A DNA stretch of 64,000 nt from Clostridia bacterium (GTDB lineage: Bacteria; Bacillota; Clostridia; Oscillospirales; Acutalibacteraceae), in the NCBI GenBank assembly GCA_017399175.1, contig JAFQEE010000043.1, positions 97,265 through 161,264 on the forward strand, given 5' to 3'. The position numbers were made by a program, and so were the translations under genes. The notes below the pieces were generated by a model. It was not told the DNA's origin and did no database searches. It was given only the letters and a program-made list of their open reading frames with translations. Shown piece after piece: positions 1-64,000 of this stretch. Every line of letters starts with the position of its first letter. Within the stretch, counting starts at the first letter, position 1.

Positions 1-701
1 AGCCTGAATTGGGAAAACCACTCAAAGAAACTGCTTGTATTGCTTGCGGTCAGTGTGTTGCACTTTGTCCGACAGGTGCATTACGCGAAAAAACCTCGTT
101 CACAAAGAGCGTTCCCGTTAAGGAAAACTCAAAAATCAGCATTTGTACGAACTGCTCAAACCTTTGTTCAGTAGATTTTCGTTACATCGGCTCAACAGTT
201 ACTCGAGCATTACCTGTTGATAACGGTATTCTCTGTAAAGGCGGTCGTTTCAGCGTACTTAACGAACAGAAAAACACAACTGATATCGATGCATTACTTA
301 AAAATGATGTAATCGTAATTAGTGGTAAAGTTTCAACAGAAACAGTATTTGTTCTTAAAAAATATGCAGAAGAAAATAAAAAGCAAATCTTCACAATTGC
401 AAAGGGAACAGATGCAAACTACTATGCGATTTCAAGACTTAACATTCCACAGTATAACGGGGAATGTGAAAATGCAATAGAAACTTCCAACTATTGTGAA
501 AACGGAACTTTCTTCGATAAATACGGTAATAAGAGAGTACAAAATGCAATCTACAATGGTGAAAGCCTTGCGGAATATGTAAACAGTAAACTCAACAAAC
601 CATATAGTGACTTAACCGCCGAAGCAGAAAAAGCCGTAAACGCAACTCCGACAGGCAAAGTCACAAACGAAGAAATCATAAACGCAAGTAAACTTTTTTA
701 A
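1..701 (+). CDS. Fe-S protein of the NuoG / [FeFe]-hydrogenase family (5' end outside window)
   Basis: The reading frame is open from the first bases, so the true start lies upstream; the TTG at 9 is not a convincing start. The visible part has a 4Fe-4S ferredoxin motif (C-x2-C-x2-C-x3-CPTGAL) as found next to the 2Fe-2S/His-Cys domains of NuoG and hydrogenase large subunits. A second Cys cluster follows (CTNCSNLC, then C-x(2)-GRF about 25 residues on), resembling the 4Fe-4S domain at the start of molybdopterin oxidoreductases. The end (ENGTFFDKYGNKRVQ) recalls the ENxGTFxNxxGRVQ segment of NuoG/FdhF proteins. The stretch between is too short for a molybdopterin-binding or H-cluster domain, so it is probably an electron-transfer subunit rather than a catalytic one. 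Partner genes would lie to the left of the window. Confidence 0.7.
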   Translation, partial: PELGKPLKETACIACGQCVALCPTGALREKTSFTKSVPVKENSKISICTNCSNLCSVDFRYIGSTVTRALPVDNGILCKGGRFSVLNEQKNTTDIDALLKNDVIVISGKVSTETVFVLKKYAEENKKQIFTIAKGTDANYYAISRLNIPQYNGECENAIETSNYCENGTFFDKYGNKRVQNAIYNGESLAEYVNSKLNKPYSDLTAEAEKAVNATPTGKVTNEEIINASKLF

Positions 702-702
702 G

Positions 703-1124
703 TGCAAAATGCAAAACGCAAAGCGCAAAATGATTATAATTAAATAATATGCGGTAGGGCGGGGTCTTGACCCCGCCGTTTCGCGTAGTGGCAGGCTTCC
801 ACGCCTGCTTTGTCATTCTGAGCAAAGAGAAGAATCTCTTAGGCTCCCCACTTTGAGGAGGAGCTGTCGCGAAGCGACTGAAGGGGGAGACCCTTCACTT
901 CGTTCAGGGTGACTTTTTGCCTTATATGGTACCTTCCGTAGGGGTCGGCGTCCTCGACGACCCAATAATTGCGTAGTGGCACTTGTCGCCCTTGAAAGGG
1001 GAGATGTCACCGCGAGGTGACAGAGGGGTTTTTCCACGCCTGCTTTTTTTGCGTAGGGACAGACATCCTTGTCTGTCCGTTGTATTTTAGATAATAGATA
1101 ATATTTAATAGATAAAAGATAATA
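703..1124. repeat. Composite intergenic repeat block
   Basis: No gene is supported between 702 and 1253. The interval is a chain of modules seen elsewhere in the window: a GCAAAATGC-type run (703-732), a GTAGGG hairpin with GGCGGGGTC/GACCCCGCC arms (754-779), a GTAGTGGCAGGC hairpin (785-809), a CATTCTGAGC...GAAGAATCT module (811-840), a GGCTCCCC...GAGGGGG-like module (841-888), a GTAGGGGTCG hairpin (938-963), a nested element in which a GGCTCCC-type module sits inside a GTAGTGGCA...CCACGCCTGCT hairpin (972-1044), and a GTAGGGACAGAC hairpin (1053-1080) that recurs exactly at 47295-47321. Confidence 0.8.
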
Positions 1125-1150
1125 GTAGGGGACGATGCCCACATCGTCCC
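1123..1150. repeat. GTAGGG palindrome, left copy flanking the small orphan gene
   Basis: A 28-bp element starting TAGTAGGGGACGATG with an inverted repeat GGGACGATG/CATCGTCCC. It is identical base for base to 1671-1698 on the other side of the 134-codon gene at 1254-1658. Confidence 0.85.
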
Positions 1151-1253
1151 GTTTAACTTTATTGACAATTCATATTTTTAATGATATATTCAATTAGAGA
1201 TATAAAGATTATTAAAGGAAAAGAGTCCTGTAGTTTATGTAGGGGTGAATAAT

Positions 1254-1658
1254 ATGGCAATATGGCAAGTTGCAATAAATGTAATCTGCAAAGAAAAAAC
1301 AATAAAATATTCAGATGAAAAATTTCAGTCGTCTATGAAGAATTTAGAAACTACTTTCTTAAAGGAAAATAGTTGGTCTAAAACGATAATACAATATGGA
1401 AAATTGGATTCTACTTGCATAGAAATAAGTTTATATAATGATATTATTGATGAAATATCAGTTCGAGTGGATTTACAAACAATTTCAAAAGAGCAATTAT
1501 TGATTATATGTAACTTTATCAATGAGAACAATTTCTTGATTGAATATGATGGTGAAAAAAACAAAGCGAATGTTGATAATTTTGTAAAAATATTTAAAAA
1601 ATCTGGTGCATATCGATTTTTGACAGACCCTCAGCAATTTTTGTCACAAATAAATTAA
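1254..1658 (+). CDS. Hypothetical protein, 134 aa
   Basis: I do not recognise this protein. It has no signal peptide or membrane segment and looks like a small soluble alpha/beta protein rich in Lys, Asn, Ile and Glu. The ATG at 1254 is preceded by AGGGGTG six bases upstream; a GTG at 1245 in the same frame lies within that ribosome site and is less likely. The gene is more AT-rich than its neighbours and sits alone between two identical 28-bp palindromes and repeat blocks. It looks like an accessory cassette rather than part of the metF operon. A role as an immunity-type or stress protein is possible but unsupported. Confidence 0.7.
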   Translation: MAIWQVAINVICKEKTIKYSDEKFQSSMKNLETTFLKENSWSKTIIQYGKLDSTCIEISLYNDIIDEISVRVDLQTISKEQLLIICNFINENNFLIEYDGEKNKANVDNFVKIFKKSGAYRFLTDPQQFLSQIN

Positions 1659-1670
1659 AATCGACCAACA

Positions 1671-1698
1671 TAGTAGGGGACGATGCCCACATCGTCCC
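1671..1698. repeat. GTAGGG palindrome, right copy flanking the small orphan gene
   Basis: Identical to 1123-1150 in the same orientation (28 of 28 bases). Together the two copies bracket the orphan gene as direct repeats. Confidence 0.85.
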
Positions 1699-1742
1699 TT
1701 TTAGTCTTTTTGTAAATATTATGTAAATAAACAACCATTCTA

Positions 1743-1774
1743 TTGCTAAAAAAATACGAATGTGATATTATAAT
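1743..1774 (+). promoter_or_regulatory. Putative sigma-A promoter of the metF operon
   Basis: TTGCTA (1743-1748), a 17-bp spacer and TATTAT (1766-1771), overlapping a TATAAT at 1769-1774. It lies about 15 bases before the metF start. Confidence 0.5.
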
Positions 1775-1789
1775 TAACGGTGAATGTTT

Positions 1790-2647
1790 ATGAGAATTAC
1801 TGAAAAATTAATGGTTAAGGATCAACTCATTTCCTTTGAGGTTTTTCCGCCAAAAACCGATTCTGCCTTTGAAAGCATTGAATGGTCTGTAAGGGAATTG
1901 TCAGCCTACAACCCTGATTTTATGAGCGTTACATACGGTGCAGGCGGTGGCACAAGTCAATACACAACAAAAATTGCATCTCTTATTAAAAACCGGCTTG
2001 ATACAACTGCCTTGGCACACCTTACTTGTGCATCAACACCAAAGGATAAAATCAAAGAAATTCTCGATACATTAAAGGAAAATCACATTGATAACATTCT
2101 CGCTATGCGTGGCGATATTCCAAAAGGTTATGAAAAACCTGACGGTGAATACTATGAATATGCCTACGAGCTTGTAAAGTATATCAAGGAATATGGTTAC
2201 TTCGACATTGGTGGTGCTTGTTATCCCGAATGTCACCCTGAATGTGACAGCCTTGACAAGGATATTGACCACCTTAAACTCAAAGTCGATAGTGGCGTTG
2301 ATTTCCTTATAACACAGCTTTTTTATGATAATGACACATTTTATTCATTTCTTCAAAAAGTCCGTAAAAAAGGCATTTACGCACCTGTTTTCGCAGGAAT
2401 AATGCCTATTACAAATATAAAACAAATTGACAGAATTATTTCACTTTCAGGAACAAAACTCCCTTGTGAAGTTTCTAATTTCTTGGAGAAATATAAAGAC
2501 AGTCCTGAAGATTTAGAAAAAGCAGGACTGGATTTCGCAATAAAGCAAATTAACGATTTACTCGCAAACGGTGTCAACGGAATTCATATTTACACAATGA
2601 ATAAACCGTATGTTGCACGAACCGTATTAAAGGGGATTACAAGATAA
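1790..2647 (+). CDS. metF: Methylenetetrahydrofolate reductase
   Basis: Reduces 5,10-methylene-THF to 5-methyl-THF for methionine synthesis and one-carbon flow; cytoplasmic flavoprotein with a TIM-barrel fold. The 285-aa protein covers the usual short bacterial MetF length. It starts with the family signature SFEVFPPKT and contains VTYGAGGG, the RGD stretch of the FAD/folate site (AMRGDIP), the QLFYD segment and a C-terminal GIHIYTMN. The ATG at 1790 has GGTGA six bases upstream; the in-frame ATG at 1784 abuts that site and is less likely. It is followed after three bases by the DUF5685 gene, so the two are probably co-transcribed. Confidence 0.93.
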   Translation: MRITEKLMVKDQLISFEVFPPKTDSAFESIEWSVRELSAYNPDFMSVTYGAGGGTSQYTTKIASLIKNRLDTTALAHLTCASTPKDKIKEILDTLKENHIDNILAMRGDIPKGYEKPDGEYYEYAYELVKYIKEYGYFDIGGACYPECHPECDSLDKDIDHLKLKVDSGVDFLITQLFYDNDTFYSFLQKVRKKGIYAPVFAGIMPITNIKQIDRIISLSGTKLPCEVSNFLEKYKDSPEDLEKAGLDFAIKQINDLLANGVNGIHIYTMNKPYVARTVLKGITR

Positions 2648-2650
2648 TTT

Positions 2651-3496
2651 ATGTTCGGATATGTGACTATCAATAAACCTGAACTTAAAATTAAAGAATA
2701 CGAAGCATATAAAGGTGTTTACTGCACTCTCTGTAAAGAAATGGGCAAGGAATACGGACTTTTGTCACGATTCCTTTTAAGCTATGACGGTGCATTTTAT
2801 GTGATGTATAAACTTGGTCTTTCACAGGATGCAATCAATGTTTCAAATTCACGATGCTCCTTTAATCCTTGCAAAAAGTGTATGAAAATCACTTGCGAAA
2901 ATAATATATATAAGCTTGCTTGTGCCATAACCGTAATTCTGGCATATTTTAAATTAGTGGATAATCTTCACGACAGTAAACCACTCAAAAAAATACTGTT
3001 ATATATGCTCTATCCGTACTTCTCTTTCATATGCAAAAGGGCAAAAAACAATTTTTCGACAATATTCGATATCGTTAATAATGGCATGAAAGAACAGTTC
3101 AAAACAGAAAACGAAAGTGATGTTTCACTTGATAAATCAGCTCACCCGACGGGTGTAATTTTATCCGAACTTTTTTCATATGGTGAAACTGATGAACGCA
3201 AAGAAAAGACAGCACAATTCGGTTATCAACTTGGACGAGTAGTATATTTCCTCGATGCTTTTGACGATTACGAAAGGGATAAAAAAGAAAAAACTTTCAA
3301 TCCGTTTGAAAATAGCAACAATATTGTTGACGATGCAACCAAAATCTTGAATTTATCAATCGGTGCATTAACGGAAATTTTTAAAACACAGAAATTCAAT
3401 AATTTTTCAACAATAATTGAAAATATTATATATGACGGTCTGTGGTTGCAAACGGACAGAATAACACAAAAGCACAGAGGTGAAAAATGTGAATAA
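2651..3496 (+). CDS. DUF5685 family protein, 281 aa
   Basis: The opening MFGYVTINKPELKIKEY and the YCTLCKEMGKEYG motif match the clostridial DUF5685 family, whose function is unknown. The protein is mostly helical, with Cys pairs near residues 25-28 and 72-80. Two acidic motifs, VDNLHD (about residue 98) and LDAFDDYERD (about residue 200), are spaced like the metal-binding Asp clusters of helical isoprenoid-synthase folds. That likeness is my inference. It starts three bases after metF and overlaps the J-domain gene by eight bases, which implies translational coupling. Confidence 0.8.
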   Translation: MFGYVTINKPELKIKEYEAYKGVYCTLCKEMGKEYGLLSRFLLSYDGAFYVMYKLGLSQDAINVSNSRCSFNPCKKCMKITCENNIYKLACAITVILAYFKLVDNLHDSKPLKKILLYMLYPYFSFICKRAKNNFSTIFDIVNNGMKEQFKTENESDVSLDKSAHPTGVILSELFSYGETDERKEKTAQFGYQLGRVVYFLDAFDDYERDKKEKTFNPFENSNNIVDDATKILNLSIGALTEIFKTQKFNNFSTIIENIIYDGLWLQTDRITQKHRGEKCE

Positions 3497-4073
3497 TCCA
3501 TATGAATATCTTGGTGTCAGCAGAAATGCAACTGAAAAAGACATAATGGATGCATACAGAAGAATAGCAGGAGAAATTACCAACGCGAACATTCCTGACA
3601 GCGAAAAAACTCAACGAATGAACGAACTTAATAATGCCTATGATACAATCTTAAACGACTTGCGTGGTACAACAAATTATGCAGGGAATCAGAATAACAA
3701 TTATAACGGTAATTCACAGTTTTCTGATGTTCGTCAATGTATAAATTCAGGACGACTTGACGATGCCGAAACAATCCTTAACGGAGTACCGTCTTATATG
3801 ATAAGTGCCGAGTGGCATTATCTTAAAGGTGTTATTCATCAGCGTCGTGGTTGGCTTAATGAAGCATATAATTGTTACCAGACTGCGTGCTCAATGGACC
3901 CTTATAATCAGGAGTATAAAGCAGCATTTAATTCACTTAATAACAATGCAAACGGTGGCTACAGAACAACAAGAAAATCAAGTGACGGTGATGTCTGCAA
4001 TATCTGTTCAGGACTTTTGTGTGCTGATTGCTGTTGCGAATGCTGTGGCGGAGATTTGATTCCGTGTTGCTGA
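3489..4073 (+). CDS. J-domain protein with a Cys-rich C-terminus
   Basis: The N-terminus (PYEYLGVSRNATEKDIMDAY) is a DnaJ J-domain, but the HPD tripeptide needed to stimulate DnaK ATPase is not evident: the loop reads EITNANIPDSEK. Residues about 75-150 look like TPR-type helices with a short Asn-rich linker before them. The last 27 residues contain nine cysteines in CxxC, CC and CCxCC patterns, suggesting metal or disulphide binding. I chose the GTG at 3489, eight bases after AGAGG; a GTG at 3480 is the alternative. It sits between DUF5685 and a membrane protein. The missing HPD argues against a normal Hsp70 co-chaperone role. Confidence 0.75.
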   Translation: MNNPYEYLGVSRNATEKDIMDAYRRIAGEITNANIPDSEKTQRMNELNNAYDTILNDLRGTTNYAGNQNNNYNGNSQFSDVRQCINSGRLDDAETILNGVPSYMISAEWHYLKGVIHQRRGWLNEAYNCYQTACSMDPYNQEYKAAFNSLNNNANGGYRTTRKSSDGDVCNICSGLLCADCCCECCGGDLIPCC

Positions 4074-4074
4074 T

Positions 4075-4620
4075 ATGAACAAAAGAAAACAGTTGACATT
4101 TAAAGTTTCTCTTGGTGGTATTATATCTGCTTTGTCACTTGTACTTATGATTGTGTCAGGTATAACATTCAGTTTGGAATATGCAATTCCAATGATAACA
4201 GGAGCATTACTTATGATGCTTGTTGTGGAATTTGGTAAGGGCTTTGCAGGTGTAATTTATATTGTTGTCAGCATCCTTTCACTACTTATACTCGGCAATA
4301 AAGAACCTGCCGTTATGTACCTTATGTTTTTCGGGTATTATCCGATTATCAAAAGTATTCTTGAAAAGCATTTCAAGAAAATATCTTGTTGGACTCTGAA
4401 ATATCTTGTTTTCAACGTTTCTATGATAGCATCATATTTCGTTGTGACACGGATTTTTATGATACCGTTTGACGATATGGATTCATTTGGCAAATTCGGA
4501 ACATTACTTTTATTGTTAGCAGGTAATGTGATATTCCCATTGTACGATGTTTTATTAACAAGGCTTGTTTCTATTTATATATACAAATGGCAAAAACATA
4601 TAAAAAGGGTGTTTAAATAG
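4075..4620 (+). CDS. Integral membrane protein, possibly ECF S-component-like
   Basis: A 181-aa hydrophobic protein with about five or six membrane segments, a basic N-terminus (MNKRKQ) and a basic C-terminus. The size, the positive start followed by SLGGIISALSLVL, and the helix pattern resemble substrate-binding S subunits of ECF vitamin transporters, but no substrate-specific motif is visible. A complete ECF energizing module (ecfA1-ecfA2-ecfT) is present at 55392-57949 and could serve it. The start is one base after the J-domain stop, and the stop is directly before radC. Function is not certain. Confidence 0.65.
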   Translation: MNKRKQLTFKVSLGGIISALSLVLMIVSGITFSLEYAIPMITGALLMMLVVEFGKGFAGVIYIVVSILSLLILGNKEPAVMYLMFFGYYPIIKSILEKHFKKISCWTLKYLVFNVSMIASYFVVTRIFMIPFDDMDSFGKFGTLLLLLAGNVIFPLYDVLLTRLVSIYIYKWQKHIKRVFK

Positions 4621-4621
4621 G

Positions 4622-5344
4622 ATGGCTAAAAGCGCCGTGAAAAAAGAAAACAAAAATACTCACGAAGGACATCGTGACAGATTGCGTCAAAGATTTTTAG
4701 TAGAAGGACTTGAGAATTTTCAAGACCACAATGTGCTTGAACTTCTTTTATTTTATTCAATCCCAAGAAAAGATACAAACGAAGAAGCCCACAGGCTTAT
4801 GGATAAATTCGGTTCACTTTCAGCCGTTTTTAATGCAAGCTATGATGAGCTGTGCGAAGTTAAGGGTATAAGTGAAAATTCAGCAACACTTATTAAAATG
4901 ATGCCTGAACTCTTTAAGAAATATGAAGTCGATATTGTTAAAAATGATGATGTTATTCTTGATAAAAGTGAATTGATTGCAAAATATGTTTCATCATATT
5001 TCAAAGGCTTAACAAATGAAAAAATGTACCTTTTATGCCTTGATTCTGCTTGTAGAGTCATAAGCTTCAATCTCATCAGCGAAGGCATAGTCAATGCTGC
5101 ACCATTGAATATTCGCAAAATTATGGAGTTAAGCATTAAAAATGATGCTGCACAGCTTATACTTGTACATAACCATCCGTCAGGAATTGTTGCACCTTCA
5201 AGAAATGATGTGGATGCAACAATGGGAATACAGAGTATAATGACTAAATTGGGTATGAAACTTAGCGACCATATAATTATTGGTCATGGTGATGACTTTT
5301 TCTCATTCCATAAAAGCGACAAATGGAAATATATCTTTCAATAA
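4622..5344 (+). CDS. radC: RadC family JAB-domain protein
   Basis: A 240-aa protein with an N-terminal helix-hairpin-helix region (LGSLSAVF-like segment, EVKGISENSATLIK) and a C-terminal JAB1/MPN metalloprotease-like domain. The metal site is visible as LVHNHPSG followed by a D-rich helix and DHIIIG. The role of RadC proteins is unsettled despite the DNA-repair name. It is the last gene of the metF cluster; the ATG follows the preceding TAG by one base. The N-terminal 15 residues are basic and probably disordered. Confidence 0.9.
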   Translation: MAKSAVKKENKNTHEGHRDRLRQRFLVEGLENFQDHNVLELLLFYSIPRKDTNEEAHRLMDKFGSLSAVFNASYDELCEVKGISENSATLIKMMPELFKKYEVDIVKNDDVILDKSELIAKYVSSYFKGLTNEKMYLLCLDSACRVISFNLISEGIVNAAPLNIRKIMELSIKNDAAQLILVHNHPSGIVAPSRNDVDATMGIQSIMTKLGMKLSDHIIIGHGDDFFSFHKSDKWKYIFQ

Positions 5345-5360
5345 AACTTAATATTGACTC

Positions 5361-5389
5361 TTGACATTTACCGTTGAATTTCATATAAT
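5361..5389 (+). promoter_or_regulatory. Consensus sigma-A promoter of tRNA-Leu
   Basis: TTGACA (5361-5366), a 17-bp spacer and TATAAT (5384-5389), a perfect match. The tRNA starts 17 bases after the -10 box. Confidence 0.85.
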
Positions 5390-5406
5390 ATCAAGGTCAC
5401 ATAAAT

Positions 5407-5493
5407 GCCGGTGTGATGGAATTGGCAGACGTGCTGGACTCAAAATCCAGTGGTAGCGATACCGTACCGGTTCGACCCCGGTCACCGGCACCA
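5407..5493 (+). tRNA. tRNA-Leu (CAA)
   Basis: 87-nt class II tRNA with a long variable arm. The acceptor stem GCCGGTG/CACCGGC closes correctly and CCA is encoded (5491-5493). The anticodon loop CTCAAAA gives CAA at 5441-5443, reading UUG. The T-arm sequence GGTTCGACCCC is normal. Confidence 0.96.
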
Positions 5494-5495
5494 CG

Positions 5496-5535
5496 AAAAA
5501 AGCTCTTTTGTCTATTGGACAAAAGGGCTTTTTTC
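5496..5535 (+). terminator. Rho-independent terminator of tRNA-Leu
   Basis: A-run, long stem with AGCTCTTTTGTC pairing GACAAAAGGGCT (one G-T pair), loop TATTG, then TTTTTTC. Confidence 0.9.
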
Positions 5536-5536
5536 A

Positions 5537-5711
5537 ATGAAATAAATCCCTTACGGGATTTGTGAAATATGCAGTCGCATATGAAATAGCTGACACTATG
5601 AAATACGCTGCGGCGTATGAGAAATTTTTTTATTTCATATTTTGGTGATAAGGCAAAATATTTCATAATCCAAAGGATTATTTCATATTGCGTAGCAATA
5701 TTTTACTAAAT
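5537..5711. repeat. Array of eight consecutive small hairpins separated by GAAAT/ATTTC
   Basis: Back-to-back perfect inverted repeats occupy 5544-5561 (AAATCCC/GGGATTT), 5567-5582 (ATATGC/GCATAT), 5586-5599 (ATAG/CTAT), 5603-5618 (ATACGC/GCGTAT), 5621-5636 (GAAAT/ATTTC), 5637-5661 (ATATTTTG/CAAAATAT), 5665-5681 (ATAATCC/GGATTAT) and 5685-5701 (ATATTGC/GCAATAT). Hairpins one to four are joined by TGAAAT and six to eight by ATTTCAT, so the array is itself roughly symmetric around the fifth hairpin. Stem sequences differ while the joints are constant. No protein is encoded here. Confidence 0.8.
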
Positions 5712-5832
5712 ATAATATAGTAATCGAAGAGATATAATTAATAATCATTTCTCATTTTCGCACTCTTTTTAGGGTGCGATTTTTTGTATAAAAAAAGAAA
5801 ATTCCCACACACTACATGCAGGAGGAATTTAT

Positions 5833-6186
5833 ATGGATTTCTTAAAAGCGTTTTTAATTGGTGGACTAATCTGCGTTATCGGTCAGTTGCTCATTGACCT
5901 TACAAAACTTACACCTGCACGAATTCTCGTTTCATTCGTTGTAATCGGAGTCATACTCGGCGGACTCGGTGTTTATCAGCCGTTAGTTGATTGGGCGGGT
6001 GCAGGAGCAACTGTGCCGTTGACAGGCTTTGGTAACACTCTTGTACAAGGCACAAAAGAGGCAATCCGTGAAGACGGTGCATTGGGTATTTTAACAGGTC
6101 CGTTATCATCAGCATCTGTCGGCATTACCGTCGCAATGGTAAGCGGACTTGTAGTGTCCTTTATAACAAAACCAAAATCAAAATAA
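5833..6186 (+). CDS. spoVAE: Stage V sporulation protein AE
   Basis: A 117-aa integral membrane protein of the SpoVAC/SpoVAE family, part of the SpoVA channel that moves Ca-dipicolinate into the forespore and out at germination. The family pattern is clear: four hydrophobic segments, the N-terminal GGLICVIGQLL, and the loop GFGNTLVQGTKEA. The ATG has a strong AGGAGG seven bases upstream. Normally the gene sits in a spoVAC-spoVAD-spoVAE cluster; here it stands alone between a hairpin array and a terminator, so partner genes must lie elsewhere. Forespore (sigma-G) expression is expected from the family, but I could not assign a promoter. Confidence 0.9.
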   Translation: MDFLKAFLIGGLICVIGQLLIDLTKLTPARILVSFVVIGVILGGLGVYQPLVDWAGAGATVPLTGFGNTLVQGTKEAIREDGALGILTGPLSSASVGITVAMVSGLVVSFITKPKSK

Positions 6187-6193
6187 AAACAAA

Positions 6194-6219
6194 AAGGACT
6201 GTCACAATGAACAGTCCTT
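6194..6219 (-). terminator. Terminator between spoVAE and the small membrane protein
   Basis: Perfect 9-bp stem AAGGACTGT/ACAGTCCTT. The T-rich tail (TTTTTGTTTTTATTT) lies on the minus strand, so it ends the gene at 6239-6418 best. It may also end spoVAE transcripts. Confidence 0.75.
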
Positions 6220-6238
6220 AAAAATTTTCGTGTTTTAA

Positions 6239-6418
6239 TTATGCAACAGTTTCTGAAACAAAGCTGTCATCACAGAATGAGCAAGAAACATAATTTTCAG
6301 CATCATTACCGATTACAACTCTTTTGCTGTCAACATATTTTTTGATAAGAATATAAGCTGCAACTGCAACAGCAGCAATACCAACAATAATAGCAATAAC
6401 TTTCAAAGTCTTTTTCAT
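6239..6418 (-). CDS. Small single-pass membrane protein, 59 aa
   Basis: A short gene with a strong ribosome site (TTGGAGGT, nine bases before ATG). The product begins MKKTLKVIAIIVGIAAVAVA, a signal-anchor-like helix, then a basic KKYVDSK stretch and a small hydrophilic tail with a CSFC pair. No homologous function is known to me; similar short anchored proteins occur in Ruminococcaceae. It lies between spoVAE and rpsT and has its own terminator, so it is probably monocistronic. Confidence 0.75.
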   Translation of the reverse strand: MKKTLKVIAIIVGIAAVAVAAYILIKKYVDSKRVVIGNDAENYVSCSFCDDSFVSETVA

Positions 6419-6494
6419 AAGTGAGTTACCTCCAAGAAATTTAATACAAATATATTATATATAAAAACATATGAAAAGTCAATGAATTATTTGT

Positions 6495-6528
6495 AAAAAG
6501 AAAAATGCCGAAGACTTTCGTCAACGGC
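6495..6528 (-). terminator. Terminator of rpsT
   Basis: On the minus strand: TGCCGTTGAC, GAAA tetraloop, GTCTTCGGCA (one TT/TT mismatch), then TTTTTCTTTTT. Confidence 0.8.
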
Positions 6529-6547
6529 AAAGAACTACGTAATCTGA

Positions 6548-6805
6548 TTAAGCCTTGTTAAGCTTTGTAACGAGGGCAGACTTTTTACGAGCTGCATTAT
6601 TCTTATGAAGAAGACCCTTAGCAGCAGCCTGGTCGATTTTCTTAACAGCAACCTTTACAAGCTCGTTTTTGTCAGCAGCATTTGTTTCAATAGCAACATT
6701 TGCCTTTTTGATAGCTGTCTTAAGAGCAGAGTTAGTTGACTTATTACGCTGAGCCTTTGTCTTGTTAACGAGAACACGCTTTTTAGCTGATTTGATGTTT
6801 GGCAT
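6548..6805 (-). CDS. rpsT: 30S ribosomal protein S20
   Basis: 85-aa basic protein that binds the 5' domain of 16S rRNA. The sequence MPNIKSAKKRVLVNKTKAQRN and the Ala/Lys-rich helices are diagnostic. An AAGGAGGTG ribosome site lies eight bases before the ATG. The arrangement rpsT divergent from gpr, followed by spoIIP, is conserved in Firmicutes. Confidence 0.97.
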   Translation of the reverse strand: MPNIKSAKKRVLVNKTKAQRNKSTNSALKTAIKKANVAIETNAADKNELVKVAVKKIDQAAAKGLLHKNNAARKKSALVTKLNKA

Positions 6806-6839
6806 ATCGTTACACCTCCTTCGTTATTTACAGATACAT

Positions 6840-6868
6840 ATGTTACCACGAAATAAAATAAAAATCAA
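6840..6868 (-). promoter_or_regulatory. Putative rpsT promoter
   Basis: Read on the minus strand: TTGATT, 17-bp spacer, TAACAT, about 35 bases before rpsT. The match is moderate. Confidence 0.45.
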
Positions 6869-6915
6869 GTTATTTTTTCAAATTTTTCTAAACAAATAAT
6901 AAAAAGGAGAAATAT

Positions 6916-7734
6916 ATGAATATAAGAACGGATATTGCGTTGGAAAGATACGATTTACTTCCCGAAAAGCACAGAAAAGGTGTAAAAGTCGACAAATGGA
7001 AACGAAAAAATGTAGAAATTACAAAGGTCGAAATCACAGATAAAGAGGGCGAACAAGCCATAGGTAAACCTATGGGTAAATATTTTACTGTGGAATTACC
7101 TGAGTTTTCTCACGAAAGCGAAATTGTTGATATAAGGCTTGAAATTATCACAAAAATCATAAAAGACCTTATTCCAAATAACGCAAAAACATTTCTTGTG
7201 GCAGGAATAGGAAATGAAAATATAACGCCTGACGCATTAGGGCCTTTGTGTGCAGAAAAGATTTTTCCCACAAGGCACTTTGAAAACTTTACTGAAATTC
7301 AACAGCATTTACCCTCGCTTAATCCTGTTTCATCAATTTCAACAGGCGTCCTTGGACAAACAGGTATTGAAACTGCCGAATATATAACCGGTATAGTAAA
7401 CCTTGTAAAACCCGATTTGGTGATTATGATTGATGCTCTTGCCTCATCCGATTTGTCGGCACTTGGAAGAACTGTTCAGTTGTCCGATACAGGAATTTCA
7501 CCGGGTGCAGGTGTGGGAAATTACAGAAAACGAATTGACAAAACCACTCTCGGAGTCCCTGTTGTTTCAATCGGTGTACCTACCGTAACTGATTTCCAGT
7601 ATAACGACTCAATGATTGTAACACCCAAGGACATTGATATGATTATCAGTCGTGCATCGTCATTTTTATCCCTTGCCATAAACTGTGCAATACAACCCAA
7701 TATGGATGCTGAAACATTTTTAGCATTATCATAA
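6916..7734 (+). CDS. gpr: Germination protease GPR
   Basis: Degrades the small acid-soluble DNA-binding proteins of the spore at germination; made in the forespore as a zymogen. The N-terminal MNIRTDIALE resembles the SASP-like sequence at which GPR activates itself. The core has VAGIGNENITPDALGP, the STGVLGQTG loop, VIMIDALAS and SPGAGVGNYRK, all typical of the family. At 272 aa it is shorter than Bacillus GPR (about 370), as in several clostridia. It is divergent from rpsT and followed by spoIIP. Its start has AAAGGAG seven bases upstream. Confidence 0.93.
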   Translation: MNIRTDIALERYDLLPEKHRKGVKVDKWKRKNVEITKVEITDKEGEQAIGKPMGKYFTVELPEFSHESEIVDIRLEIITKIIKDLIPNNAKTFLVAGIGNENITPDALGPLCAEKIFPTRHFENFTEIQQHLPSLNPVSSISTGVLGQTGIETAEYITGIVNLVKPDLVIMIDALASSDLSALGRTVQLSDTGISPGAGVGNYRKRIDKTTLGVPVVSIGVPTVTDFQYNDSMIVTPKDIDMIISRASSFLSLAINCAIQPNMDAETFLALS

Positions 7735-7746
7735 AAAGCATCGTTC

Positions 7747-7775
7747 CTGCATAATTTTTATTGATTATTATGCAG
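7747..7775. other. Perfect 9-bp hairpin between gpr and spoIIP
   Basis: CTGCATAAT pairs with ATTATGCAG around an 11-base loop. No T-run follows, so it is more likely an mRNA-processing, stability or partial-attenuation element than a full terminator. Confidence 0.55.
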
Positions 7776-7789
7776 AAAGAGATGATTGC

Positions 7790-8893
7790 TTGAAAAAACG
7801 GACAAACAATCACAATGATTTTTTTGACTATCTTATTATATTTATAATACCAATTATATTGACAGTTTTTGTGTTTTCAACGGGAGTAGAAGAGTCCTTT
7901 GAGAAAATTCTTAATGCAGGAAACTTTTTTATGACTCTGCAACAGAATGACAAGACCGATGACACCGTAAAAACAGATAATATCAATGAATTTGCTGTGT
8001 CGGATAATGTAACTGATAACAAAGTCAATTCTTCCTTTTTGTCAATTCCCAATGATGTGTTAAGCCTTATGAAAAAGGCAGAAAAGACCTATGCAAAGTC
8101 ATCCAATGACGGCAAAATTATCGAAAAAGACTGCAAAACTCATAACGCAACATCCGAATACAACGGAATTTATGTCCGTAATACCACTCTTGACCACGAA
8201 ATAGATATTCCAAAATATCTTAAAGGTAAAGTCTATGCAGATATCGATAACGGTGAACCGGCAGTACTCATTTACCATACTCATACCACCGAAACATATG
8301 AGTTGCTTGACAGGGGATTTTATACCAATGAACGAAGTTCAAGAAGTGAAAACTCAAAAGAAAATATGATAAGAATCGGTGAAGAAATCTGCAGAATGTT
8401 AGAGTCCAACGGATATAAAACCATTCACGATAAGACAATATACGATAAGGAATACAACGGTGCATATGACCGCTCTTTTGAAAATGTAAAAAAGATTCTT
8501 ATGGACAATCCGTCAATTCAGATTGTGCTTGATGTTCACCGTGATGCAATTTACCAGAAGGACGGCTCGAAAATTAAAACTGTAACTGAAATCAACGGTA
8601 AAAAGGCTGCACAGATAACCATTATAAGCGGTTGTGAAGACGGTAATGTAACGAGTTTTCCCAACTGGGAAAAGAATCTTGCCTTTGCTGTGCAGTTACA
8701 GAATAAAATGAAAAATGATAATCCTGCACTTATGCGACCTCTTTTGTTTTGTAGCCGAAGATACAATATGCACCTGACATCCTGCTCGTTGGTTGTGGAA
8801 ATCGGCACAGATGCCAATACTCTTGATGAAGCAGTATATTCAGCCAAACTTTTCGGCTTATCACTTTCTGATTTTCTGGAGGATTATAAATGA
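7790..8893 (+). CDS. spoIIP: Stage II sporulation protein P (peptidoglycan amidase)
   Basis: Membrane-anchored amidase/endopeptidase that works with SpoIID and SpoIIM to thin septal peptidoglycan during engulfment. The 367-aa protein has an N-terminal membrane helix (about residues 15-33), a low-complexity linker, then the SpoIIP catalytic domain with LIYHTHTTE (about residue 160), VLDVHRDAI (about residue 248) and a C-terminal LVVEIGTDANT. These contain the zinc-binding His and Glu residues of the family. The start is TTG at 7790, because no ATG is in frame nearby; AGAGATG precedes it. The stop overlaps the next small gene (ATGA). Confidence 0.93.
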   Translation: MKKRTNNHNDFFDYLIIFIIPIILTVFVFSTGVEESFEKILNAGNFFMTLQQNDKTDDTVKTDNINEFAVSDNVTDNKVNSSFLSIPNDVLSLMKKAEKTYAKSSNDGKIIEKDCKTHNATSEYNGIYVRNTTLDHEIDIPKYLKGKVYADIDNGEPAVLIYHTHTTETYELLDRGFYTNERSSRSENSKENMIRIGEEICRMLESNGYKTIHDKTIYDKEYNGAYDRSFENVKKILMDNPSIQIVLDVHRDAIYQKDGSKIKTVTEINGKKAAQITIISGCEDGNVTSFPNWEKNLAFAVQLQNKMKNDNPALMRPLLFCSRRYNMHLTSCSLVVEIGTDANTLDEAVYSAKLFGLSLSDFLEDYK

Positions 8894-9015
8894 CAGAACT
8901 TTCAAAAATATTAAAAAGTTACCTCTTGTGCTTAACACTTGTGATTTTAACAACACTTTTAATCTGTTCACTTTTTATTGCAAAAACTAACACGGATATA
9001 ATGCTTTTTGGCTAA
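8890..9015 (+). CDS. Small membrane protein coupled to spoIIP, 41 aa
   Basis: The ATG overlaps the spoIIP TGA as ATGA, which implies translational coupling. The product is one long hydrophobic helix (SYLLCLTLVILTTLLICSLF) with a short polar start MTELSKILK and the tail AKTNTDIMLFG. It has no recognised domain. Its place and coupling suggest that it works with SpoIIP in the mother-cell membrane, but that is an inference. The terminal NTDIMLFG resembles tails I recall in other clostridial short proteins after spoIIP. Confidence 0.7.
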   Translation: MTELSKILKSYLLCLTLVILTTLLICSLFIAKTNTDIMLFG

Positions 9016-9021
9016 AATCGG

Positions 9022-9050
9022 TTGCAATAAAAACATATGTCGTGTATAAT
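9022..9050 (+). promoter_or_regulatory. Sigma-A promoter of the yhaM-like gene
   Basis: TTGCAA (9022-9027), 17-bp spacer, TATAAT (9045-9050). Confidence 0.75.
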
Positions 9051-9065
9051 TAAAATGAAAAGATT

Positions 9066-9107
9066 ATGAAAGGAATTATACACGAAAGTGTTGTATATTT
9101 ATTATGA
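9066..9107 (+). promoter_or_regulatory. Leader with possible 13-codon ORF and hairpin before the yhaM start
   Basis: The only purine-rich ribosome-like site (GAAAGGA, 9068-9074) is about 30 bases before the yhaM ATG. A hairpin TATACA/TGTATA (9077-9097) lies between; looping it out would leave about 8 bases of spacing. Alternatively, ATG at 9066 opens a 13-codon ORF whose TGA overlaps the yhaM ATG (ATGA), which would couple the two. Either way the initiation signal is unusual. Confidence 0.5.
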
Positions 9108-10069
9108 ATTTTAAAGAAATCGGTAATAACGGACTTGTTGAGGGCTTTGCAGTCATCAAACAGTGCGATAAGAAAATGACAAAAAACGGAAGCTATTATC
9201 TTGACCTTGTGTTATCGGATAAAGACGGTGAGATTTTTGCAAAAGTGTGGGATTATAACGAATCAGCACACGGACAATATGATACTGACGGTTTCGTTAA
9301 AGTAAGAGGTGTAATCTCACAGTATAACGGTCATGACCAGCTTAAAATCGAAAGAATCCGTCCTGTAATCGAAAGTGATAATGTTGATATTTCAGATTAT
9401 GTCAAATCAGCGGACTATACAGGGGAGGAAATGTTCTCACATCTTCTTTCATTTGTTAATGGATTTAAGGATGATGATTTAAAGAAGATTGTTTCATATC
9501 TTCTTAACGAAAACAAAGAAAAAATCCTTTATTTTCCTGCTGCATTCCGTCTTCACCACGCAATTCGTTGCGGACTTTTAATGCATACTGCATCAATCGT
9601 AAAACTTTGCGAAAGCGTTTGTAAGGTTTATCCCTTTGTAAATCGTGAATTGCTGATTTCAGGTGCAATTCTCCACGATATCGCAAAAACAGTTGAATTT
9701 GATGTTAAGGAAACAGGTATCGCATCAGGATATACTGTTGAGGGCAATCTTATAGGCCACCTTGTAATGGGTGCAATGATGGTTAAAGAAGCAGGACAAA
9801 AACTCTTAATCGATAAGGAAAAATCAATGCTCTTACAGCATATGATTATCTCTCATCACGGTGAACCTGAATTCGGTGCAGCGGTAAGACCGCTGTTCCT
9901 TGAAGCAGAACTTCTTTCACAGCTTGACTCAATGGATGCAAAGGTTTATGAAATTATGGACGCAGTCAGCGGAATAGAAAAAGGCGAATTTACAAACCGT
10001 CTCTGGGCACTCGATGACAGAAAATTCTACAAATACAACGACGCAGAATTAAAAGTCGATTTATTATAA
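9104..10069 (+). CDS. yhaM: 3'-5' exoribonuclease YhaM family (OB-fold + HD domain)
   Basis: A 321-aa protein with an N-terminal OB-fold nucleic-acid domain (residues about 1-95; KNGSYYLDLVLSDKDG, VRGVISQYNG) and a C-terminal HD hydrolase domain. The HD metal residues are visible as LHHAIRCGLLMHT, ILHDIAK and ISHHG. YhaM in Bacillus is a 3'-5' exonuclease for RNA and ssDNA involved in mRNA decay. Here it is a single-gene unit with its own promoter, followed by repeats. The start has no normal ribosome site (see the leader entry). Confidence 0.88.
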   Translation: MNFKEIGNNGLVEGFAVIKQCDKKMTKNGSYYLDLVLSDKDGEIFAKVWDYNESAHGQYDTDGFVKVRGVISQYNGHDQLKIERIRPVIESDNVDISDYVKSADYTGEEMFSHLLSFVNGFKDDDLKKIVSYLLNENKEKILYFPAAFRLHHAIRCGLLMHTASIVKLCESVCKVYPFVNRELLISGAILHDIAKTVEFDVKETGIASGYTVEGNLIGHLVMGAMMVKEAGQKLLIDKEKSMLLQHMIISHHGEPEFGAAVRPLFLEAELLSQLDSMDAKVYEIMDAVSGIEKGEFTNRLWALDDRKFYKYNDAELKVDLL

Positions 10070-10090
10070 TACAAATTAATTGTGCTTTCG

Positions 10091-10348
10091 GTAGGGCGGG
10101 GTCTTGACCCCGCCGTTGTCAATGTAGGGACGATTCATGAATCGTCCGTTTTCAAATGCACAAATAATTTCAATTCGGGCAATTCGTGAATTGCCCCTAC
10201 AAAACTTTATTGTCATTCTGAGCGTAAGCGAAGAATCTCATAGGCTCCACCCTTGAGGGGCGCGAGCGTCCGGTGGACGCTGTATTAGCGCTGTCTGAGC
10301 CGGCAGGCGAGTAACGGAGCTGGCAAATGCGTAGCATTTGACTGAGGG
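10091..10348. repeat. Composite intergenic repeat block
   Basis: Modules in order: GTAGGG hairpin with GGCGGGGTC/GACCCCGCC arms (10091-10116, same as 754-779); a two-hairpin composite (10124-10200) made of GTAGGGACGATTCATG... and an inverted CGGGCAATTCGTG...CCCCTAC, joined by a linker containing CAAATGCACA; a CATTCTGAGC...GAAGAATCT module (10211-10240); and an expanded GGCTCC...GACTGAGGGGG module with inserted GC-rich sequence (about 10241-10348). No gene is seen between 10070 and 10451. Confidence 0.8.
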
Positions 10349-10375
10349 GGGTATCTGTCGGCAAAACTTTGATAC

Positions 10376-10432
10376 CTTAATAAATTCTTAATAATTCTCT
10401 TTCTTTTATCTTAAACTAATTCCCGATATAAT
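10376..10432 (+). promoter_or_regulatory. Putative promoter and response-regulator direct repeats
   Basis: CTTAATA at 10376-10382 and again at 10387-10393 (11-bp spacing), with a weaker CTTAAAC near 10410, precede a TATAAT at 10427-10432. Direct repeats one helical turn apart are what OmpR/PhoB-type regulators bind, so autoregulation by the gene just downstream is plausible. Confidence 0.45.
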
Positions 10433-10451
10433 ACCTGTGGAGGTTGAAAAT

Positions 10452-11147
10452 ATGTATAATATTCTTGTTTGTGATGATGAAAAAGACATTGTCAATGCAC
10501 TTGACATTTATCTTAAATCAGAGGGGTACAACACCGTTCTTACATATAACGGTATGGAGGCAATCGAAAAAGTAACAACAGACGAAATTCACCTTGTAAT
10601 TATGGATATTATGATGCCTGTTATGGACGGCATAACGGCAATGGTAAAAATTCGTGAAGAAAGTAATATCCCTGTAATTCTGCTGACAGCAAAAGGTGAG
10701 GACACTGATAAAATTCTCGGTCTTAATATCGGTGCTGACGATTATGTTACAAAGCCTTTTAACCCTGTTGAACTTATGGCGAGAGTCAAGTCACAACTTC
10801 GTCGTTATATGATGCTTGGCGGTGGCAAAGTCAACGAGCAAAACATCTGTATAGGCGGAATTGAACTTGATGACACAGCCAAAAAGGTGACAGTTGACGG
10901 TGAGCCTGTTTCATTAACACCGACAGAATATGATATTCTGCATCTGCTTATGAAAACTCCGGGAAAAGTGTTTTCACCGCGAGAAATATACTCAAAAGTC
11001 TGGAAAGACAACCCCTATGGAGCAGAAAGCACAATAGCAGTACATATAAGACATCTCCGTGAAAAAATCGAAATCAACCCTGCCGAACCACGCTATTTAA
11101 AAGTCGTATGGGGACAGGGGTATAAGATTGAAAGAGGTGTCAGATAA
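10452..11147 (+). CDS. OmpR/PhoB-family response regulator
   Basis: 231-aa two-domain regulator. The receiver domain has the acidic pair DDEKD near residue 9, phospho-acceptor Asp in VIMDIMMPVMDG (about residue 51), LLTAKGE and the switch Lys in DDYVTKPF. The C-terminal winged helix has LTPTEYDILHLLM and AVHIRHLREKIE. The ATG at 10452 is eight bases after GGAGG; the upstream GTG at 10437 is out of reach of that site. It overlaps the histidine kinase by one base and acts with it. The closest type is the VanR/VncR-like group, but the signal is unknown. Confidence 0.92.
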   Translation: MYNILVCDDEKDIVNALDIYLKSEGYNTVLTYNGMEAIEKVTTDEIHLVIMDIMMPVMDGITAMVKIREESNIPVILLTAKGEDTDKILGLNIGADDYVTKPFNPVELMARVKSQLRRYMMLGGGKVNEQNICIGGIELDDTAKKVTVDGEPVSLTPTEYDILHLLMKTPGKVFSPREIYSKVWKDNPYGAESTIAVHIRHLREKIEINPAEPRYLKVVWGQGYKIERGVR

Positions 11148-13267
11148 TGAAAAACAGTTTCTTAGTAAAATGCATCGCAATTATACTCTTTGCAGTAACA
11201 ATGACTACATTATTACTGTCAGGTGCGTGTATTTTTTTCGGAATCGGTTCAGAAGCATTTGTGTCGTCAGCAAAACAACAGGCAGAGAGCAGAACTCGAT
11301 TTCTTGAAAGCTTCTTGTATAATTACGAGTGGCGAATAAGCGATGGTTATGAGGATTATATAACATACGATATAGAACACGAGTGTTCTTATAGTTCTTT
11401 TACGCCTAATTTTTCAGAGAATATTCTTTATGAGATTAAAGATGAGAATGGAAAAGTTTTTTATTCTACTATTGATGATTCAGCGGGAGAGTTATCTGTT
11501 TCTTTTGGAAGAAGTTTTTCTGTTTTAAAAGAAGAATACAGAAACAAAGATGATATAATCAAGGAAACTTATGAGGAAGAGGAAACGAGCGTACAAACAG
11601 TAATTGAAAATACAACAGCTTCAGATACTACTGATGGTGGAATATATGAACCTGAAATAGTTCCGAACACTTCTAAATATTATGACGACAAATCATACAC
11701 AGTAACTATATGTTATAAGGCTGACCCTATTGAAAAAGACTTTATTTATTATATGGGTAAATTTTACGATTTTGTTGCTGAAAATGAATCAAAATTTTAT
11801 TCTATTGCAGCAGTTTCATCAGTGCTGTCATTGTTCCTTTTCATAATTCTTCTTCGTTCTGCAGGTCACACTAAAAAATCGGAGAATATTTATGTTTCAA
11901 AATTTGATAAATTCCCTGTTGACATTTTAACAGCAATTTATGGCGGATTGACCTTCTTACTTGGTATAGGATATTATGCTTTATATGAAACTATGGATGA
12001 TTGGTGGTATTATGATAGCTTCTTTTATGAAATATTGCCACTTCTAATCGTGCTTTGCATTATAGGTGTATTCATTGATTTCGCCCTACTTGCAATTCTT
12101 TTAATGACAATGTCAGTACGCTTTAAAACATCAACATTCATTAAATCAACAATAATTTACAAGCTGATAATCCTGATATGCAAATTTTTAAAGATTATAT
12201 GGAAATATTTTGTAAGGATTATAAAAGGCTTATGGAAGGCTTACAAAAAAATCAATAAAAGAATTTGGAAATTACTGCGTAAAATACCTGCAGTATGGAA
12301 AATTGTTGTTTTTACAGCTATAGTGCTGTTGATTGATTTGACAGCATTAGCTGTTTGGGAGAGTGTAATTTTTCTTATATCATTTATTCTGTGTTCTGTT
12401 CTTTGTGTTGGAATTGTTGTGACTTCAATTCTTTTCATAGACATCAAAAACGCAACCGAAGATATTGCAAACGGCAATGTGTATAATAAAATCAATACAA
12501 AACATCTTTTCCTTGACTTGAAAGACCACGCAGAAAACATCAATAATATAAGTGACGGTATCCAGAAAGCGGTTGCAGAGCAGATGAAATCTGAACGCTT
12601 TAAAACTGAACTCATAACAAATGTTTCTCATGATATAAAAACTCCTTTAACATCAATTATTAACTATGTTGACTTACTCGAAAAAGAAGAAATTAATAAC
12701 GAAACAGCAAAAGAGTATATTGATGTCCTTTCTCGACAGTCCACAAGGCTCAAAAAACTCATTGACGACTTGCTTGAAGCATCAAAAGCATCAACAGGCA
12801 ATATCAATGTAAATCTTATGAAATTTGAACTTGGTATTTTGTTGTCACAAGCACTTGGCGAGTACGAAGAACGCTTTGAAAAGAATAATCTTCAGGTTAT
12901 ACTTAATAAAACCGATGAAACATTATTTGTGATGGCGGATAATCGTCATATGTGGCGTGTCTTTGATAATGTTCTTAATAACATCGCAAAATATGCTCAA
13001 TCGGGAACAAGAGTTTATGTTGATGCAAAACGAAACGGACAGTTTGCAGAAATCAGTTTCCGCAATATCTCAAAAGACCCTCTTAATATTTCAGGTGACG
13101 AGCTTATGGAACGCTTTGTTCGTGGCGACAGTTCAAGAAACACAGAGGGTAGCGGACTTGGACTTTCAATCGCAAAAAGCTTAACAGAAGTACAGAAAGG
13201 TAATCTTGCAATTCAAATTGACGGCGACTTGTTCAAAGTCCTACTCAAATTCCCATTAAGTGAATAA
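11147..13267 (+). CDS. Membrane sensor histidine kinase with a multi-helix transmembrane region
   Basis: 706 aa. A signal-anchor helix (about residues 7-30) is followed by an extracytoplasmic region to about residue 208. Four or five further membrane helices lie between about 209 and 430, interrupted by a strongly basic, Trp-rich segment (about 330-385) that could lie along the membrane. A HAMP-like helix precedes the kinase core: H-box NVSHDIKTPLTS (His near 495), N-box NVLNNIAKYA and G-box GSGLGLSIAK. It is translationally coupled to the response regulator. The multi-pass sensor with a large outer domain is longer than ordinary EnvZ-type kinases; the ligand is unknown. Confidence 0.9.
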   Translation: MKNSFLVKCIAIILFAVTMTTLLLSGACIFFGIGSEAFVSSAKQQAESRTRFLESFLYNYEWRISDGYEDYITYDIEHECSYSSFTPNFSENILYEIKDENGKVFYSTIDDSAGELSVSFGRSFSVLKEEYRNKDDIIKETYEEEETSVQTVIENTTASDTTDGGIYEPEIVPNTSKYYDDKSYTVTICYKADPIEKDFIYYMGKFYDFVAENESKFYSIAAVSSVLSLFLFIILLRSAGHTKKSENIYVSKFDKFPVDILTAIYGGLTFLLGIGYYALYETMDDWWYYDSFFYEILPLLIVLCIIGVFIDFALLAILLMTMSVRFKTSTFIKSTIIYKLIILICKFLKIIWKYFVRIIKGLWKAYKKINKRIWKLLRKIPAVWKIVVFTAIVLLIDLTALAVWESVIFLISFILCSVLCVGIVVTSILFIDIKNATEDIANGNVYNKINTKHLFLDLKDHAENINNISDGIQKAVAEQMKSERFKTELITNVSHDIKTPLTSIINYVDLLEKEEINNETAKEYIDVLSRQSTRLKKLIDDLLEASKASTGNINVNLMKFELGILLSQALGEYEERFEKNNLQVILNKTDETLFVMADNRHMWRVFDNVLNNIAKYAQSGTRVYVDAKRNGQFAEISFRNISKDPLNISGDELMERFVRGDSSRNTEGSGLGLSIAKSLTEVQKGNLAIQIDGDLFKVLLKFPLSE

Positions 13268-13284
13268 TACAATTGAATAACTGC

Positions 13285-13592
13285 GGTATGGCGGGGTCTC
13301 TCGGCTCCCTTGAAAGGGGAGCTGTCACCGTAAGGTGACTGAGGGGTCCCCGCCGTTGTCATTTCATCAGACAAATCATAATTTATCGGGGAGATATGAA
13401 ATTAAAATAGAAACAGAATCCTTGTAGGGTCGCTTCACGAAGCGACCGTTCCAAAGTGTGCAGATAACTTTATTCGGACGATTCATGAATCGCCCCTACA
13501 TTTCAACCACATTTGTTTTATTTTATAATTACGTCGCAGACCCTTCACTTTGCATTTTGCGCTTTGCACTTTACATATAACCTCCAATTTAT
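13285..13592. repeat. Composite intergenic repeat block upstream of hrcA
   Basis: Contains a nested element (13285-13356): the GGCGGGGTC...CCCCGCC hairpin with a GGCTCCCTTGAAAGGGG...GGTGACTGAGGGG module in its loop. Then ATAATTTATCGGGGAGATATG (13376-13400 region), a two-hairpin composite GTAGGGTCGCTTCACG...CGCCCCTAC (13424-13499), a GCATTTTGCGCTTTGCAC run (13549-13567) and the ending ACCTCCAATTT. No gene is seen between 13268 and 13733. Confidence 0.8.
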
Positions 13593-13644
13593 ATAATAGA
13601 ATAATCCTATTTTCCTTCTTAACAAATTATTTACAAATATTTCC

Positions 13645-13673
13645 TTGACATTTTTTAGAAAAGAATGTATATT
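13645..13673 (+). promoter_or_regulatory. Sigma-A promoter of the hrcA-dnaK operon
   Basis: TTGACA (13645-13650), 17-bp spacer, TATATT (13668-13673), just upstream of CIRCE. Confidence 0.88.
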
Positions 13674-13684
13674 ATTTAATAGAG

Positions 13685-13711
13685 TTAGCACTCTAATGAC
13701 GAGAGTGCTAA
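13685..13711 (+). promoter_or_regulatory. CIRCE operator (HrcA binding site)
   Basis: Perfect consensus: TTAGCACTC, nine-base spacer, GAGTGCTAA. It lies at the expected transcript start, so HrcA would block its own operon at low temperature. GroESL helps HrcA fold and bind. Confidence 0.97.
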
Positions 13712-13733
13712 ACCGAGTAAAAGAGGTGACAAG

Positions 13734-14762
13734 ATGCAACTCAGCGAGAGAAAAGAAAAAATCCTTGCCGCCATTGTGGAATGGTATATCGCAACGGGTG
13801 AGCCTGTTGGTTCAAAAACCTTGCTTGAGTATATCCACATCCCGGTGTCATCTGCCACTATTCGTAACGAAATGGCTGAACTTTCAAGATTAGGTTTTAT
13901 TGAACAACCTCATACATCAGCAGGGCGAATTCCGTCACAGATTGGTTATCGTTATTATGTTGATAAATTGATGAATCGATACGAATTGCCAATCAACGAA
14001 AAACGACTTATCGAAGCTCGTCTTTCCGATGCAGGCGGTGAACCTCAACAGATTCTTGAACAGGCTGGTCAGGTTTTGGCTGAACTCACAAACTGTGCTG
14101 TTGTTTCAACAACACCAACTGATGAAAATGCAGTTATCCGTCGTGTTGAGTTAGTTCCTCTTGGTACTCATACTGCAATGATGGTTATGCTTTCATCATC
14201 GGGAATACTTAAAAGCCGAGTTTGTCGTACAGATAGTGAACTGAACCTTGAACTCATTGAAACATTTTATAACATTGTTTCAAAGCACTTTATCGGTAAA
14301 TCAGCAAGTGAAGTGAGCATAGCACTCATTCAGACTCTTGCATTGTCCTTGGGAAGTAAATCGCTTGCGATTTCACCTTTGCTTGTGGCACTTTCCGATT
14401 TGGCACAGCTTACCGAACAAACACAGTTGCTTTTAGAAGGTCAGTCAAACTTACTTAATTACACCGATTACCCAAACGCATATGAACTTATGGAGTTTTT
14501 AAGACGTGGTGAACCGCTCACAAACCTTTTCGCAGGTCATAAGGCGGAGAATAACACCAATGTTCTTATCGGTAAAGAAAACTTTTACCGTGAATTACAG
14601 GATTCAAGTCTTATTTACTCTCATTACGCTGTTGGTGGTAAAGATAGCGGTGCTTTAGGACTTATCGGTCCTACTCGAATTGACTATGCAAGACTTATTC
14701 CAAGTCTTAAATATTTAACAGAAATAGTGGGCAAAATTATGTCCGATACATTGGAGGATTAA
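13734..14762 (+). CDS. hrcA: Heat-inducible transcription repressor HrcA
   Basis: 342-aa repressor of class I heat-shock genes. The N-terminal winged helix (residues about 1-70) has the family sequence REKKILAAIVEWYI-like start, SATIRNEMAELSRLGFIEQPHTSAGRIPS. The remainder is the HrcA GAF-like and dimerisation region. AAGAGGTG precedes the ATG by about five bases. It is first in hrcA-grpE-dnaK-dnaJ, directly behind a CIRCE element. The stop is one base before grpE. Confidence 0.96.
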   Translation: MQLSERKEKILAAIVEWYIATGEPVGSKTLLEYIHIPVSSATIRNEMAELSRLGFIEQPHTSAGRIPSQIGYRYYVDKLMNRYELPINEKRLIEARLSDAGGEPQQILEQAGQVLAELTNCAVVSTTPTDENAVIRRVELVPLGTHTAMMVMLSSSGILKSRVCRTDSELNLELIETFYNIVSKHFIGKSASEVSIALIQTLALSLGSKSLAISPLLVALSDLAQLTEQTQLLLEGQSNLLNYTDYPNAYELMEFLRRGEPLTNLFAGHKAENNTNVLIGKENFYRELQDSSLIYSHYAVGGKDSGALGLIGPTRIDYARLIPSLKYLTEIVGKIMSDTLED

Positions 14763-14763
14763 A

Positions 14764-15270
14764 ATGGCAAAAGATAAAAAGACAACTCCTGAAGAAACAG
14801 TTGAAGAAGTTGTAGAAAAAACAGAGCCAACTGCTGAAGAAAAACTCACGGCAGAGCTTAACGAAACAAAAGATAAGCTTTTACGAGTAATGGCAGAATA
14901 CGACAACTTCCGTAAACGCTCTCAAAAGGAAAAAGAAATGGCTTACGGTGACACAAAGGCCGCTACAATCGGTGAATTTTTACCTGTATATGATAACTTT
15001 ATGAGAGCTATGAGTGCAGAGGCAACTGACCTTGACTCATTCAAAAAAGGTATCGAAATGATTTTTAATCAGTACGGTGAAACATTCAAAAAACTTGGTG
15101 TTGAGTCATTTGGTGAAAAGGGTGAAACCTTTGACCCGAACATTCACAATGCAGTTATGCACGGTGAAGACGAAGAACTTCCTGAAAACAGCATTTCAGA
15201 TGTGTTCTCAACAGGTTATAAAATGGGTGACAGAGTTATCCGTCCGGCAATAGTAAAAGTAGTAAACTAA
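14764..15270 (+). CDS. grpE: Nucleotide exchange factor GrpE
   Basis: 168-aa co-chaperone that releases ADP from DnaK and acts as a thermosensor. It has an acidic N-terminal tail (many EE pairs), a long coiled-coil helix (ELNETKDKLLRVMAEYDNFRKRSQKEK) and a C-terminal beta domain (NIHNAVMHGEDEELPENSISDVFSTGYKMGDRVIRPAIVKV, cited in part as the family pattern). The ATG is one base after the hrcA stop, preceded by TTGGAGGA. Confidence 0.95.
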   Translation: MAKDKKTTPEETVEEVVEKTEPTAEEKLTAELNETKDKLLRVMAEYDNFRKRSQKEKEMAYGDTKAATIGEFLPVYDNFMRAMSAEATDLDSFKKGIEMIFNQYGETFKKLGVESFGEKGETFDPNIHNAVMHGEDEELPENSISDVFSTGYKMGDRVIRPAIVKVVN

Positions 15271-15290
15271 CTGTGAAAACAGTAAAATAA

Positions 15291-17162
<1,872 letters not shown>

Positions 17163-17173
17163 TTTATAAACAA

Positions 17174-17201
17174 ACGGACGGACCTTAACAGGTCTGTCCG
17201 T
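17174..17201. other. Hairpin in the dnaK-dnaJ gap
   Basis: ACGGACGGACC pairs with GGTCTGTCCGT (one G-T pair) around TTAACA. No T-run follows. It may adjust dnaJ expression relative to dnaK by partial termination or protect processed mRNA ends. Confidence 0.6.
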
Positions 17202-17226
17202 GAATCCCTATTATTTGGAGATACTT

Positions 17227-18378
17227 ATGGCAGAAAAAAGAGATTATTATGAGGTGCTTGGTGTTGATAAATCAGCTTCTGACGATGAGATAAAAAAGGC
17301 TTATCGTAAGGCGGCTAAAAAGTATCATCCGGACCTTAATCCTAATAATAAAGAGGCTGAAGAAAAGTTCAAAGAGGCTAATGAAGCCTATGAAATTCTT
17401 TCTGACAGCGAGAAAAAAGCACGATATGACCAGTTCGGCCACGCAGGTGTTGACCCTAACTACGGTGCAGGACAGGGTGGCTACGGCGGTGGCTTTGGCG
17501 GAATGGATTTCGACCTTGGTGACATATTCGGTTCAATCTTCGGTAACGGTTTCGGTGGATTCGGTGGCGGCGGTCGAGCTAACCCAAATGCACCACAACG
17601 TGGTAGTGATACTCAGGCAAGTATCACAATTTCATTTGAAGAGGCTGCAAAAGGCTGTGCTCGTTCAATAGACACAATGCGAATCGAAACTTGCGACGAA
17701 TGTAAAGGAAACGGTTGTCAGAGTGGTCATTCACCTAAAACTTGTCCTGAATGTCATGGTCGTGGTCAGGTTACTGTTCAGCAGAGAACACCTTTTGGTG
17801 TAATTCAGTCATCAAAGCCATGCTCACGCTGTAACGGTAAGGGCACAATTATTGATAACCCTTGTAAGAAGTGTAACGGTGCAGGTCGTGTGCGTAAAAA
17901 CGCAAAGCTTGACATCAATATCCCTGCAGGTGTTGATGACCGTCAGATTCTGACAGTTCGCGGTCAGGGTAATAAGGGCGTAAACGGTGGCCCTGCAGGT
18001 GACCTTAATATCGTCGTTAATGTTCGCCCTCATCCTATTTTTGAGCGTGACGGATATAATGTGTGGTGCGATGTTCATCTTACATTTATGCAGGTTGCAC
18101 TTGGTTGTACAATTCAGGTGCCTACCCTTGATGGTAAAGTTGAGTACAATGTTCCTGCAGGAACACAACCTGGTGATGTGTTCAAACTTCGCGGTCGTGG
18201 TATCCAGAGCCGTGGCGGTATGGGTAAAGGTGACCAGCTTGTACGAATTATTGTGGATATTCCAAAGAAACTTACAGATAAGCAGAAGGAACTCATAAAA
18301 GAACTTGCACTTGAATTTGGTGCAGCTGATAATCTTGGTGAAGAGAAAAAAGGTTTCTTCGGTAAGAAAAAGAAATAA
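17227..18378 (+). CDS. dnaJ: Chaperone protein DnaJ (Hsp40)
   Basis: 383-aa type I J-protein. J-domain with KYHPDLNP (HPD motif present), a Gly/Phe-rich linker (about residues 75-120), four zinc-binding CxxCxGxG repeats ([32 protein letters not shown]) and a C-terminal substrate domain. The ATG at 17227 is six bases after TTTGGAG; a GTG at 17200 lies inside the preceding hairpin and is rejected. It is last in the heat-shock operon, ending at a terminator-like palindrome. Confidence 0.97.
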
Positions 18379-18395
18379 AAACAAAAATAAGTCTT

Positions 18396-18424
18396 GCGGT
18401 AGGGGATTCCTCTACCGCTTTTCC
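18396..18424 (+). terminator. Terminator-like palindrome after dnaJ
   Basis: GCGGTAG/CTACCGC stem followed by TTTT. It carries the GTAGGGG start typical of the window's palindrome family, so a repeat copy may serve as terminator. Confidence 0.65.
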
Positions 18425-18429
18425 ATTTC

Positions 18430-18572
18430 TGTAAATCATAATTTGTCGGTTTCTTTTAATTGCGTTTTCTTTGGCTCCCTCTGACGAGGGAGGCAATATA
18501 ATCGCAACGCGGTTCCGACATTCTGCACTCTGCATTTTGCATTCTGCATTCACATCGACAACCTCCAATTTG
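18430..18572. repeat. Intergenic repeat block before the sugar-acid operon
   Basis: Holds a truncated AAATCATAATTTGTCGG module, a short GGCTCCCTCTGACGAGGGAGG module (18471-18493), a GCATTTTGCATTCTGCATT run (about 18520-18551) and the shared ending AACCTCCAATTT. A TATAAT at 18620-18625 follows and may be the -10 box of the operon; its -35 match is poor. Confidence 0.7.
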
Positions 18573-18667
18573 TTTGATAAAACATTATAAAAAGTCGTGC
18601 ATTTTCCAGTTGTATGTAGTATAATACTTTTGATTAGTGAATTTTAGCAATAAGGACTGAGAAAATT

Positions 18668-19873
18668 ATGAAAACCTATGGTACATATTTTCAGAATGAT
18701 AAGGATTTCCCAATCAAATATGGTGAAATCAATTTAATAAATCCCGAAAGACAAAGACTTCGCGGTGAACCATTATACAAAGGAATTGAGGTTTATCCCG
18801 TTTTTCAAGGCTTCTGCGGTACTGATTTTGAGCTTATGAAAATGGGTGGGGACAATAACCTTTCTCACAAGTTCCCTGAAGGTGAAAACCGCCTTATAAA
18901 CGGTCACGAAGGCGTAGTATGGGTTCCAAGTGAAAACAGATTTGCAATAGTGCTTATCCGTGGTGGCGACAGTTATGACCCAACACGATATACAGAGGAC
19001 GAAACATATTTTGAATACGGTTGTGACAAGGCTGATGGTCTTTTCTGCGACAAAAACTACTTTAATCCCGATATGCTCTTGCACTTACCGGAAAAATATG
19101 AAAACTTAAAAAAATTACCTTTGTCAGTAGCAAAAAAACTCTCATTTGCTGACCCATATGCCTGTGCAATCTTCCAACTTGAAAGAATGGAGGATATAGG
19201 TGAGGCACAGAATTTCAGAGTCGAAATGGCAAAGCATAAATGCTCTGAAACAGAAGCTCGAAAACTTGCAAAAGATAATATTTTCGCAAGAGTAGTTGTT
19301 TTTGGTCTTGGTATGACAGGACTTTTTATTGCGGACCAGATTAAGAGAAATCATCCTAATGCACAGATTTTATTTGTTGGCAGAAGTGACGAAACCTGCA
19401 AAAAAGTCACATTTTCAAAGGAAATTGCAGGTGCAGATTACCTTTGCACAGCGGGTCTTACTGAAGAAGAAACAGCAGAAAAGATTATGGAAAAAATCGG
19501 TGGACGAGCAACAATGTTTGTTGGAACAAGTGGCTCAAATGTTGAACACAGAATTGCATTCCAACACAAAGTCCTTGGTTGTAACGGTGTTTATAACAGT
19601 TTTTCATTAGGGCCTATTGTATCATACGATACAATGCCGTTCGGCTTTGAGAATCACGTTATTTTCGCATCAATCAACTTCCGTCAGGAGCATATGGAAA
19701 AAGCAATCGAAGTTCTTGTGGACTCTCGATATGACGAGGTTGTTGAACTTATCGATAAGGATGAGTTTATTGCTGACCCGTTAGATGCTTATGAAAATAA
19801 AATATTCTGTAAGGGTGCACCACTTAAAACGGGTGTCATCTGGAATAAAGAATATATTAAAGAGGATGAATAA
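18668..19873 (+). CDS. Zinc-dependent MDR sugar dehydrogenase (glucose dehydrogenase-like)
   Basis: 401-aa medium-chain dehydrogenase/reductase. The catalytic-domain signature FCGTDFELM resembles glucose 1-dehydrogenases; GHEG follows at about residue 79, and the Rossmann segment VVVFGLGMTGLF lies at about residue 212. The C-terminal part (FGFENHVIFASINFRQEHMEKAIE) matches the way GDH-type enzymes end. Expected reaction: NAD(P)-linked oxidation of an aldose to its aldonolactone. It is the first gene of a five-gene run with the next gene beginning one base after its stop. In context it would supply the lactone that the amidohydrolase opens. The sugar is not fixed by sequence. Confidence 0.75.
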   Translation: MKTYGTYFQNDKDFPIKYGEINLINPERQRLRGEPLYKGIEVYPVFQGFCGTDFELMKMGGDNNLSHKFPEGENRLINGHEGVVWVPSENRFAIVLIRGGDSYDPTRYTEDETYFEYGCDKADGLFCDKNYFNPDMLLHLPEKYENLKKLPLSVAKKLSFADPYACAIFQLERMEDIGEAQNFRVEMAKHKCSETEARKLAKDNIFARVVVFGLGMTGLFIADQIKRNHPNAQILFVGRSDETCKKVTFSKEIAGADYLCTAGLTEEETAEKIMEKIGGRATMFVGTSGSNVEHRIAFQHKVLGCNGVYNSFSLGPIVSYDTMPFGFENHVIFASINFRQEHMEKAIEVLVDSRYDEVVELIDKDEFIADPLDAYENKIFCKGAPLKTGVIWNKEYIKEDE

Positions 19874-19874
19874 A

Positions 19875-20894
19875 ATGAAAGCAATAGTAATTCCAAATCC
19901 AAATGAAATAGAAATCCGTGAAGTACCAATGCCTGAGGTGAAGACCGGAGAAGCACTTCTTAAAGTTAAATATGTTGGTATCTGTGGTGCTGATGTGGCG
20001 TCATTTACAGGCAATCAACCATTCACAACATATCCGCGAATTCCCGGTCACGAATTTTCAGCAGAAATTGTTTCAATTCCTGAAAACGATAAAGGACTTA
20101 AAGCAGGGGATGTTGTTACTTGTAACCCATATTTCAACTGTGGCACTTGTTACAGTTGTGAGCGTGGTTTTGTAAACTGCTGTACAGATAATCAGACAAT
20201 GGGTGTTCAGCGTGACGGTGCATTCTGTGAATACATCTCAATGCCAGTTGAACGAATTTATGATGGCAAAGGACTTTCAGCACAGGAATTAGCACTGATT
20301 GAACCTTTCGCTATTTCACAGCATGCAGTTTCCCGTGCAACTATCAAAGAAACTGATAATGTACTTGTAATCGGTGCAGGCCCTATCGGACTTTTTGCAC
20401 TTCTTGCTGCGAAGCAGAAATGCAACAAAATTGTTGTTGCAGATATCCTTGATAACCGTCTCCAGCTTGCAACCGAATACGGTGCAGATGCTGTTATCAA
20501 TACAAAAACACAGTCACTCGAAGAATTCACAAAGGAATTTACAAACGGTAACGGCTTTGATGTTTGCATTGAGGCTTGTGGTGCACCTGAAACATTTTTA
20601 GGTTGTATCGACAGTGCTGCTTTTGCTGCCAATATTATTCTTATCGGTAACGGTAAGCGTGAAACAAACTTTGTACATTCAATCATCCTTAAAAAGGAAC
20701 TCAATATTCACGGTAGCCGTAATGCACTTAAAGACGACTTTATCAACTTAATTGATATCGTTGCAAATAAAAAAGCAAACCCTATGAAAATGGTAAGTGG
20801 CATTTACGATATGGACAATGCACTTGACGCATTCAAAGCACTAGCTAACAACGACGGCACACTTGCAAAACTTCTTATTAAAATAGGTGACTAA
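19875..20894 (+). CDS. Zinc-dependent sugar-acid dehydrogenase (LgoD/RspB-like)
   Basis: 339-aa MDR dehydrogenase. Catalytic-zinc Cys in VGICGADV, GHEFSAEI, structural-zinc cysteines CGTCYSCERGFVNCC, and a Rossmann motif VIGAGPIGLFALL. It resembles the E. coli enzymes that oxidise L-galactonate to D-tagaturonate or L-gulonate to D-fructuronate. The ATG at 19875 follows GAGG by nine bases. Next to tagaturonate reductase, an L-galactonate 5-dehydrogenase role is the most coherent reading. L-gulonate or L-idonate are alternatives. Confidence 0.75.
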   Translation: MKAIVIPNPNEIEIREVPMPEVKTGEALLKVKYVGICGADVASFTGNQPFTTYPRIPGHEFSAEIVSIPENDKGLKAGDVVTCNPYFNCGTCYSCERGFVNCCTDNQTMGVQRDGAFCEYISMPVERIYDGKGLSAQELALIEPFAISQHAVSRATIKETDNVLVIGAGPIGLFALLAAKQKCNKIVVADILDNRLQLATEYGADAVINTKTQSLEEFTKEFTNGNGFDVCIEACGAPETFLGCIDSAAFAANIILIGNGKRETNFVHSIILKKELNIHGSRNALKDDFINLIDIVANKKANPMKMVSGIYDMDNALDAFKALANNDGTLAKLLIKIGD

Positions 20895-20895
20895 A

Positions 20896-22212
20896 ATGAG
20901 AGAAACAGTAATTCAATTTGGTGAAGGCAATTTCCTTCGTGGTTTTTTCGACTATTTTCTTCATAAGATGAACGAAAAAGGTCTTTATGAGGGAAAAGCA
21001 GTTGTTGTTCAGCCAATTCCAATGGGCAGAGTAGCAGAACTTAACGAACAGGACTGCAAATACAACCTTTATTTAAGAGGTATCAAAAACGGTGAAATCG
21101 TAAAGGAACACACATTTGTTGAATCAATTTCAAGATGTGTTGATCCATATAAAAACTTCCAGGATTATATGGCATTAGCTGATAACCCTGATTTCCGTTT
21201 TATTGTTTCAAATACAACAGAAGCAGGAATTGAGTTTGTTGACACTTGCAAATTCGATGATAAACCGGCATTATCATTTCCGGGAAAACTCACACAGCTT
21301 CTTTACAGAAGATATAAAAATGGTCTTAATGGTTTCATTATTCTTTCTTGTGAGCTTATTGACAATAATGGTGCAGAACTTAAAAAATGCGTTTTAAAAT
21401 ATGCAAAGCTCTGGAATTTGGAAGAAGATTTTGTTGCTTGGTTGGAAAATGAAAATCACTTTGCAAACACTCTTGTTGACAGAATTGTAACAGGATATCC
21501 TAATGACGAAACAAAGGATATGCATCCTGATGACAAATTCCTTGATACCGCAGAAATCTTCCACCTTTGGGTAATCGAAGGCGATTTTGAAGACGAATTT
21601 CCACTTAAAAAAGCAGGATTCAATGTTGTATGGACAGATGACGCAAAGCCATATAAGAAAATCAAGGTCAGAATTCTCAACGGTGCTCATACATCCCTTG
21701 TTGCAGGTGCACTTCTTTCAGGTGTTGAAACAGTGGGAGAGGCTATGAATAATGAAGTTGCATATGCATTTCTCAATAAATGTATGAAAGAAGAAATTTT
21801 GCCGACAATCGGCGAAAATGATGAAAGCATCTCTTTTGCAAATTCTGTTTTCGACCGTTTCAAGAATCCATATATTCAACATAAATGGCGTTCAATCGCA
21901 CTTAATTCTGTAAGTAAATTCTCTGTTCGTGTTCTTCCAACACTTCTTGAATATAAGGAGAAAAAAGGAAAAGCACCAATGGGACTTACACTCTCTTTAG
22001 CAAACCTTATTTATTTCTATAAAAACGATAACCCTGATGATAATGCTGATGTTATGGCAACAATGAAAGACGATAGTATTGCAGATATACTTAAAAATAC
22101 TTCATTGTGGTCTTCTGACCTTTCTGACCTTACGGAAATCGTAACAGAGTATTACAACAAAATCGACACAATGGGTGCAAAGGAAACAATGAAATGGATA
22201 CTGTCAGAATAA
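20896..22212 (+). CDS. uxaB: Tagaturonate reductase
   Basis: 438-aa member of the mannitol dehydrogenase family. The start VIQFGEGNFLRGFFDYF is typical of UxaB, and the KVRILNGAHTS motif contains the catalytic Lys/Asn region of this family. It reduces D-tagaturonate to D-altronate with NADH. The ATG at 20896 is two bases after the preceding stop with AGGTGA upstream. Its end overlaps uxaA by 19 bases. Fructuronate reductase (UxuB) is the related alternative, but the neighbouring UxaA supports UxaB. Confidence 0.88.
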   Translation: MRETVIQFGEGNFLRGFFDYFLHKMNEKGLYEGKAVVVQPIPMGRVAELNEQDCKYNLYLRGIKNGEIVKEHTFVESISRCVDPYKNFQDYMALADNPDFRFIVSNTTEAGIEFVDTCKFDDKPALSFPGKLTQLLYRRYKNGLNGFIILSCELIDNNGAELKKCVLKYAKLWNLEEDFVAWLENENHFANTLVDRIVTGYPNDETKDMHPDDKFLDTAEIFHLWVIEGDFEDEFPLKKAGFNVVWTDDAKPYKKIKVRILNGAHTSLVAGALLSGVETVGEAMNNEVAYAFLNKCMKEEILPTIGENDESISFANSVFDRFKNPYIQHKWRSIALNSVSKFSVRVLPTLLEYKEKKGKAPMGLTLSLANLIYFYKNDNPDDNADVMATMKDDSIADILKNTSLWSSDLSDLTEIVTEYYNKIDTMGAKETMKWILSE

Positions 22213-23567
22213 ATGAAAAGGATAATGTCTGCGTAAACTTACAGACAGGTCACAAAATTGCAATATGTGACATCGAAAAGGGTGCAGATGTTGTCAAATA
22301 CGGAAATCCAATCGGATATGCAACTGAAAACATCAAGGCGGGTGACTCTGTTCACTCTCATAATATGAAAACAAAATTGGGTGACATTCTTTCATACGAA
22401 TATAACCCTGATTATACTGAGCTCGAACCAATTGAGCCTTTCACAATCAAAGCTTTTGTCCGTGAAAATGGTGATATAGGTATCAGAAACGATATCTGGA
22501 TTGTGCCCACAGTTGGATGTGTCAACAGTATCGCAAAACAGTTGAGTGAAAAAACAGGTGCAATCTGTTTTGCTCATCCATATGGTTGCAGTCAGTTGGG
22601 TGACGATATGATAATTACTCAGCTCATTCTTCGCGGACTTATCAAGCACCCAAATGCAGGCGGTGTACTTGTACTTGGTCTTGGTTGTGAAAACAATCAT
22701 TTAGGCGAAATGAAAGCAGTTTTAGGCTCGTGGAATGAAAATAGAGTGAAATTCCTTTCCGTTCAAGATTGCGAAAATGAATTGGAACAAGGAATTGCAC
22801 TTATAAATGAATTAAAAGAATATACCTCAAAGGACAAACGCGAAGAAGTACCTGTTTCAAAGCTTAAAATCGGTCTTAAATGCGGTGGCTCTGACGGCTT
22901 TTCAGGTATAACAGCAAATGCAGTATGTGGTTTAGTAACCGACAAAATATGTGCTATGGGTGGAACTGCGGTTCTTACCGAAGTCCCTGAAATGTTCGGT
23001 GCAGAAACTGTACTTTTTGACAGATGTGTTAGTAAAGAAGTTTTTGATAAAAGTGTAAATCTTATCAATAATTTCAAACAATACTTCAAGGACCACGGTG
23101 AGCCTGTTTCTGAAAATCCATCACCGGGTAATAAAGAGGGCGGAATCACTACTCTTGAAGAAAAATCACTTGGTTGTGTACAAAAAGGCGGAACAGCACC
23201 TGTTGTTGATGTCCTTGACTATGGTGATACACTAACAAAATCAGGACTTAATCTTCTTAACGGACCGGGTAACGATATTGTTTCAATTACAAACCTTTCA
23301 GCAGTTGGTTGTCATATGGTATTGTTCACAACGGGCAGGGGAACACCTCTTGGTGGTGCTGTGCCCACAATCAAAATCGCATCTAACAACAATATCGCAA
23401 CGAGAAAATCTCATTGGATTGATTATTCTGCATACGGTTTTGATAAAAATGCAAAAGCCGATGAATTGTTAGACCTTATTAAACGAGTTGCCAACGGTGA
23501 ACAAACAAAGAATGAAATTCAAGGTAACCGAGAAATCGCAATTTTTAAAGACGGAGTAACATTATGA
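22194..23567 (+). CDS. uxaA: Altronate dehydratase (UxaA family)
   Basis: 457 aa. An N-terminal SAF domain (residues about 1-75) is followed by the dehydratase core with FVRENGDIGIRND, HPYGCSQLGDD, LGLGCENN, KCGGSDGFSGITANA and TTGRGTPLGG. It converts D-altronate to 2-keto-3-deoxy-D-gluconate using Fe2+. The start lies inside the end of uxaB and its TGA overlaps the next ATG, so translation is coupled across the three genes. Galactarate dehydratase is a relative, but the short SAF-fused form next to UxaB favours altronate. Confidence 0.88.
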   Translation: MDTVRINEKDNVCVNLQTGHKIAICDIEKGADVVKYGNPIGYATENIKAGDSVHSHNMKTKLGDILSYEYNPDYTELEPIEPFTIKAFVRENGDIGIRNDIWIVPTVGCVNSIAKQLSEKTGAICFAHPYGCSQLGDDMIITQLILRGLIKHPNAGGVLVLGLGCENNHLGEMKAVLGSWNENRVKFLSVQDCENELEQGIALINELKEYTSKDKREEVPVSKLKIGLKCGGSDGFSGITANAVCGLVTDKICAMGGTAVLTEVPEMFGAETVLFDRCVSKEVFDKSVNLINNFKQYFKDHGEPVSENPSPGNKEGGITTLEEKSLGCVQKGGTAPVVDVLDYGDTLTKSGLNLLNGPGNDIVSITNLSAVGCHMVLFTTGRGTPLGGAVPTIKIASNNNIATRKSHWIDYSAYGFDKNAKADELLDLIKRVANGEQTKNEIQGNREIAIFKDGVTL

Positions 23568-24430
23568 TTATTGATGCACATGCTCATTTGTGGAAAAAAC
23601 AGAACGGAATGGTAAACGGAAAACCTGTTTACCATATAGGCGATGGCAAAAGTGATTTTGGCGGTGAAATCCGTCAGATGATGCCTGCATATATGACAGA
23701 CGGTGAAAATTCAGTTGAACGCTTTCTTGCGAATATGGATTATGCAGGCGTCAGCGGTGCTGTGATTACGCAGGAATATATAGACGGAAATCAAGACAAC
23801 TATCTTCTCACTTGCAAAAGTGACAGAATTAAAATCTGTGCATTATACGAAGAAAAACCGCTTGATGATATTTCGCGGTTTGACGGAATTAAAATTTGTG
23901 CAGGTCGTTTGGCTGACAAAAATCTCCTTAACCACCTTGAACCATTTAAGGTTGCAAACGATAAGGGAAAATTCATTTCAATCGACCTTGCCGACGGTGA
24001 CGAGCAGACTGAAATGATGCAAGAAATTATCAAAATATTCCCGAATTTGAGAATTGCAATCGGTCATTTTGGTATGGTAACAAGGGACAATTGGTTAGAA
24101 CAGATTAAACTCGCTAAAAATAAGAATGTGTTTGTTGAAAGTGGCGGAATCACCTGGCTTTTCAACTCGGAATTTTACCCATTCCCATCTGCAGTCAAAG
24201 CAATTAATGAAGCTGCTGACCTTGTAGGCTTTGATAAACTTATGTGGGGTAGTGACTATCCACGCACAATGACAGCAATCACATACAAAATGAGTTATGA
24301 TTTTGTTGTTAAATCAACAGAAATCGGCGAAGAAAATAAGAAACTTTTGTTAGGTGAAAATGCCAGAAATTTCTACGGTTTTTCTGATATTCCAACACCG
24401 CAAAAGGTTAAAAATATGGTGGAAGACTAA
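23564..24430 (+). CDS. Amidohydrolase-family lactonase (predicted)
   Basis: 288-aa TIM-barrel metal hydrolase. The N-terminal DAHAHLW gives the HxH metal motif; IGHFGM and WGSDYPRT supply the later His and catalytic Asp. This subgroup (COG3618/COG2159) includes lactonases for L-fuconolactone, L-galactonolactone and similar sugar lactones. The ATG overlaps the uxaA stop (ATGA). Placed in a run with an aldose dehydrogenase and an aldonate dehydrogenase, a sugar-lactone hydrolase is the expected missing step. Decarboxylase activity, also known in the superfamily, is less likely. Confidence 0.75.
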   Translation: MIIDAHAHLWKKQNGMVNGKPVYHIGDGKSDFGGEIRQMMPAYMTDGENSVERFLANMDYAGVSGAVITQEYIDGNQDNYLLTCKSDRIKICALYEEKPLDDISRFDGIKICAGRLADKNLLNHLEPFKVANDKGKFISIDLADGDEQTEMMQEIIKIFPNLRIAIGHFGMVTRDNWLEQIKLAKNKNVFVESGGITWLFNSEFYPFPSAVKAINEAADLVGFDKLMWGSDYPRTMTAITYKMSYDFVVKSTEIGEENKKLLLGENARNFYGFSDIPTPQKVKNMVED

Positions 24431-24435
24431 ATTTT

Positions 24436-24468
24436 TACCCATTGGTTTATTGCCAATGGGTATTTTTC
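24436..24468. terminator. Bidirectional terminator between the sugar-acid operon and sigK
   Basis: TACCCATTGG/CCAATGGGTA stem, TTTATTG loop, TTTTT on the plus side and AAATTTTT reading as a T-run on the minus side. Confidence 0.88.
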
Positions 24469-25159
24469 ATTTAACCTCAAAATATTCACGCAGTTCTTCC
24501 AATGCCTTTGTTTCAATTCGTGACACATATGAACGAGAAATACCGAGTTTTTGTGCGATTTCTCTTTGAGTAAAGGCTTCTGTGTCATAAAGACCATATC
24601 TCATAATTAAAATCTGCTTTTTCCGTTGGTCTTGTATATTGTCAATGTATTGATACAACTTTTCCGATTGAATTTTCAGTTCAACATCATCAAAAACTGA
24701 TTCCGTGCTGAAAATAATGTCGGAAAAGGTAAGGGGATTACCCTCACTGTCAGTATCGATGGGCTCATCCATTGAAATTTCCTGTGCATTCTTCTTTCGT
24801 GTACGAAAATGCATAAAAATTTCATTTTCAATACAACGGGAAGCATATGTAGCAAGTCGTGTCCCTTTCTTATAGTCAAATGTGTTAATTGCTTTGATAA
24901 GACCTATTGTACCGATAGAAATAATATCCTCCTGGTCGGAATAATTTGAATAATATTTCTTTATAATATGTGCCACAAGTCGCATATTGTGATTGACGAG
25001 CTTGTTTCTTGCATTTATGTCACCATTCTCGTGAAATTTAATAAGTGAATCCAATTCCTCTTTTGCACTTAATGGCTTTGGAAAGGAATTCGTTGATGAA
25101 AGGTGAAGCATAAAATACAGGATATTTGTTGAAAGACTTTGCAATAATGACAGTAACAT
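24467..25159 (-). CDS. sigK: RNA polymerase sporulation sigma factor SigK
   Basis: 230-aa sigma-70 family factor active in the mother cell late in sporulation. It has region 2 (NHNMRLVAHIIKKYY, DIISIGTIGLIKAINTFD) and region 4 (TQREIAQKLGISRSYVSRIE). A hydrophobic N-terminal stretch of about 20 residues precedes the core and is likely a pro-sequence removed by SpoIVFB. GAGGTG lies six bases before the ATG. The gene is uninterrupted, so there is no skin element here. Confidence 0.93.
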   Translation of the reverse strand: MLLSLLQSLSTNILYFMLHLSSTNSFPKPLSAKEELDSLIKFHENGDINARNKLVNHNMRLVAHIIKKYYSNYSDQEDIISIGTIGLIKAINTFDYKKGTRLATYASRCIENEIFMHFRTRKKNAQEISMDEPIDTDSEGNPLTFSDIIFSTESVFDDVELKIQSEKLYQYIDNIQDQRKKQILIMRYGLYDTEAFTQREIAQKLGISRSYVSRIETKALEELREYFEVK

Positions 25160-25235
25160 AAAAACACCTCAGAGGAGTATATGCAAGGGGTAAAATAAAG
25201 TTTGCAAGTCCTTGAAAAAATTATGAAAAAAGCCC

Positions 25236-25264
25236 TTGACAATAAGTATCTTTTGTGATATTAT
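25236..25264 (+). promoter_or_regulatory. Sigma-A promoter of tRNA-Ser (UGA)
   Basis: TTGACA (25236-25241), 17-bp spacer, TATTAT (25259-25264) overlapping TATAAT at 25262-25267. Confidence 0.8.
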
Positions 25265-25279
25265 AATCAAGCCCAATAC

Positions 25280-25368
25280 GGAGAGATACCGAAGTGGTTA
25301 TAACGGAACGGTCTTGAAAACCGTCGTACGGCAACGTACCGTGGGTTCGAATCCCACTCTCTCCGCCA
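25280..25368 (+). tRNA. tRNA-Ser (UGA)
   Basis: 89-nt class II tRNA. Acceptor stem GGAGAGA/TCTCTCC, discriminator G, CCA encoded (25366-25368). Anticodon loop CTTGAAA gives TGA at 25315-25317. A long variable arm (CGTACGGCAACGTACCG region) is present. Confidence 0.95.
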
Positions 25369-25432
25369 GATGCGGGTTGTAAGTATTTACAGCCCGCTTT
25401 TTAATTAAATAATGGTTAAATCCGTTACACTT

Positions 25433-25523
25433 GCAGAAGTACTCAAGTTGGTGACGAGGCGCCCCTGCTAAGGGCGTAGGCCGGGAAACCGGTGCGAGAG
25501 TTCGAGTCTCTCCTTCTGCGCCA
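25433..25523 (+). tRNA. tRNA-Ser (GCU)
   Basis: 91-nt class II tRNA. Acceptor stem GCAGAAG/CTTCTGC, discriminator G, CCA encoded (25521-25523). Anticodon loop CTGCTAA gives GCT at 25467-25469. The last 22 nt are duplicated at 25674-25695. Confidence 0.95.
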
Positions 25524-25563
25524 AATAATCTCATACACCTTTTGGTGTGTGAGATTATTTTTT
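25524..25563 (+). terminator. Terminator of tRNA-Ser (GCU)
   Basis: AATAATCTCATACACC/GGTGTGTGAGATTATT (one G-T pair), loop TTTT, followed by TTTTTTG. Confidence 0.9.
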
Positions 25564-25569
25564 TGTATT

Positions 25570-25787
25570 GAGAGACTCGAACTCTTTCGTCCATGTGCGA
25601 CGGTATGCCGTCAGGCAGAGGAGCACGGACATAAAATAGGATTTTTGCGAAGCAAAGACAAGGCAGCGCCTTGTCGAGTCTCTCCTTCTGCGCCAATAAA
25701 ACCCATACATCATCCGATGTGTGGGTTTTATTTGTTTTATGCAAGATATTAAGTGAAAGACTCGAACTCAGTTCGTCTATGTGCGAC
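25570..25787. repeat. tRNA-Ser-derived repeat unit (duplicated 3' end and inverted T-arms)
   Basis: After the tRNA terminator comes an inverted copy of the T-arm, GAGAGACTCGAACTC (25570-25584), followed by TTCGTCCATGTGCGAC (25586-25601). Then the last 22 nt of tRNA-Ser including CCA are repeated exactly (25674-25695, 172 bp after the original) and are followed by their own hairpin. A second inverted T-arm GAAAGACTCGAACTC (25755-25769) and TTCGTCTATGTGCGAC (25772-25787) close the unit. So the order tRNA end, hairpin, inverted T-arm, TTCGTC(C/T)ATGTGCGAC occurs twice. Confidence 0.8.
25695..25733 (+). terminator. Second terminator-like hairpin after the duplicated tRNA end
   Basis: AATAAAACCCATACATC/GATGTGTGGGTTTTATT with a short loop and a TTGTTTT tail. 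It parallels the first tRNA terminator in position. Confidence 0.75.
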
Positions 25788-25797
25788 TATATATACA

Positions 25798-26080
25798 AAT
25801 TGTAATTTGTCGGGGAGATAGAAACCATTCCGCTCCCTCCGTGAGGGAGCTGTCGAACGAAGTGAGACTGAGGGAGTTACTCCCCCAGTCATTCGCTATG
25901 CTCGTGACAGCCCCCTCGAAGATGGGGCGAAACTTGTCTATCCATTATAAAGTGAACAATAAAACCAACAGAGATTCTTCGTCACTATGTTCCTCAGAAT
26001 GACATATCATATATAATTGCATCGCAGACCCTTAATTACGAATTCCGAATTACGCATTATCCTTATAAACTCCAACTTAT
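25798..26080. repeat. Intergenic repeat block before the TetR gene
   Basis: Contains TTGTAATTTGTCGGGGAGAT (about 25799-25820), a GGCTCCCTCCGTGAGGGAGCTGTC...ACTGAGGGAG module (about 25831-25878) extended by CCCAGTCATTCGCTATGCTCGTGACAG (in two pieces), an inverted CATTCTGAGC module (about 25971-26003), an AATTACGAATTCCGAATTACG run (about 26035-26056) and a CTCCAACTT ending. No gene is supported from 25788 to 26261. Confidence 0.75.
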
Positions 26081-26192
26081 CCTGCTAAGAAAAATAATAC
26101 ATAACACCCTATTATACTCCGCTGTGAAAAATCACCAAAAACAAATATAAATATTTATTCATTATTACCCGTTACAAAATTATTCAATATTA

Positions 26193-26234
26193 TTGACATT
26201 AAATAGTACGCGTACTATAATAGTACTCGTACTA
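26193..26234 (+). promoter_or_regulatory. Promoter with two tandem TetR-type operators
   Basis: TTGACA (26193-26198), 17-bp spacer, TATAAT (26216-26221). A perfect 14-bp palindrome TAGTACGCGTACTA (26204-26217) fills the spacer and touches the -10 box. A second, TAGTACTCGTACTA (26221-26234), begins exactly 17 bp later over the transcript start. This is a classical autorepression layout for the TetR gene that follows. Confidence 0.8.
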
Positions 26235-26261
26235 AATAGTGAATTTTTCCGGAGGTGACTT

Positions 26262-26948
26262 ATGGCAAAGAGGCACACAAATATAACCAAATTAAAAATC
26301 ATACAAACAGCACTTCGCCTGTTTCTTGAAAACGGATTTTCAAATACATCGGCAAGAGCCTTGTGTAATGACCTTGATATTTCATTAGGTAATCTTACCT
26401 TTTATTTTCCGTCAAAGGAACATCTTTTAGCCGTTCTTATTGAAATGCTATGTGATTTTCAATGGAAGATGATGAAGGAAGAGGCTGACGACGGTATAAG
26501 TCTTGTCCTTGCAGTTTGTCTTGAGCTTATGTCAATGACATCAGCAGCAGAAGAAAACGAAACAGCCAAGGACTTGTTCATTTCAGCTTACACAAGCCCC
26601 ATAACCCTTGAAATCATTCGAAAAAATGATTCACAAAGAGCAAAAACTGTATTTTCGGAATATTGTCCTGATTGGACGGACGAACAGTTTGTTGAAGCAG
26701 AAGCACTTGTTTCGGGAATCGAATATGCAACTCTTATGACAACGAAAACCTCATCACCGCTTGATGTAAGGATTTCAGGTGCACTTGATACAATACTGTA
26801 TATTTACAAAGTTCCCGAAGAAATAAGAAAAATCAAAATTCAAAAGGTACTTTCAATGGATTACAAAAAAATCGGCAGTCGAATTTTTGACGAATTCAAA
26901 GAATATATTGAACAAGTAAACGAACAGGCATTCAATGAACTGTTTTAA
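26262..26948 (+). CDS. TetR/AcrR-family transcriptional regulator
   Basis: 228 aa. The N-terminal helix-turn-helix (KIIQTALRLFLENGFSNTSARALCNDLDISLGNLTFYF, shown in pieces by the TetR pattern TALRLF...NGF..TS..A...DIS.G.LTFYFPSKE) is clear; the C-terminal ligand domain is not assignable. GGAGGTG lies six bases before the ATG. Two tandem palindromes over its promoter suggest autorepression. Only 18 bases separate it from the giant secreted phosphoesterase, so the regulator probably controls that gene too. Confidence 0.88.
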   Translation: MAKRHTNITKLKIIQTALRLFLENGFSNTSARALCNDLDISLGNLTFYFPSKEHLLAVLIEMLCDFQWKMMKEEADDGISLVLAVCLELMSMTSAAEENETAKDLFISAYTSPITLEIIRKNDSQRAKTVFSEYCPDWTDEQFVEAEALVSGIEYATLMTTKTSSPLDVRISGALDTILYIYKVPEEIRKIKIQKVLSMDYKKIGSRIFDEFKEYIEQVNEQAFNELF

Positions 26949-26966
26949 TGAATAGGAGGAATAAAT

Positions 26967-29783
26967 GTGAAAAACACAATCAAGAAAACATTATCAATAG
27001 TTATTGCAATCCTTATGATTGTATCAACAGTACCAATGGCGTTTGCGGCAGAGTCGGATGTGGTAATACTCTATACAAATGATGTGCATTGTACTGTTGA
27101 TAATTATGCAGTTTTAGCCGCATACAAAGCTGAACTCATAGCAAACGGACATACAGTTATTACTGTTGACGCTGGCGATGCTATTCAAAATGATGATTTT
27201 TGCTCAATGACTGCAGGTGAAACAGTTGTCGATATTATGAATGCAGTAGGTTATGATTATGCCGTACCCGGAAATCACGAATTTGATTATGGTGTAGATA
27301 TATTCCTTGACCTTGCAGGAACAAAAGCAAACTATAATTACATAAGTTCAAACTTTTATTATCTTACTAGTGTGCAACCTGTTTTTGAACCATATTACAT
27401 TGAAGATGTTGGTGATTATCAGATTGCTTTTGTGGGTATTTCAACTCCTGAAACAGCAAATGCAAGTCCAGAATATTTTAAAAATGAAAGTGGAAACTTC
27501 ATTTACGGTTTCCCAGTATATCCTGATGGGATGACAAACGAAATTCTTTATGAAACCATTCAGGAAAGTGTTGACGATGCAATCAATGACGGTGCTGATA
27601 TTGTTGTTGCAGTAGGTCATACAGGAATTACAGAAACAACAGATGGATGGAAAACATCAGACATTATCGCAAACACAAGCGGTATCGACTATTTCATTGA
27701 TGGTCATTCACATGAAACAGTTGAAGAAGAACTCTACCAAAACATAAATGAAGAAGATGTTGTTCGTACATCAACAGGTTCAGATTTTGCAAACTTTGGT
27801 GTTATGACAATACATGGTGATGGTAGTGTTGATTTTGAACTTATCGACCCTGACACAGTCAATGTTGATGAAATGTCAGCAGATGCAAAGACCGCATATA
27901 ACACAGTTAAAGAAAAAGTTGACGATTTTAATGATAATATTGATGATTTCGGTCACGATTTTGTTGACGGTATTTGCGGTACTTGTGGTGAAGTTTGTAC
28001 TCACATTGATACTGATTATGACGAAATATGTGACGATTGTGGTGCTGAAACACCAATAAAATCTGTTGAACTTAATATTTGGGATACAGTTTATATCCCT
28101 GAAGAACATGCAAAAGTTATGGTTAAATTCATTCCTGAGGAATCAGGCGATTATGTTGTTGTTTCCGATAATGGCGGTAATGACGATGAAATTGACCCTT
28201 ATGTTGTAATTTGTGACAGTAATGGTGACGAGATAGAAGAAGACGATGACCATGATGGTTCATATAATTTCTATTGTGACTTTAAAGCAACAGCAGGCGA
28301 AACATATTACATAGAGCTTTATGCTTACGAATCAGATGTTGAATATGACTATATTATAAAAAGATATGTAGAAATTTCACATCAGCCAACTATAGACGAA
28401 CCTTATGTTGAACTTAACTGGGATTTTGATGCAGATTACCAGTGGTATTCAGTTGAAGAAAATTCAGCAGAAATCACAGACGAAAATGCTGAAGGTCGTT
28501 ATGCTGATGATATAGGTCCTGCAACTTATGATGAGGAATACGGTTGGTCAAGTGCTCCATATGATGAATATGAAGCTAATTATTTCCAGATTGAATTGGA
28601 AGCAGGTCAAACAGTTGAGATGATACCTGATATGGATGTTGGATGTTTAGGTATCTGGTCATATGATGGCAATAGCGAAGATTTTATTGATGTTCTTTCA
28701 GGTGAATCTGTTTTTTTCACAGCTAATATTGATGATACATACTTTGTATATACAATGGATAACAGTGATGTTCATATAAGAGCATATTTAACATTTTATG
28801 AATACACACCAATAAATGGTGAAACAGATGCAACTCTCAAGAATCCTGTTGTAGGTACAAAATATGCTTGTAAAGTTACACTCGAAGACGGTAGTGCTTT
28901 AACATCAGACATTCTCGAAAATGCTTATGCTATCACTCATCAGCCGACAGCAGATGAACCTTATGTAGAACTCAATGACGATAAAGATGCAACATATCAA
29001 TGGTATATTGTAGACGGAGCAAAAACTGAAATTACAGATGAAAATGCTGAAATTTGTACATCAATCAATGATTCTGAATATGATGCTGAAAACGGATGGA
29101 CGGGAGCTTATACAGGAAGAGTAGAAGGATTGTATGATTGCTACAACTATTTCTCACTTCCTCTTAAAGCAGGTGACATACTCACAATTGAATTTACAGA
29201 AGAATTTTACGGAACTGTTGATTTCCATAGTGGTATATCAGGTTATGAAAATTATGAGATAGAAGGTGAAGATACTTGCGAAATTATTGTAGAATATGAT
29301 GGTGTATATACAATTAGTGCATATAAGCTTCCTGAAAATAATATTGTAAACATTAAAGCAAGTCTTGAAAGTTATGAATACACACCTGTTGACGGTGCAA
29401 CAGAAGCTCTCTATGTCGCAACAGAAGATGGTCTTTATGCTTGCGAAGTAACTTTTGCTAACGGCACAACAGAAATGTCAGATATTTACGAAGGTCCTCA
29501 CGCTCACAGCTATAACACAGTTGTAACTGCCCCAACTTGTACAGAAGATGGCTACACAACATACACTTGCGGTTGCGGTGACACTTATGTTGACGACGAA
29601 ACTGATGCAACAGGTCACGCAGATAACGACAATGACGGATATTGTGAAAACTGTGATGAATTAATCTGTGACCATAATTGTCATAAAGGCGGTATTGCAG
29701 GTTTCTTCTGGAAAATCACTCGATTCTTCAATAAACTTTTCGGTACAAACAAGTACTGCGAATGCGGTGCAGCACATTATTAA
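26967..29783 (+). CDS. Secreted metallophosphoesterase with CxxC modules and conserved C-terminal tail (938 aa)
   Basis: GTG start seven bases after AGGAGG. A signal peptide ends at AFA (about residue 27). Residues about 30-300 are a 5'-nucleotidase/CpdB-type calcineurin-like phosphoesterase: LYTNDVHC, DAGDAIQ, GNHEFDYG, VAVGHTG and DGHSHE supply the two-metal site. The usual C-terminal nucleotide-binding domain is absent. Instead there is a CxxC segment (about 330-360), an acidic beta domain, two tandem ~185-aa repeats (about 469-655 and 656-840, each starting with (S/T)HQPT.DEPYVEL and ending YEYTP.(N/D)G), a Cys repeat, and the tail CHKGGIAGFFWKI...CECGAAHY. Extracellular phosphate or nucleotide scavenging is plausible. 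Confidence 0.8.
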   Translation: MKNTIKKTLSIVIAILMIVSTVPMAFAAESDVVILYTNDVHCTVDNYAVLAAYKAELIANGHTVITVDAGDAIQNDDFCSMTAGETVVDIMNAVGYDYAVPGNHEFDYGVDIFLDLAGTKANYNYISSNFYYLTSVQPVFEPYYIEDVGDYQIAFVGISTPETANASPEYFKNESGNFIYGFPVYPDGMTNEILYETIQESVDDAINDGADIVVAVGHTGITETTDGWKTSDIIANTSGIDYFIDGHSHETVEEELYQNINEEDVVRTSTGSDFANFGVMTIHGDGSVDFELIDPDTVNVDEMSADAKTAYNTVKEKVDDFNDNIDDFGHDFVDGICGTCGEVCTHIDTDYDEICDDCGAETPIKSVELNIWDTVYIPEEHAKVMVKFIPEESGDYVVVSDNGGNDDEIDPYVVICDSNGDEIEEDDDHDGSYNFYCDFKATAGETYYIELYAYESDVEYDYIIKRYVEISHQPTIDEPYVELNWDFDADYQWYSVEENSAEITDENAEGRYADDIGPATYDEEYGWSSAPYDEYEANYFQIELEAGQTVEMIPDMDVGCLGIWSYDGNSEDFIDVLSGESVFFTANIDDTYFVYTMDNSDVHIRAYLTFYEYTPINGETDATLKNPVVGTKYACKVTLEDGSALTSDILENAYAITHQPTADEPYVELNDDKDATYQWYIVDGAKTEITDENAEICTSINDSEYDAENGWTGAYTGRVEGLYDCYNYFSLPLKAGDILTIEFTEEFYGTVDFHSGISGYENYEIEGEDTCEIIVEYDGVYTISAYKLPENNIVNIKASLESYEYTPVDGATEALYVATEDGLYACEVTFANGTTEMSDIYEGPHAHSYNTVVTAPTCTEDGYTTYTCGCGDTYVDDETDATGHADNDNDGYCENCDELICDHNCHKGGIAGFFWKITRFFNKLFGTNKYCECGAAHY

Positions 29784-29789
29784 AATACC

Positions 29790-29817
29790 GTAGGGGCAGG
29801 TCTCCGTGCCTGCCCGT
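29790..29817. repeat. GTAGGG palindrome between the two giant secreted protein genes
   Basis: GTAGGGGCAGG...CCTGCCCGT with arms GGGCAGG/CCTGCCC. It is the only notable feature in the 74-bp gap. Confidence 0.8.
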
Positions 29818-29857
29818 GATTCTATAAGCAAATTTTATCCTATAAGGAGGAAAATAT

Positions 29858-32800
29858 ATGAAAAAAACAAACAAGATTTTAAGCATACTGCTCGTAATAG
29901 CAATGATGCTCACAATGGCACCGATTTCGGTGTTTGCGGCATCGGTAGAAGCAAGCGGTAAATTCGGCGCAAGCGGCAACAATCTTACTTGGTCGCTTGA
30001 CAGTGACGGTGTTCTTACCGTAAGCGGCAGCGGTGCAATGGAAGATTTTGCCAACGCTTCAAAAGTGCCGTGGTACAGCAAAAGAACCAAGGTTAAATCG
30101 GTTGTTATAGAATCCGGTGTTACAAACATCGGCAAAGATGCTTTTACCGGTATTTATTCTCTGGTTAGTGCAACGATTTCAGACACAGTAACAAGCATAG
30201 GCAACAGAGCATTCTCTAACTCCGCTCTTACAAACTTTGAGTTTTCCGATGCCGGCAATCTTAAAACAATCGGAAACTCAGCGTTCAACAGTACAAACAT
30301 TAAAAGTATGATTATTCCCGACGGCGTTACAACGCTTGGTTCATATGTTTTCGGCTACGGTCCTATCAAGAGTGTTACAATTCCTGCAAGTGTAACATCT
30401 GTTGGAAACTATTTCTTCGAGGAAGCTACTGATTTGAATGAAGTTATTTTTCTCGGTAATAAAGAGCCTGAAACTATAGGCAATATGGTATTCCTGGGTT
30501 GTTCATCGTTAGCTTATGTATCTGTTCCTGCAGATTATGAAGGAGATACTTTCAGTAATATGAAGGTAGCAAAGGCTGTAGCCTCTGTAGCTGAGGTGAA
30601 TGGTCAGGGCTTCGCAACTCTGGCGGATGCAGTTTCCGCTGCACAGAGCATCAACGGTGCCGAGCTCAAGCTTCTGTCTCATATTTCCATTGACTCGGGA
30701 ATTACAATTGAAAGCGGCAATTTTACCATTGACCTTAACGGTAAAGAGCTGTTCTCAAACGGTTATTTTCTTTTACGAATTGACGGTGCGGATGTAACTG
30801 TCGTTGATAGTGCAGGCGGAGGTATTTTTAACGCAAGCAACGATCAGGGCGACATAGTGCTTGAGGTGTTAAGCGGAAGTGCGAACATTTCAGGCGGTAC
30901 GTTTAATTCCGCCGGCTATCCCGCAACCGTTAGAGACGGCACACTAAAGTTGACGGGTAAAGACTTTGTTTTGAACGGCAACTGGTGTATCGGTTGGTAT
31001 GGCGGCAGCATAGACCTTTCAGCTTGCACAGCAGATGAGGTTCGTATTCAGGCTTGTGCTGATGAAGGATTACAGGCAAGTGCACTCACATTGCCCGATG
31101 GATGGGGTTTGTTCAAAACCAACGGCACACCCTGCACCGATTTTGTAAAATATGATATTTACGTAGCCAAGGCCGGCTGTAAAGTAACAGCTTCCGTCAA
31201 CCCTGCCGAAGGCGGAACAATAGTGGGAGCAGGCACTTATGGCTCAGGTGCAACCGTTAATCTCACCGCATCGGCAGCCAACGGTTACAGATTTGTTAAT
31301 TGGATAGAAAACGGTGAGGAAGTAAGCACAAGTGCAGTCTATACTTTCACAGCTTCTAAAAATCGTGAGCTTACTGCAAACTTTGAAATTGTTCCTCACA
31401 CCCACTCATTCACATACTTCGCAAGCGGTGATACAATTACTGCTGTTTGCGAAAATACAGACGGCAACTGCCCTGACCCTGAGGGAACGCTCACAATCTT
31501 CGCACCTACAGACACTTGTACAGACGGTAATGCTGTTGTTGATAATCAGCTTGTAGATAAATCGGTTACAGTTAATGTTGTATATTCAACTGACGATGGT
31601 TCTGTTCCTACAGAAGATGGCACTTACACAGCAAGTGTTACTCTTGGAGATGCAACTGCAACTGTTGAATTTACACTCGGTCATGATATGATTATTGATG
31701 AAGCAGTTGCTCCAACTTGTACAGAAACAGGTCTTACAGAGGGTGCACATTGTTCTCGCTGTGACGAAGCAACAACTGAACAGGAAATCGTTCCTGCACT
31801 TGGTCACGATTGGTCAAACAAAGACGGTATTTGTGCAAACGGATGCGGTGAAAATTGTGAACACGAAAACTATATCGACGGTGTATGTGACTATTGTGGA
31901 TACGAATGCACTCACGATTGGAATGAAGGCGTACTCACAAGACCTGAAAGAATTACTACAACTGAATGGTATGACGGATATTATACCTATACCTGTACTC
32001 TTTGCGGTGACGAAAAGACTGAAACAGCAAAGAGAGCTGATTATACAGAATTTGAGGAAACATACAGCAAAGTTTTAGGTTATCTTAACGGTTCTGACCT
32101 TACAAACGAAGCAAAGGCTGAAATTCATGATGCTGTTCAGGATTATTTGTCAGCAAACCCTGAATTTAATGACAACGGTAATGTTCGAGGTACCTTAATC
32201 GAAAGCGAACAGGCTATCGTTGATGATGCAACTACATTTGCTAAACAGATTCTTGCAATTATTGAAGGAAATCTTACAAATTGTGAATCAGGTAATCACG
32301 ATGTAAGAAGTTACACATCTAACAACAATGCAACTTGTACAGAAGATGGTACAAAGAGAGGTAACTGCTATGTTTGCGGTGAAGAAGTTGTTGAAACAGA
32401 CGAAAACAACCTTGCTTTTGACCACGATTATGACTACGAAAATGGCGTTCTTACAAGACCAACTGAAACAGAAAAAGGTTATTACACATATACTTGTAAG
32501 AATGATACAAATCACACAACAACTAAAGAAGTTGACAGTGCTGATTACACAGAATATGACAAGGCAGCACAAAAAATTGCAGGATATTTCTCAACTCCAA
32601 ATCTCACAGACGCATCAAAACAACTTATTATTGCAGAGCTTAATAAATTCGCACAGAACAATAGTGAGTATTGTGACAAGAATGGTAACCTTCGCAGAGA
32701 TTTAATTGCAAGTGAACAAGATATTGTTGACAATGCGACAAGAGCAGCAAACGAACTTATTCAGGTTGTTGATGGTCTTCTCGCAAACTGTGAAGCAGGA

Positions 32801-33880
32801 AACCACGATGTAAGAAAATACACATCTGACAACAATGTAACTTGTACAGAAAACGGTACAAAGAGAGGTAATTGTGTTGTTTGTGGTGAAGAAGTTACAG
32901 TTGACGACGAAAATGCTCCTGCACCCGGTCACGATATGATTACTGACGAGGCAGTTGAACCAACTTGTACAGAAACAGGGCTTACAGAAGGTTCACATTG
33001 TTCTCGCTGTGACGAAGCAACAACTGAACAGGAATTTGTTCCGGCACTCGGTCACGATATGATTACTGACGAAGCAGTTGAACCAACTTGTACAGAAACA
33101 GGTCTTACAGAGGGTGAACATTGTTCTCGCTGTGACGAAGCAACAACTGAACAGGAAATCGTTCCTGCACTTGGTCATACACCACTTGACGCAGTTGAAG
33201 AAAATTATGTTGCTCCTGATTGCACAAATGATGGTAGCAAAGATTTGGTAGTTTATTGTGATGTTTGTGATGAAGAACTTGAAAGAGAACCAGTAACTAT
33301 CCCTGCACTCGGTCACGATATGATTACTGATGAAGCAGTTGAACCAACTTGTACAGAAACAGGTCTTACAAAGGGTGCACATTGTTCTCGCTGTGACGAA
33401 GCAACAACAGAACAAGAAGTAATCGACGCACTCGGTCACGATTATGAAACAGTTGTAACAGCTCCAACTTGCACAGAAGACGGTTACACAACATATACTT
33501 GTACAGTTTGTGGTGACACATACACAGATGATGAAACTGATGCACTCGGTCACACACCACTTGATACAGTTGAAGAAAACTATATAGCTCCAACTTGTAC
33601 AGAAAACGGCAGTGTTGATTATGTAGTTTACTGTGATGTATGTGATGCTGAAATCAGTCGTGAAACTGAAACAATCGAAGCAACAGGCCACGCAGACAAC
33701 GACAATGATGGTTATTGTGATGATTGTGAAGAAAATCTTTGCAACCACGCTTGTCATAAGGGCGGAATTCGCGGATTCTTCTGGAGGATAATCAAATTCT
33801 TCTACAGACTTCTCAACATTCAGCAGTATTGCGATTGTGGTAATCTCCACTACGAAAAACCTATTTTTGGAAAAGGCTAA
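29858..33880 (+). CDS. Giant secreted repeat protein: LRR, InlB-like and CxxC repeats, conserved tail (1340 aa)
   Basis: ATG after AAGGAGG; signal peptide cut near VFAA (about residue 28). Residues about 60-225 are BspA-type leucine-rich repeats (IGNRAFSNS, IGNSAFNS, LGSYVFGYG). A short beta-helix-like stretch (ISIDSGITIESGNFTIDLNG) and an InlB B-repeat-like region (about 430-520; SGATVNLTASAANGYRF) follow. The rest is repeats: two ~120-aa helical modules beginning ADYTE(F/Y) (about 726 and 893), four 41-aa CxxC repeats of GHDMITDEAVEPTCTETG type, and variants. It ends with CHKGGIRGFFWRI...CDCGNLHYEKPIFGKG, the same tail as the preceding gene. Likely a cell-surface adhesin or scaffold. No LPxTG or SLH motif is present. 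Confidence 0.85.
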   Translation: MKKTNKILSILLVIAMMLTMAPISVFAASVEASGKFGASGNNLTWSLDSDGVLTVSGSGAMEDFANASKVPWYSKRTKVKSVVIESGVTNIGKDAFTGIYSLVSATISDTVTSIGNRAFSNSALTNFEFSDAGNLKTIGNSAFNSTNIKSMIIPDGVTTLGSYVFGYGPIKSVTIPASVTSVGNYFFEEATDLNEVIFLGNKEPETIGNMVFLGCSSLAYVSVPADYEGDTFSNMKVAKAVASVAEVNGQGFATLADAVSAAQSINGAELKLLSHISIDSGITIESGNFTIDLNGKELFSNGYFLLRIDGADVTVVDSAGGGIFNASNDQGDIVLEVLSGSANISGGTFNSAGYPATVRDGTLKLTGKDFVLNGNWCIGWYGGSIDLSACTADEVRIQACADEGLQASALTLPDGWGLFKTNGTPCTDFVKYDIYVAKAGCKVTASVNPAEGGTIVGAGTYGSGATVNLTASAANGYRFVNWIENGEEVSTSAVYTFTASKNRELTANFEIVPHTHSFTYFASGDTITAVCENTDGNCPDPEGTLTIFAPTDTCTDGNAVVDNQLVDKSVTVNVVYSTDDGSVPTEDGTYTASVTLGDATATVEFTLGHDMIIDEAVAPTCTETGLTEGAHCSRCDEATTEQEIVPALGHDWSNKDGICANGCGENCEHENYIDGVCDYCGYECTHDWNEGVLTRPERITTTEWYDGYYTYTCTLCGDEKTETAKRADYTEFEETYSKVLGYLNGSDLTNEAKAEIHDAVQDYLSANPEFNDNGNVRGTLIESEQAIVDDATTFAKQILAIIEGNLTNCESGNHDVRSYTSNNNATCTEDGTKRGNCYVCGEEVVETDENNLAFDHDYDYENGVLTRPTETEKGYYTYTCKNDTNHTTTKEVDSADYTEYDKAAQKIAGYFSTPNLTDASKQLIIAELNKFAQNNSEYCDKNGNLRRDLIASEQDIVDNATRAANELIQVVDGLLANCEAGNHDVRKYTSDNNVTCTENGTKRGNCVVCGEEVTVDDENAPAPGHDMITDEAVEPTCTETGLTEGSHCSRCDEATTEQEFVPALGHDMITDEAVEPTCTETGLTEGEHCSRCDEATTEQEIVPALGHTPLDAVEENYVAPDCTNDGSKDLVVYCDVCDEELEREPVTIPALGHDMITDEAVEPTCTETGLTKGAHCSRCDEATTEQEVIDALGHDYETVVTAPTCTEDGYTTYTCTVCGDTYTDDETDALGHTPLDTVEENYIAPTCTENGSVDYVVYCDVCDAEISRETETIEATGHADNDNDGYCDDCEENLCNHACHKGGIRGFFWRIIKFFYRLLNIQQYCDCGNLHYEKPIFGKG
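31679..33433 (+). repeat. 123-bp coding repeats (four copies)
   Basis: Near-identical units of exactly 123 bp (41 codons) lie at 31679-31801, 32927-33049, 33050-33172 (tandem with the previous) and 33311-33433. Each encodes GHD...PTCTETGL...HCSRCDEATTEQE. High DNA identity suggests recent duplication and a likely site of length variation. Confidence 0.85.
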
Positions 33881-33892
33881 TACATAATAATT

Positions 33893-33925
33893 TACCGCCG
33901 GGGATAACCTCCTCGGCGGTTTTAC
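33893..33925 (+). terminator. Terminator of the 1340-aa gene
   Basis: ACCGCCG/CGGCGGT stem around a GGGATAACCTC loop, followed by TTTTAC. Confidence 0.8.
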
Positions 33926-33976
33926 TAAAAAGTCCGGTCATTAACTTTTGTAAGTTAAAATAAAAAAGAAAACCTT

Positions 33977-34270
33977 GTAAGGTCGCTTCACAAAGCGACC
34001 TTTTCCATGTAAATCATAATTTATTGGGGAGAATATGAAATTAGAATAGAAACAAAAACCTTGTAGGGTCGCTTCACGAAGCGACCGTTCCAAAGTGTGT
34101 GGATAACCTTATTCGGGCGATAGTCTCGCCTGCCGGCTCGGTCGGTGCTTCTGCTTCGCAGAGGTGTCCCGCTGTTGGTTTATCTGCACACTTGTTTCGG
34201 GCTGCCGTGGTCGTCAGCCCCTACAATTAAGAATTACGCATTATGAATTATCTCGACAAGCCTCCAATTT
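33977..34270. repeat. Composite intergenic repeat block before the GH2 gene
   Basis: A decayed hairpin GTAAGGTCGCTTCAC... (33977-34000), the AAATCATAATTTATTGGGGAG module (about 34013-34050), and an expanded two-hairpin composite (34063-34224). In the composite the left hairpin GTAGGGTCGCTTCACG and linker CCAAAGTGTG are standard, but about 85 bp of GC-rich sequence and an inverted linker copy (TTATCTGCACACTTG) precede the closing GCCCCTAC. An AATTACGCATTATGAATTA run and CCTCCAATTT end the block. No gene is seen from 33881 to 34350. Confidence 0.75.
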
Positions 34271-34288
34271 ACCAAGGCATTTTATATA

Positions 34289-34317
34289 TTGAAATATACA
34301 TCATATTCTGTTACAAT
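34289..34317 (+). promoter_or_regulatory. Promoter of the beta-mannosidase gene
   Basis: TTGAAA (34289-34294), 17-bp spacer, TACAAT (34312-34317). Its position downstream of the ATG at 34243 decides the start of the gene at 34351. Confidence 0.7.
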
Positions 34318-34350
34318 AATACAAAATACAATTTTAAAGGGAAACTTGTT

Positions 34351-36819
34351 ATGAAATCTTATAATCTCAACGGACAATGGAATATGACCCGTGTTGCTAC
34401 AGGGGAAAAATACAATGTAAATATTCCGTCTGATAACTACACTCAATTACTCGAATTAGGTGCTATTCCTGACCCATATTACAAGGATAACGAAAAGTTA
34501 GTTGAATGGATTGGTCGCGAGGACTGGACTTATGAAAGAACATTCACACTTAATGATGATGACCTTAATAATCGCAAGATTTTGCTTGTGTGTAAAGCCC
34601 TTGATACACTTTGCGATGTTTATGTGAATGATAAAATCATAGGAAAGGGTGAAAACGCACATCTCAAATATGAGTTTGACATAAAAGATGTAGCAAAATC
34701 AGGGGAGAATACTCTTAAAATCACATTTTTTGCACCGACAACTTATGCGGAAAAAATGCAAAAGGAAAAACCAATTCCAAAGAATTGTAACGGCACTGAC
34801 GGTGCTGCATATATCCGTAAGCCTCATTGTCATTTCGGTTGGGACTGGGGTCCGCATCTTCCTCTTTCAGGTATTACTGACGATATTTGGGTTGAATGCT
34901 TTGATAACAGACTTACTGATGTTGAGATTAAGCAAATTCACGAAAATGGCAAGGTAACAGTTAAAATCAATCCTATAATTGATGGTGATGGCGAAGTAAC
35001 TGCAAAAATTATCTGTCCTGATGGCACAGAATATCCAATCGAAAACAATGAAATTGTAATCGAAAACCCTGAACTCTGGTGGACAAAGGAATTGTCAGAC
35101 AAAGAAAAACAACCACTTTATACAGTAGTTGCAACAATGGGTGATTCTGTTGTATCAAAAAAAATCGGTCTTCGTACAATTTGTCTTGACCGCAGTAAAG
35201 ATAAATACGGACATAATTTCTGTTTCTACCTTAACGGTGTGCCGATTTTCGGTAAAGGTGCTGACTGGATTCTTCCCGATTCGCTTATGGGCAGAGTTAC
35301 AAACGAAACATACGACTATTACATAGATTCAGCACTGGACGCAAACTTCAATATGCTTCGTATCTGGGGCGGTGCTTATTATACACCTGATTATTTCTTG
35401 GAGCAGTGTGACGAAAAAGGCCTTCTTATATGGCAGGACTTTATGTTTGCTTGTCTTATGTATCCGTTCTATGAAGATAATTTCAGAGAAAATGTGTTGA
35501 AAGAAATTAAATATCAGATTATGCGTATCAAATCTCATCCTTGTCTTTGTCTTTGGGGTGGTAATAACGAGATTGAAACAATGTTCGCATATATGCCTGA
35601 AACAATGAAGATTGTCCAGTGGTATAAAAAATTCTTCTATGAAATTCTTAAGGATTTAGTAACAGACCTTGACCCTGACACTCCATATATCGAAACATCA
35701 CCAATCGGTGAGTCTTTCCGTAAGGGTGTAACAGGTGATAACCACGGTGACACTCATATGTGGACTGTATGGCACGGTCAGAAACCGCTTAATTATTACA
35801 GAACAAGACCTACTCGTTTTTGTAGTGAATTTGGTCTTGAATCATTACCGTCAATGGATGCTGTCCGTCAGTTTGCAGAAGAAAGTGATTATTTCATCAC
35901 AAGTGATATTTTCAATTCACACCAAAAATGCAGAAACGGTAACAGAAAAATGCTCTATTACTTGCTTGAAAAGTTTTATGAGCCTGAGAAATTTGAAGAT
36001 TTAATCTATATGACAAATCTTATCCAAAAAGAATGTATTCAGGATGCTACCGAGCATTGGCGTCGCCATCGTGAGCGTTGTAACGGTTCACTTTTCTGGC
36101 AGTATAATGACTGTTGGCAGGCACCGTCCTGGTCAAGTGTTGACTATACAGGTAAATGGAAAGCACTTCAGTATGCTGCTCGTCATTTCTTTGAACCTGT
36201 TTGTGTTTCAATCGAAGAAACGGATAAGGACTATAAGGTTTACATTCTCAACGATACATTGAAAGAACGCAATGTGAAAGTCAGCGTTTGCCTTTCAACT
36301 CTTGACGGTAAGGTTCTATATAAGAACACTAATACAGTTGATTTAACAGTAAAAGTCGGTGCAAATGCAAGAGTTATGTTTGAAAAAGGCAACATAGCAG
36401 GGGATAAGAAAGATATGTTCTTATCAGTTAAACTCTATGAAAACGAAAATGTTATTTCAGAAAGAACAAAGATTTTTGTTCCTGATAGGGACTTAAAACT
36501 TAAACCAAATACAATACAGAAGTCAGTTTCATACGAAAACGGTGAAATCATCGTTAAAATGGTGTCACCTGTATTCTGCCGTAGCGTTATGGTGGATATT
36601 GAGGATTTCAGAGAACCATTCTCAGATAACTATTTTGACTTGCTTCCAAATGAAGAAAAAGTTGTTACAGTAAAGGCTGAAAAGCTCTATGATGTTACTG
36701 TAAAATCTCTTGCAGATATCCCTGTAAAAGGCTCGAAATTCAAGACAGCACTTTTCAGAACAAAGTTCTTTATGGAGCCTGAAAATCTTGCGAACTGGTT
36801 TTATTACAGTACTAACTGA
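34351..36819 (+). CDS. Beta-mannosidase, glycoside hydrolase family 2
   Basis: 822 aa, cytoplasmic (no signal peptide). GH2 beta-mannosidase order: N-terminal sugar-binding domain (LNGQWNM, WTYERTF), the PHCHFGWDWGP signature, immunoglobulin-like domain, then the TIM barrel with the acid/base Glu in WGGNNEIE (about residue 407) and the nucleophile Glu in SEFGLESLPS (about residue 492). It removes terminal beta-mannosyl residues from manno-oligosaccharides or N-glycan cores. The ATG at 34351 is chosen because the promoter lies just upstream; AAAGGG is the ribosome site. It is followed 21 bases later by a lipoprotein gene. Confidence 0.93.
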   Translation: MKSYNLNGQWNMTRVATGEKYNVNIPSDNYTQLLELGAIPDPYYKDNEKLVEWIGREDWTYERTFTLNDDDLNNRKILLVCKALDTLCDVYVNDKIIGKGENAHLKYEFDIKDVAKSGENTLKITFFAPTTYAEKMQKEKPIPKNCNGTDGAAYIRKPHCHFGWDWGPHLPLSGITDDIWVECFDNRLTDVEIKQIHENGKVTVKINPIIDGDGEVTAKIICPDGTEYPIENNEIVIENPELWWTKELSDKEKQPLYTVVATMGDSVVSKKIGLRTICLDRSKDKYGHNFCFYLNGVPIFGKGADWILPDSLMGRVTNETYDYYIDSALDANFNMLRIWGGAYYTPDYFLEQCDEKGLLIWQDFMFACLMYPFYEDNFRENVLKEIKYQIMRIKSHPCLCLWGGNNEIETMFAYMPETMKIVQWYKKFFYEILKDLVTDLDPDTPYIETSPIGESFRKGVTGDNHGDTHMWTVWHGQKPLNYYRTRPTRFCSEFGLESLPSMDAVRQFAEESDYFITSDIFNSHQKCRNGNRKMLYYLLEKFYEPEKFEDLIYMTNLIQKECIQDATEHWRRHRERCNGSLFWQYNDCWQAPSWSSVDYTGKWKALQYAARHFFEPVCVSIEETDKDYKVYILNDTLKERNVKVSVCLSTLDGKVLYKNTNTVDLTVKVGANARVMFEKGNIAGDKKDMFLSVKLYENENVISERTKIFVPDRDLKLKPNTIQKSVSYENGEIIVKMVSPVFCRSVMVDIEDFREPFSDNYFDLLPNEEKVVTVKAEKLYDVTVKSLADIPVKGSKFKTALFRTKFFMEPENLANWFYYSTN

Positions 36820-36840
36820 TTTAACGAAAGGAAGATATTT

Positions 36841-37464
36841 ATGAAAAAATTTATTGCAATATTGCTTGTTTTGGTTATTGCGTTATTCTCATTTGCAGCG
36901 TGTAGTAAAGATAAGCCAAAAGAAGACGAAACACAGAATAACTATAAACCAATGGAAGAATTTAACGAAGATAAGTTAAAAGAAACCTGGACTGCAGGTG
37001 AAATTACATTTCCGAACGGAAATAAAATCACAATTCCTTGTACTGTTGGTGATTTTATTGAAAAATCAGGCCTTAAGACAAATGCTGCATCACAGTATGA
37101 GAATAAGTCATTTAAGGCAGGAGAAACCTTCAGCCTTACATTGGTAGGTGATGATGTTCAAGTTAAAATATCCTGCAAGAATACAGGCTCTGCTGATGTG
37201 AAATATCTTGACGCAACAGTTGTAAGCTTTAACTTCTTTAACGGAACTGCAGGCAACAGACAGATTACGGTTGCAGCAGGACTTACAGTAGGAATTACAA
37301 GAGCAGAAGTAGAATCTGCGCTCGGTATTCCTGAAGGAAAAACAACTGAAGACAGAATGTACACATACAAGGCTGAAATCGGTGACAAGCAAAAAATCAG
37401 ATTGAATGTATCATTCAATTCAGAAGATACCGTCAACTCAATTTCATATAAGTTAGATAACTAA
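36841..37464 (+). CDS. Lipoprotein of unknown function, 207 aa
   Basis: A lipoprotein signal peptide (MKKFIAILLVLVIALFSFAA then Cys, lipobox FAAC) anchors it to the outside of the membrane. The mature part has a charged linker, a beta-rich domain with two cysteines, and a C-terminal ITRAEVESALGIPEGK segment resembling short motifs in other clostridial lipoproteins. GAAAGGAAG precedes the ATG. It follows the beta-mannosidase but has no obvious sugar-binding feature. Confidence 0.8.
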   Translation: MKKFIAILLVLVIALFSFAACSKDKPKEDETQNNYKPMEEFNEDKLKETWTAGEITFPNGNKITIPCTVGDFIEKSGLKTNAASQYENKSFKAGETFSLTLVGDDVQVKISCKNTGSADVKYLDATVVSFNFFNGTAGNRQITVAAGLTVGITRAEVESALGIPEGKTTEDRMYTYKAEIGDKQKIRLNVSFNSEDTVNSISYKLDN

Positions 37465-37471
37465 AAAAATG

Positions 37472-37498
37472 GAGCATTAGGTTTTCCTAATGCTCTTT
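37472..37498. terminator. Bidirectional terminator
   Basis: GAGCATTAGG/CCTAATGCTC with a TTTT loop, TTT on the plus side and a strong T-run on the minus side. It ends both the lipoprotein gene and the small ribbon-helix-helix gene. Confidence 0.85.
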
Positions 37499-37500
37499 GC

Positions 37501-37680
37501 TCATTTATCAGTATTTTCTTCCATATTGTCCAATGCATATTTACAGCATTGAAGAACAAGTAAGTTGAATGAAATATTATTTTTTGAAGCAGTTTCATTT
37601 AATTTTTCAAAAAGAGGTTCTGTGAACCTGACTGTGCGTGGAATATTCGCACTTTTCATTTCGTTATCAATTTTAAACAT
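37501..37680 (-). CDS. Small ribbon-helix-helix (Arc/CopG-like) protein, 59 aa
   Basis: Short gene with AGGTGA five bases before the ATG. The core IPRTVRFTEPLFEKLNETASKNN (given as a pattern: a basic beta strand RTVRF, then helix one, turn KNNISF, and helix two LLVLQCCKYALDNM) fits the ribbon-helix-helix DNA-binding fold. It is divergent from the membrane protein at 37800, with overlapping inverted repeats between them. It probably represses itself and that neighbour. An antitoxin role is possible, but no toxin gene is adjacent. Confidence 0.75.
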   Translation of the reverse strand: MFKIDNEMKSANIPRTVRFTEPLFEKLNETASKNNISFNLLVLQCCKYALDNMEENTDK

Positions 37681-37713
37681 TTATATCACCTGTTTTATTT
37701 TATACTCATTTTA

Positions 37714-37768
37714 GGTTATATTTATATAACCACTTTTGGTTGCAATATGTAAAAATATGTGATATAAT
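37714..37768 (+). promoter_or_regulatory. Divergent regulatory region with overlapping inverted repeats
   Basis: GGTTATA-TTTA-TATAACC (37714-37731) overlaps AACCA-CTTT-TGGTT (37728-37741). The second palindrome covers the -35 box (TTGCAA, 37740-37745) of a sigma-A promoter with TATAAT at 37763-37768 and a 17-bp spacer. Likely operator of the divergent ribbon-helix-helix protein. Confidence 0.6.
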
Positions 37769-37799
37769 AGTTGTACTTTGAAAGATTAGGAGTGGTATT

Positions 37800-38753
37800 A
37801 TGGTTGGAACAGGAATTAAAAAGTTTGCCAAAGAAAATAATTGGCAAGTAAAAAACGGTATTGCATTTGGTGTGTATCGTGGATATATGATGTCTATGCA
37901 GGAGGGTGCAGGGTGGAAAAGTCTTTCTATTGCTGCAAAACTTGAAAACGAAGATGCAATAAAATCTGCCTTTGAACTTTTAAATGATAAAGGTATTATG
38001 AAAGAATACAGAATAACTGACAGTCAGGTTTCAGCAACATCTGTGCTTATTACATTTTTAGATAATCCCGGAACAATGAAAAAGATGTTTGCTTTTATGG
38101 ACTCTTTTTGTGACGGTCTTGATTCATTTGGTGCAAAGGGTGCGAAATATTGTAGCTCTTGCGGACAGGAATTATATGGTTCAAATGCTGTACCTGCTGT
38201 AATGAATGATGTTGTGTATCTTCTTCACGAGTCCTGTATGAATAAAGATGATGAAACAATGAATAACATTAAGGAAGAAAAAGCAAAAGAAGGCAGTACA
38301 CTTTTAGGCTCAATCGGTGCATTTGCAGGTGCTTTGGTCGGTGCAATTCCTTGGGCTGTTGCTTATTATTTCGGATGGTTTGTTGGTTGGTTCGGATTTG
38401 TTATTGGTATCGCTGCGAAAAAGGGATACGAACTTTTGCAGGGTAAAGAAAGCCGTGCTAAAGGAATTATTGTTATTATCGCAACGTTTATATGTACTTT
38501 TTTGGCGGAAAGTATTGCTTTGATGGTGGGTATGGGAATTGCGTGGTCACAAGAGGGAATAGACTTTTATATTCTCGATGTCATATATTCCTATTTTTAT
38601 GCCCTTGTCACAGATACAGAAATCCTTATGTCTGTATTAACTGATGTTGCATTAGGACTTGTTTTTGCAGTATTGGGTATCTGGTCAGTTGTAAAAGATA
38701 TTTTCAAAACAACGGGCAAAAAAGCAAACAGATTTATAAGACTTGATAAGTAA
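37800..38753 (+). CDS. Membrane protein with an N-terminal soluble domain and zinc-ribbon-like motif
   Basis: 317 aa, not recognised. About 115 soluble residues are followed by a CSSCGQELYG segment (a CxxC knuckle with a possible partner Cys at HESC) and then four or five membrane helices from about residue 168 to 300. A Gly/Ala-rich stretch (GSIGAFAGALVGAIPWAVAYYFGW) opens the membrane part. TTAGGAG lies before the ATG. Its promoter overlaps palindromes near the divergent ribbon-helix-helix gene. Function unknown. Confidence 0.75.
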   Translation: MVGTGIKKFAKENNWQVKNGIAFGVYRGYMMSMQEGAGWKSLSIAAKLENEDAIKSAFELLNDKGIMKEYRITDSQVSATSVLITFLDNPGTMKKMFAFMDSFCDGLDSFGAKGAKYCSSCGQELYGSNAVPAVMNDVVYLLHESCMNKDDETMNNIKEEKAKEGSTLLGSIGAFAGALVGAIPWAVAYYFGWFVGWFGFVIGIAAKKGYELLQGKESRAKGIIVIIATFICTFLAESIALMVGMGIAWSQEGIDFYILDVIYSYFYALVTDTEILMSVLTDVALGLVFAVLGIWSVVKDIFKTTGKKANRFIRLDK

Positions 38754-38760
38754 AAAAATT

Positions 38761-38788
38761 ACAGGGTTGATTTTCAACCCTGTTTTTC
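38761..38788. terminator. Bidirectional terminator before mtaB
   Basis: ACAGGGTTGA/TCAACCCTGT stem, TTTTTC on the plus side and AAAAAAATT upstream serving the minus strand. Confidence 0.85.
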
Positions 38789-40065
38789 TATTCACCTATA
38801 CAAAAATCATCTTCAACTGATATGATTTTAACTTGTTTTATTTCACCAACAACGCCCACCTTTAATTTAACCGGTGTGTAGTTGGCTGTGTATCCGAAAT
38901 AAACATTGTCCTTCTGCTTTTCTTCAACTAAAACTGAAAGAGTTTTACCTATCTGACCTTCAAGGAATTTGTTTCTTATGTCATTTGCAACAACGGATAA
39001 TTCGCTGACTCTTTGCGCTTTTGTGCTTTTCTCATTTTGTTCATCCATTCTGTCGGCAACAGTACCGCTACGACGAGAATATGGGAAAATATGTATTTTT
39101 TCAAATCCGACTTTTCTCGCAAATTCTTTTGTGATTTCAAAATCTTCATCATTTTCGTAAGGAAAACCAACCATAATATCAGTTGTGAGAGTGCAATCCT
39201 TGAATTCACTTCTCAGTTTTTGACACAAACTGAAATATTCATCACTTGTATAATGACGATTCATTTTTTTAAGAGTTTTGTCACAACCACTCTGTAATGA
39301 AATATGAAATTGCGGACAAAGTTTTTGGCACTTTGCAAGATTTTCAATCATTTCGTCAGTAATGTGGTCGGGTTCAAGTGAGCCTAAACGAATTCGTTTG
39401 ACTTTTTCGTTTTCACTAACAGCAAAAACAGCATCAGCAAGTGTCAGTTCACTACCTTTACCGTATGCAGAAAGATTGATACCAACAAGCACAATTTCAC
39501 TATAACCGTTATCGGTTAAAGCCTTAACTTCATTTTTGATATCTTCAATAGGCTTCCAACGGACTCTGCCTCTGGCTTTCGGAATAATACAGTATGAACA
39601 AAAACGGTCACAACCATCTTCAATTTTAAGTATTGCTCGTGTTCTTTCCTCAAAATTGCTTATGCCTGATGATACAAGGGATTCACCGCTTTGATGCTGT
39701 TCCATATATAATGTCCTGCAACCTGCAGAAAAGTATTCATTTAAGGCTTTTACAAGCAACTTGTTATTCTTGTTGCCGAGAACAATATCGGCTTCTGTGA
39801 GCTTTTCAGCCATTTCCGGAAACGACTGTGGCATACATCCTGTAAGCACTACTGTGCTGTGGGGATATTTCTTTTTATAATGACGGACACATTGTCTTGT
39901 TTTTCTGTCACTTTCACTTGTAACAGTACAAGAATTTACAACGAAAATTTCAGCATCATTTTCATTGTCCGTAACTTCATATCCGTTAATACCAAGTTGT
40001 TCACGCATTTCCTGGGTTTCGTATTGATTTACTTTACACCCAAGAGTGTGGAAAAATACCTTCAT
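38788..40065 (-). CDS. mtaB: tRNA t6A37 methylthiotransferase MtaB
   Basis: 425-aa radical-SAM enzyme that adds a methylthio group to t6A at tRNA position 37. The N-terminal MTTase domain begins KVFFHTLGCKVNQYETQ and has the extra-cluster cysteines (GC, VVNSCTV, LTGCMPQ). The radical-SAM CxxxCxxC is in DGCDRFCSYCIIPKARG. A C-terminal TRAM domain ends the protein. The ATG at 40065 follows GGTGAT by five bases; longer upstream frames have no start signal. It is transcribed alone, divergent from the carboxypeptidase gene. Confidence 0.93.
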   Translation of the reverse strand: MKVFFHTLGCKVNQYETQEMREQLGINGYEVTDNENDAEIFVVNSCTVTSESDRKTRQCVRHYKKKYPHSTVVLTGCMPQSFPEMAEKLTEADIVLGNKNNKLLVKALNEYFSAGCRTLYMEQHQSGESLVSSGISNFEERTRAILKIEDGCDRFCSYCIIPKARGRVRWKPIEDIKNEVKALTDNGYSEIVLVGINLSAYGKGSELTLADAVFAVSENEKVKRIRLGSLEPDHITDEMIENLAKCQKLCPQFHISLQSGCDKTLKKMNRHYTSDEYFSLCQKLRSEFKDCTLTTDIMVGFPYENDEDFEITKEFARKVGFEKIHIFPYSRRSGTVADRMDEQNEKSTKAQRVSELSVVANDIRNKFLEGQIGKTLSVLVEEKQKDNVYFGYTANYTPVKLKVGVVGEIKQVKIISVEDDFCIGE

Positions 40066-40153
40066 AAAATCACCAAAACAGATTATAACATACTTTTTAT
40101 TTTTTTCATATATTAATTTGTCCCATTCATATACTTTTTTCGGAGGGATATGA

Positions 40154-41317
40154 ATGAAAAAGTTTTTATGTTTTACAATCAGTATAATGTTTATATTATC
40201 AATGTCCGTAACCGGCTTTGCAGTTGATAATGATAATAATACTGTGGCAGGTGATTTATCAGCAAAATCAGCAATCTTAATGGAAGTTTCAACAGGTACA
40301 GTTCTGATGGAACTCAATCCCGACGAAAAACTTTCACCCGCATCAATTACGAAAGTTATGACAATTCTTCTGACCTTTGAGGCTTTGGATAGTGGTAAAA
40401 TCACACTTGAAGACAAAGTTACAGCAAGTCAGAATGCGTCTTCAAAGGGCGGGTCACAAATCTGGCTTAAAGAAGGGGAGGTTATGACTGTTCACGAACT
40501 CCTCAAAGCAACCGTGATTGCAAGCGCTAATGACGCTTGTACAGCACTTGGCGAATACATAGCAGGTGACGAAATCTCCTTTGTTGCAATGATGAATGAA
40601 AAAGCAAAAGAACTTGGGATGAAAAATACATCCTTTGAAAACTGTTCGGGACTTGATGATACAGTAACAAATCATTATTCCACAGCAAGAGATGTTGCAA
40701 TAATGAGCCGTGAACTTATAAAACACGAGAAGGTCAAGGAATATACAACAATATGGATGGATACTCTTCGTAACGGTGAAACACAGCTTGTGAATACAAA
40801 TCGTCTTATCCGTTATTATGACGGTGCAACAGGTCTTAAAACAGGCACAACATCAAAAGCAGGATATTGTGTAAGTGCAACTGCCCAGCAGGAGGGTATG
40901 GAGCTTGTTGCCGTAGTCCTTGGAAGTGACAACAGTAGTGAGAGATTTGAGGATGCCAAGAAAATGCTCAGTTGGGGATTTTCAAATTACGCAATATATC
41001 AACCGAAAATAGATAAAACCTTAATTACAGATGTTTCTGTCCTCTATGGTGAACAAGAAACAATAAAACCTATCGTTAAAAATCCTGAACCAATTCTTAT
41101 TTCAAAAAACCTGAAAGATAAGATAGAACAGCGTGTTGATATGTGTATCGATGTGGAAGCACCCGTTGAAAAAAATCAGACACTCGGCAAGGTTTACTTT
41201 GAAATTGACGGTAAAAAAGTAGGTGAGTGCTCAATTATCAACGAGAAAAAAGTCGAACGAAGGTCTGTGTGGTTTGTCTTTTCACTTTTATGGTCATCTT
41301 TTACAAAAAAATCATAA
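40154..41317 (+). CDS. dacF: D-alanyl-D-alanine carboxypeptidase (S11, DacF-like)
   Basis: 387-aa penicillin-binding protein that trims peptidoglycan stem peptides. A signal peptide ends near GFA (about residue 24). Active-site motifs are SPASITK (SxxK), ASANDA (SxN) and LKTGTT (KTG). A C-terminal beta domain and a final amphipathic, Trp-containing helix (VWFVFSLLWSSF) would attach it to the membrane. The spore-former setting suggests DacF, but a vegetative DacA-type role cannot be excluded. GGAGGG precedes the ATG. Confidence 0.9.
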   Translation: MKKFLCFTISIMFILSMSVTGFAVDNDNNTVAGDLSAKSAILMEVSTGTVLMELNPDEKLSPASITKVMTILLTFEALDSGKITLEDKVTASQNASSKGGSQIWLKEGEVMTVHELLKATVIASANDACTALGEYIAGDEISFVAMMNEKAKELGMKNTSFENCSGLDDTVTNHYSTARDVAIMSRELIKHEKVKEYTTIWMDTLRNGETQLVNTNRLIRYYDGATGLKTGTTSKAGYCVSATAQQEGMELVAVVLGSDNSSERFEDAKKMLSWGFSNYAIYQPKIDKTLITDVSVLYGEQETIKPIVKNPEPILISKNLKDKIEQRVDMCIDVEAPVEKNQTLGKVYFEIDGKKVGECSIINEKKVERRSVWFVFSLLWSSFTKKS

Positions 41318-41324
41318 AAATCTA

Positions 41325-41353
41325 TTGAAAAAAATGAGAAATTAGGGTAAAAT
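41325..41353 (+). promoter_or_regulatory. Promoter of pgi
   Basis: TTGAAA (41325-41330), 17-bp spacer, TAAAAT (41348-41353). Confidence 0.65.
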
Positions 41354-41391
41354 ATTAAAAAACTATAACACAAAGCGAGGACTAATCAAAA

Positions 41392-42729
41392 ATGGCGTTA
41401 AAACTTAACGATAATTATGTTAAGAATTTTATTTCGGATGATGAAATCAAAGCTATGGCAGGTGCTGTAGAAGATGCTCATCAGAAGATAGTTGATAAAA
41501 GTGGCGAAGGCTCTGACTTTTTAGGTTGGGTTGACCTTCCTGTAAATTACGATAAAGAAGAATTCCAGCGAATTAAGGTTGCTGCAGAAAAAATCAAGAA
41601 TGATTCAAAGGCACTTGTTGTAATAGGTATCGGTGGTTCATACCTCGGTGCTCGTGCTGCAATCGAATTCTGCAAATCTCAGAATTATAATCTCGTATCA
41701 AAGGATACACCTAATATCTATTTCAGCGGTAACTCAATCAGCGGTAATTCACTCAGCGAACTTGTTGATATGGTTAAGGATGTTGATTTTTCAATCAATG
41801 TTATCTCAAAGTCAGGTACAACAACTGAACCTGCTATTGCATTCCGTATTTTCCGTGACCTTCTTATTAAGAAGTACGGTGAGGAAGAGGCTGCAAAGAG
41901 AATTTATGTTACAACTGACAGGGCAAAGGGTACTCTCAAGGAGTTTTCTGATAAAGCAGGTTACGAAACATTCGTAGTTCCTGATGATGTTGGCGGACGA
42001 TATTCAGTTCTTACTGCAGTTGGTCTTCTTCCTATAGCAGTTGCAGGAATTGATATTGATAAGATGATGCAGGGTGCTGCTGATGCCCGCGAAGCATATA
42101 GCGTTTGCGATATTGATAAAAACGATTGTTACAAATATGCTGCAATCCGTAACATCCTTCTCGGCAAAGGTAAGGCAGTTGAGCTTATGGTTGCTTATGA
42201 ACCTGATTTCACAATGATGAATGAATGGTTCAAACAGCTTTTTGGCGAAAGTGAAGGTAAGGACGGTAAGGGTATTTTCCCATCAAGCGTTGTTTGTTCA
42301 ACAGACCTTCACTCAATGGGTCAGTATATTCAGGACGGTGTAAGAATGTTGTTCGAAACATCTGTTATGTTTACAAAGCCTAAGAGAGAAGTTGTAATCG
42401 AAGAAGACGAAGTAAATGCTGATGGTCTTAACTTCCTTGCAGGAAAAACAATGGACTTTGTTAATCGCAGAGCTTTCCTCGGAACAGTTCTTGCTCATGT
42501 TGACGGCGGTGTTCCGAATATATGTATTGAAATTCCTGAGATGAGTGAATATGAATTCGGTTATCTTGTGTATTTCTTTGAAAAGGCTTGCGCAATGTCA
42601 GGGTATATTTTAGGTGTTAATCCGTTTAATCAGCCTGGTGTTGAAAGCTATAAGAAAAATATGTTTGCTTTGCTTGGTAAGCCGGGTTATGAGGCTGAAA
42701 AGGAAGCTTTATTAGCAAGAATTAAATAA
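41392..42729 (+). CDS. pgi: Glucose-6-phosphate isomerase
   Basis: 445-aa glycolytic enzyme interconverting glucose 6-phosphate and fructose 6-phosphate. Family features: [47 protein letters not shown] and the C-terminal [12 protein letters not shown]. The length is that of the shorter Firmicute enzymes. It has its own promoter and an AGCGAGG ribosome site. Confidence 0.97.
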
Positions 42730-42757
42730 TAATCAACAGTTACAAAAAGGGAAATGA

Positions 42758-42777
42758 CCACCCTTTTAACAGGGTGG
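42758..42777. other. Hairpin between pgi and the P-loop gene
   Basis: CCACCCT/AGGGTGG around TTTAAC. No T-run follows and an AGGAGG ribosome site begins 13 bases later, so it may act on the leader of the P-loop gene or as a weak terminator of pgi. Confidence 0.5.
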
Positions 42778-42803
42778 ATAATAAATATATAGGAGGAGAT
42801 AAT

Positions 42804-43232
42804 ATGATTTCTCTTATTATCGGTAAAAAAGGAACAGGAAAAACAAAGGTACTCGTTCAGCACGTTAATGATGCTGTTCACGTATCAAGCGGTAATGTTG
42901 TATGCGTTGAAAAAGAAACAAAGCTTACATACGATGTAAACTACCGTGCAAGACTTATTGCAACAGATGTTTTTGCAATTTCAGGTTATGATGCATTTTA
43001 CGGCTTCTTAAGCGGTATTTGTGCAGGTGACCATGACATTACTGACATTTTTGTTGATGCAACATACAGAATTGCAGATGATAAAGAAAGAACAGGCGAA
43101 GCTCTTGCAGCTTTCCTTACAAAGGTTAATGAACTTTCAAAAATCTCTGATACAAAGTTTACATTCACAATTTCTTCAGACCTTGAAGAACTTCCTGAAT
43201 CAATCTTTGCTTTCTGTGAAAAACTCAACTAA
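42804..43232 (+). CDS. Small P-loop protein, 142 aa
   Basis: Starts at an ATG with AGGAGG eight bases upstream. A Walker A motif GKKGTGKTK is at residues 7-15 and a hydrophobic strand ending in Asp (ITDIFVDA) may be Walker B. The rest matches only the N-terminal half of a RecA-like ATPase fold. Similar short proteins in clostridia are often labelled as PilT-like without evidence. It follows pgi after 74 bases and ends in a repeat. Nucleotide binding is likely; its job is unknown. Confidence 0.75.
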   Translation: MISLIIGKKGTGKTKVLVQHVNDAVHVSSGNVVCVEKETKLTYDVNYRARLIATDVFAISGYDAFYGFLSGICAGDHDITDIFVDATYRIADDKERTGEALAAFLTKVNELSKISDTKFTFTISSDLEELPESIFAFCEKLN

Positions 43233-43246
43233 ATTTATTTAGAACA

Positions 43247-43292
43247 TAGGGCGGGAGCTGTCACCATAAGGCGACTTAGGGGTTCCCGCCGT
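43247..43292. repeat. Truncated nested palindrome element
   Basis: TAGGGCGGG...CCCGCCGT arms enclose a shortened AGCTGTCACC...GGCGACTTAGGGG module. It matches the nested elements at 13285-13356 and 63636-63707 with an internal loss. Confidence 0.7.
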
Positions 43293-43351
43293 ATTTCTGC
43301 GTTTTTATCAGTTTTTATTGCAGAATTTACAAAAAAACTTTACATTTTTTG

Positions 43352-43380
43352 TTGACAAAAACGAAATATAAATATATAAT
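43352..43380 (+). promoter_or_regulatory. Consensus promoter of yceD-rpmF
   Basis: TTGACA (43352-43357), 17-bp spacer, TATAAT (43375-43380): perfect consensus. Confidence 0.88.
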
Positions 43381-43408
43381 ATTTAACGCATGTGATGAGG
43401 AATGTTTT

Positions 43409-43903
43409 ATGAATATTCAACTTGAACAGATTTTTAATCTTGAAGGCTCAAAAAAGGAATTCGATTTCTGCTTTGAACCGGAATACTCTCTTTCTGACGA
43501 TATTTCACTTGACGCGCCCGGTATTGCGGTTAGTGGTAAAATCGAGAATAACACGGGAATTGTGTCGTTGTCAGCAAGTGTTAAGTTTTCCGCAACCGTG
43601 GTTTGCAGTCGATGTGCCGAGAGCTTTAAGAAGGACTTTCAGTTGAATATCGAGCATTTACTTGCTAACAATCTCATTAACGAAGACAATGACGATTATA
43701 TCGTTGTTGAAAATTCGATGCTCGATTTGTCTTCATTGATTTGTGAGGACATTATCTTCTCCTTACCATTAAGATTTTTGTGTGATGAGGAGTGTAAGGG
43801 ACTTTGTTCCAAATGTGGTAAAAATCTTAATAACGGTCCATGTGATTGTAAAAAGGATATTGACCCACGAATGGCAGCTTTATTACAGTTGCTTGATGAT
43901 TAA
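43409..43903 (+). CDS. yceD: YceD family protein (DUF177)
   Basis: 164 aa. It has the conserved VVCSRCAESFK motif and a C-terminal CDEECKGLCSKCGKNLN, which form the Cys pairs of DUF177 proteins. The family is almost always immediately upstream of rpmF and is implicated in 23S rRNA accumulation. The ATG at 43409 is eight bases after GATGAGG. rpmF follows after 39 bases. Confidence 0.9.
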   Translation: MNIQLEQIFNLEGSKKEFDFCFEPEYSLSDDISLDAPGIAVSGKIENNTGIVSLSASVKFSATVVCSRCAESFKKDFQLNIEHLLANNLINEDNDDYIVVENSMLDLSSLICEDIIFSLPLRFLCDEECKGLCSKCGKNLNNGPCDCKKDIDPRMAALLQLLDD

Positions 43904-43942
43904 TTTATTATTTATTTTATTATATTGAAGGAGGTGCCCCAC

Positions 43943-44131
43943 ATGGCAGTACCTAAGAGAAGAGTTTCAAAGACAAGAAGAGATAAGAGACGTTCAAACG
44001 TATGGAAGATGACAGCTCCTGAACTTGTAAAGTGCCCAAATTGCGGTGGTTACAAGAGACCTCACAGAGTATGTGGTGAATGCGGTCAGTATAAGGGTAG
44101 ACAGGTTGTTGCTCTTAAGGAAGAAGCATAA
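43943..44131 (+). CDS. rpmF: 50S ribosomal protein L32
   Basis: 62-aa protein beginning MAVPKRRVSKTRRDKRRS with four zinc-binding cysteines (CPNC and CGEC), the zinc form of L32. AAGGAGGTG lies six bases before the ATG at 43943; the upstream GTG/ATG codons in the ribosome site are not used. Confidence 0.97.
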   Translation: MAVPKRRVSKTRRDKRRSNVWKMTAPELVKCPNCGGYKRPHRVCGECGQYKGRQVVALKEEA

Positions 44132-44149
44132 TTTATTCCAGTTTTAAGT

Positions 44150-44182
44150 AAGGCGGAAAGAACGATTTCTCTCCGCCTTTTA
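44150..44182 (+). terminator. Terminator of rpmF
   Basis: AGGCGGA/TCCGCCT stem with a 14-base loop, followed by TTTTAG. Confidence 0.75.
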
Positions 44183-44213
44183 GTCTTGCTCAAAAAGAAA
44201 GAGGGTGAATGTT

Positions 44214-45527
44214 TTGTCAGTTAAAATTTGTGGTGTAAATAAAAAGTCTGTATGTGCATTAAAAGGCATTACAGCAGGCGACGAGTTGCTTAAAATCAAC
44301 GGTAACGAGATAATGGACGTGCTTGATTACGATTTTTATATGACAGAACAGAATTTGACCCTTACTTTTAGGTGTAAAGACGGAAAATATAAGGTTATCA
44401 AAACAGATAGTACAGATTGCGGATTGCAGTTTGAAACATATTTGATGGACAAGCAACAGCATTGTAAAAACAAGTGCATTTTCTGTTTCATTGACCAGTT
44501 ACCAAAGGGCTTGCGTGAAAGTCTTTATTTTAAGGATGATGACAGCCGTCTTTCATTCCTTTTCGGCAACTATATTACGCTTACTAACATTTCCGAGCAC
44601 GAAATTGAGCGTATTATTAAAATGCACATCAGTCCTGTCAATATTTCAGTTCATACAATGAATCCTGAATTGCGTGTTCAGATGATGAAGAACAAAAACG
44701 CAGGAAAATGCCTTAAAATCATCAAAAGATTTGCCGACGCAGGCATCAAAATGAACACTCAGCTTGTGCTTTGTCCGGGAATCAACGACGGTGACGAATT
44801 AAGATACAGTATTGAACAGTTGTCTGCACTTTATCCTGTTGTGCAGAGCATTGCCGCTGTTCCCGTAGGTCTTACAAAGTTCCGTGAAGGACTCGCGAAA
44901 ATTGAACCTTATAACAAACAGACAGCAGGGGAAACTATTGATATAATAGAAGAATATTCACAAAAATTCCGTAAGGAATTTGGTGTGGGACTTGTGTATC
45001 CTGCTGATGAATTTTTCATTAAGGCAGAACGCGAATTACCATCTGCCGACTATTATGACGGATATCCTCAGCTTGATAACGGTGTTGGTCTTGTTCGTTC
45101 ATTTTATGACGATTTTCTTGATGAAATCGAGTATTGTAACGAAAAACCAACTCATAAAAAAGTAACACTTGCAACAGGTGCCGATTTTTATCCGTATCTT
45201 TATGACCTTTGTAAAAAGGCAGAAGAAAAATATAATATTGAAATCAATGTAAGAAAGATAATCAATAATTTCTTTGGTGAAACTATAACAGTTTCAGGAC
45301 TTGTAACAGGCGTCGACCTTTATGAACAACTTAAAAATGTTGATTTAGGTGAATGTTTGTTGTTGCCAAACTCGATGATTAGTGATTATACGAATCATAC
45401 TGAACATAAAAACAAATTTCTTGACGATATGACTGTCGAGGAATTGGAAGAAAGATTAAATACGAAAATAATTTTGACTAACGGTGACGGTGGTCAGGTT
45501 TTAAAAGATATTCTGGGGGTGGAATAA
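44214..45527 (+). CDS. DUF512 protein: PDZ plus radical-SAM-like Fe-S protein
   Basis: About 437 aa. An N-terminal PDZ-like domain (ITAGDELLKINGNEIMDVLDYDFYM, in the pattern GI..GDELL.ING) leads to a radical-SAM-type cysteine cluster HCKNKCIFCFIDQLPKGLR and a C-terminal DUF512 domain (ATGADFYPYL, GLVTGVDL, LPNSMI). The reaction is unknown. The family regularly precedes der, as here, with a one-base overlap (TAATG). The start is either TTG 44214, six bases after GAGGGTG, or GTG 44205, which lies within that site. Confidence 0.88.
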   Translation: MSVKICGVNKKSVCALKGITAGDELLKINGNEIMDVLDYDFYMTEQNLTLTFRCKDGKYKVIKTDSTDCGLQFETYLMDKQQHCKNKCIFCFIDQLPKGLRESLYFKDDDSRLSFLFGNYITLTNISEHEIERIIKMHISPVNISVHTMNPELRVQMMKNKNAGKCLKIIKRFADAGIKMNTQLVLCPGINDGDELRYSIEQLSALYPVVQSIAAVPVGLTKFREGLAKIEPYNKQTAGETIDIIEEYSQKFRKEFGVGLVYPADEFFIKAERELPSADYYDGYPQLDNGVGLVRSFYDDFLDEIEYCNEKPTHKKVTLATGADFYPYLYDLCKKAEEKYNIEINVRKIINNFFGETITVSGLVTGVDLYEQLKNVDLGECLLLPNSMISDYTNHTEHKNKFLDDMTVEELEERLNTKIILTNGDGGQVLKDILGVE

Positions 45528-46858
45528 TGGCAAAACCCGTTGTGGCGATTGTGGGTCGTCCAAATGTAGGTAAAAGTACACTTTTTAATAAACTTATCGG
45601 TAAGCGTCTTTCAATCGTTGACGATACACCCGGTGTTACTCGTGACAGAATTTACGGTGACTGCGAGTGGCTTGGTCACGAAATGCTTTTAATTGATACA
45701 GGCGGTATCGAACCATATTCAGACGATATAATTCTTTCACAGATGCGTCGTCAGGCACAGCTTGCCATTGATAGTGCCGATGTTATCATCTTTGTTACGG
45801 ATGTAAGAACAGGTGTGGTTGCTACTGACGAAGAAGTTGCAACAATGCTGATTAAGAGTAATAAACCAATTATTCTTTGTGTAAATAAGGCTGACTCATT
45901 GGGTGAGCCACCTGCAGAATTCTATGAATTCTATAATTTAGGACTTGGTGACCCTATTCAGGTTTCTGCTGCTCACGGCCACGGTACAGGTGACTTGCTT
46001 GATAAAGTCCTTGAATATCTTCCTGAAGAAACTGAAACAGAAGAAGAAAACGATACTGTTAAAGTTGCAGTTATCGGTAAACCAAATGCAGGTAAATCTT
46101 CTCTTATCAATAAAATTGCAGGTGAAGAGCGAGTAATCGTTTCTAATATCGCAGGTACAACAAGAGATGCAACTGACACATATATTGACAATGAACACGG
46201 TTCATTTATGTTCATTGATACAGCAGGACTTCGTCGTAAAAGTAAAGTTGAAGACCAGATTGAAAAATACTCTGTAATCAGAGCAAGAATGGCAGTTGAG
46301 CGAGCAGATGTCTGCGTTATTATGATTGACGCAAACGAAGGCTTTACAGAACAGGACTCAAAGGTTGCAGGTATTGCTCACGAGCTTGGTAAAGCTTGTA
46401 TTATCGCAGTTAATAAATGGGATATAGTTGAAAAAGACGGTACAACAATGGATAAATACCGTAAAAAACTTATGGTCGATTTCTCATTTATGAGCTATGC
46501 ACCGATTATCTTCATTTCTGCAAAAACAGGTCAAAGATTAGACCGACTTTTTGAACTTATCAAATTCGTTGATGCACAGAATGCAATGCGAATTTCAACA
46601 GGTAAACTCAACGATGTTCTTGCAAATGCAACAGCTCGTGTTCAGCCACCGTCAGATAAAGGTAAACGCCTTAAGATTTACTATATGACACAGGCTTCCA
46701 CTCGACCACCAACATTCGTGTGCTTTGTAAATAACAAGGACTTGTTCCATTACAGTTATCAAAGATATATCGATAACCAGATTCGTGAAGTTTTCGGACT
46801 CGAAGGTACACCAACCCGTTTCGTTATCCGCGAACGCGACAAAAACAACAAAAAATAA
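45527..46858 (+). CDS. der: Ribosome-assembly GTPase Der (EngA)
   Basis: 443-aa tandem GTPase needed for 50S subunit maturation. Two G domains are visible: GRPNVGKST...DTGG...NKAD and GKPNAGKSS...DTAG...NKWD, followed by a KH-like domain (RPPTFVCFVNN, GLEGTPTRFVIRER). The ATG shares one base with the preceding stop. The gene ends at a large repeat block. Confidence 0.97.
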   Translation: MAKPVVAIVGRPNVGKSTLFNKLIGKRLSIVDDTPGVTRDRIYGDCEWLGHEMLLIDTGGIEPYSDDIILSQMRRQAQLAIDSADVIIFVTDVRTGVVATDEEVATMLIKSNKPIILCVNKADSLGEPPAEFYEFYNLGLGDPIQVSAAHGHGTGDLLDKVLEYLPEETETEEENDTVKVAVIGKPNAGKSSLINKIAGEERVIVSNIAGTTRDATDTYIDNEHGSFMFIDTAGLRRKSKVEDQIEKYSVIRARMAVERADVCVIMIDANEGFTEQDSKVAGIAHELGKACIIAVNKWDIVEKDGTTMDKYRKKLMVDFSFMSYAPIIFISAKTGQRLDRLFELIKFVDAQNAMRISTGKLNDVLANATARVQPPSDKGKRLKIYYMTQASTRPPTFVCFVNNKDLFHYSYQRYIDNQIREVFGLEGTPTRFVIRERDKNNKK

Positions 46859-46859
46859 T

Positions 46860-47321
46860 TCGCAGTTCGTAATGCGTAATTCGTAATTAGGCTCCCTCTG
46901 ACGAGGGAGCTGTCTTTTTCGCAGAAAAAGACTGAGGGAGAGATAGGTGAAATCGAATCCTAATTATATGAAGCGTAAGGGTCGGCGTCCTCGACGACCC
47001 GTTGACGGTTTACCGTTCAAATTATAATTTGTCGGAGAGAAAATGCAATTAAAATAGGAATGAAAACCATGTAGGGTCGCTTCACGAAGCGACCGTTCCA
47101 AAGTGTGCAGTAAATCCAAGTCGGGCGATTCATGAATCGCCCCTACATGGTGTTATGTTCTATATTAATTAACTTTATAACCGCCAATTTGATATGTCAT
47201 TCTGAGCGTAAGCGAAGAATCTCATAGGCTCCACCCTTGAGGGGGAGCTGGATTGCCGAAGGCAAGACTGAGGGGGGATGACCCGTAATTTCGCGTAGGG
47301 ACAGACATCCTTGTCTGTCCG
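46860..47321. repeat. Composite intergenic repeat block
   Basis: Modules: CGTAATGCGTAATTCGTAATT run (46866-46889), GGCTCCCTCTGACGAGGGAGC...GACTGAGGGAG (about 46891-46940), GTAAGGGTCGGCG hairpin (46975-47002), TTATAATTTGTCGGAGAG (about 47021-47040), two-hairpin composite GTAGGGTCGCTTCACG...CGCCCCTAC (47071-47146), CATTCTGAGC...GAAGAATCT (about 47198-47223), GGCTCCACCCTTGAGGGGGAGC...ACTGAGGGGGG (about 47227-47278), and GTAGGGACAGAC hairpin (47295-47321, same as 1053-1079). No gene between 46859 and 47362. Confidence 0.82.
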
Positions 47322-47361
47322 CAAAAAACAAGCAGAACTGAAACAAAAAATCAGTTCTGCT
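47322..47361 (-). terminator. Terminator of the first XRE gene
   Basis: On the minus strand AGCAGAACTGA/TCAGTTCTGCT around a T-rich loop, then TTGTTTTTTG. It ends one base after the stop codon region of the regulator. Confidence 0.8.
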
Positions 47362-47362
47362 T

Positions 47363-47578
47363 TTACTTTTTATTTGGATTGTCTGTTAACCCTGCAATAT
47401 AATCAGTTGAAACATTGTAAAACTTTGCCAACTTAATTATTAGTTCAAAAGGTGGTTCGCGTTTGCCTTGTTCATAATTTGTGTAAGTAGTTTTATGCAT
47501 TTTAAGTATTTCAACAAGCTGGTCTTGTGTCAAATCCATATCTTCTCTTAAATCTCGTAATCTTGGGTAGTATTGCAT
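47363..47578 (-). CDS. Small XRE-family (helix-turn-helix 3) regulator, 71 aa
   Basis: A single HTH_3 domain: LRDLREDMDLTQDQLVEIL, KMHKTTYTNYEQGKREP, LIIKLAKFYNVSTDYIAGL. This is the size of phage Cro/ICE-type repressors. GAGGTGAG lies before the ATG at 47578. Two perfect palindromes and overlapping divergent promoters lie immediately upstream, so it is probably autoregulated. It is a paralogue of the 69-aa regulator at 47800-48009, about 220 bp further right, in the same orientation. Confidence 0.88.
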   Translation of the reverse strand: MQYYPRLRDLREDMDLTQDQLVEILKMHKTTYTNYEQGKREPPFELIIKLAKFYNVSTDYIAGLTDNPNKK

Positions 47579-47598
47579 ATTCTCACCTCAAGATTATT

Positions 47599-47650
47599 AT
47601 TACACAATACAACATATGTTGTTGACAAAATACATCATATGATGTATTAT
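47599..47650. promoter_or_regulatory. Divergent promoters sharing a -35 region, each with a palindromic operator
   Basis: Plus strand: TTGACA (47622-47627), 17 bp, TATTAT (47645-47650). Minus strand: TTGTCA (complement of 47623-47628), 18 bp, TGTAAT (complement of 47599-47604). The -35 boxes overlap by five bases, so both cannot be occupied together. A 20-bp perfect palindrome centred on CATATG (47629-47648) fills the plus spacer and CAACATATGTTG (47610-47621) fills the minus spacer. The minus promoter serves the XRE gene; the plus one has no gene for about 480 bp. Confidence 0.65.
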
Positions 47651-47799
47651 AAATACAACGAATGATGTAATTTTAAGCATATACTTTATTTTATGTCACG
47701 ATTTTCTACTTAAAATGAATATCACTTTGTTAAGAGATTCTTATAAAATATTTTTGCAATTTTGTAATTTTAGTTTACCTTTGATTAAAAACGGCAAAA

Positions 47800-48009
47800 T
47801 TAGTATTTCTTTTCATCACTTAAACCGAGAAGATAATCGGTAGTGACATTATAGAACTTTGCCAATGTAACGACTCTGTCAGCAGTAATTTCAGTAGAGC
47901 CTTTTTCAATTCTGCTGTAATGTTGTTGAGAGGTATTTAAAATTTTTGCAATATCTTTTTGAGGAATATCGTTATCTTCACGCAGTTCTCTTATTCTTTT
48001 ATAATACAT
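47800..48009 (-). CDS. Small XRE-family regulator, 69 aa
   Basis: Single HTH_3 domain: RIRELREDNDIPQKDIAKIL, NTSQQHYSRIEKGSTEI, VVTLAKFYNVTTDYLLGLSDE. It resembles the 71-aa regulator to its left along its length. It is divergent from the beta-helix protein at 48128, whose promoter carries two copies of a 17-bp repeat, the likely binding sites. GGTGATT precedes the ATG. Probably a local repressor of the surface protein and of itself. Confidence 0.88.
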   Translation of the reverse strand: MYYKRIRELREDNDIPQKDIAKILNTSQQHYSRIEKGSTEITADRVVTLAKFYNVTTDYLLGLSDEKKY

Positions 48010-48035
48010 ATTTAATCACCGTACTGATTTTATCG

Positions 48036-48081
48036 TACATCTAAAATGTGTATTGACATTTACATCTAAAATGTGTAATAT
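48036..48081 (+). promoter_or_regulatory. Promoter of the beta-helix gene with two 17-bp operator repeats
   Basis: TACATCTAAAATGTGTA occurs exactly at 48036-48052 and 48061-48077 (25-bp offset). The first abuts the -35 box TTGACA (48053-48058) and the second fills the 17-bp spacer up to TAATAT (48076-48081). Each repeat has TACA/TGTA ends. A dimeric XRE repressor bound here would block the promoter. Confidence 0.7.
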
Positions 48082-48127
48082 TGTATTGGAATATACAATT
48101 TTATATAAAAAATAAGGAGGAAATATT

Positions 48128-50722
48128 ATGAAAAGGAAAGCGACAAAAATTATTAGCATTATCCTATCGGTGTTACTAATTTTTTCAGTAATGCCAATGA
48201 CAGTTCTTGCATCGGATTCAGTTGCATCTGTCACAACATCAACAGGTGAAGTTACCGATTATACTGACCTAACAGAAGCTTTTTATGCTGCTGCAAAAAG
48301 TATAGGTTCAACACTTACATTATTAAATGATGTTGATTTAAACGGAAATGGTATTGAAATTTCTAATTACACAGGGTTTACTTCAGGTGATTTTACTCTC
48401 GAATTGAATGGTAAAACTATTTCCAGTAAGAAAGCAAGTTCTGTTTTATGTATAGGCCCTGATATTAACTGTATAATTAAAGATAGCATTGGTAGTGGAG
48501 GAATTACTAATGCAGGTGGTACTGCATCAACTGCTATACTTGCTATGGGTGATATTACAATAGAAAGTGGTATTTTCACATCAGAAAATGAAGCTATTGC
48601 CATTTATGATGGTAGCACTACCATTAATGGTGGTACATTTAATAGTTCTCATTTTGCTGTATCTGTTTATGGTGGTTTCTTAACTGTAAATAATGGTGTG
48701 TTTAATGGTGATGCATACGGATTGTATTTCACCGAAGAAAATATGTTCTATAAAACACAAGGTAAAGGAATTGTTTATGGTGGCACATTTAACGGTGGTA
48801 TTGGAATTAATTATGCCGATGATGATTTTCGTCTTTTAAATGTAGTTGCTGATGGTTATGGCGTTTTTGGTGAAGATGGAAACGAAATCATTCTTACAGA
48901 AATGCAAAGATTTGTTAGTGAAAATGTTACTGTAAAAAAATCTGTTAGTGAAAGAGAATATGTAGCATCATTAACAAATGCTGATGGCACTGTAAAAGAG
49001 TTCATATCATTTGATGAAGCATATAATGTGGCATTAGCAACTAAAAATTCAGTATTGACTTTATATGCTGATGTTGAAGTAGCAGGAAAATTTACACCAT
49101 CAAAATATGTAAGACCAGATTTTATATTTGATTTGAATGGTTTTACTGTTTCAGGTAGTTCAGATAGTTATATTTTTGGATTAACAAAAAACTCAAAAAT
49201 TGTTATTAAAGATAGTGTTGGAACAGGAAAAATTATAAATACACACAAATCGTTTGGTTCTGTTTTTGCTAATACTGGTACATTAATTATTGAAAATGGT
49301 AATATTATCAGTACTGCTAAAACTGCTATTATAAGTGATAATACACTTATTGTACATGGTGGTTCAATAAGTGGTAAAGAATATGGTATAAACAGTTCAG
49401 GTAATATAACTATTTATGATGGTGAAATCTCTGGCGAAAAGTTTGGATTATATGTAAGTGTAAAGAATGGTTCAGTTGGCACTCTTTATGGTGGTACATT
49501 CAACGAAGGTATTGACCTTTATGATTCATCATCAAAATACATACTTGCAAATCTTCTTGCAGAAGGTCATTTCTATTATGACAACGAAGATAACAACATC
49601 AATGATTTTGGTGAATTCCAAGCAATCAACGAAACAGTAATTGTTAAAAACAAATTTCCTGTATCAGTTATTCAACCTGACGGAACTACTGAATATTTCC
49701 CAAGTGTTGATGAGGGTGTAGATAAGGCAAATAAAGACATTGATAGCATACTTAAATTTTTAACTGATATTCTTTTAAATTCATCACTTACATTCGATGG
49801 TACAACAACCCTTGACCTTAATGGCAAAACCCTTGAAGTAAATGATAAAAATTCTATTTTAGTTCATAATGGTGGATTGCTCAATATTGCAGACTCTCTT
49901 GGTAATGGTACAATTGATGGTGGTACAGTTTTAGTTGATGGTGGTACTCTTAACCTTAACAACGGTACAATCATGAGTGAAACAAATGGTATTACAAATT
50001 CAGGTGGTACTGTTAATGTTAATGGTGGTGAAATCATCTCCGAAAACGGCTATGTTGATATTTTCGTTGAAGGAGATAACACTACAAAAGTTTATGGTGG
50101 AACTTATGAAGATGGTTTCACAACATCAGGTACAACAGTAAGTGAAGTTCTTGCAGATGGTTATGTGTTCTACAATGGCGAAGGTGCTGTTGAAATTACA
50201 GAAAATCAAAAAGAAGTAAGTGACAATGTTGTAGTTTATGAAAAGACTATCGTAACTGCTATGTCATCACAAATCAGATTCAACAGAAATGATGACGGTT
50301 CTTATGCAGGTACATTTGATGTAAGAACAAGAGCAAAAATTTCTGATGCTGACTTCAACAAATACATCGCAGGTTCAAATGAAGATGCAATTAACAAAAT
50401 ATCAAAGGTTGGCTTTGTTTATGCACAAGATAAAAATGGTTTTGATATAAATATAGCAAAAACAGTTGCACAAGGTGGTCAAGCTGACGGATTTGTTGAT
50501 GCTCCCGTAAGTTATATTCAGGATGCAGACGGATATTATATGTTCACCTGCCTTGTAACAGGTATTCCTGAAGAAGAACTTGACAACGGACTTATAGCAT
50601 ACGCATATATTTGTCTTGACGACACTTGGTATTTCTTCCCTGTTGAAGTAACAGCAGAATTTGGTGAAATGTACAGCACATACTATCCGATTGCAGCAGA
50701 ACAGTACGGATGGGAGGTATAA
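48128..50722 (+). CDS. Secreted beta-helix surface protein, 864 aa
   Basis: AGGAGG seven bases before the ATG and a signal peptide ending TVLAS (about residue 29). The body repeats short Gly/Asn/Thr-rich strands of the kind seen in right-handed parallel beta-helices: ITIESGIFTS, TTINGGTFNSS, LTVNNGVFNG, LIIENGNIIS, GTLNLNNGTIMS, GTVNVNGGEIIS. Three similar sections each begin with an ATxxG or PDGT segment (for example NADGTVKEF, QPDGTTEYF). A compact C-terminal domain ends YYPIAAEQYGWEV. There is no LPxTG and no CHKGG tail, so anchoring is unclear. A small acidic peptide gene follows at once. Likely adhesin or glycan-binding protein. Confidence 0.82.
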   Translation: MKRKATKIISIILSVLLIFSVMPMTVLASDSVASVTTSTGEVTDYTDLTEAFYAAAKSIGSTLTLLNDVDLNGNGIEISNYTGFTSGDFTLELNGKTISSKKASSVLCIGPDINCIIKDSIGSGGITNAGGTASTAILAMGDITIESGIFTSENEAIAIYDGSTTINGGTFNSSHFAVSVYGGFLTVNNGVFNGDAYGLYFTEENMFYKTQGKGIVYGGTFNGGIGINYADDDFRLLNVVADGYGVFGEDGNEIILTEMQRFVSENVTVKKSVSEREYVASLTNADGTVKEFISFDEAYNVALATKNSVLTLYADVEVAGKFTPSKYVRPDFIFDLNGFTVSGSSDSYIFGLTKNSKIVIKDSVGTGKIINTHKSFGSVFANTGTLIIENGNIISTAKTAIISDNTLIVHGGSISGKEYGINSSGNITIYDGEISGEKFGLYVSVKNGSVGTLYGGTFNEGIDLYDSSSKYILANLLAEGHFYYDNEDNNINDFGEFQAINETVIVKNKFPVSVIQPDGTTEYFPSVDEGVDKANKDIDSILKFLTDILLNSSLTFDGTTTLDLNGKTLEVNDKNSILVHNGGLLNIADSLGNGTIDGGTVLVDGGTLNLNNGTIMSETNGITNSGGTVNVNGGEIISENGYVDIFVEGDNTTKVYGGTYEDGFTTSGTTVSEVLADGYVFYNGEGAVEITENQKEVSDNVVVYEKTIVTAMSSQIRFNRNDDGSYAGTFDVRTRAKISDADFNKYIAGSNEDAINKISKVGFVYAQDKNGFDINIAKTVAQGGQADGFVDAPVSYIQDADGYYMFTCLVTGIPEEELDNGLIAYAYICLDDTWYFFPVEVTAEFGEMYSTYYPIAAEQYGWEV

Positions 50723-50724
50723 AT

Positions 50725-50865
50725 ATGAAAAAATACATTACACCTGAATTTGATGTAACTGTTTACGAGCTTGATGATGAAATCACTGTCAATGAATCAT
50801 ATACAGGTGATGACCTTGAATTCGGCAAAGACGACCCAAACGAAGGTGGAGATTGGTTTGGATAA
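50725..50865 (+). CDS. Acidic 46-aa peptide coupled to the beta-helix gene
   Basis: GGGAGGT lies six bases before the ATG and overlaps the end of the beta-helix gene; only two bases separate stop and start. The peptide begins MKKYITPEFDVTVYELDDEI and continues NESYTGDDLEF...GGDWFG, with about fourteen acidic residues and no hydrophobic segment. Short MKKY-P-E/D peptides of this style occur near secreted proteins in gut anaerobes, function unknown to me. It could be a RiPP-like precursor, a chaperone or a regulator; no modifying enzyme is adjacent. It is followed by a terminator. Confidence 0.7.
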   Translation: MKKYITPEFDVTVYELDDEITVNESYTGDDLEFGKDDPNEGGDWFG

Positions 50866-50897
50866 AATCATTTATTAACAAACTGAAAATATTATGT

Positions 50898-50926
50898 AAA
50901 AGGGACTTTTTTAAGTCCCTTTTTTC
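50898..50926 (+). terminator. Terminator of the beta-helix/peptide operon
   Basis: AAAGGGACTT/AAGTCCCTTT stem with a TTTT loop, followed by TTTC. Confidence 0.9.
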
Positions 50927-50984
50927 TTGCCATTTATAATGTAATGTGATATAATTATACGAATATATAGTGAGGTAGTATGTC

Positions 50985-51485
50985 ATGATAATTTTAGGGA
51001 TTGACCCCGGCTATGCAATAGTCGGTTGGGGCGTAATCGACTATACGGCAAATCGTTTTCAGGTAATCGCTTACGGTGCAGTTACAACTGAGGCAAAAAC
51101 TCCTTTTAATGAGCGGCTTGAAACGGTTTATGACGGAATACAGGACATAATTTATAAATACAAACCTGATGCTATGGCAATCGAAAAACTGTTCTATAAC
51201 ACCAATGCAAAAACAGTTATTGATGTTGCTCAGGCAAGGGGAGTAATTAACCTTGCTGCACAAAAAAACAACCTGCCGATTTTCGAATACACACCTTTAC
51301 AGGTGAAACAGAGTGTCGTGGGTTATGGCCGTGCAGAAAAGAAACAGGTTCAGGAAATGACAAGAGTTATTTTAAAACTGGAAAAAATTCCAAAGCCTGA
51401 CGATACTGCCGACGCTCTTGCAATGGCTATATGCCACGCTCACGCAAGTGGTTCACTAATGGGAAGATTAAATAAATTGAAATAA
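50985..51485 (+). CDS. ruvC: Holliday junction resolvase RuvC
   Basis: 166-aa dimeric endonuclease that resolves Holliday junctions. Catalytic acidic residues lie in LGIDPGYAIVGWG, MAIEKLFYNTNAK and KPDDTADALAMAICHA. GAGG lies nine bases before the ATG. It opens a long same-strand run that ends at 63611; a TATAAT-like box (GATATAATT, about 50948-50956) may be its promoter. Confidence 0.95.
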   Translation: MIILGIDPGYAIVGWGVIDYTANRFQVIAYGAVTTEAKTPFNERLETVYDGIQDIIYKYKPDAMAIEKLFYNTNAKTVIDVAQARGVINLAAQKNNLPIFEYTPLQVKQSVVGYGRAEKKQVQEMTRVILKLEKIPKPDDTADALAMAICHAHASGSLMGRLNKLK

Positions 51486-51497
51486 AGGATAAAGATT

Positions 51498-52103
51498 ATG
51501 ATTTATTCAGTAACAGGAAATGTAGTTGACTTTGATGCTAATACTGTCTGCGTTGATGTAAATGGTGTTGCATTCCGTTGTATGACTACTCTTACAACTT
51601 CACAAAAATGTGCATCAATGGGAATGAAAGTCACTCTTTATACATATCTCAATGTTAGGGAAGATGCAATGGAACTTTTCGGTTTTTACGATAAAACTGA
51701 AATGGACTGCTTTAAAATGCTCATAACTGTCAACGGTGTCGGCCCTAAAATGGGACTTGCGATTCTTTCGGAATTAACTCCCGATAAAATTGCATTGAGT
51801 ATCGCAGCAGGTGACCACAAAGCACTTACAAAGGCAAACGGTGTCGGCCCTAAACTTGCACAGAGAATTTGCATGGAACTTAAAGACAAAGTCGGCAAAT
51901 CAATGGGAAGTGTTGATTCTTCAATTGACCTTACAGCGGTCAGCTCAACTCTTTCCAATTCAAATACTGCAGAGGCTGTTGCAGCCCTTGAAATGCTCGG
52001 CTATTCACAAAGCGATGCAAGTGTTGCAGTAAGTAAAATTGACTCATCACTTTCAGTTGAAAATATCATCAAACAAGCACTTAAAATGCTTTCATTAGGA
52101 TAA
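51498..52103 (+). CDS. ruvA: Holliday junction DNA helicase subunit RuvA
   Basis: 201 aa. N-terminal OB fold (MIYSVTGNVV), central helix-hairpin-helix motifs (LITVNGVGPKMGLAIL and LTKANGVGPKLAQRI) and a C-terminal domain that contacts RuvB (AAVAALEMLGYS-type end). It holds the four-way junction and loads RuvB. Starts 12 bases after ruvC. Confidence 0.95.
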   Translation: MIYSVTGNVVDFDANTVCVDVNGVAFRCMTTLTTSQKCASMGMKVTLYTYLNVREDAMELFGFYDKTEMDCFKMLITVNGVGPKMGLAILSELTPDKIALSIAAGDHKALTKANGVGPKLAQRICMELKDKVGKSMGSVDSSIDLTAVSSTLSNSNTAEAVAALEMLGYSQSDASVAVSKIDSSLSVENIIKQALKMLSLG

Positions 52104-52115
52104 GGAGGATTTAAA

Positions 52116-53159
52116 ATGGATTTCGAAAACGAAAACAGAATAATGACTCCTGGTTTTACTGAAACTGACCACGATATTGAAATTTCGTTAAGACCAAAAA
52201 CTTTAACTGAATATATCGGTCAGGAAAAGGCAAAAGAAAACTTAAAAATATATATTGAAGCGGCAAAAAGCAGAGGTGACACCCTTGACCATGTTTTACT
52301 TTATGGCCCTCCGGGACTTGGTAAAACAACGCTTGCAGGAATTATCGCAAACGAAATGGGTGTACAAATTCGTGTAACATCAGGCCCTGCAATCGAAAAA
52401 CCCGGTGACCTTGCTGCACTTCTTACAAACCTTAATGACGGTGATGTGCTTTTTATTGACGAAATTCATCGTCTTTCCCGTGCGGTTGAAGAAGTTTTAT
52501 ATCCCGCTATGGAAGATAATGCACTTGACATCATCATCGGTAAAGGCCCTTCAGCTCGTTCAATTCGTCTTGACTTACCAAGATTTACTCTTGTGGGTGC
52601 TACAACCCGTGCAGGTCAGCTTACAGCACCTCTCCGTGACCGTTTTGGTGTAATTTTAAGACTTGAACTTTACACTCCTGAGGAATTGTCACAGATTGTA
52701 AAGCGTAGTGCAGGAATTCTTGATATTTATGCAGAAGACGGAGGTGCACTTGAAATTGCATCTCGTTCTCGTGGTACACCTCGTATTGCAAACAGACTTT
52801 TAAAGCGTGCTCGTGACTTTGCTCAGGTTATGAGTAACGGTGTAATAAGTGAGGATAACGCAAAAATTGCACTTGGCAGAATGGAAATTGACGAAATCGG
52901 TCTTGATAATATTGACCGACTTATGCTCACAACTATGATTCGCAACTTCAACGGTGGCCCTGTTGGTCTTGAAACGATAGCGGCTACAATCGGCGAAGAA
53001 GCAGTAACAATCGAAGATGTCTATGAACCGTACTTAATGCAAATCGGATTTTTGGCAAAAACTCCTCGTGGCAGAGTGGTTACTCCGCTTGCATATAAGC
53101 ATTTAGGGTATAAATCTACAGAAACTAAAAATAATAATTCTCAGACTTCACTTTTTTAA
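52116..53159 (+). CDS. ruvB: Holliday junction branch-migration ATPase RuvB
   Basis: 347-aa AAA+ motor. [15 protein letters not shown], Walker [12 protein letters not shown], Walker [11 protein letters not shown], sensor GATTRAG and arginine-finger region APLRDRFG, then a C-terminal winged helix ending [18 protein letters not shown] lies eight bases before the ATG. Confidence 0.97.
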
Positions 53160-53171
53160 GGAGATTATTAT

Positions 53172-54524
53172 ATGGGTAGATTGTTTGGAACAGACGGTGT
53201 AAGAGGAATTGCAAATACTGAACTTTCTTGTGAACTCAGTATGCAAATCGGAAGAGCAACAGCAATGGTGCTCAGCAAAAATCTTAAAGGAAAAAGACCA
53301 AAAGTTCTAATCGGTATGGATACCCGTGCGTCATCACAGATGCTTGAAAGTGCAATTACAGCAGGGCTTTGTTCGGTTGGTGCTGATGTGTTGCAGTTAG
53401 GTGTTGTGCCTACTCCTGCGGTGGCATTTTTAGTCCGAAAATATAATTATGATGCAGGTGTTATGATTTCAGCATCACACAACCCTTGTGAATATAACGG
53501 AATTAAAATTTTTCAGTCAACCGGGTTTAAATTGCCTGATGCTTTGGAAAATGAAATCGAAGAAATTATTCTTGATAATGCGACAGAAATTCCAACACCA
53601 ATCGGCGGTGAAGTGGGCAGAGTGAAGATAAGCGAAAATGCAGTTGCTGACTACATTGAACATCTTATTTCTGTTACAAATATGAGTTTTCAAGGCTATA
53701 AAATTGCTCTTGATTGTGCAAATGGCTCGTCAAGTGTTTCGGCAAAGGAAGTTTTCACTCGTCTTGGTGCGGAGGTTGTTGTAATCAATGCAGAGCCTGA
53801 CGGTGTGAATATAAATAAAGATTGTGGCTCAACACATATTGAAAATTTACAGAAATGCGTAATTGATAATAATTGTGATTTAGGTTTTGCCTTTGACGGT
53901 GATGCTGACAGAATGTTGGCAGTTGACCATACAGGTGAAATTGTTGACGGAGATAAATGCATCGCAGTCTGTGCAAAGCATATGAAACAGTTAGGAAAAC
54001 TGGAAAAAGATACTGCAGTTGTTACCGTTATGAGTAATATGGGATTCTTTAAATTCTGTGAACAAAATGGTATTAAGTGTGAAAAGACAAAAGTCGGTGA
54101 CCGTTATGTACTTGAAAATATGCACGAAAACGGGTACAGCATCGGCGGTGAACAGTCAGGTCACATTATATTCTTGCAGTATGCTACAACAGGTGACGGT
54201 CAGCTTTCTGCAATTCAGTTGCTTTCTGTTTTAAAAGATACAGGGAAAAATTTGAAAGACCTTGCCGATGAAATGGAAGTTTACCCACAGGTGCTTATAA
54301 ATGTTCGTGTTTCAAACTTTGGTAAAGCACAGTTTCCAAAGGATAAAGAAGTACAGAATGCAATAAAACAAGTTGAAGATGAATTAGGAAATAACGGACG
54401 AATTCTTGTTCGTCTTTCAGGTACAGAACCTCTTGTACGAGTAATGCTTGAGGGTAAGGATTTAGATAAAATCAATGAGCTGGGCGAAAGTGTCGCTCAG
54501 GTTGTAAGAGAAAGGTTAGTATAA
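53172..54524 (+). CDS. glmM: Phosphoglucosamine mutase
   Basis: 450-aa enzyme converting glucosamine 6-phosphate to glucosamine 1-phosphate for UDP-GlcNAc and wall synthesis. It starts GRLFGTDGVRGIANTE, has the phosphoserine in VMISASHNP, the metal loop FAFDGDADRML, GEQSGHIIF and the C-terminal RLSGTEPLVRVM. Starts 12 bases after ruvB with AAGGAGA upstream. Confidence 0.96.
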   Translation: MGRLFGTDGVRGIANTELSCELSMQIGRATAMVLSKNLKGKRPKVLIGMDTRASSQMLESAITAGLCSVGADVLQLGVVPTPAVAFLVRKYNYDAGVMISASHNPCEYNGIKIFQSTGFKLPDALENEIEEIILDNATEIPTPIGGEVGRVKISENAVADYIEHLISVTNMSFQGYKIALDCANGSSSVSAKEVFTRLGAEVVVINAEPDGVNINKDCGSTHIENLQKCVIDNNCDLGFAFDGDADRMLAVDHTGEIVDGDKCIAVCAKHMKQLGKLEKDTAVVTVMSNMGFFKFCEQNGIKCEKTKVGDRYVLENMHENGYSIGGEQSGHIIFLQYATTGDGQLSAIQLLSVLKDTGKNLKDLADEMEVYPQVLINVRVSNFGKAQFPKDKEVQNAIKQVEDELGNNGRILVRLSGTEPLVRVMLEGKDLDKINELGESVAQVVRERLV

Positions 54525-54525
54525 A

Positions 54526-55392
54526 ATGCGAGTTGCCGATAATTGGAAAGATTATGAACTTATAGATTGCTCATGCGGTGAACGACTTGAGCGTTGGGGT
54601 AATATCACCTTAATTCGTCCTGACCCACAGGTTATATGGAAAACAGAAAAGAAAAATCCACTTTGGAAAAAGGCAGATGCTGTTTACCATCGTTCACAGA
54701 CGGGCGGAGGAAATTGGGAAATAAGAAACAAAATTCCTGATTTTTGGACAATCGATTATCGTGATTTAACTTTTAATATAAAAACAATGGGCTTTAAGCA
54801 CACAGGACTTTTTCCTGAGCAGGCCGTTAACTGGGATTTAACTGCAGAGATTATCAAAAATGCTAATCGAGAGGTCAAAGTCCTTAACCTGTTTGCATAC
54901 ACGGGCGGTGCTACTATATCGGCACTCAAAGCAGGCGCTTCTGTTTGCCATGTTGATGCGTCAAAGGGTATGACACTTTGGGCAAAGGAAAATGCAGTAT
55001 CATCAGGTGTTGCCGATAAACCTGTTCGTTGGATTGTTGACGATTGTATCAAGTTTGTTCAGCGTGAAATTCGTCGCGGAAATAAATACGATATTATCAT
55101 AATGGACCCACCGTCTTACGGCAGAGGTCCGGGTGGGGAAGTTTGGAAACTTGAAAACGAAGTGTATGGCTTTGTTGAACTTTGCAGTCAGGTTTTATCC
55201 AATGACCCACTTATGGTACTTATAAATTCATATACAACAGGACTTTCCCCATCTGTTATGGAATACATACTTGGTGCTGTTGTGAAAAAGCGTTTTGGTG
55301 GTAAGGTAACTGGTAGTGAAATCGGACTTCGTACCACAGAAAACGGACTTATATTGCCTTGCGGTGCAAGTGCTATTTGGAGCAAAGAATAA
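54526..55392 (+). CDS. Class I SAM-dependent methyltransferase (RlmI/RlmK-like)
   Basis: 288 aa. SAM-binding motif LNLFAYTGGATISALKAGA, an Asp in HVDASKGM and the catalytic loop MDPPSYGRGPGGE, all typical of the rRNA m5C/m2G methyltransferase group related to RlmI and RlmL C-termini. The N-terminal 100 residues lack a PUA domain. It probably modifies 23S rRNA, but the site cannot be told. One base after glmM; its stop overlaps ecfA1 by one base. Confidence 0.85.
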   Translation: MRVADNWKDYELIDCSCGERLERWGNITLIRPDPQVIWKTEKKNPLWKKADAVYHRSQTGGGNWEIRNKIPDFWTIDYRDLTFNIKTMGFKHTGLFPEQAVNWDLTAEIIKNANREVKVLNLFAYTGGATISALKAGASVCHVDASKGMTLWAKENAVSSGVADKPVRWIVDDCIKFVQREIRRGNKYDIIIMDPPSYGRGPGGEVWKLENEVYGFVELCSQVLSNDPLMVLINSYTTGLSPSVMEYILGAVVKKRFGGKVTGSEIGLRTTENGLILPCGASAIWSKE

Positions 55393-56243
55393 TGTCAATT
55401 ATAGAATTTAAAAATATTACATTTCGTTACGAAAGTGATGACGAAGGTGTTGTTTTAGCACCTGCTGTAAAAGATTTTTCATTGAATATCAATGAGGGTG
55501 ACTTTATGGCTATTCTTGGTCACAATGGTTCAGGAAAAAGCACATTGGCAAAGCTCTCGAACGGTCTTTTGCTTCCTGAAAGCGGTACAGTTCTCGTTGA
55601 CGGAATGGATACAAAAAATGAAGATGACGATATAAAAATCAAACAGACTGTAGGTGTTGTTTTTCAGAATCCCGATAACCAGATTGTAGCAACTATAGTT
55701 GAAGAAGATGTGGCTTTCGGTCCTGAAAATTTAGGAATTGAGCCTACTGAAATCCGCCGTCGTGTTGATGAATCATTAAAAATCGTCGGTATGTATAAAT
55801 ATAAAAAACACGAACCGCATAAGCTTTCAGGCGGTCAGAAACAGCGTGTGGCAATAGCAGGTATTATTGCTATGGAGCCTCGTTGTATTATCCTTGACGA
55901 GCCTACTGCAATGCTTGACCCTGAGGGCAGGCGTGATGTTATGAAGGCTATTAAGCGCCTTAATCGTGAACTTGGTATTACAGTAGTTTATATCACTCAC
56001 TATATGGAAGAGGCTTGTGAAGCCAACAGAATTGTCGTTATGGATGACAGCCGTCTTTTAATGGATGGAACACCAAAAGAAGTTTTTTCAGATACCGATA
56101 AAATCAGAAACATCGGTCTTGATGTACCACAGACTTGTCAGCTAGCAAAAATGCTTAAAAATGACGGAATTAAACTTAAAAATGATTTGTTGAGCATTGA
56201 CGAACTTGTGGAAAATATAGATGAATTATTGAAAGGTCACTAA
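55392..56243 (+). CDS. ecfA1: Energy-coupling factor transporter ATPase EcfA1
   Basis: 283-aa ABC ATPase. Walker A GHNGSGKST, Q-loop VFQNPDNQIVA, signature LSGGQKQRVAIAG, Walker B CIILDEPTAMLDP and switch His YITHYMEEA. With EcfA2 and EcfT it powers vitamin or cofactor uptake by interchangeable S components. The ATG at 55392 shares a base with the previous stop (TAATG). The partner genes follow directly. Confidence 0.95.
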   Translation: MSIIEFKNITFRYESDDEGVVLAPAVKDFSLNINEGDFMAILGHNGSGKSTLAKLSNGLLLPESGTVLVDGMDTKNEDDDIKIKQTVGVVFQNPDNQIVATIVEEDVAFGPENLGIEPTEIRRRVDESLKIVGMYKYKKHEPHKLSGGQKQRVAIAGIIAMEPRCIILDEPTAMLDPEGRRDVMKAIKRLNRELGITVVYITHYMEEACEANRIVVMDDSRLLMDGTPKEVFSDTDKIRNIGLDVPQTCQLAKMLKNDGIKLKNDLLSIDELVENIDELLKGH

Positions 56244-56246
56244 AAA

Positions 56247-57110
56247 ATGTCCCACCTTAGAACAGAAAATTTAACATTTACCTACGGTGAGGGCACACCT
56301 TTTAAAATCACCGCACTTGACAATGTGAATATTGAACTCAATAAGGGTGAATTTGTTGCTATTATCGGTCATACAGGCTCAGGTAAAAGCACTCTTGTTC
56401 AACATCTTAACGGTCTTTTAAAGCCTACTGACGGAAAAATCTTTCTTGACGAAAAGAACATACACAGTTCAAAATCAACTCTGTTTGATGCTCGTTTCCG
56501 TGTTGGACTTTGCTTTCAGTATCCCGAGTATCAACTTTTTGAAGAAACAGTTTATAAGGATATTGCCTTTGGACCTACAAATATGGGACTTTCAAAAGGC
56601 GAGGTTGATGAAAGAGTAAGAAAAGCAGCAAAATATGTGGGTATACCTGATGAAATGCTTTCAAAATCTCCATTTGACCTTTCAGGCGGTCAGAAAAGAA
56701 GAGTAGCAATAGCAGGTGTTATCTCAATGGAGCCTGAAATTCTTATTCTTGACGAGCCTACAAGCGGTCTTGACCCAATGGGCAGGGAACAGATTCTTTC
56801 TCTTATAAAAAACTATCGCGAAAATACAGGCAAAACTGTGATTATTGTATCTCACAGTATGGAGGATGTTGCTCGCTTTGCTACAAAAGTTATTGTAATG
56901 AACGATGCAAAGGTTGAAATGACAGGTACGGTTGACGATGTTTTTGAAAAGGCATCAAGACTTCGTGAAATCGGTCTTTCAGTACCGCAGATTACAGAAA
57001 TCTTTATAAAACTCCGTGAAAAAGGCTACAATGTCAGCGAAAAAATATATACAGTTGAGCAAGGATACCTTGAACTCAAAAAACTTTTTAAGGGGAGGGG
57101 AATTTCTTGA
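56247..57110 (+). CDS. ecfA2: Energy-coupling factor transporter ATPase EcfA2
   Basis: 287-aa ABC ATPase. Walker A GHTGSGKSTL, Q-loop CFQYPEYQLFEETV, signature LSGGQKRRVAIAG, Walker B ILILDEPTSGLDP and switch His VSHSMEDV. It pairs with EcfA1. Three bases separate it from ecfA1, and its stop overlaps the ecfT start. Confidence 0.95.
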   Translation: MSHLRTENLTFTYGEGTPFKITALDNVNIELNKGEFVAIIGHTGSGKSTLVQHLNGLLKPTDGKIFLDEKNIHSSKSTLFDARFRVGLCFQYPEYQLFEETVYKDIAFGPTNMGLSKGEVDERVRKAAKYVGIPDEMLSKSPFDLSGGQKRRVAIAGVISMEPEILILDEPTSGLDPMGREQILSLIKNYRENTGKTVIIVSHSMEDVARFATKVIVMNDAKVEMTGTVDDVFEKASRLREIGLSVPQITEIFIKLREKGYNVSEKIYTVEQGYLELKKLFKGRGIS

Positions 57111-57949
57111 TAAAAGATATTACAATCGGACAGTATTTCCCCTTTAATTCTGTAATCCATCGACTTGACCCAAGAACAAAATTACTTTTCACAATTGTAT
57201 TTATTGTGATGGTGTTTGTATCTAATAATTTTGTTTCACTTTTATTTAATTTTGTAATAGCAACAGTAATTATCAACTTGTCAAAAATACCTTTAAAAAC
57301 TGTTATTAAGGGCTTAAAACCAATTCTTCTTGTTGTAATAATTACATCGGTTTTACAGATTGCTTATGTAAAAACAGGAATTACACTTATTGATGTATGG
57401 AAAATAAAAATTACAAGCGGAGGCGTTTTAACTGCCGTATTTATGGCGATTCGCATTTCTCTGCTTATTGTAATGAGTACAATGCTCACATATACAACTT
57501 CTCCAACATCACTTACAAACGGTCTTGATAAGCTTTTTGCACCGCTTACTAAAATCGGAATTGATTTCCATATGGTCACAATGATAATGACTATTGCACT
57601 TCGCTTTATCCCTACTCTTATTGAAGAAGTTGATAAAATTATGAGTGCACAAAAGAGCCGTGGTGCATCCTTTGACCAAGGGAATCTTATTAAAAGGGCA
57701 AAAGCTCTTATACCATTGTTCATTCCTTTGCTTTTCAATTCAATAAGACGAGCTTATGAGTTGGCAAATGCGATGACTTGTCGTTGTTATAACGGTGGTA
57801 AAGGCAAAACTACTATGAATGCTCTTAAATTTAATTCGGGTGACTATATTTCTTATTTAGTTATGTTGTTGTTTATTACAGCAATAATATTGCTTAATAT
57901 TTTCTGTGGTGAATATAATGCGGAATTTACTTTTAACCTTGCGGTATGA
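57107..57949 (+). CDS. ecfT: Energy-coupling factor transporter transmembrane protein EcfT
   Basis: 280-aa membrane subunit that couples ATPase movement to the S component. It opens ITIGQYFPFNSVIHRLDPRTK, has several membrane helices, and the coupling-helix motif AQKSRGASFDQG (Ala-Arg-Gly type), the second repeated as ANAMTCRCYNGG. The start is TTG at 57107, with GGGGAGGGG upstream, overlapping the ecfA2 stop. Confidence 0.94.
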   Translation: MIKDITIGQYFPFNSVIHRLDPRTKLLFTIVFIVMVFVSNNFVSLLFNFVIATVIINLSKIPLKTVIKGLKPILLVVIITSVLQIAYVKTGITLIDVWKIKITSGGVLTAVFMAIRISLLIVMSTMLTYTTSPTSLTNGLDKLFAPLTKIGIDFHMVTMIMTIALRFIPTLIEEVDKIMSAQKSRGASFDQGNLIKRAKALIPLFIPLLFNSIRRAYELANAMTCRCYNGGKGKTTMNALKFNSGDYISYLVMLLFITAIILLNIFCGEYNAEFTFNLAV

Positions 57950-58655
57950 CGGTACTTCATTTCACGGTTGGCAGATTCAACCAAATGCAGTTACCGTACA
58001 GCAGGAACTTTGCAACGCTTTTAAAAAGATAAGCGTAAATGATGAAAACATAATAGGGTGCAGTCGTACTGATGCCGGTGTTCACGCAAATATGTTCTGT
58101 TGTAATGTTCGTACAGAATGTAAGGTTTCTGCAGAAAAAATACCCGATGCTTTGAATTTTTATTTGCCATCAACTGTATCTGTGTATGATTGCAAAGAGG
58201 TTGATTATGATTTCCACGCAAGATATGATTGCAAAGGAAAAGAGTATGTTTACTTAATTTATAACGATAAATACAAAAATCCGTTTTACGAAAATAAAGC
58301 TTTGTTTTATCCGTACGAGATTGATGCAGAGATGCTCAATAACGAAGCAAAATCCTTTATCGGTACTCACGATTTTTCTGCATTTTGCAGTGCAGGAAGT
58401 GAAGTGGAAGATAAAACAAGAGAAATATATGATTGCAGTGTTTCAAGAAACGGTGATTTAGTTGAAATCCGTGTCAGCGGAAACGGGTTTCTCTATAATA
58501 TGGTGCGTATTATCGTTGGAACACTTCTTGATATTCAGCGTGGTAAAATCCAAAAGGGCAGTATTAAAGAGATAATAAACAGTCTTGACCGTAATAACGC
58601 AGGTGTAACTGTTGAGGGTTGCGGACTGTATCTTAATAAAGTATTTTATGATTAA
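57918..58655 (+). CDS. truA: tRNA pseudouridine synthase A
   Basis: 245-aa enzyme making pseudouridine at tRNA positions 38-40. LRYDGTSFHGWQIQPN, catalytic Asp in GCSRTDAGVHA, and a C-terminal GNGFLYNMVRIIVGTL are diagnostic. The ATG at 57918 lies inside the end of ecfT (32-base overlap) with GGTGA five bases upstream. The order ecfA1-ecfA2-ecfT-truA is conserved in many Firmicutes. Confidence 0.95.
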   Translation: MRNLLLTLRYDGTSFHGWQIQPNAVTVQQELCNAFKKISVNDENIIGCSRTDAGVHANMFCCNVRTECKVSAEKIPDALNFYLPSTVSVYDCKEVDYDFHARYDCKGKEYVYLIYNDKYKNPFYENKALFYPYEIDAEMLNNEAKSFIGTHDFSAFCSAGSEVEDKTREIYDCSVSRNGDLVEIRVSGNGFLYNMVRIIVGTLLDIQRGKIQKGSIKEIINSLDRNNAGVTVEGCGLYLNKVFYD

Positions 58656-58670
58656 TGTGTGGTGAAAGTT

Positions 58671-59885
58671 GTGGAAGAAAGAAATAAACGACCTGTAAAA
58701 AAACGAAAGCCTGTTAAAAAGAAAAAAATAAAATTAACGGTGAGTGCCAAGAATGCGAAGACATTAAAACTTCTTGCAATTATTCTTGTTGTTCTTCTTT
58801 TGATAATTCTTGCAGCAGGACAATTCGGCGGAGTAACATTTTCAACAATAGGTGACCAAATCAGAACATCAATAGCAGGATTTGGCTCGGGTGACGGTTA
58901 TCCTTACCGAATGAACGGCGTTGAGATAAGTGATGCAGGTGTTACAAATTCTGACTTGATGTTAGTTTACGATGACACAGTAAAGGTTCTTGATTCAACA
59001 GCAAAGGAACTTTCGAATCTTAATCACGACTATGACCATCCTGTTTTAAGTAGTAATAGTGGCAGAGCATTGATTTTTGACGAGGGTGCAAAGAAGTTCA
59101 GAGTTCAGTCAAAAACAAAAGTCCTTTATGAAAAAGAACTCGAGTATATGATTTTGACAGGTGCTATGGGTAAGGACGGTACTGTTGCAATAGGTTCAAG
59201 AACGAAAGATGCACAGAGTATGTTGACCGTATATAACACAAAGGCAGAAGAAATTTTCGTTTGGAAGTGTGCAAAGGAAAATATTATTTCTTGTGATGTT
59301 TCTGATAACGGAAAATACTTTGCCGTAACAGTTCTCGGTGTAAATAATGGTTCAGTTTATTCAAAGGTTCACATTTTCAATAAAAATGACGAAGAACCAA
59401 AAGCAACCTTTGAATATGTGGATAGTGCAGTTTCATCAGTTCAGTTCTTGTCAAATGAAACATTGTTTGTGTTCGGCAATAACATATGTGAGGTTATAAA
59501 AGGGGATAAGGTAAAGGAAAAAATTGATGTTTCTGTCAATACACCTTATATGCTTTATATTTCTGATAATAATACTGCAGTTCTTGTTCTTTCAAAGTAT
59601 TCAAGTACAACACAGAAAATTATAAAAGTATTTAATAAATCAGGTTCAGAACTTTTCACACAGGAAATTAACGGTCTTATTAAATCTGTTTCTACTGACG
59701 GAAAATATACAGGTGTCTTAACAGACGAACAGGTTCAGATTTATAATAATCGTAACGGTAAGCTTTGTGGTTCGGCAGATGTGAATACAGACGCTGAAAA
59801 AGTTATGATTTCAGGCAGAAATACATACGTATATTCAGTGGATAAAATTGATAAATATTCTTCAGTAAGCGATAATAAAGATTGA
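58671..59885 (+). CDS. DUF5711 family membrane-anchored beta-propeller-like protein
   Basis: About 404 aa. A basic N-terminal tail (VKKRKPVKKKKIK) and one membrane helix (LLAIILVVLLLIILAAG) anchor it, with the bulk outside. The outer part has repeated four-strand units such as VYDDTVKVLDSTAKEL, ISCDVSDNGKYFAVTVLG and VFNKSGSELFTQEI, like a WD/PQQ-type propeller. The function of DUF5711 is unknown; it often lies next to cvpA-like genes. The GTG at 58671 (five bases after GGTGA) is preferred over GTG 58659. The next gene begins 17 bases later. Confidence 0.8.
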   Translation: MEERNKRPVKKRKPVKKKKIKLTVSAKNAKTLKLLAIILVVLLLIILAAGQFGGVTFSTIGDQIRTSIAGFGSGDGYPYRMNGVEISDAGVTNSDLMLVYDDTVKVLDSTAKELSNLNHDYDHPVLSSNSGRALIFDEGAKKFRVQSKTKVLYEKELEYMILTGAMGKDGTVAIGSRTKDAQSMLTVYNTKAEEIFVWKCAKENIISCDVSDNGKYFAVTVLGVNNGSVYSKVHIFNKNDEEPKATFEYVDSAVSSVQFLSNETLFVFGNNICEVIKGDKVKEKIDVSVNTPYMLYISDNNTAVLVLSKYSSTTQKIIKVFNKSGSELFTQEINGLIKSVSTDGKYTGVLTDEQVQIYNNRNGKLCGSADVNTDAEKVMISGRNTYVYSVDKIDKYSSVSDNKD

Positions 59886-59902
59886 TATTAAGAGGTGAAA
59901 AT

Positions 59903-60613
59903 ATGAGTATAATTTTGGATGTAATTCTTATAACGATTCTTGCAGCGTTTATATTCACAGCGGCAAAAAAAGGCTTTATGCTAACCTTGCTTGAGCTTCT
60001 TGCTGTAATTGTTGCACTTGCCTTGTCATATCAGTTTAGCCCTGCTGTTGCACAGGCAACCTATGACAGCTTGCTTGAAGAAAGTCTTATTGAAACAGTA
60101 GAAACACAGATTGACGAAACACTTAACATTTCTTCAACAACTGCACAAGCCGAGGTTGTTCTTGAATCAATTCCTGATTTTATGGCATCCTTTGCATCAT
60201 CAGTTGGAGTTGATGTTGAGGAGTTAGTACAAAATATGGGTTCTTACTCATTCTCTTCTGAAAATCTTGCAACAGAACTTGTCGGTAAAGTAGCAAAGCC
60301 TATTGCAGTTGGTGCATTGACCGTGATTTTCTTCCTTGTTTTGTCAGCGATATTGATTTTCGCATTGAAATGGGTTGCAAAATTACTTTCAAAGCTTTTC
60401 AAGTTACCATTAATCGGAACTGTAAACAAAGTGCTCGGTGGTATTTTGGGTGCTTGTAAAGGTGTTCTTGTAATTGTATTTGTCTGCACTTTCCTTGAAC
60501 TCATTTTTGCAAGTGGTGATAGCGAAATTTCAAACGCAGTCAATAATTCGTATGTAATCGGATTGCTTGATAATGTAAATCCGTTCATAAAATCATTAAA
60601 GGATATATTCTGA
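59903..60613 (+). CDS. CvpA family membrane protein
   Basis: 236 aa. N-terminal helix MSIILDVILITILAAFIFTAAKKGF and the following ELLAVIVALALSYQF match the CvpA family, with a central extracytoplasmic part (about residues 55-110) and three further helices. CvpA is linked to colicin V production in E. coli and to envelope homeostasis in other bacteria; the molecular role is not settled. The ATG at 59903 follows AGAGGTG. Confidence 0.85.
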   Translation: MSIILDVILITILAAFIFTAAKKGFMLTLLELLAVIVALALSYQFSPAVAQATYDSLLEESLIETVETQIDETLNISSTTAQAEVVLESIPDFMASFASSVGVDVEELVQNMGSYSFSSENLATELVGKVAKPIAVGALTVIFFLVLSAILIFALKWVAKLLSKLFKLPLIGTVNKVLGGILGACKGVLVIVFVCTFLELIFASGDSEISNAVNNSYVIGLLDNVNPFIKSLKDIF

Positions 60614-60629
60614 TTAAGGAGTGAATATT

Positions 60630-61286
60630 ATGAGTGAAACAAAGAAAACATTAAAAGATAATTTAAAGGAAATATTTGACGGTTGTCTTACGATACCAAA
60701 TCTTATTTCTGTAATAAGAATTCTGTTAATTCCTGTAATTGCAGTACTTTATTATAAAGGTTATATCTGGTGGACTGTATTTGTAATATTCATTTCAGGT
60801 TTATCAGATGCTGTTGACGGTAAAATTGCAAGAAAATTCAATCAGGTGTCAAATCTCGGTAAACTTCTTGACCCTGTTGCTGATAAGCTTACAATTTTTG
60901 CACTTGCTATTGTTCTTTTTCTTAAATTTAAGGAAGCACAGAGCGAATCAATGCAGGCTTTTGCGTGGGTATTCTTGCTCTTTATTGCAAAAGACATCAT
61001 TATGATTTTAGGCAGCGTTGTACTTATCGCTTTGGGAACAAGACCTGTTGCAGCAGAAATCTGGGGAAAACTTGCAACATTCGTATTCTATGCAGTAATG
61101 GTAGTAATAATCGGATTTGGCCCTGAAATTGGTGCTATCAGTATGTATTATCCGCAATATACAATTCCTGAAACATTTATGTTTATTCTTGTTGTGGTGG
61201 CTGTTGTGTTAACATTTATCGCATTCTTCAGCTATCTACCGAGTGCAATTAAACAAATCAAAGAAAATTCAAAGAAAAACAAATAA
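60630..61286 (+). CDS. pgsA: CDP-diacylglycerol-glycerol-3-phosphate 3-phosphatidyltransferase
   Basis: 218-aa membrane enzyme for the first step of phosphatidylglycerol synthesis. The CDP-alcohol phosphotransferase motif D-x2-DG-x2-AR-x8-G-x3-D-x3-D reads DAVDGKIARK...GKLLDPVADK. NLISVIRILLIPV opens the first helix. The ATG at 60630 has AAGGAGTG seven bases upstream; the GTG at 60621 lies within that site. Confidence 0.94.
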   Translation: MSETKKTLKDNLKEIFDGCLTIPNLISVIRILLIPVIAVLYYKGYIWWTVFVIFISGLSDAVDGKIARKFNQVSNLGKLLDPVADKLTIFALAIVLFLKFKEAQSESMQAFAWVFLLFIAKDIIMILGSVVLIALGTRPVAAEIWGKLATFVFYAVMVVIIGFGPEIGAISMYYPQYTIPETFMFILVVVAVVLTFIAFFSYLPSAIKQIKENSKKNK

Positions 61287-61298
61287 AGAGGATACATG

Positions 61299-63611
61299 AT
61301 GAATAAAAATATGATTTGCAGTAAATGCAAACAACGACCTGCCGTAATCTTTATCACAAAGATGGAAGGCGATAAAACAACAAATGAGGGTTTGTGCATT
61401 AAATGTGCGATGGAGATGAATGTAGGTCCTATTAAACAGATTATGGATAATATGGGCTTAACTGAAGACGACCTTGACGATATGAACGAACAGATGGAAC
61501 AGATGATGGAAAATATGGGTGACGATTTCCAACTTGGCGGTGCATCAACATTTCCGTTTATGCAGAATATGGGTATGATGCCTATGGACGTTCCTGAAGA
61601 AAACATCAAGGACCTTAACGGTGATAAAAAACCTAATAATAAGGGCAAGAAAAAGCAGGGAATGAAGAATGATAAGAGAAAGATGCTTTCTCTTTACTGT
61701 ACAGATTTGACTGCACGTGCAAGAGAGGGCAAACTCGACCGAATTATCGGCAGAGATACTGAAATTACAAGAACAGTTCAGATTTTGTGTAGACGAACAA
61801 AGAACAATCCTTGTCTTATCGGTGAACCCGGTGTTGGTAAAACTGCAATTGCAGAAGGACTTGCACAGCGAATTGCTGACGGTAATGTTCCTGCAAAGCT
61901 TATGGATAAGGAAATTCACCTTCTTGACCTTACAGCCCTTGTTGCGGGTACACAGTTCCGTGGCCAGTTTGAAAGCCGAATCAAAGGTCTTGTTGAAGAA
62001 GTAAAGAGCGAAGGTAACATTATTCTTTTTATTGACGAAGTTCATAACCTTGTGGGTACAGGTGATGCAGAAGGCTCAATGAATGCTGCCAACATCTTAA
62101 AGCCCGCTCTTTCTCGTGGTGCAATTCAGGTAATCGGTGCAACTACATTCAACGAATATCGTAAACATATTGAAAAGGATGCTGCTCTTGAGCGCCGTTT
62201 CCAGCCTGTAAAGGTTGAAGAGCCATCAATCGAAGATACATTTAAAATGCTCGTTGGAATAAAGGGCTATTATGAACTCTTCCATCGTGTACAGATTAGC
62301 GATAACCTTGTATATAAAGCAGTAACTCTTTCTGAAAGATATATTACTGACAGATTTTTACCTGACAAAGCAATCGACCTTCTTGATGAAGCATGTACTT
62401 GTGCAAATCTTCGTAATAAAGCAATCAGCGAAAACGAGATTAACGAAAAGAAGATAGCAACACTCAAAAAAGAACTTGAAGCACTTGAAGAAAAGATTGC
62501 AAATCCCGAAAAAGACGAAGACCTTAACCCTGTTTATGAAGACTTATACAGAACTAAAGGCGAACTTGCAGTCTGCGAGGGCAAAGCACCTGAACTTCAG
62601 GAAAAAGCAAAGGATAATAATGTAACTGAAGACGATTTGGCAAAGGTGATTAACCTTTGGACAGGTATTCCTGCAACCAAAGTTGTTGAAGGGGACATCA
62701 ACAGATTAAAAGGCCTTGAAGACAGACTTATGGAAAAGGTGATTGGTCAGGATGAGGCCGTTAAACTCGTTGCCAATGCAATCAAGCGTAGCAGAATTCA
62801 GTTGACACTTCAGAAAAGACCTGCATCATTTATTTTCGTAGGACCAACCGGTGTTGGTAAAACTGAACTTGTTAAACAGCTTTCAACAGAACTTTTCGAT
62901 ACTCCTGAAACACTTATCCGTCTTGATATGAGCGAGTTTATGGAGAAGCACTCTGTTTCTCGTCTTATCGGTTCACCTCCGGGGTATGTGGGATATGACG
63001 AAGCAGGACAGCTTACTGAAAAGGTTCGCAGAAAGCCATATTCAATCATTCTCTTTGACGAAATTGAAAAGGCACACCCTGATGTTATGAATATTCTTCT
63101 TCAGATTCTTGACGAGGGCAAAACAAATGATGCTCATGGCAGAACAGTAAGTTTTGCAAATACAGTAATCATTATGACCTCAAATGCAGGTAGTCAGAAA
63201 GCAGAAACATCATTAGGTTTCGGTAAGAGTTCAAAAGATATTTCAAAGGAAAAAGTCCTTAAAGCACTTAACGAATTCTTGCGTCCTGAATTTATCGGTC
63301 GTGTTGATGAAATCGTTGTGTTCAACCCACTCGACGAAGAAGATTATAAGAAGATTGCTGTTCTTATGATGAACGAAATGAAAACCGTTCTCAAGGATAA
63401 GGGAATTGAATTCGTTTATGATGATAATACACCATCTGCAATCGTGTCAAAAATGGACGGTAATGTTCGAGGGGCAAGAGACCTTCGTAATGTTATCCGC
63501 AGAAATATCGAAGATAAAGTTTCAACACTTATGATTGATAATCTCGGCACAGTGATGAACAAAATCCTCGTCACATCAACAGATAATAATATAGAGGTAA
63601 CATTTGAATAA
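61299..63611 (+). CDS. clpE: ClpE-like ATP-dependent Clp protease ATPase
   Basis: 770-aa AAA+ unfoldase. An N-terminal zinc finger (CSKC...CIKC) and a Met-rich acidic linker precede two AAA modules: Walker A GEPGVGKT, Walker B LFIDEVHN, then GPTGVGKTE and LFDEIEKA, separated by a short coiled coil ([17 protein letters not shown]). An LGF loop in TSLGFGKSS is the expected ClpP-docking site. The zinc finger and lack of a full N-domain fit ClpE rather than ClpC or ClpB. ATG 61296 is an alternative start, but AAAGAGGA is better spaced to 61299. No CtsR or CIRCE box is seen upstream; it appears to be the last gene of the ruvC run. Confidence 0.9.
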
Positions 63612-63635
63612 CAGCAAATCAATATGATGTGCAAC

Positions 63636-63879
63636 GGTATGGCGGGGTCTCTCGGCTCCCTTGAAAGGGGAGCTGTCACCGATAGGTGACTGAGGGGTTC
63701 CCGCCGTTTTCATTTCATAATACGAATCAAAATTTGTCAGGATGAATTATTCACGCGTAGTGGCAGGCTTCCATGCCTGCTTTTTTCCTCCCTCATTGAG
63801 GGAGGTGGCATTTTCGTGAGAAAATGACGGAGGGAGTTACTCCTCCAGTCACTTGCATAGCTCGTGACAGGGTGGATTG
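63636..63879. repeat. Repeat block interrupted by an IS end
   Basis: A nested element (63636-63707) almost identical to 13285-13356, an AATCAAAATTTGTCAGG module (about 63725-63741), a GTAGTGGCAGGC hairpin (63757-63781), and a CTCCCTCATTGAGGGAGG...ACGGAGGGAG module continued by CCAGTCACTTGCATAGCTCGTGACAG (in two pieces, to about 63870). The same tail at 25880-25910 continues with CCCCCTCG; here it is cut and joined to the IS sequence. Confidence 0.78.
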
Positions 63880-64000
63880 TCAAGCAAGTGCAACACTTTT
63901 CCCATAAAAAACTTCAGCAGGAGTACGCCAACCAAGACATTTTCTTGGTCGGTTGTTCAAGAGGTTGACAACATAGTCAACATCCTCTTGAGTAATAGTA
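63880..64000 (-). mobile_element. IS30-family transposase, C-terminal end (rest outside window)
   Basis: The minus strand encodes 39 residues to a TGA at 63880-63882: TITQEDVDYVVNLLN, NRPRKCLGWRTPAEVFYG, KSVALA. The NRPRK-LG-TPAEVF segment is the characteristic C-terminus of IS30-family DDE transposases. The right edge of the element probably lies near 63870 inside a repeat module. The rest of the element lies beyond the window. Confidence 0.85.

What the first reader, a model, noticed from the sequence alone, without database searches (positions are those of the whole stretch)
29650..33880. Two adjacent giant secreted proteins share a distinctive C-terminal tail
The 938-aa and 1340-aa proteins end with the same arrangement: ADNDNDGYC..C, then C..(N/A)CHKGGI.GFFW(K/R)I, an amphipathic aromatic/basic helix, and C(E/D)CG..HY. 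The rest of each protein is different (phosphoesterase versus LRR/InlB-like), and neither has LPxTG, SLH or a hydrophobic anchor. A Cys/His/aromatic terminus conserved on unrelated bodies is what a sorting or attachment signal looks like. I have an impression of similar tails in other Ruminococcaceae proteins but cannot verify it here.
Basis: partly seen in the sequence, partly recalled or inferred. Interest (0 to 1): 0.72.

Follow-up and report, generated by a model that had tools for sequence, protein, structure and literature searches.

The report
Helical surface-attachment tail of gut bacteria
Some gut Clostridia end many unrelated exported proteins with the same small tail, a greasy helix between two cysteine/histidine clusters, which probably holds those proteins on the cell surface in place of the usual anchors.

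Summary
The tail is real. The two window proteins share a C-terminal module (63% identity over 59 aa) that no Pfam, NCBIfam or PDB entry convincingly matches. It recurs in the same genome (6 copies) and in scattered relatives (up to 14 strong copies). All 57 strong full tails I read lie 0-8 residues from the stop; 35 of 40 readable starts look like signal peptides; bodies are unrelated (LRR, metallophosphatase, subtilase, papain, CotH, lectin). The core is C-x-[H/C]-x-C-H, an aromatic basic amphipathic helix, then C-x-C-G-x2-H. Position 3 is His in 27 and Cys in 18 of 45, suggesting a metal site. Natural swaps argue for surface attachment: 5'-nucleotidase homologues carry this tail, a sortase-type signal, a lipobox, an SLH-like end or a bare helix; regulator-linked surface genes swap tail for sortase-type signal. 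Weaker relatives keep the helix but vary or lose the Cys/His caps, so the helix is probably the working part. Best mechanism: an in-plane membrane anchor, as in E. coli PBP5, tied by metal. No cognate enzyme was found, but that test was limited. The tail is patchy and, as sampled, confined to one family.

The parts
26262..26948 (+). TetR-family regulator directly upstream of the first tail gene
   Evidence: ORF; clusters with TetR-like ORFs upstream of tail genes in L042, L064, L065, L070; not found by the L042-type regulator as query at E<=1e-10
26967..29783 (+). 938-aa exported phosphoesterase with the C-terminal tail
26967..27050 (+). signal peptide of the 938-aa protein (approximate)
   Evidence: sequence MKNTIKKTLSIVIAILMIVSTVPMAFAA; pattern
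27066..27716 (+). Metallophos (PF00149) domain
   Evidence: residues 34-250, E 4.2e-10
29604..29666 (+). acidic linker with a DxDxDG loop and a CxxC, not part of the invariant core
29667..29780 (+). tail core: CxHxCHK - amphipathic helix - CxCGxxHY, ends at the stop
29858..33880 (+). 1340-aa exported LRR / InlB-repeat protein with the C-terminal tail
29858..29941 (+). signal peptide of the 1340-aa protein (approximate)
   Evidence: sequence MKKTNKILSILLVIAMMLTMAPISVFAA; pattern
30086..30436 (+). best LRR_5 (PF13306) stretch
   Evidence: residues 77-193
31187..31390 (+). Flg_new_2 (PF18998, divergent InlB B-repeat)
   Evidence: residues 444-511
33740..33853 (+). tail core of the 1340-aa protein
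33854..33877 (+). 8-residue extension EKPIFGKG after the tail; similar short extensions (DAPVFG, DTPVFG, EKAIIG) occur in relatives

Best explanation
The tail is a surface-attachment module carried by exported proteins. Steps: (1) Sec export by an N-terminal signal peptide (seen as a sequence pattern). (2) Outside the cell, the C-terminal aromatic and basic helix lies flat in the outer leaflet of the cytoplasmic membrane as an in-plane anchor (inferred from amphipathicity, charge and position, and from natural swaps with sortase-type signals, lipoboxes and bare helices). (3) In this subtype the Cys/His clusters on either side of the helix bind a metal, probably zinc, and tie its two ends together (inferred from six invariant Cys/His positions and a His/Cys exchange at a seventh). 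The variable body is thereby shown on the surface.
For: 57 of 57 strong full tails read are 0-8 aa from the stop. 35 of 40 readable starts are signal-peptide-like. Helix: mean hydrophobic moment 0.59, mean z 2.7 against shuffles of the same letters, mean net charge +2.8, n = 45. Position 3 is His 27, Cys 18 of 45; CH 45 of 45; C-x-C-x3-H 45 of 45. Of 37 5'-nucleotidase homologues, by my reading: 5 Cys tails, 12 TG-type signals (one only partly read), 5 with a hydrophobic stretch and basic end but no TG, 6 lipoboxes, 1 SLH-like, 1 Cys-free C-terminal helix (G175, 76% identical to the tailed G569 query), 5 with none recognised, 2 not read to the end. Regulator-linked surface genes end in a Cys tail (window, L042, L064, L065, L070) or a TG signal (L196, L198, L199, L205). 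Weaker relatives keep a helix without Cys (L241, L244, L253; L218, L220, L225). Precedent: E. coli PBP5 is tethered to the outer face of the inner membrane by an 18-residue C-terminal amphipathic helix (PMC2909392, passages read).
Against: No membrane or metal binding was tested, and no structure could be predicted. Tails are not all independent: 14 of the 46 family places lie in one genome, and tail genes can share DNA at their ends (95% over 279 nt in L042). Five of the 37 nucleotidase homologues have no anchor that I recognise, so an anchor is not obligatory for this body. Two of the Cys-free helices have only moderate moments (G175 and G174, 0.48; seven tails range 0.46-0.78; no shuffle control). 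The hydrophobic moment is a poorly specific predictor (abstract of PMC1564421). Conservation of CxCGxxH is stronger than a generic membrane helix needs, which fits specific recognition as well.
Confidence: 0.52

Rival explanations
1. A CTERM-type sorting signal read by a dedicated, unknown enzyme that cuts or covalently attaches the protein, perhaps through an invariant Cys.
For: C-terminal position, signal peptides, unrelated bodies, many copies in some genomes and none in relatives, the kind of pattern by which PEP-CTERM was recognised (PMC1569441, passages read).
Against: No transmembrane helix after the motif; two of the 11 family genomes have a single strong copy (G133, G138); sortases in 40 of 40 genomes, tailed or not; no recurrent processing gene seen beside tails in loci of limited length; related tails lack the Cys entirely. 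Proteome-wide profiling was not possible.
Confidence: 0.2
2. A non-covalent docking module that binds a partner protein or wall polymer, in the manner of dockerin-cohesin.
For: Strong conservation of single residues (G34 at 90% or more); papain-like homologues elsewhere end in dockerin-like repeats, by eye; the linker contains a DxDxDG loop.
Against: The core has no duplicated calcium loop and no dockerin match in the window proteins; no scaffold gene was seen to recur nearby; Cys-free helices stand in its place in relatives.
Confidence: 0.2
3. The tail is a bioactive or metal-sensing peptide (for example membrane-active when released), not an anchor.
For: Composition resembles membrane-active peptides; stray NCBIfam matches to a phenol-soluble modulin, a peptide pheromone and a sactipeptide family.
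Against: It sits on very large, diverse proteins including enzymes; those matches are near chance (1-3 of 44 members, best E 0.0027). A cleavage site before the tail was not looked for.
Confidence: 0.05

Closest known systems
C-terminal amphipathic membrane anchor of E. coli PBP5 (DacA)
   Same: Exported protein held to the outer face of the cytoplasmic membrane by a short C-terminal amphipathic helix (PMC2909392, passages).
   Different: Here the helix lies between two Cys/His clusters and is shared by many unrelated proteins; PBP5's anchor belongs to one enzyme family (recalled).
LPXTG/sortase surface proteins
   Same: C-terminal module on exported proteins with unrelated bodies; homologous bodies swap between the two.
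   Different: No TG motif, no transmembrane helix with basic end; no link to sortase presence.
PEP-CTERM, GlyGly-CTERM and MYXO-CTERM systems
   Same: Short C-terminal homology region on many proteins of a genome; MYXO-CTERM has an invariant Cys (start of abstract).
   Different: Those have a hydrophobic or transmembrane stretch and a known partner enzyme (starts of abstracts and passages); neither was found here.
Dockerin domains
   Same: C-terminal modules on clostridial surface enzymes (recalled).
   Different: No paired calcium-binding repeats in the core; no Pfam match in the window proteins.

Membership tests
LPXTG/sortase substrate | TG-type motif, hydrophobic helix and basic end at the C-terminus | tested here: not met
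   C-termini of both window proteins and the 45 tails, by eye
S-layer homology (SLH) anchored protein | SLH domains | tested here: not met
   No SLH in the window proteins at E<=1.
Dockerin | paired calcium-binding repeats | tested here: not met
   No dockerin in the window proteins or the 44 core tails; the linker has one DxDxDG loop outside the core
CTERM-type sorting system | C-terminal, unrelated bodies, signal peptide, several copies per genome | tested here: met
CTERM-type sorting system | cognate processing enzyme with matching distribution | tested here: inconclusive
   Sortase in 40 of 40 genomes, no recurrent neighbour enzyme seen; no proteome profiling possible
In-plane amphipathic membrane anchor | amphipathic helix at the end of an exported protein | tested here: met
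   moment, charge; signal peptides; that it is helical was not predicted structurally
In-plane amphipathic membrane anchor | binding to the membrane | not testable with these tools
   needs fractionation or liposome binding
Metal-binding (zinc) module | conserved Cys/His ligands with Cys/His exchange | tested here: met
Metal-binding (zinc) module | bound metal | not testable with these tools
   needs purified protein

The most novel reading that the evidence does not exclude
A previously undescribed class of surface-attachment signals in gut Clostridia: C-terminal aromatic helices, some clamped by a metal site that could make attachment switchable by zinc or redox state, used interchangeably with sortase signals and lipoboxes and possibly served by a dedicated, unidentified enzyme.
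Probability: 0.3. Interest if true: 0.85.

Novelty: new variant of a known kind. Interest (0 to 1): 0.66.

Why it matters
If right, many gut-bacterial proteins that would now be read as freely secreted (LRR adhesin-like proteins, nucleotidases, proteases) are in fact cell-bound, through a module that no Pfam or NCBIfam model recognises. That changes surface-proteome predictions and gives a compact tag for showing proteins on these bacteria. The swaps between homologues make the anchoring question directly testable.

Tried and rejected
Rejected: a single diverged gene family (bodies unrelated). Rejected: sortase presence as the specific partner (40 of 40 genomes). Not established: phage carriage. 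One phage record, PV036458.1, encodes two tailed proteins. It is 100% identical over the 13,844 compared bases to G187:C21 and stops at the stop codon of the last tail gene, after which G187 continues with what look, by eye, like host genes. The stretch between its lysis genes and the tail genes holds a second recombinase and a repressor-like gene, so the true edge of the phage is unclear. In viral contigs the tail pattern matches 2 contigs: the source of that same element, also found by protein, and a chance match antisense to phage genes. Plasmids: no match. Two weak genus hits (G566, G574) were false. A search for the CxxCGxxH-first tail type over 196 class genomes gave 3 weak matches and nothing convincing (those three were not read). 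Literature: six tail strings occur in 4 papers of the open PMC library, each by one short string, unrelated by title and not opened; searches on anchors in Ruminococcaceae and Clostridia gave 0, and a broader one gave 178 papers of which 15 listings were seen. This does not show that nothing is in print, since most subscription papers are not held.

Rows dropped or not read: weak internal stretches (13 bits or less) of the same proteins and one antisense hit of 15 bits were left out by a 30-bit cut. Of the matches weaker than 1e-3 only those with a locus (L027-L037) were looked at; most are unrelated ends. Four distant regulator matches (G023, G072, G100, G122) were not followed. Large draws score only 19 first-look candidates per genome, so counts there are lower bounds. 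Anchor classes were read by eye.

Full report
What was checked. The window encodes two exported proteins side by side, 26967-29783 (938 aa) and 29858-33880 (1340 aa). Pfam places a Metallophos domain in the first and LRR_5 plus a divergent InlB B-repeat in the second. NCBIfam relates the first to the 5'-nucleotidase / cyclic phosphodiesterase group, below every curated cut-off. Their last 59 residues are 63% identical. No Pfam or NCBIfam match of either protein covers the tail; 44 tails scanned alone gave only stray near-chance matches, and no PDB sequence matches their profile at E<=10.

How widespread. One tail as query finds nine places in the window's own genome at E<=1, six at E<4e-10; the other three are a different tail, an Ig-like domain followed by a Cys-free helix. 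A six-tail profile over 200 genomes of the family gives 29 genomes at E<=0.01; 46 places at E<=1e-9 lie in 11 genomes, with 14 in G187, 6 in the window's genome and 5 each in G003, G076 and G190 (my count). In the genus 3 of 39 genomes have tails, after discarding two false hits. In an order draw of 395 genomes 3 have true tails and a fourth, G148, matches by the helix only. In a class draw of 391 only the window's genome has it. So the Cys/His tail is patchy and, as sampled, confined to one family; the large draws score few candidates per genome and give lower bounds. In plasmids there is no match; in phage records and viral contigs the only true case is one element at the edge of a provirus call.

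Anatomy. I fetched the neighbourhoods of 44 of the 46 places plus one named relative (L038) and read 45 tails; all end 0-8 residues from the stop. The other two of the 46 (G133, G138) were read, and ten more, from G551, G565 and G569: 57 of 57 strong full tails are C-terminal. One further match (L101) is a tail-like remnant after an in-frame stop. Two weaker full tails read later (L245, L246) also end 0 and 2 residues from the stop. Invariant over 44 distinct tails are C1, C5, H6, C31, C33 and H37, with F25 and G34 at 90% or more. Position 3 is His in 27 and Cys in 18 of 45. A swap between His and Cys is expected at a metal ligand and not at a disulfide, so I infer a metal site, probably zinc. 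Between the clusters lies an 18-residue stretch with mean hydrophobic moment 0.59, on average 2.7 standard deviations above shuffles of its own letters, and mean net charge +2.8.

Export and bodies. Of 45 proteins, 5 are cut at the N-terminus; of the other 40, 35 have a signal-peptide-like start by a simple pattern. One of the five that do not (L042, 2173-aa frame) has a start with signal peptide lying inverted beside it; the other four (L038, L054, L060, L061) were not explained. A single diverged gene is therefore excluded.

Natural swaps. The phosphoesterase body was followed through the genus and the family. I read the ends of 37 homologues, 8 and 29 (the latter includes the window's own, whose end is in the window). 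Five have the Cys/His tail (G000, G569, G076, G177, G133). Twelve have a TG-type motif followed by a hydrophobic stretch, one of these only partly read. Five have a hydrophobic stretch and basic end without TG. Six have an N-terminal lipobox. One (G190) ends in what looks like SLH repeats (not scanned). One (G175, 76% identical to the tailed G569 query) ends in a Cys-free helix. Five have no anchor that I recognise (two of them show no signal peptide either, and one holds masked letters), and two are not read to the end. The second case is a TetR-type regulator gene upstream of tail genes in the window and in L042, L064, L065 and L070. A search with the L042-type regulator gives 20 matches in 15 of 200 genomes; the window's own regulator is not among them at E<=1e-10. 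I fetched 11 neighbourhoods of relatives. Surface genes with TG-type ends follow directly in L196, L198, L199 and L205 and as second gene in L204; L200 ends in a hydrophobic helix-like stretch, L195 is cut, and L197, L201, L202 and L203 show no such gene next to it. A third body, papain-like, has 29 homologue loci of which 17 are read to the end; three (G056, G187, G174) end in Cys-free amphipathic helices, several in dockerin-like repeats, one in a TG signal, others in nothing I recognise, and none of the 17 in the Cys/His tail of the query.

The helix is the constant. Of the 24 matches with E between 1e-9 and 1e-3, seven had loci read: two (L020, L021) have C-x2-C-G-x2-H before a terminal helix, L023 a looser form of it, L024 the Ig-plus-helix type, L022 and L025 TG-type ends, and L026 nothing clear. 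The other 17 were fetched: 15 run to a stop within 24 residues or inside the match, and two (L251, L257) match only the linker inside a protein. Among the 15 are full Cys/His tails (L245, L246), partial tails (L249, L252), forms with the first cluster only (L242, L243, which are identical, L248, L256), forms with Cys and His before the helix (L247, L250, L254), and ends with no Cys/His cap on the helix (L241, L244, L253, L255). The helix persists while the caps vary, so I take it to be the working part and the metal clusters to be an elaboration. Moments range from 0.46 to 0.78 in seven short tails of other types that I computed, without a shuffle control.

Mechanism. E. coli PBP5 shows that an 18-residue C-terminal amphipathic helix can tether an exported enzyme to the outer face of the cytoplasmic membrane, and that without it the protein is soluble and mislocalised (PMC2909392, passages read). 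The present tails fit that role, with a metal clamp as the new feature. A dedicated enzyme is the main rival: PEP-CTERM was first recognised by the same kind of sporadic C-terminal homology (PMC1569441, passages read). Against it, sortases are present in 40 of 40 genomes, no enzyme was seen to recur beside tail genes, and two family genomes carry a single strong tail. In the genus, the Ig-plus-helix tail is strong in the same three genomes that hold the Cys/His tail (G000, G565, G569) and not in 13 other species searched, two of which show weak partial matches; but nine tailed genomes of other genera lack it and G148 and G018, in which no Cys/His tail was found, have it, so the link may be shared ancestry only.

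Verdict. I put the anchor role at about 0.75 and the membrane-helix mechanism at 0.52. I rate it a new variant of a known kind.

Noticed in passing
G000:C40:48581-48916, C17:7973-8308, C17:3088-3420, C71:5361-5687, C54:45746-46093 (L142, L152, L159, L166, L171): A second C-terminal module in the same genome: an Ig-like domain followed by a Cys-free helix of the kind GFFxKxGxFFRSLFG (three of them read); 5 matches in the window's genome, 11 in G565, 4 in G569.
   Followed up: partly
L042, about 1478-2850 (G187:C21): A regulator gene and the start of a large tail gene are split by an inverted segment of roughly 1.2 kb that carries the signal peptide; possibly phase variation, but only one state was seen.
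   Followed up: partly
PV036458.1:64252-75312 (L172): A record deposited as a complete phage ends exactly at the stop of a tail gene and is identical to G187's contig over the compared stretch; the tail genes may be host DNA included by a provirus call.
   Followed up: partly
L042 and L064, 3' ends of tail genes: Tail gene ends share DNA (95% over 279 nt within G187; 93% over 159 nt between G187 and G177 of another genus) while bodies differ, which suggests recombination or transfer of gene ends.
   Followed up: no
window 25280-25523: Two tRNA-Ser genes (TGA and GCT anticodons) lie about 740 bases upstream of the regulator gene; the antisense ORF 25298-25744 overlaps them and is probably not a gene.
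   Followed up: no
window 26967-29783: The 938-aa protein keeps the metallophosphatase domain but shows no 5'-nucleotidase C-terminal domain in Pfam; a nucleotidase query matches it only over query residues 2-323, against nearly full length in the tailed G076 and G177 proteins.
   Followed up: no
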